Of a stretch of 12,130 nt of DNA, positions 1-12,130 are shown piece after piece. Numbering within the stretch: position 1 is the first letter of the stretch; every line of letters starts with the position of its first letter. The notes beneath the pieces were generated by a model. That model was not told the DNA's origin, did no database searches, and worked only from the letters and a program-made list of their open reading frames with translations. The DNA lies in assembly GCF_020216685.1 (NCBI RefSeq), contig NZ_JAIWNS010000089.1, positions 1 through 12,130 of the forward strand, given 5' to 3'. The position numbers were made by a program, and so were the translations under genes. This DNA is from Methanospirillum hungatei (GTDB taxonomy: Archaea; Halobacteriota; Methanomicrobia; Methanomicrobiales; Methanospirillaceae).

Positions 1-2
1 GT

Positions 3-494
3 GGTGAAATTTCTATTACCTTCTCTTTTCCCCAGGAGGTTGAAGGATTTGAGAGTGAAATTTCGAAGATGTTTATTAAGCGCATATCAAAATCAGGAGA
101 GGAATATCCGGAAAAATTGCAGGAACGGTGGAATGAAGAATGGAGCGAATTCTTCAGGAAGGTGACATCACAATTCAGAGAACATAAAGGAGCCGTAAGT
201 CCGGATGAGATGCTTGAGATGCTTATTGAAATGAAGCACAGTCCGACAAAATATAATCTGTCCTCCTATGCAAAGCAGGGGTGGGATCGTGCGTGTGGTC
301 TGGCAGTGGAGCGATTCGGATATGACAACTCAGATCTTTTTTTGTTCATGAATTTTCTTCTGCATGAATATGAAGAGATGAAGACCCGTTCTATGGCAGA
401 ACCTGACCCGGCAAGGCAGGAGGCATATCGAGGGTCAGAAATGGCCTACAGCGCAATACTATCCTACATCAACCACCACACCAAAGTCAGGTAA
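3..494 (+). CDS. Unknown protein, 5'-truncated by the window edge
   Basis: I do not recognise this protein. The first ATG in the frame is at 69 (141 residues), but the frame stays open to the window edge with no ATG, GTG or TTG before 69. The upstream translation reads like protein (GEISITFSFPQEVEGFESEI), and the only strong Shine-Dalgarno-like site, AGGAGGT at 34-40, is 28 nt from ATG69, too far to serve it. I therefore infer that the gene starts upstream and only its last 163 codons are seen. The product is charged and soluble, rich in Glu, Lys, Arg, Trp and Met, with long predicted helices, no signal peptide and no membrane segment. Its stop is 2 nt before the DUF2148 gene, so they are probably cotranscribed. 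The alternative is a full 141-aa protein starting at 69. Confidence 0.6.
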   Translation, partial: GEISITFSFPQEVEGFESEISKMFIKRISKSGEEYPEKLQERWNEEWSEFFRKVTSQFREHKGAVSPDEMLEMLIEMKHSPTKYNLSSYAKQGWDRACGLAVERFGYDNSDLFLFMNFLLHEYEEMKTRSMAEPDPARQEAYRGSEMAYSAILSYINHHTKVR

Positions 495-496
495 CA

Positions 497-1084
497 GTGA
501 AGATAAATACTCTTCAGGATATTCTGGTTATGGATCCTGAACAGGATGCCATGATGATCATTGCATCACTTATGGCAGTCTCTGCACGGACAGCACCAAA
601 AGGAAAGGGTGTTGACACTATTGTAACCCGGATTGTTACCGGAAATGATATGGATCGGATTGCAGTTGAGATGATTGCAATCGGGAATAAAACAGGTCTG
701 CCTCCATTTCCCCGTGATGCACAAAACATACGGGATAGTAAGGTATGCGTTCTTATCGGGTGTAAAGGGGCAGAGGACCTTGGACTTAATTGTGGTGGGT
801 GTGGATATCAGACCTGTAAGGAGATGCGCGAGAAGGCATCTCATCATCCTGTCCAGTCTCTCTTTACCGGTCCGAATTGCGTGATAAGAATGGCCGATCT
901 CGGTATCGCAGTCTGCTCCGCAGCGAAAACAGCACAGATACATAATGCAGACAACCGGATTCTCTTCACTGCCGGAGTTGCTGCATTATCACTCCACCTG
1001 CTTCCTGATTGTACGTGCGCTTATGGGATCCCGCTCTCAGTTACCGGGAAGAATATTTTCTTTGATAGGAGGCCGGTTACATGA
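497..1084 (+). CDS. DUF2148 family ferredoxin-like Fe-S protein
   Basis: This 195-aa protein resembles the archaeal and bacterial DUF2148 (COG4739, 'ferredoxin domain') family, whose biochemical role is not established. The family-typical block ARTAPKGKGVDTI is at residues 30-42. A cysteine-rich region follows: C84 and C89, then CGGCGYQTC with C99, C102 and C107, with further cysteines at 128, 140, 172 and 174. The cluster is compatible with Fe-S binding. It has no signal peptide or clear membrane span and is probably cytoplasmic. The start is a GTG with AGGT just upstream; it lies 2 nt after the previous stop, so translational coupling is likely. Its own stop overlaps the next start as ATGA (1081-1084). 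Family assignment is fairly secure; any redox role is inference. Confidence 0.8.
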   Translation: MKINTLQDILVMDPEQDAMMIIASLMAVSARTAPKGKGVDTIVTRIVTGNDMDRIAVEMIAIGNKTGLPPFPRDAQNIRDSKVCVLIGCKGAEDLGLNCGGCGYQTCKEMREKASHHPVQSLFTGPNCVIRMADLGIAVCSAAKTAQIHNADNRILFTAGVAALSLHLLPDCTCAYGIPLSVTGKNIFFDRRPVT

Positions 1085-2148
1085 CCATCCTGAAGATCAG
1101 GGGGGGAGACCTGGACCTGGTTGAGTATGACTTTACGTCATTTCATCCTGGCGAGAATATGAATACCTGTGGTTTTGAAAAATCCTATTCACTCTCGCCT
1201 GTTCAAACTCCTGTCAGAACACAGGCACCTGGCCGGATACATCTGACCGTTCTGGATATGAATCGGTTTGCACCCGGACAACCGGGAGGCGGGGGTATTG
1301 GATTTGCTATTGATGTTTTTGCCGAAGTGGAAGTCAGGTGCATTGAGAAAGGTTTTGAGATCAATTATTCAAGACCTGCGATCATCAAACATTTCCTTTT
1401 AGTATATTCCAAAACAGTTGGATATACCGGAGGATTTTCAGTTACTGCGAAAGACCATGATTATAAACATGTAGGACTTGGCTCCACGAGTACTATCCTC
1501 ACCGCTTTATCAGCTGCTGTAAACAGGGCTCTAGGAGATCCATTAACCCTTGACCAACTCCGAATACTCATCGGAAACAATTATGTCGAAGAGACAGAAG
1601 GCGGAATGATTGCCTACGGATTTGAGACCGGTGTAGGTCCAGCAGTGAGCGGGAGAGGAGGAATGGCTATCCTTGGAGATAATCTGACGGTTGTACATCA
1701 GCATATTTTTGCTAAAGGAAAAAATGTTCACATAGTCATCCCCCCAAGTTCGATCTCTTCAGCAGGAGAAGAGGAATTTTCCCTGCTTATGAACAAGGCC
1801 CGTTCACTTGATTATAGGGACCGTGAACTGAAGGCATATATTGTTATGATGGACTTTATTCCCGCACTCAATCAGGATGATTTGAAAAAAATGGGCGACT
1901 CTATGTGGGAGATGGAGTTCAGGGGATCAAAAAGGGCTGAAATTGAGCATCACTCCTTTGAATTATATCAGTATATGCATAAGCTCAGAAAAGCCGGGCT
2001 TGAATTTATCGGTATGAGTTCAGTCGGGCCATCAATAGCAGTAATCACTGATATGTCACGTGAAAAACTCTCATCCATACTCACTCCATTGCAACTTGAA
2101 ATTGCCGTCAGTACACAAGTGAATAACACAGGTCTTGTTTTTCTCTAA
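1081..2148 (+). CDS. GHMP-kinase-fold protein, beta-RFAP synthase-like
   Basis: The 355-aa protein carries GHMP-superfamily landmarks: GRIHLTVLDMN at residues 51-61, matching the R-I-H-x-x-x-x-D-x-N block of archaeal beta-ribofuranosylaminobenzene 5'-phosphate synthases; the glycine-rich loop GLGSTST at 132-138; ETGVGPAVSGRGG at 182-194; and GMSSVGPS at 311-318, the C-terminal GHMP motif. Known beta-RFAP synthase condenses PRPP with a 4-hydroxybenzoate-type substrate in the first committed step of methanopterin synthesis. This copy has a roughly 45-residue N-terminal extension and GLGSTST where I recall GLGSGTQ in characterised enzymes, so it may be a divergent paralogue with another substrate. 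AGGAGG at 1067-1072 supports the start, and ATGA overlap with the DUF2148 gene implies coupling. Superfamily is near certain; exact activity is not. Confidence 0.72.
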   Translation: MTILKIRGGDLDLVEYDFTSFHPGENMNTCGFEKSYSLSPVQTPVRTQAPGRIHLTVLDMNRFAPGQPGGGGIGFAIDVFAEVEVRCIEKGFEINYSRPAIIKHFLLVYSKTVGYTGGFSVTAKDHDYKHVGLGSTSTILTALSAAVNRALGDPLTLDQLRILIGNNYVEETEGGMIAYGFETGVGPAVSGRGGMAILGDNLTVVHQHIFAKGKNVHIVIPPSSISSAGEEEFSLLMNKARSLDYRDRELKAYIVMMDFIPALNQDDLKKMGDSMWEMEFRGSKRAEIEHHSFELYQYMHKLRKAGLEFIGMSSVGPSIAVITDMSREKLSSILTPLQLEIAVSTQVNNTGLVFL

Positions 2149-2197
2149 AGAAAACCAATCAAATATAGAATTTTTTACCTTCTGGTGACGAATATTC

Positions 2198-2944
2198 ATG
2201 GATATTAAACCTCTCGGCTGCTATATTTCAGGAGGACTTATCTGGTTTTCTCCGGTAATAAACCGGGTATTACGCCTGACGATACCATTTTTACTGACTG
2301 GAGCTCTGATTGGAGTACTTTTCTGGCTGTATGATGACACGACCGCTCTTCAGCTGGGTGGTCTGTTATTACTGTATTTTGTTCCTCCGGCAGGCAAAGA
2401 GAGTATTATTCCTGCAGGTATCGCCCTTGGGTTTCCCTTTCAGATCATGTGTCTGTCTATAGTCTGGGTAGATATCGCCTGTTGTCTGTTCATGATATGG
2501 AATTTTGAACTGATTTGTAATATTCCGTACTTAGGAAATATGATCAGGTATCTTATAAGAAAAGGGGAATTATATCTTGGAAAACACCGATGGCTTGAGC
2601 AACTTTATTTTATTGGTCTGATTTTTTTTGTGTTCTTTCCACTACAGGGCACCGGCTCTGTGAGTGGTTCAGTCATTGGGAAGATGATTGGACTTAAAAC
2701 AATTGAAATTTTTGCAGCTATTGCGATAGGTTCGTTTTTGTCCAGCTTTCTTATCGGCTATTCAGTATACGCCCTGCATGAATATCTGGATGTAAATGTC
2801 TGGTATGTTCTTGCAGCGGTTATTTTTATTATTATCGTCTTACCACTTTTATCATATGGATTTTATAAAACAAAAACCGGCAATATGGTATGTTCCTGGA
2901 TCTCCGGATATGTTCATAAATGCAGAAAATCTTTTAAGAGATAA
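2198..2944 (+). CDS. Putative small multidrug export family membrane protein (COG2426)
   Basis: A 248-aa very hydrophobic protein with about five or six membrane segments (roughly residues 29-45, 52-62, 71-103, 135-148, 169-192 and 202-222) and a basic C-terminal tail (KCRKSFKR). Two regions match the Sm_multidrug_ex family (COG2426): PPAGKESIIPAGIALG at 63-78 and the glycine-rich PLQGTGSVSGSVIGKMIGL at 148-166. The transported substrate is unknown, and the drug-export name is historical. GGTGA at 2184-2188 supports the start. It lies 49 nt after the GHMP gene, so readthrough is possible, but a T6 run downstream and 131 nt before hypA suggest it is not tightly coupled to hypAE. Confidence 0.7.
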   Translation: MDIKPLGCYISGGLIWFSPVINRVLRLTIPFLLTGALIGVLFWLYDDTTALQLGGLLLLYFVPPAGKESIIPAGIALGFPFQIMCLSIVWVDIACCLFMIWNFELICNIPYLGNMIRYLIRKGELYLGKHRWLEQLYFIGLIFFVFFPLQGTGSVSGSVIGKMIGLKTIEIFAAIAIGSFLSSFLIGYSVYALHEYLDVNVWYVLAAVIFIIIVLPLLSYGFYKTKTGNMVCSWISGYVHKCRKSFKR

Positions 2945-2977
2945 TGGAAGTACCACCTGCATACCTGATCAGAATCA

Positions 2978-2983
2978 TTTTTT
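2978..2983 (+). terminator. T-run terminator candidate
   Basis: T6 lies 33 nt after the stop of the membrane-protein gene, inside the 15-mer TCATTTTTTCTGTAA. The same 15-mer occurs right after the RaSEA stop codon (6798-6812). Archaeal termination typically uses T-runs without a hairpin, so both copies fit 3'-end signals. Confidence 0.4.
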
Positions 2984-3075
2984 CTGTAATGAGACACGGA
3001 TTCATATCGCACCCTTTAACTTGTCTCGGGTAAACCTTGGATCCGACAAACCCTTTACGTAGGAGTCTTTTTCTG

Positions 3076-3411
3076 ATGCATGAATATGGAATTGCCTATG
3101 ATATCGTTGTCACATCAAGAAAAGCTGCCCTTGATAACAATGCAACGTCGATAACCCACATCTATGTGGATGTCGGAGAACTTTCAATAATCAATCCTGA
3201 TCAGGTGGAGTTTCTGTTTTCCACCATTGTGGAAGATGATCCCCTGTTTAAAGATGCAAAACTGACATGTACGAAAGTTGCACCACAGACACGATGTTCA
3301 TGCGGATATGTCGGGAGTGAAATTTTTGTCTGTCCGGAATGTGGTCAACTCCCGGAGATTGAAAAAGGAAAAGAAGTAGTTGTTACACGAATCGAAGTCG
3401 AGGCTGATTAA
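3076..3411 (+). CDS. hypA: HypA, nickel insertion accessory protein
   Basis: HypA delivers nickel to NiFe-hydrogenase large subunits during maturation, together with HypB. I start the gene at 3076 because HypA proteins begin with MHE, whose His2 and Glu3 lie in the nickel site, and AGGAG at 3061-3065 is correctly spaced; an upstream ATG at 3037 would add 13 atypical residues. The 111-aa product has the family length. The zinc domain shows C74-S-C76 and C86-P-E-C89 with CGY and CG turns; C65 is an extra cysteine. The first pair is C-x-C where many HypA proteins have C-x2-C. It abuts hypE with no intervening base, so the two are cotranscribed. hypB, hypC, hypD and hypF are not in this window. 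Confidence 0.93.
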   Translation: MHEYGIAYDIVVTSRKAALDNNATSITHIYVDVGELSIINPDQVEFLFSTIVEDDPLFKDAKLTCTKVAPQTRCSCGYVGSEIFVCPECGQLPEIEKGKEVVVTRIEVEAD

Positions 3412-4407
3412 ATGAAAATATCATTAATGCATGGAGCAGGAGGAGAGGTCATGGGTGAAGTCGTTGACCTCTTCTCAAAAATCACCAATACGAATGCCGG
3501 AGGGATAGGTCTTGAAGCACTTGACGACGGGGCAGTTATTCCCATAGGAGGCAGGCAGGTAGTCTTCACCACCGATTCCCATGTAGTACGGCCCCTCTTT
3601 TTCCCAGGTGGCGATATCGGGCGGATATCAGTCTGCGGGACGATAAATGATATCGCGATGATGGGTGGGAGACCTCTCGCGATTTCCTGTGGACTCATCA
3701 TCGAAGAAGGATTCGATTTTGATACATTATCCAAAATTGTTGACTCCATGGATAAAGCCCTTTCAGAGGAAAATGTATCCCTGGTTACCGGTGACACCAA
3801 GGTAATGGAGAAGGGGGCATTGGATCAGATTGCAATAAATACTGCTGGTATAGGTGTTGCGGAGACTATTGTCAGAGACAATGGACTCAGACCTGGTGAT
3901 GCCATCATTGTATCAGGTACACTCGGGGATCATGGATTTGCTGTTCTTGCAAGCAGAGAAGAGTTTGATTTTGCAGATCAGATTATTTCAGATGTTGCTC
4001 CTCTATCAGGAATGGTCCACGCAGCCATGAATGCAGGAACCATTCATGCCATGAAAGACCCGACACGGGGCGGATTTGCAAGTGCCATCAATGAAATGGC
4101 GAAAAAATCAAAGGTCATGATCCGCATTTTTGAAGAGGAAGTTCCGATCCGATCATCAGTCCGAGCTGCATCACAGTTGCTTGGTATCGATCCGCTTGAA
4201 GTGGCGAATGAAGGGAAAGTAGTCATGGGAGTTCCGGCAGATGACGCAGAAACCATCCTGAAAGTGCTGAAGGGACACAGATATGGAAAAGATGCAGCAA
4301 TTATCGGAACTGTTCAGGAAGGAAACGGAGTAATTATGGAGACGGCAGCCGGGGGCGAGCGGTTTATTGAAACACCCATGGGTGATCCGGTTCCGCGTGT
4401 CTGCTAA
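3412..4407 (+). CDS. hypE: HypE, carbamoyl-dehydratase of hydrogenase maturation
   Basis: HypE receives a carbamoyl group from HypF on its C-terminal cysteine and dehydrates it with ATP to a thiocyanate, the source of the CN ligands on the NiFe-hydrogenase iron. The 331-aa length is normal. Visible motifs are MHGAGG (6-11), DDGA (38-41), TDSHVV (54-59), NDIAMMGG (79-86), VTGDTKV (125-131), MKDPTRGG (214-221) and NEG (266-268), typical of the AIR synthase/PurM-like ATP fold. The chain ends GDPVPRVC with C331, the required terminal cysteine (usually PRIC or PRVC). The start follows hypA's stop immediately, with GAGG about 10 nt upstream inside hypA. It converges on the surface-protein gene with a 5-nt gap. 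Confidence 0.97.
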   Translation: MKISLMHGAGGEVMGEVVDLFSKITNTNAGGIGLEALDDGAVIPIGGRQVVFTTDSHVVRPLFFPGGDIGRISVCGTINDIAMMGGRPLAISCGLIIEEGFDFDTLSKIVDSMDKALSEENVSLVTGDTKVMEKGALDQIAINTAGIGVAETIVRDNGLRPGDAIIVSGTLGDHGFAVLASREEFDFADQIISDVAPLSGMVHAAMNAGTIHAMKDPTRGGFASAINEMAKKSKVMIRIFEEEVPIRSSVRAASQLLGIDPLEVANEGKVVMGVPADDAETILKVLKGHRYGKDAAIIGTVQEGNGVIMETAAGGERFIETPMGDPVPRVC

Positions 4408-4425
4408 AAAAATTATTTTCTTTTT
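4405..4425. terminator. Bidirectional T-run terminator between convergent genes
   Basis: A7 at 4406-4412 reads as T7 on the minus strand just after the surface-protein stop, and TTTTCTTTTT at 4416-4425 reads on the plus strand just after the hypE stop. The two 3' ends probably overlap slightly, each terminating inside or next to the other gene. Confidence 0.5.
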
Positions 4426-5612
4426 ATAAAAATACCCAGTCCGATAACCAGACTAAGGAGAACCAGAACAACCGGTATTGGTGTCTCCTGTCCTTTCTGC
4501 TCATTGCTTCCATATCGGGGGGGCATTCCAAAAGCCTTTGCAGAGACATCAGATAGTGATATCACCTCTGCGGTATCTGCGGTAATGGTCACTTTTTCTG
4601 CAGCTTTAAAACTGTAGGGATATACTTTCAGATATATTTCCGATACTGAATCTGAAATTGTGACCGTTTCAGGTACCGTGCCCATCTCTTCATTCACTTT
4701 TACACTGGCACCATCCTGGGATGTTTTATATTCAAAAACCAGATCAGTATTTCCGGATACCTGGATTGTTATTGGCGTTTTATTGGTTGAGATCATAAAG
4801 AGTCCTGGATTGTCCCGTGAGACCTCTGCCTGAGCAGAAATACCAGAAATCTTTTCAGCTTTATCAGGGGCCGGAGTTGCTGTTGGTTTCACCGTCTCTT
4901 TCATTTCTGTTTCTGTAGCTGCAACAGTAACTTCTTGTTTTTCTATTGGACCAGTGAGATGATATTGATCTTTCTCTTCCGAAACTATTGAGTATTTACC
5001 GATAAAACCATCATAATCGGTGAAAGATACCTCATACGTCCCAGGTTCTGAAATCGGGAGTTCATATTTTACCCTGCCTCCAGTAACCGGGATAGATTCA
5101 GGACCAAAGATTGTCTTATGATCCTTCGCCACTTCCATCTGAATCGCATTTTCCTTATATCCTGATATTTTTGCTTCTATATTGAGTGTTTTTTCAAACT
5201 CCTGCCAGGTAGGTGACGTGAAGGTTATCAGATCTGACCGGTCAATTATTTTTACAACTCTGATTGAACGTGAACCAGCGGAGAAATCCCTCTGTGACTG
5301 AGATAGGCCTTCTACTTTATAATTTCCTTTTTCAAGACCGTCGGTCTTAAAAGTCACATTAAATGTAGTTTCGCCTTTCTCAGTAATCTGAATTGATTGC
5401 CTCTCAATCTCTATGGGAACATTTAATGAATGGGAAAAAATAATGTCAATTTTATCAGGAGGGGGAGTATTCGTTGATCCCGTTACAAGTATGGGTTCTC
5501 CTACCTTAACCTGGGCAGGTGCATCAATGGACAGATAATATGCACTGACTGGCCCACATATCAGGATGAGGAGGACCAGTGTAATTACTGATTGAACATA
5601 GCGAAGATTCAT
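4413..5612 (-). CDS. Secreted, C-terminally membrane-anchored surface protein
   Basis: A 399-aa protein of unknown function. It has a signal peptide (residues 1-24, hydrophobic core VITLVLLILICG, cleavage likely after VSA) and one C-terminal membrane segment (about 379-396, PVVLVLLSLVIGLGIFI) followed by KRK, so the body should face outside. The exterior is beta-rich and Ig-like: about 28-120, then about 125-212 with GTYEVSFTDYDG, then a Thr/Pro/Glu linker (220-255), then a further beta domain (about 260-360). N-x-T sequons occur at N85 and N277. There is no cysteine outside the signal region. I start at 5612, not the in-frame ATG at 5639, because AGAGGA lies at good spacing and the signal peptide begins there. 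It may be a cell-envelope or adhesion component; no enzymatic motif is seen. Confidence 0.75.
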   Translation of the reverse strand: MNLRYVQSVITLVLLILICGPVSAYYLSIDAPAQVKVGEPILVTGSTNTPPPDKIDIIFSHSLNVPIEIERQSIQITEKGETTFNVTFKTDGLEKGNYKVEGLSQSQRDFSAGSRSIRVVKIIDRSDLITFTSPTWQEFEKTLNIEAKISGYKENAIQMEVAKDHKTIFGPESIPVTGGRVKYELPISEPGTYEVSFTDYDGFIGKYSIVSEEKDQYHLTGPIEKQEVTVAATETEMKETVKPTATPAPDKAEKISGISAQAEVSRDNPGLFMISTNKTPITIQVSGNTDLVFEYKTSQDGASVKVNEEMGTVPETVTISDSVSEIYLKVYPYSFKAAEKVTITADTAEVISLSDVSAKAFGMPPRYGSNEQKGQETPIPVVLVLLSLVIGLGIFIKRK

Positions 5613-5660
5613 ATGTTGTCCTCTTGTCGGCTTGGTCAATATGGTGGAACTCTCGAACCT

Positions 5661-5668
5661 AATATATT
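5661..5668 (-). promoter_or_regulatory. TATA-like promoter of the surface-protein gene
   Basis: AATATATT is about 50 nt upstream of the minus-strand start at 5612; initiation some 25 nt downstream would give a leader of roughly 28 nt containing the AGAGGA ribosome site. Just upstream of it, GGGTA-ATGAA-TACCC at 5676-5690 is a perfect 5-bp inverted repeat that could be an operator. Confidence 0.4.
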
Positions 5669-5806
5669 GTTGGTCGGGTAATGAATACCCATCTGTTTAC
5701 TCACCGGTGCACATGAAAGAGGAGGAGTATGATAATTATTCCTTATCTGAAATGAAAAATCCAGGTGAGGCAGCAACGTTCAGACTTCATAGACTCAGGA
5801 TCATTT

Positions 5807-6796
5807 ATGAAACCAATAAAAAACCCTGAAGAACCATTGGCAATCTGGTCAGGTCAGGACTATATTGCAGGAGAAATTCATCCCAGCGTGACTGCGATCA
5901 TTCGTTCCGGAGGATGTTCGTGGAACAGGTGTAAAATATGTCAATACCGTCATGAACGATTCTCCGGCATCGAAAGGGATGAGCTTTCCCGGCTGATGTA
6001 TGCACAGATACAACGCCTGAAAGAGCAGATTGAGCAGGTAAATCCGCAGGTTGTGAAGGTGTATACCTCTGGGAGTTTCTTTGATCCCATGGAGGTCCCA
6101 GAAGAGATTCAGGAACATCTCATTGAACTGGTCAAAGGGAAAACGCTGATTGTTGAGTCACGATGTGACTATATTGAGGCAGAACAGATCTCCCGGCATG
6201 TATCTCATATAAAGGAAGGAGGAGAAGAAGGAAATATTTATGTCGCTATCGGTCTTGAAACAACTTCGGATAAAATCAGGGAGAAATGTATTGACAAAGG
6301 CCTGCAATATTCAGACTACCTCAAAACTTCAGAAATAATTCATAAAGCAGGTGGAAAAGTAAAGACCTATCTCCTTCATAAACCACCGTACCTGACGGAA
6401 CGGGAAGCATATGATGACATGATCACATCAATCCAGGATATCATGCCATTTACTGACCTCATCTCCATGAATCCCTGTACGGTGCAAAGAAACACGCACC
6501 TAGAAACATTGTGGAAGCGACAAGCCTACCGCCCACCATATCTCTGGAGTGTCGCATCAATCCTTGCCCAATCACCGGCACACGTGACCTGTGATCCCAT
6601 CGGCGGAGGACAAGCGAGAGGACCGCATAACTGTGGATCATGCGATGGGATGATACTGGACGCAATAAAGGATTATAATCTGAATGCAGATCGGGAGCTT
6701 ATGCAATCAGTTATGGAGATGGAATGCACCTGTAAAAATGAATGGGAATATGTAATGAATCAGGAACACCCCTGGTCCATGCCTCTTACCAGATAA
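5807..6796 (+). CDS. raSEA: RaSEA, archaeosine biosynthesis radical SAM enzyme
   Basis: RaSEA works with ArcS in archaea to convert the lysine adduct of preQ0 at position 15 of tRNA into archaeosine by radical cleavage. The 329-aa protein has a radical-SAM cysteine cluster at C37, C42 and C45 (GGCSWNRCKICQY), a following VYTSGSFFDPMEVP block that fits the fold's second strand, and GLETTS further on. The C-terminal signature CDPIGGGQARGPHNCGSC (from C262, ending C276-x2-C279) and ECTC (C307, C309) match my recollection of the TIGR01210 family. I choose ATG 5807, which has AGGA 6 nt upstream and leads into the conserved region; a GTG at 5765 lacks a ribosome site. It stands alone, with a divergent promoter region on one side and a convergent neighbour 1 nt away on the other. 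Confidence 0.85.
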   Translation: MKPIKNPEEPLAIWSGQDYIAGEIHPSVTAIIRSGGCSWNRCKICQYRHERFSGIERDELSRLMYAQIQRLKEQIEQVNPQVVKVYTSGSFFDPMEVPEEIQEHLIELVKGKTLIVESRCDYIEAEQISRHVSHIKEGGEEGNIYVAIGLETTSDKIREKCIDKGLQYSDYLKTSEIIHKAGGKVKTYLLHKPPYLTEREAYDDMITSIQDIMPFTDLISMNPCTVQRNTHLETLWKRQAYRPPYLWSVASILAQSPAHVTCDPIGGGQARGPHNCGSCDGMILDAIKDYNLNADRELMQSVMEMECTCKNEWEYVMNQEHPWSMPLTR

Positions 6797-6797
6797 C

Positions 6798-8027
6798 TCA
6801 TTTTTTCTGTAACTGATGGAGTTGATCAAGGAGCATCGGGAAGAAAGCTCCTGCATCACTTACAACGCCGATCGCCTGAGAGGTACCCCGATCCATCAGT
6901 TTGGTAAGTGTTGACGGATTTATATCAACGCAAACGGTCATAACATATGATGGGAGACAGTTCCCGACTGCTATCGAATGCAGCATCGTTGCAATCATGA
7001 GGACCATCCCGATTTCAGGGACATATCGTCTCATCTCATCCTGGGCAACCATCGCATCGGTAATGACATCAGGAAGGGGCCCATCATCCCGAATAGAGCC
7101 AGCAAGGACATAGGGAACATTCCTTTTTATGCATTCATACATGATTCCTGATCCCAAAATCCCTGTTTCTACCGCTTTTCTAATTGAACCGGCTCGCATG
7201 ATTTCACTAATAGCATAAAGATGATTTTTATGCCCGGCAGAAACCAGTTCACCTGACCGGATATTCATACCAAGAGAAGTACCGAATAAATTATACTCAA
7301 TATCATGAGTGGCAAGGGCATTCCCGGCAAAGAGAATATCAATATACCCTTCTCTGAACATGGATGCACAGGCTTCGTCAGCGCCGGTATGAATGATTGC
7401 AGGCCCTCCTACCAGAGCTACCTTTAACCCTTTTTTATGGGTGTCGATAATTTCCCTGGCAATTTTCCGGATGGTTGTCTCAGTCGGACGTTCTGAAGAG
7501 ATAACTCCGCCCATGAATTCAAACTCCTCATGAGAACGGGAACGCTCCGGAGGTTTTATCTTCACACCATGCTCACCGATGACGACGAGATCTCCTTTCT
7601 GAAGTTTTGACATTGGTGTGGCTCTTGCTGATTTTTTATCAGGTGAGACAACTATAAGGCAATCCATCTCGATATTTTCAACCGGAATCCACTCATTGCC
7701 GATGCGAATCTGCGTCGGGTAATTCGTTGTTGAATAAAAACCCTTGGGGACTATCCGGTTTCCTTCAGCCGGAACCAGAGTTACATCTTCTGAATCTACC
7801 AGCCGTGCCCCATGCCGGTGAAGGGTACTGATGATAGCATCTAGATTTCCGTTATCAGTTCCGGTAATAAGCACTCTGGCATAGCTGGTATCTGTTTTTC
7901 TTTTTCCGACAGAAAACTCCAGGATCTCAAAGTCTCCACCCATATCAAGGATGGAGTCAAGAACATGTTCCATGATCCCAGAGTCAATTATATGCCCGTC
8001 GAGTTCGATCTCCCGGGAATCAGTCAT
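6798..8027 (-). CDS. LOR/SDH-domain protein (TIGR00300 family), ornithine cyclodeaminase-like
   Basis: The 409-aa protein matches the archaeal TIGR00300 / LOR-SDH bifunctional conserved-domain family. The N-terminal hallmark is REIELDGHIIDSGIM...LDMGGDFEILEFSVGKRKTDTSYARV (residues 5-52). The C-terminal half has a dinucleotide-binding-like stretch, VALVGGPAIIHTGADEA (203-219), then FAGNALATHDIEYNLFGTSLGMN (233-255) and LGSGIMYECIKRNVPYVLAGSIRDDGPLPD (291-320). From general knowledge, members include the C-terminal ornithine cyclodeaminase domain of cyanobacterial AgrE/ArgZ and a methanogen ornithine cyclodeaminase forming proline from ornithine; that role here is inference. The start ATG 8027 has only a weak CAGGT upstream. 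It lies 47 nt downstream of cobY and is probably read through from it. The name LOR/SDH alone does not imply lysine catabolism. Confidence 0.85.
   Translation of the reverse strand: MTDSREIELDGHIIDSGIMEHVLDSILDMGGDFEILEFSVGKRKTDTSYARVLITGTDNGNLDAIISTLHRHGARLVDSEDVTLVPAEGNRIVPKGFYSTTNYPTQIRIGNEWIPVENIEMDCLIVVSPDKKSARATPMSKLQKGDLVVIGEHGVKIKPPERSRSHEEFEFMGGVISSERPTETTIRKIAREIIDTHKKGLKVALVGGPAIIHTGADEACASMFREGYIDILFAGNALATHDIEYNLFGTSLGMNIRSGELVSAGHKNHLYAISEIMRAGSIRKAVETGILGSGIMYECIKRNVPYVLAGSIRDDGPLPDVITDAMVAQDEMRRYVPEIGMVLMIATMLHSIAVGNCLPSYVMTVCVDINPSTLTKLMDRGTSQAIGVVSDAGAFFPMLLDQLHQLQKK
6801..6806 (+). terminator. T-run terminator candidate after RaSEA
   Basis: T6 lies 4 nt after the RaSEA stop, within the last codons of the convergent gene on the other strand. 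It is part of a 15-mer, TCATTTTTTCTGTAA, identical to that after the membrane-protein gene (2975-2989). Confidence 0.4.
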
Positions 8028-8074
8028 ACCTGAGACGTTAGATCGTAGCCCTATAAGAGAGTTGGTTGAATGTC

Positions 8075-8644
8075 TTAAGATTTCATCCGCTCAATCATTA
8101 TTTCTGCTCTCTTCAGATCCTCCGGCGTGTTGATGTTTAAAGTCAGGAGAGGATCAGGGATAATTATCTGGATCTCTTCCTGTTCTTCATCGATCATGCT
8201 CCCGGTAAGGATGTTCATACCAACCGGTATACCTGGAATCGTATCAGAACTCGTCTTTTTTGGATCAGGGGCCCATACTGAACAAGCCGGTCTGCCTGAT
8301 TCGTGAAATTGTTCAATAACGTTGCGTATATGATCTGCAGTAATACCTGGAAGGTCTGCACATATGGTCAGAAATGGACCGGAGATAGATAATTCATCGA
8401 CTGCCTGGCATATGTCCTGCACATAGCCTTTCCCGTCTGTACATATCCACGGAATGTCATGCATTCTGCAATAATTTGTTGTGTAAGGAGTCAAGGGAGA
8501 GACAATGACCATCGGTTCCAGATCTGCTTTTTCTACCGCATTCAGAACAAATGACAACAGGGGTTTATCATGAATTCTGGTCAGGGCTTTTTCACCCATT
8601 CCAAGCCGGGATGCCCTGCCACCTGCCATTATGAGTGCAAACAT
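8075..8644 (-). CDS. cobY: CobY, GTP:adenosylcobinamide-phosphate guanylyltransferase
   Basis: CobY is the archaeal replacement for bacterial CobU guanylyltransferase activity: it transfers GMP to adenosylcobinamide phosphate to make AdoCbi-GDP in late cobalamin synthesis. The 189-aa protein has the nucleotidyltransferase N-terminal loop ALIMAGGRASRLGMGEKAL (residues 3-21), the metal-site-like strand ADLPGIT (96-102), and TLNINTPEDL (168-177), all usual for small CobY/MobA-like enzymes. Context with CobD argues for CobY over MobA. Its start overlaps the end of cobD by 16 nt, and GGAG sits about 12 nt upstream inside cobD. Corrinoids are essential for methanogen methyl transfer (Mtr complex), which fits the organism. 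Confidence 0.87.
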   Translation of the reverse strand: MFALIMAGGRASRLGMGEKALTRIHDKPLLSFVLNAVEKADLEPMVIVSPLTPYTTNYCRMHDIPWICTDGKGYVQDICQAVDELSISGPFLTICADLPGITADHIRNVIEQFHESGRPACSVWAPDPKKTSSDTIPGIPVGMNILTGSMIDEEQEEIQIIIPDPLLTLNINTPEDLKRAEIMIERMKS

Positions 8645-9633
8645 GCGGAAATCTTCTCCAGTACCTCAATAAAGCGATCATTTTCTTCTTTCGTTCGGAT
8701 AGCAATCCGAATACTTGTTGAGAGACCAAAAGAGCTGCAGTCACGGACCAGTATATCATTTTTGAAAAAGAGATCGGTGATATACCCAGAAGGCCGGCCT
8801 GTCTCTATGAGAAGATAATTGGCACTTGCTTTTGAACAAGACCAGCCTACTGTGGTGATGCTCTCCATCAACCGGGTTTTCTCTTTTTCTATCATCTCTC
8901 GTGAGTATTCCAGATCATGATATTTTGAAAAAGCAGAGAGAACTACCTTTTCAGCAAAGGCATTGACCGTCCAGGGGGGGCGCATAACCTCCATGGATGC
9001 AATAAGATCCGGATCACCGATCCCGTATCCAAATCTGATTCCAGGGATTGCAAAACTTTTCGTTAATGATCGGAGAACAAATAATCGAGGATCTCTGATA
9101 TCTGATACAGACTGGGATGGATCTGATAGGTCGATAAATGCTTCATCAATGCAGAGTATCTGATCAGATCTTTTCATAGAGAACCGGGAGATTATCTCCT
9201 GCTTTGGTATGAGGACTCCGGTGGGATTATCCGGGTTACAGATGAATGAAAGAGAAGATTCTAGTTCAGTTTTTGCTGATTGTGCCCCGGTGAGTCGTGC
9301 AGACAATTCATATTCAGCAAACGTATGTTCAGGAACAAAATAGGCCCTGTTCTTATCCAGCACGGTGTGACATAATGTTCTGATTACCTCAACCGAACCA
9401 TTTCCTACGGTGATGTTGTCTGGTTTACACCCATGATGACGGGCAATTACCTCTTTTAATACCAGGTACTCATCATCAGGGTACCGGGTCAGTGCGTCTT
9501 CAGGTATGGAAAGATCTAATTTTGGGGGATATGGATTAATGTTTGCACTGAAATCAAGAATTTCTCTTGTATTTCCTGCAATATATTTTGCTCTGCCCCC
9601 ATGAACAGCACGAAGTTCAGATTTGTATCTCAT
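8629..9633 (-). CDS. cobD: CobD, L-threonine-O-3-phosphate decarboxylase
   Basis: A PLP-dependent fold-type I enzyme of the histidinol-phosphate aminotransferase family; CobD decarboxylates threonine phosphate to (R)-1-aminopropan-2-ol phosphate, the linker of the cobalamin lower loop. The 334-aa protein begins with the CobD-specific HGGRAKYIAGNTREILDFSANINPYPP (residues 11-37). PLP motifs are NPDNPTG (133-139), DEAF (163-166), SLTKSFAIPGIRFGY with the Schiff-base K192 (189-203), and a C-terminal RIAIRT arginine region. HisC is the alternative, but the HGG/DFSANINP start and the cobY overlap favour CobD. It is slightly shorter than many CobD proteins. AGGAAAGAG upstream of ATG 9633 is a suitable ribosome site. 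It is the first gene of the minus-strand operon. Confidence 0.87.
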   Translation of the reverse strand: MRYKSELRAVHGGRAKYIAGNTREILDFSANINPYPPKLDLSIPEDALTRYPDDEYLVLKEVIARHHGCKPDNITVGNGSVEVIRTLCHTVLDKNRAYFVPEHTFAEYELSARLTGAQSAKTELESSLSFICNPDNPTGVLIPKQEIISRFSMKRSDQILCIDEAFIDLSDPSQSVSDIRDPRLFVLRSLTKSFAIPGIRFGYGIGDPDLIASMEVMRPPWTVNAFAEKVVLSAFSKYHDLEYSREMIEKEKTRLMESITTVGWSCSKASANYLLIETGRPSGYITDLFFKNDILVRDCSSFGLSTSIRIAIRTKEENDRFIEVLEKISACLHS

Positions 9634-9676
9634 CTGACAGCTCTTTCCTATTCATGAACACCTGATTGTTTACAGC

Positions 9677-9689
9677 TATCTATTTTCAC
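9677..9689 (-). promoter_or_regulatory. Possible cobD operon promoter (BRE/TATA-like)
   Basis: On the minus strand GTGAAAATAGATA lies about 45-55 nt upstream of the cobD start. Initiation some 25 nt downstream would leave a leader of about 20 nt holding the ribosome site. The match to a TATA box is weak. Confidence 0.3.
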
Positions 9690-9701
9690 TCAGGAATAAA
9701 T

Positions 9702-9720
9702 CGAAACCTTTATGTATTTA
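9702..9720 (+). promoter_or_regulatory. BRE/TATA promoter of the cdrS-ftsZ operon
   Basis: CGAAACC followed by TTTATGTATTTA is a good archaeal BRE plus TATA arrangement. Initiation is expected near 9735-9745, about 80-90 nt before the regulator gene. That places the whole 11-bp repeat array at or just downstream of the transcription start. Confidence 0.5.
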
Positions 9721-9746
9721 TGAATTGTATTCTGTGTATCTCGTTG

Positions 9747-9812
9747 TGTCTGACTTTTGTCACCTCTATGTCAGACGTGTGACAGACATATGACCGACAG
9801 ATGTCAGATCAT
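9747..9812. repeat. Six phased 11-bp repeats, probable operator array
   Basis: Six consecutive 11-bp units start at 9747, 9758, 9769, 9780, 9791 and 9802. Each starts TGTC or TGAC, and the consensus is TGTCAGAC plus 3 variable nt. Positions 1, 2 and 4 (T, G, C) are invariant; position 6 is G in five of six and position 7 is A in five of six. Units 3 and 4 form the near-palindrome TGTCAGACGTGTGACA (14 of 16 symmetric). The 11-bp period is about one DNA turn, so bound dimers would line up on one face. The array ends 11 nt before the ribbon-helix-helix start codon and lies downstream of the TATA-like element, a position suited to repression. Confidence 0.75.
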
Positions 9813-9823
9813 GAGGCTTATGT

Positions 9824-9994
9824 ATGAAGCGAATCACCATCCGGTTGCCTGAACAGCAGATAACGCTGCTGGAGAAGATGGTTGAGGCGGGTGAATTTCC
9901 CACCGTCTCCGAGGCTATCAGGGATGCTGTACGTATGCTCATCGAAAAGCGGGCGACCAGAGTGCTCGCTGACAGTGATCAACTGTCATTTTAG
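9824..9994 (+). CDS. cdrS: Ribbon-helix-helix regulator, CdrS-like, upstream of ftsZ
   Basis: A 56-aa protein with a complete MetJ/Arc-type ribbon-helix-helix: the DNA-contacting strand MKRITIRLP (residues 1-9), helix 1 [14 protein letters not shown] (10-23), then the turn and helix 2, [19 protein letters not shown] (25-43), followed by a short tail. In haloarchaea the small RHH protein CdrS is encoded upstream of ftsZ2 and controls division genes; size, sequence style and position here match that, so I infer an orthologue. GAGG at 9813-9816 sits 7 nt before ATG 9824; the nearby ATGs at 9811 and 9820 are in another frame. The gene ends 19 nt before ftsZ and is surely cotranscribed. It probably binds the 11-bp array in front of it. 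Confidence 0.88.
9970..9988. promoter_or_regulatory. Perfect inverted repeat before ftsZ
   Basis: TGACAGT-GATCA-ACTGTCA has perfect 7-bp arms and a 5-nt spacer. It lies in the last codons of the RHH gene, followed at once by TTTT, and ends 25 nt before the ftsZ start. The arms hold the same TGACA/TGTCA half-site as the upstream array. It could be a second operator, or an RNA hairpin that attenuates or processes the transcript ahead of ftsZ. Confidence 0.6.
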
Positions 9995-10013
9995 ACGTGA
10001 GGGGGATAAAAGT

Positions 10014-11183
10014 ATGCAGAGTATCATCAATGCCGCAGTCATCAACGCGGAACGAGAAAAAGAACTCAAGAATATATCGCAGAACTATGATGATGATATC
10101 GATGGACAACCACGAATCGTCATCATTGGATGCGGTGGGGCCGGAAACAATACCATAAACCGTCTTCATCATATGGGCGTCTCCGGCGCAGAGACGATTG
10201 CCATTAACACTGACAAACAGCATCTGGACATGATTCAGGCCGATAAGCGTATTCTTATCGGAAAGAGCCTGACAAAAGGACTTGGAGCAGGAGGTTATCC
10301 TGAGATCGGCAGAAAAGCTGCAGAAATGGCTCGTCCAACCTTAGAAAGTCTTCTTGAGTCCGTTGATCTCTGTTTTATCACTGCAGGTATGGGAGGGGGT
10401 ACCGGAACCGGATCTGCTCCGGCAGTCGCGCAGATAGCAAAGGAACAGGGAGCCATTGTTGTCGGTATGGTTTCCTATCCGTTTGATGTTGAGAAGGCCA
10501 GACTGATTCGGGCTGAAGACGGACTTGAGGCCATGTCAAAGGCATGTGATTCAGTCATTCTTCTTGACAATAACCGGCTGAAGAGTTTTGTTCCAAACCT
10601 TCCACTTGCACAGTCTTTCTCAGTCATGGACCAGTTGATCGGTGAGACGGTAAAAGGAATTACTGAGACGATTACTGAACCGTCACTCATTAACATCGAT
10701 TATGCTGATGTCAGGGCAATCATGAGCAAGGGTGGTGTCGCAACCATGCTCGTCGGAGAGTCAAAACAACAGAATAAAGCAGAATCCGTTGTTCGAGAGT
10801 GTCTCTCCAACCCGATGCTTGACATTGATTACCGCGGCGCAACCGGGGCATTGATCCACATCACCGGCGGGAGTGATCTGACGCTCATAGAATCCGAAGA
10901 GATCGCTTCCTCTCTGACCTATGAGCTAGATCCTCATGCCGATGTTATCTGGGGAGCCCGTATCCGTTCAGATATGGAAGGAAAAGTCCGCGTTCTTGCC
11001 ATCATGACCGGCGTGAAAAATGGCGACACTATCGCCAAGCCAAAACAGCCCTACAAGGAAAAACTTGACAGAATAGAAGAACAGATCCGTTATCCGAAAT
11101 CCCCTGACCTTGCGCGAATTAAACCCCGCTCAGTCACCGCAGCAATGGATTACGCAAGCGGACCTGACATCATGTGGATGTAA
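10014..11183 (+). CDS. ftsZ: FtsZ, tubulin-like cell division GTPase (probably FtsZ2 group)
   Basis: FtsZ polymerises with GTP into the midcell division ring. The 389-aa protein has [12 protein letters not shown] (residues 35-46, nucleotide loop), the tubulin signature [10 protein letters not shown] (127-136), and the T7 synergy loop NIDYADV (227-233) with N227, D229 and D232 in the positions needed to activate the neighbouring subunit's GTP. The start is ATG 10014, with GAGGGGG at 9999-10005; an ATG-less extension back to 9882 in the same frame is only overlap with the RHH gene. The C-terminal tail ends [11 protein letters not shown], a possible partner-binding peptide. The CdrS-like neighbour suggests the archaeal FtsZ2 group, which I cannot confirm by phylogeny here. 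Confidence 0.97.
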
Positions 11184-11224
11184 AACACACCTTTAAACAA
11201 CTGCCATAGACCTCAATATTATAA

Positions 11225-11246
11225 TTTTCTTTTTTTTCGTTTTCTC
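11225..11246 (+). terminator. T-rich terminator after ftsZ
   Basis: TTTTCTTTTTTTTCGTTTTCTC, an almost pure pyrimidine stretch with T4, T8 and T4 runs, starts 41 nt after the ftsZ stop. It is the strongest terminator-like signal in the window and separates ftsZ from what follows. Confidence 0.65.
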
Positions 11247-11262
11247 AAAAAAGCGGGATTTT

Positions 11263-11276
11263 GTAAACTTTTTAAG
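11263..11276 (+). promoter_or_regulatory. BRE/TATA-like promoter after ftsZ
   Basis: GTAAAC followed by TTTTTAAG resembles an archaeal BRE/TATA pair. A start about 25 nt downstream would fall near 11297, some 390 nt ahead of the coiled-coil gene. Confidence 0.45.
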
Positions 11277-11296
11277 GGCCTGAACATACTGTAATA

Positions 11297-11687
11297 CTAT
11301 GACGGGCACTACATCAGTCAGAGGAGGAAATACCGGGAGACATTAATTATAAAAATGATGTTGTCTTCTTAATAGTAGAAGGTCACACAGGATCCCTTCG
11401 CGATTTTATGAACGATGGGTCTCTTGTTTCGGAGCCTTTTGGTATTGGGAGTCGAACATACGTGGATCGTGTAGCGAACAAGAACTGTAGTCGAACAGAT
11501 GAATGTTATACCACTCGTTGCGGGTGGCAGGCATCCCTGACGGGAATCCTGAAGCGTTATCTATCTCTGATTCTGCCCGTTTTCACACGTCCTTTTGTAC
11601 ATACTACGTATTGCTCTTACGTATGTCCCATCTCTCGCACCGGTAGGGGATACCAGACGTGCCTTTTAATGCGAGGATTGGTTAACG
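11297..11687 (+). other. Gene-free stretch; long 5' leader or structured RNA candidate
   Basis: No convincing coding frame exists on either strand. One 96-codon plus-strand frame (11408-11698) has six scattered cysteines, no ribosome site and no protein-like pattern, and overlaps the next gene. What is visible: GAGGAGG at 11321-11327 without a usable start; a hairpin with arms 11599-11610 and 11618-11626 (ACATAC-T-ACGTA with TACGTATGT, one bulge); TCCC-TGAC-GGGA at 11534-11545; CTGT-N6-ACAG at 11485-11498; and GTCGAACA repeated at 11451 and 11490. With a promoter-like element in front and no internal T-run, it may be a long leader or a non-coding RNA. I match it to no known RNA family. Confidence 0.35.
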
Positions 11688-12130
11688 ATGTTGAATGAAC
11701 TGATTGATAAAAGAAAAGTTACTATCTCGGGATCTGAAGATCACAAGACAAAAAGAAATGAGTACAATGCTCAGGCCAGCCAGTACGCCAGAGAGCGGAA
11801 TACTCTGAACAATCAGACCCGTGAATGTGTTGAAGAAGCACAAAAGCACAAGGAACTCCGGGATCAGTTCAATAAGGAAGTTCAGGAACTTAAGGATAAG
11901 AGAAACGAGCTCAATGAACAGGCAAATGTCCTCTTTGGAGAGATCGATGCTTTCAAAAAGGAACATGGCGGTATAAAAAGCCGGAGTATCAAGGAACTTC
12001 ACAAGCAGATTGAACACCTTGAGTTCAGACAACAGACCGAAGTGTTCACGACTGAAAAAGAACGTGAACTCATTGAAAAGATCAAAGCCCTGAAGGAACA
12101 GCTTCGTGAGCAGGAAGCTGAGATCGAACA
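11688..12130 (+). CDS. COG1340-type archaeal coiled-coil protein, 3'-truncated
   Basis: The first 147 codons of a protein that runs off the window. It resembles COG1340, the widespread uncharacterised archaeal coiled-coil proteins, in its MLNELIDKRK start and in EFRQQTEVFTTEKERELIEKIKALKEQL (residues 112-139). It is almost entirely helical and charged, with no signal peptide or membrane span. KRNELN-like segments recur with Arg at 23, 37, 58 and 72, spaced 14, 21 and 14 residues, all multiples of the heptad. GAGG at 11673-11676 is 11 nt before ATG 11688, a slightly long spacing. Its function is unknown; some databases call relatives phosphoserine phosphatases, which nothing here supports. Placement after ftsZ hints at cell architecture, but a terminator lies between them. 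Confidence 0.85.
   Translation, partial: MLNELIDKRKVTISGSEDHKTKRNEYNAQASQYARERNTLNNQTRECVEEAQKHKELRDQFNKEVQELKDKRNELNEQANVLFGEIDAFKKEHGGIKSRSIKELHKQIEHLEFRQQTEVFTTEKERELIEKIKALKEQLREQEAEIE

Follow-up and report, generated by a model that had tools for sequence, protein, structure and literature searches.

The locus described here bears on how archaea dose their division proteins. In the window, by which we mean the whole 12,130-base stretch of Methanospirillum hungatei DNA that was analyzed, a cdrS-like gene and ftsZ diverge from an aminotransferase gene (8629-9633, on the other strand), and the 190-bp gap between the divergent genes contains a row of six 11-bp units (9747-9812). Is this row a genuine array, which protein reads it, and what would it do to the genes that follow?

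An 11-bp array between the promoter and the cdrS-like gene

The six units start at 9747, 9758, 9769, 9780, 9791 and 9802 of the forward strand. As the initial annotation had stated, the steps are exactly 11 bp, T, G and C are invariant at unit positions 1, 2 and 4, and 11 nt separate the array end (9812) from the cdrS ATG (9824). Its description of the unit as a one-way 8-mer, by contrast, had to be corrected. When cdrS loci of the order were pooled (58 loci from 61 genomes, our own locus counted among the 58), the unit emerged as a near-palindrome, the 7-bp odd palindrome GTC-W-GAC, often extended to TGTCWGACA. Each unit is thus two-fold symmetric about an axis of its own, as would suit binding by a single RHH dimer.

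Unit 1 (TGTCTGACTTT, 9747-9757) carries a perfect GTCWGAC core and shows no or one core mismatch in 54 of the 58 order loci; unit 2 (TGTCACCTCTA, 9758-9768) is degenerate, with at least three core mismatches in 54/58. Unit 3 (TGTCAGACGTG, 9769-9779), again with a perfect core, is the best conserved of the array, its core bases being G in 57, T in 49, C in 57, G in 58, A in 56 and C in 58 of the 58 loci. Units 4 (TGACAGACATA, 9780-9790) and 5 (TGACCGACAGA, 9791-9801) are of intermediate quality across the order, while unit 6 (TGTCAGATCAT, 9802-9812) has a strong left half (G in 56, T in 57 and C in 57 of 58) and lies directly 5' of a Shine-Dalgarno-like GAGG of cdrS (9813-9816, forward strand), the putative ribosome-binding site.

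To score the row we used a consensus-free measure, the agreement among the six 11-bp columns (maximum 66), on which the array reaches 49. Scores of at least 48 were found within the window only at starts 9741-9748, which are registers of the same array, and none of 2,000 dinucleotide shuffles of 9634-9823 reached 49, the best scoring 44. Among pitches from 8 to 14, a pitch of 11 gave the highest agreement (0.758), with 14 as runner-up (0.679), and Tandem Repeats Finder reported an 11-bp array at 9767-9808. The array is therefore genuine and above chance.

The array had been placed just past a BRE/TATA element, which matches the sequence: a BRE (CGAAACC, 9702-9708) and a TATA box (TTTATGTA, 9709-9716) form the predicted cdrS-ftsZ promoter on the forward strand (9702-9716). 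The best TATA-like box starts 36-46 nt 5' of the unit-1 core in 55 of the 58 order loci and 49, 51 and 59 nt away in the remaining three, so that this distance is more variable than the distances between units. A recurrent half-unit, here called u0 (ATCTCGT, 9738-9744, forward strand), lies between the TATA box and the array at the expected start site. An [AG]TCT[GC] element is found 5' of unit 1 in 46/58 order loci, 29 or 30 nt past the TATA start in 26 of these 46 and 10 nt ahead of the unit-1 core in 24 of them. Judged by its position, u0 may coincide with the transcription start site and have a role there.

The gene that follows (9824-9994, forward strand) encodes 56 aa with a single RHH domain (Pfam RHH_1, PF01402; 38.5 bits against a cutoff of 20.5). 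Its best match among nine NCBIfam hits is NF058555 CdrS (Halo), a model named for haloarchaea (E 5e-17, 61.6 bits); since the score lies under the cutoff of 100, we call the protein CdrS-like rather than a member of NF058555. As in CdrS, a single RHH_1 domain makes up a protein of about 55-60 aa, and the gene stands directly 5' of an ftsZ2-type gene. This ftsZ (10014-11183, forward strand; 389 aa; Pfam Tubulin and FtsZ_C; TIGR00065 ftsZ, 416 bits) is the FtsZ2-type partner, and its ATG lies 19 nt past the cdrS stop. We also noticed that the C-terminal tail of CdrS beyond the RHH core, about 12 residues (9956-9991 in the window), is conserved, reading SDQ-x-SF or similar in the order, with a terminal WAKV after a variable linker in many haloarchaeal copies. 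In its sequence, this tail looks like a protein-contact motif.

Conservation in the order and spread through the phylum

A CdrS match was present in 58 of the 61 genomes of the order, own genome included. Conservation of the units and of their 11-bp pitch in relatives, which the initial annotation had proposed as a check, was borne out at these loci: the array exceeds the 99th percentile of shuffles in 58/58. The best four-unit score has a median of 20/24 and a minimum of 15, compared with 11 for shuffles, whose 99th percentile is 14 and whose maximum is 16. Good units are spaced at multiples of 11 (11 bp, n = 83; 22, n = 114; 33, n = 81; 44, n = 37; 55, n = 47), and the commonest distance off this series was 15, with n = 6.

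Beyond the order, a 13-row CdrS profile searched at a threshold of 1e-8 matched 269 of 390 genomes of the phylum. Upstream DNA was taken from 45 CdrS loci outside the order, picked to spread over families, and a tubulin/FtsZ signature lies downstream in 44 of them; the cdrS-ftsZ2 gene pair has already been published as conserved into Methanomicrobia (PMC7439475). Within 200 nt, at least three good units sharing an 11-bp register were found in 55/58 order loci and, outside the order, in families f8 (4/5), f27 (4/4), f31 (3/3), f28 (2/2), f32 (1/1) and f7 (1/1). They were rarer in haloarchaea (3/10) and in f9 (1/16), and were not found at the single loci of f18, f19 and f11, the last of which has an RHH gene with no adjoining FtsZ. 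The label haloarchaea covers families f13, f17, f20, f22, f25, f26 and f29, with a cdrL-like RHH plus zinc-ribbon gene upstream in 12/12 loci; the one DacZ tested matches a haloarchaeal model, which supports the label, and f23 and f30 (one locus each) were included by resemblance of protein and promoter alone.

Absent or decayed arrays at loci with no cdrS or a broken one

Among 23 genomes searched for FtsZ, 17 have no cdrS match, and these yielded 18 ftsZ2 loci; the set omits L275, where the contig begins inside ftsZ, and all ftsZ1 loci. The median four-unit score 5' of the 18 genes was 12/24, which is shuffle level, compared with 20 in the order, even though the scan covered 500 nt in these loci and 200 nt elsewhere. 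Ahead of these 18 ftsZ2 genes, the array is missing or has decayed.

A genome in which the cdrS reading frame is broken (G070) scored 31/48 core matches over eight units, while three CdrS-bearing kin in its genus scored 40/48 each; a fourth in this g43 comparison (G342) was excluded because an indel breaks the register. The G070 locus (L279) thus combines a broken cdrS with a decaying array, and the ftsZ2 upstream regions of G084 and G090 (L276 and L277) are a possible further stage. The three loci perhaps form a natural loss series inside family f8. For ftsZ1 in the order, no array was seen in the five loci examined (L294-L296, L298 and L301).

CdrS as the probable reader of the array

The 56-aa RHH protein had been put forward as the natural ligand, and four lines of evidence favor that assignment: the targets of CdrS in haloarchaea, the dependence on cdrS described above, covariation of the central base and exclusivity in the own genome. 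On these grounds, CdrS is probably the array's ligand.

The first line comes from Haloferax volcanii, for which CdrS ChIP-seq gave 18 sites, including ftsZ1 (-50) and dacZ (-47) relative to the start site (PMC8406309, Table 1); the sites are described with a symmetric motif, and 15 of the 18 fall 41-110 nt upstream of a start site (PMC8406309). In our set of 12 haloarchaeal genomes, a GTCNGAC pair at 11-bp pitch with at least 10/12 core matches was found at the ftsZ1 promoter in 10/12 and at the dacZ promoter in 6/12, the latter scored from the ORF start, which is uncertain at L387. L373, whose start codon could not be located, was scored from a fallback position. A pair of this quality was missing at 2/12 ftsZ1 promoters (both in genus g103) and at 6/12 dacZ promoters. 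Five pairs are perfect, three at ftsZ1 and two at dacZ. The best pair sits directly 5' of the BRE/TATA in 9 of the 10 ftsZ1 promoters and farther up, at -122 from the ATG, in L374; by our own count, pair centre and expected start site are some 50 nt apart, in line with the ChIP table. Shuffles as good as the ftsZ1 pairs numbered 0/500 for eight of the ten, 1/500 for L372 and 10/500 for L373, and for the six dacZ pairs they numbered 0, 0, 3, 5, 5 and 7 out of 200. At least two GTC-N-GAC cores at 11-bp pitch are thus a candidate CdrS recognition unit, one that links the methanogen and haloarchaeal data. Proteasome promoters, considered as further CdrS targets, were not confirmed: although psmB is on the Haloferax list, only 1/30 loci scored at least 10/12.

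The third line concerns the DNA-reading strand of CdrS. Its beta-strand residues 3/5/7 are RTR in 58/58 order loci, where 111 of 123 exact units have A or T at the centre. In f9, these residues are KSR in 16/16 loci, and 2/28 units have an A/T centre; f28 patterns with f9, with K at residue 3 in 2/2 and an A/T centre in 1/4. The central base of the unit thus changes with residues of the strand by which CdrS reads DNA; the covariation possibly reflects a single evolutionary event.

In the own genome, the three-unit pattern allowing up to 3 mismatches was counted three times; since the array alone gives a count of three, it is, by count, the only such site at that stringency. An order-wide regulon was likewise considered and rejected. 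With the same pattern, the 61 genomes gave 123 sites compared with 65 in a reversed control, yet 87 of the 123 windows sit in the 58 cdrS upstream regions, and the remaining 36 are fewer than the control. A haloarchaeal regulon inferred from pair counts was also set aside, for the 181 exact GTCNGAC pairs in 40 genomes stand against 4 in a reversed control that is not fair, and much of the excess may be codon composition; in 275 kb of haloarchaeal DNA, pairs at gaps other than 4 totalled 6 over 24 gaps, about 3 per genome when scaled. Since the pair count is unreliable, the argument rests on positions at ftsZ1 and dacZ.

A seemingly rewired promoter in haloarchaea

The haloarchaeal cdrS promoter carries a related element, GTAAGACNNNNGTCTTAC (GTAAGAC-N4-GTCTTAC), which keeps the 11-bp pitch and has GTA rather than GTC in its outer halves. 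Allowing one mismatch, GTAAGAC-N4-GTCTTAC gave 12 matches in 10 of the 12 haloarchaeal genomes and none in the other two; eight lie at the cdrS promoter (seven of them exact) and four elsewhere (none exact). Further copies of GTAAGAC/GTCTTAC beside GTAAGACNNNNGTCTTAC, often one just 5' of the cdrS start, were seen at L239-L246, L249 and L356-L367. In Halobacterium, the cdrS-ftsZ2 promoter is the sole reproducible genomic binding site reported for CdrL, a protein with a zinc-ribbon tail whose gene is described as restricted to haloarchaea (PMC7439475), while the ChIP list of 18 sites for Haloferax CdrS is given without the cdrS promoter (PMC8406309). The element and its extra GTAAGAC/GTCTTAC copies are probably the CdrL operator.

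The simplest history seems to be that CdrL took over an older CdrS operator in haloarchaea, which yields a testable case of rewiring, in which a self-controlled GTCNGAC promoter seems to have turned into a CdrL-controlled GTAAGAC promoter. Such a takeover was not found in the text consulted from the two CdrS papers (PMC8406309, PMC7439475), and among the literature matches listed no title on CdrS in methanogens was found. The claim that no array of this kind has been described for CdrS is consistent with the text consulted from the same two papers.

Similar repeats elsewhere

A second three-unit 11-bp array, for example GTATGACGATTGTCATACAATTGTCAGAC, was seen at L326-L330 and at L316 (2021-2049), lying 162-170 nt 5' of a gene for a conserved 106-aa protein. 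It follows soon after a GTPase gene, which we take to be YchF/OBG-like, and in some cases lies between GC-rich inverted arms. In five genomes of g5 and g12 it shows 2 mismatches in four and 4 mismatches in one; the other 25 of the 30 loci examined, own genus included, have at least 5. This array is a lineage-specific exception to the cdrS-only occurrence in the order.

In haloarchaea, the gene downstream of a GTCNGAC pair at L425 is presumably a HerA-like ATPase with a seeming intein in its Walker A motif, where GKSGSGKS is followed by a long insert ending VHN-S. At L454, one of 30 haloarchaeal pair loci sampled blind, a GTCNGAC pair lies 154 nt ahead of a gene for a tubulin-family protein with a GGGSGSG signature. 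This protein scores 77 bits against NCBIfam ftsZ, under the cutoff of 295, and we assume it to be CetZ-like. Expression of cetZ1 is reported to depend on cdrS in Halobacterium (PMC7439475).

A scan of genome contigs for three perfect units returned at least 120 stretches, which are bacterial by title among the matches listed, and the scan is therefore uninformative on the archaeal array. Many three-unit GTCWGAC 11-bp arrays lie scattered per genome among these listed matches (L080, L085-L089, L092 and others), the bacteria being Flavihumibacter stibioxidans and a few others. The corresponding scan of viral contigs returned 24 contigs. Perfect tandem ATCGGACATTT repeats of 11 bp were seen at L321 (G039:C1:21953-21992).

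Function of the array

What would CdrS do on this array? The array combines an equally spaced tandem symmetric motif with overlap of the promoter/start region: it lies wholly downstream of the TATA box, over the start-site zone and the 5' leader. Since protein bound at such a position would be expected to favor repression over activation, and since unit 3 (strong), unit 2 (degenerate) and the half-unit u0 fit spreading from strong to weak sites, we take cooperative, concentration-dependent autorepression as the most likely function. The array would accordingly be the autoregulatory operator of cdrS-ftsZ, on which CdrS dimers load cooperatively and repress by feedback; we put the probability of this reading at roughly three in four.

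In this mechanism, one CdrS dimer would read one GTC-W-GAC core per unit through its N-terminal beta-ribbon. At an 11-bp pitch, adjacent dimers would lie nearly on the same face of the helix and be able to touch, which would make their loading cooperative. The strong unit 3 and its neighbors would fill first; at higher CdrS levels, the row of dimers would extend across unit 2, which is degenerate, unit 1 and the start-site half-unit, and would block assembly of the pre-initiation complex or promoter escape. CdrS would thereby keep its own amount, and the amount of FtsZ, at a set point. The proposed cooperativity and order of filling draw on unit position and on analogy with other RHH regulators, including archaeal viral factors that bind distal strong sites first and then degenerate promoter sites as concentration rises (PMC5569661). 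If so, the array is a concrete, deeply conserved operator for cdrS-ftsZ. Across the phylum, CdrS does not autoregulate as a rule, as the Haloferax ChIP list and Halobacterium CdrL indicate.

It is possible, if doubtful, that the same operator with the same ligand produces net activation, or a two-phase switch in which low CdrS stimulates and high CdrS represses. Haloarchaeal CdrS-type pairs sit just upstream of the BRE/TATA of ftsZ1 and dacZ, and ftsZ1 falls when cdrS is repressed in Haloferax (PMC8406309), so that the haloarchaeal pairs look like activator sites. Halobacterium without cdrS has less ftsZ2 RNA, while its ftsZ1 RNA did not fall (PMC7439475), and there the drop in ftsZ2 RNA fits activation better than repression. 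The viral RHH factor AvtR, moreover, stimulates at low and represses at high concentration (PMC5569661). At the locus studied here, however, every unit lies downstream of the TATA box, where bound protein is expected to hinder initiation.

That another protein, for instance a different RHH or a helix-turn-helix regulator, reads the array, with CdrS merely the downstream gene, is improbable. CdrL is indeed the mapped binder of the Halobacterium promoter (PMC7439475), and CdrS is not listed at the cdrS promoter in Haloferax (PMC8406309), but cdrL is described as haloarchaea-restricted (PMC7439475), the array is absent or decayed without cdrS, the centre base of the unit tracks CdrS residues, and the GTCNGAC unit recurs at the promoters of genes that ChIP mapped as CdrS targets.

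Here, as in the ParR system, a gene for an RHH protein stands next to 11-bp repeats and a filament gene, and CdrS loci of the order share a conserved tail past the RHH core. Both features would suit a ParR/parC-like nucleoprotein site, in which CdrS wraps the array and ties the locus, or its own synthesis, to FtsZ polymers. We consider this very improbable, since the array is confined to a single promoter, on the downstream side of its TATA box, and the haloarchaeal pairs precede target genes, as a transcription factor needs. A broader speculation, a long shot as well, is that CdrS coats the 11-bp iterons while its tail contacts FtsZ2, so that the state of the ring would feed back on the promoter or the locus would be tied to the ring; transcription would then be one output of a chromosomal, tubulin-type counterpart of ParR/parC/ParM.

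Hardly tenable is a 5' leader RNA hairpin that controls translation or termination. Relative to shuffles, the leader does fold more stably, with a mean z of -2.76 across the 58 loci and of -1.02 when the unit cores are held fixed, the linkers adding some pairing. The antisense strand, however, folds about equally well (mean z of -2.60; p 0.37 in a paired test; the sense strand scoring lower in 31/58), as palindromic DNA would, which makes an RNA element unlikely. The exact 11-bp pitch has no evident use in RNA, and the haloarchaeal ftsZ1 pairs, being upstream of the TATA box, should not be part of the transcript.

Comparison with known systems

Cooperative autorepression by CdrS, the reading that we prefer, has parallels among RHH proteins. 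Dimers of MetJ, Arc and the omega repressor bind adjacently on short tandem sites (of 8, 11 and 7 bp, respectively); these belong to bacterial, phage or plasmid systems unrelated to division. Among archaeal viral factors, SvtR, AvtR and F55 share the spreading from strong distal to weak promoter sites, and F55 occupies tandem repeats close to start sites, including at its own promoter, but these proteins are viral and read other motifs, and no array this long or regular is described in the source cited (PMC5569661). SegB of Sulfolobales, likewise an archaeal RHH protein, has palindromic sites 5' of the operon that encodes it, where feedback has been suggested; it differs in serving chromosome segregation and in its 13-bp motif, which occurs at two sites upstream of segAB and at many chromosome-wide, with no 11-bp array mentioned in the text consulted (PMC12284271).

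In layout, the locus is like ParR/parC. ParR, an RHH protein, recognizes direct repeats that adjoin a gene for a filament-forming protein, and ParR of plasmid R1 needs at least two repeats, which are 11 bp long there (PMC9426499). That system is a plasmid centromere with an actin-like partner (PMC9426499), whereas the site here is a promoter on the chromosome and the partner is tubulin-like; the neighboring gene here encodes FtsZ and not the actin-like ParM that defines ParMRC.

Two further systems come from the haloarchaea. CdrL of Halobacterium is an RHH protein at the cdrS-ftsZ2 promoter, and the haloarchaeal GTAAGACNNNNGTCTTAC shares the 11-bp pitch, but CdrL has a zinc-ribbon tail and is described from haloarchaea only (PMC7439475), and the outer half-sites of GTAAGACNNNNGTCTTAC are GTA instead of GTC. 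CdrS of Haloferax and Halobacterium is, as here, a small RHH protein whose gene lies just before ftsZ2; there, the gene is co-transcribed with ftsZ2 and the protein regulates division genes (PMC8406309, PMC7439475). In Haloferax, its own promoter is not listed among its sites (PMC8406309), whereas the cdrS-like gene studied here has six units in its promoter, past the TATA box. The array is more general than a single-locus view would allow, its unit matches sites at the promoters of known CdrS targets, and it is probably a variant of the cooperative RHH operator arrays.
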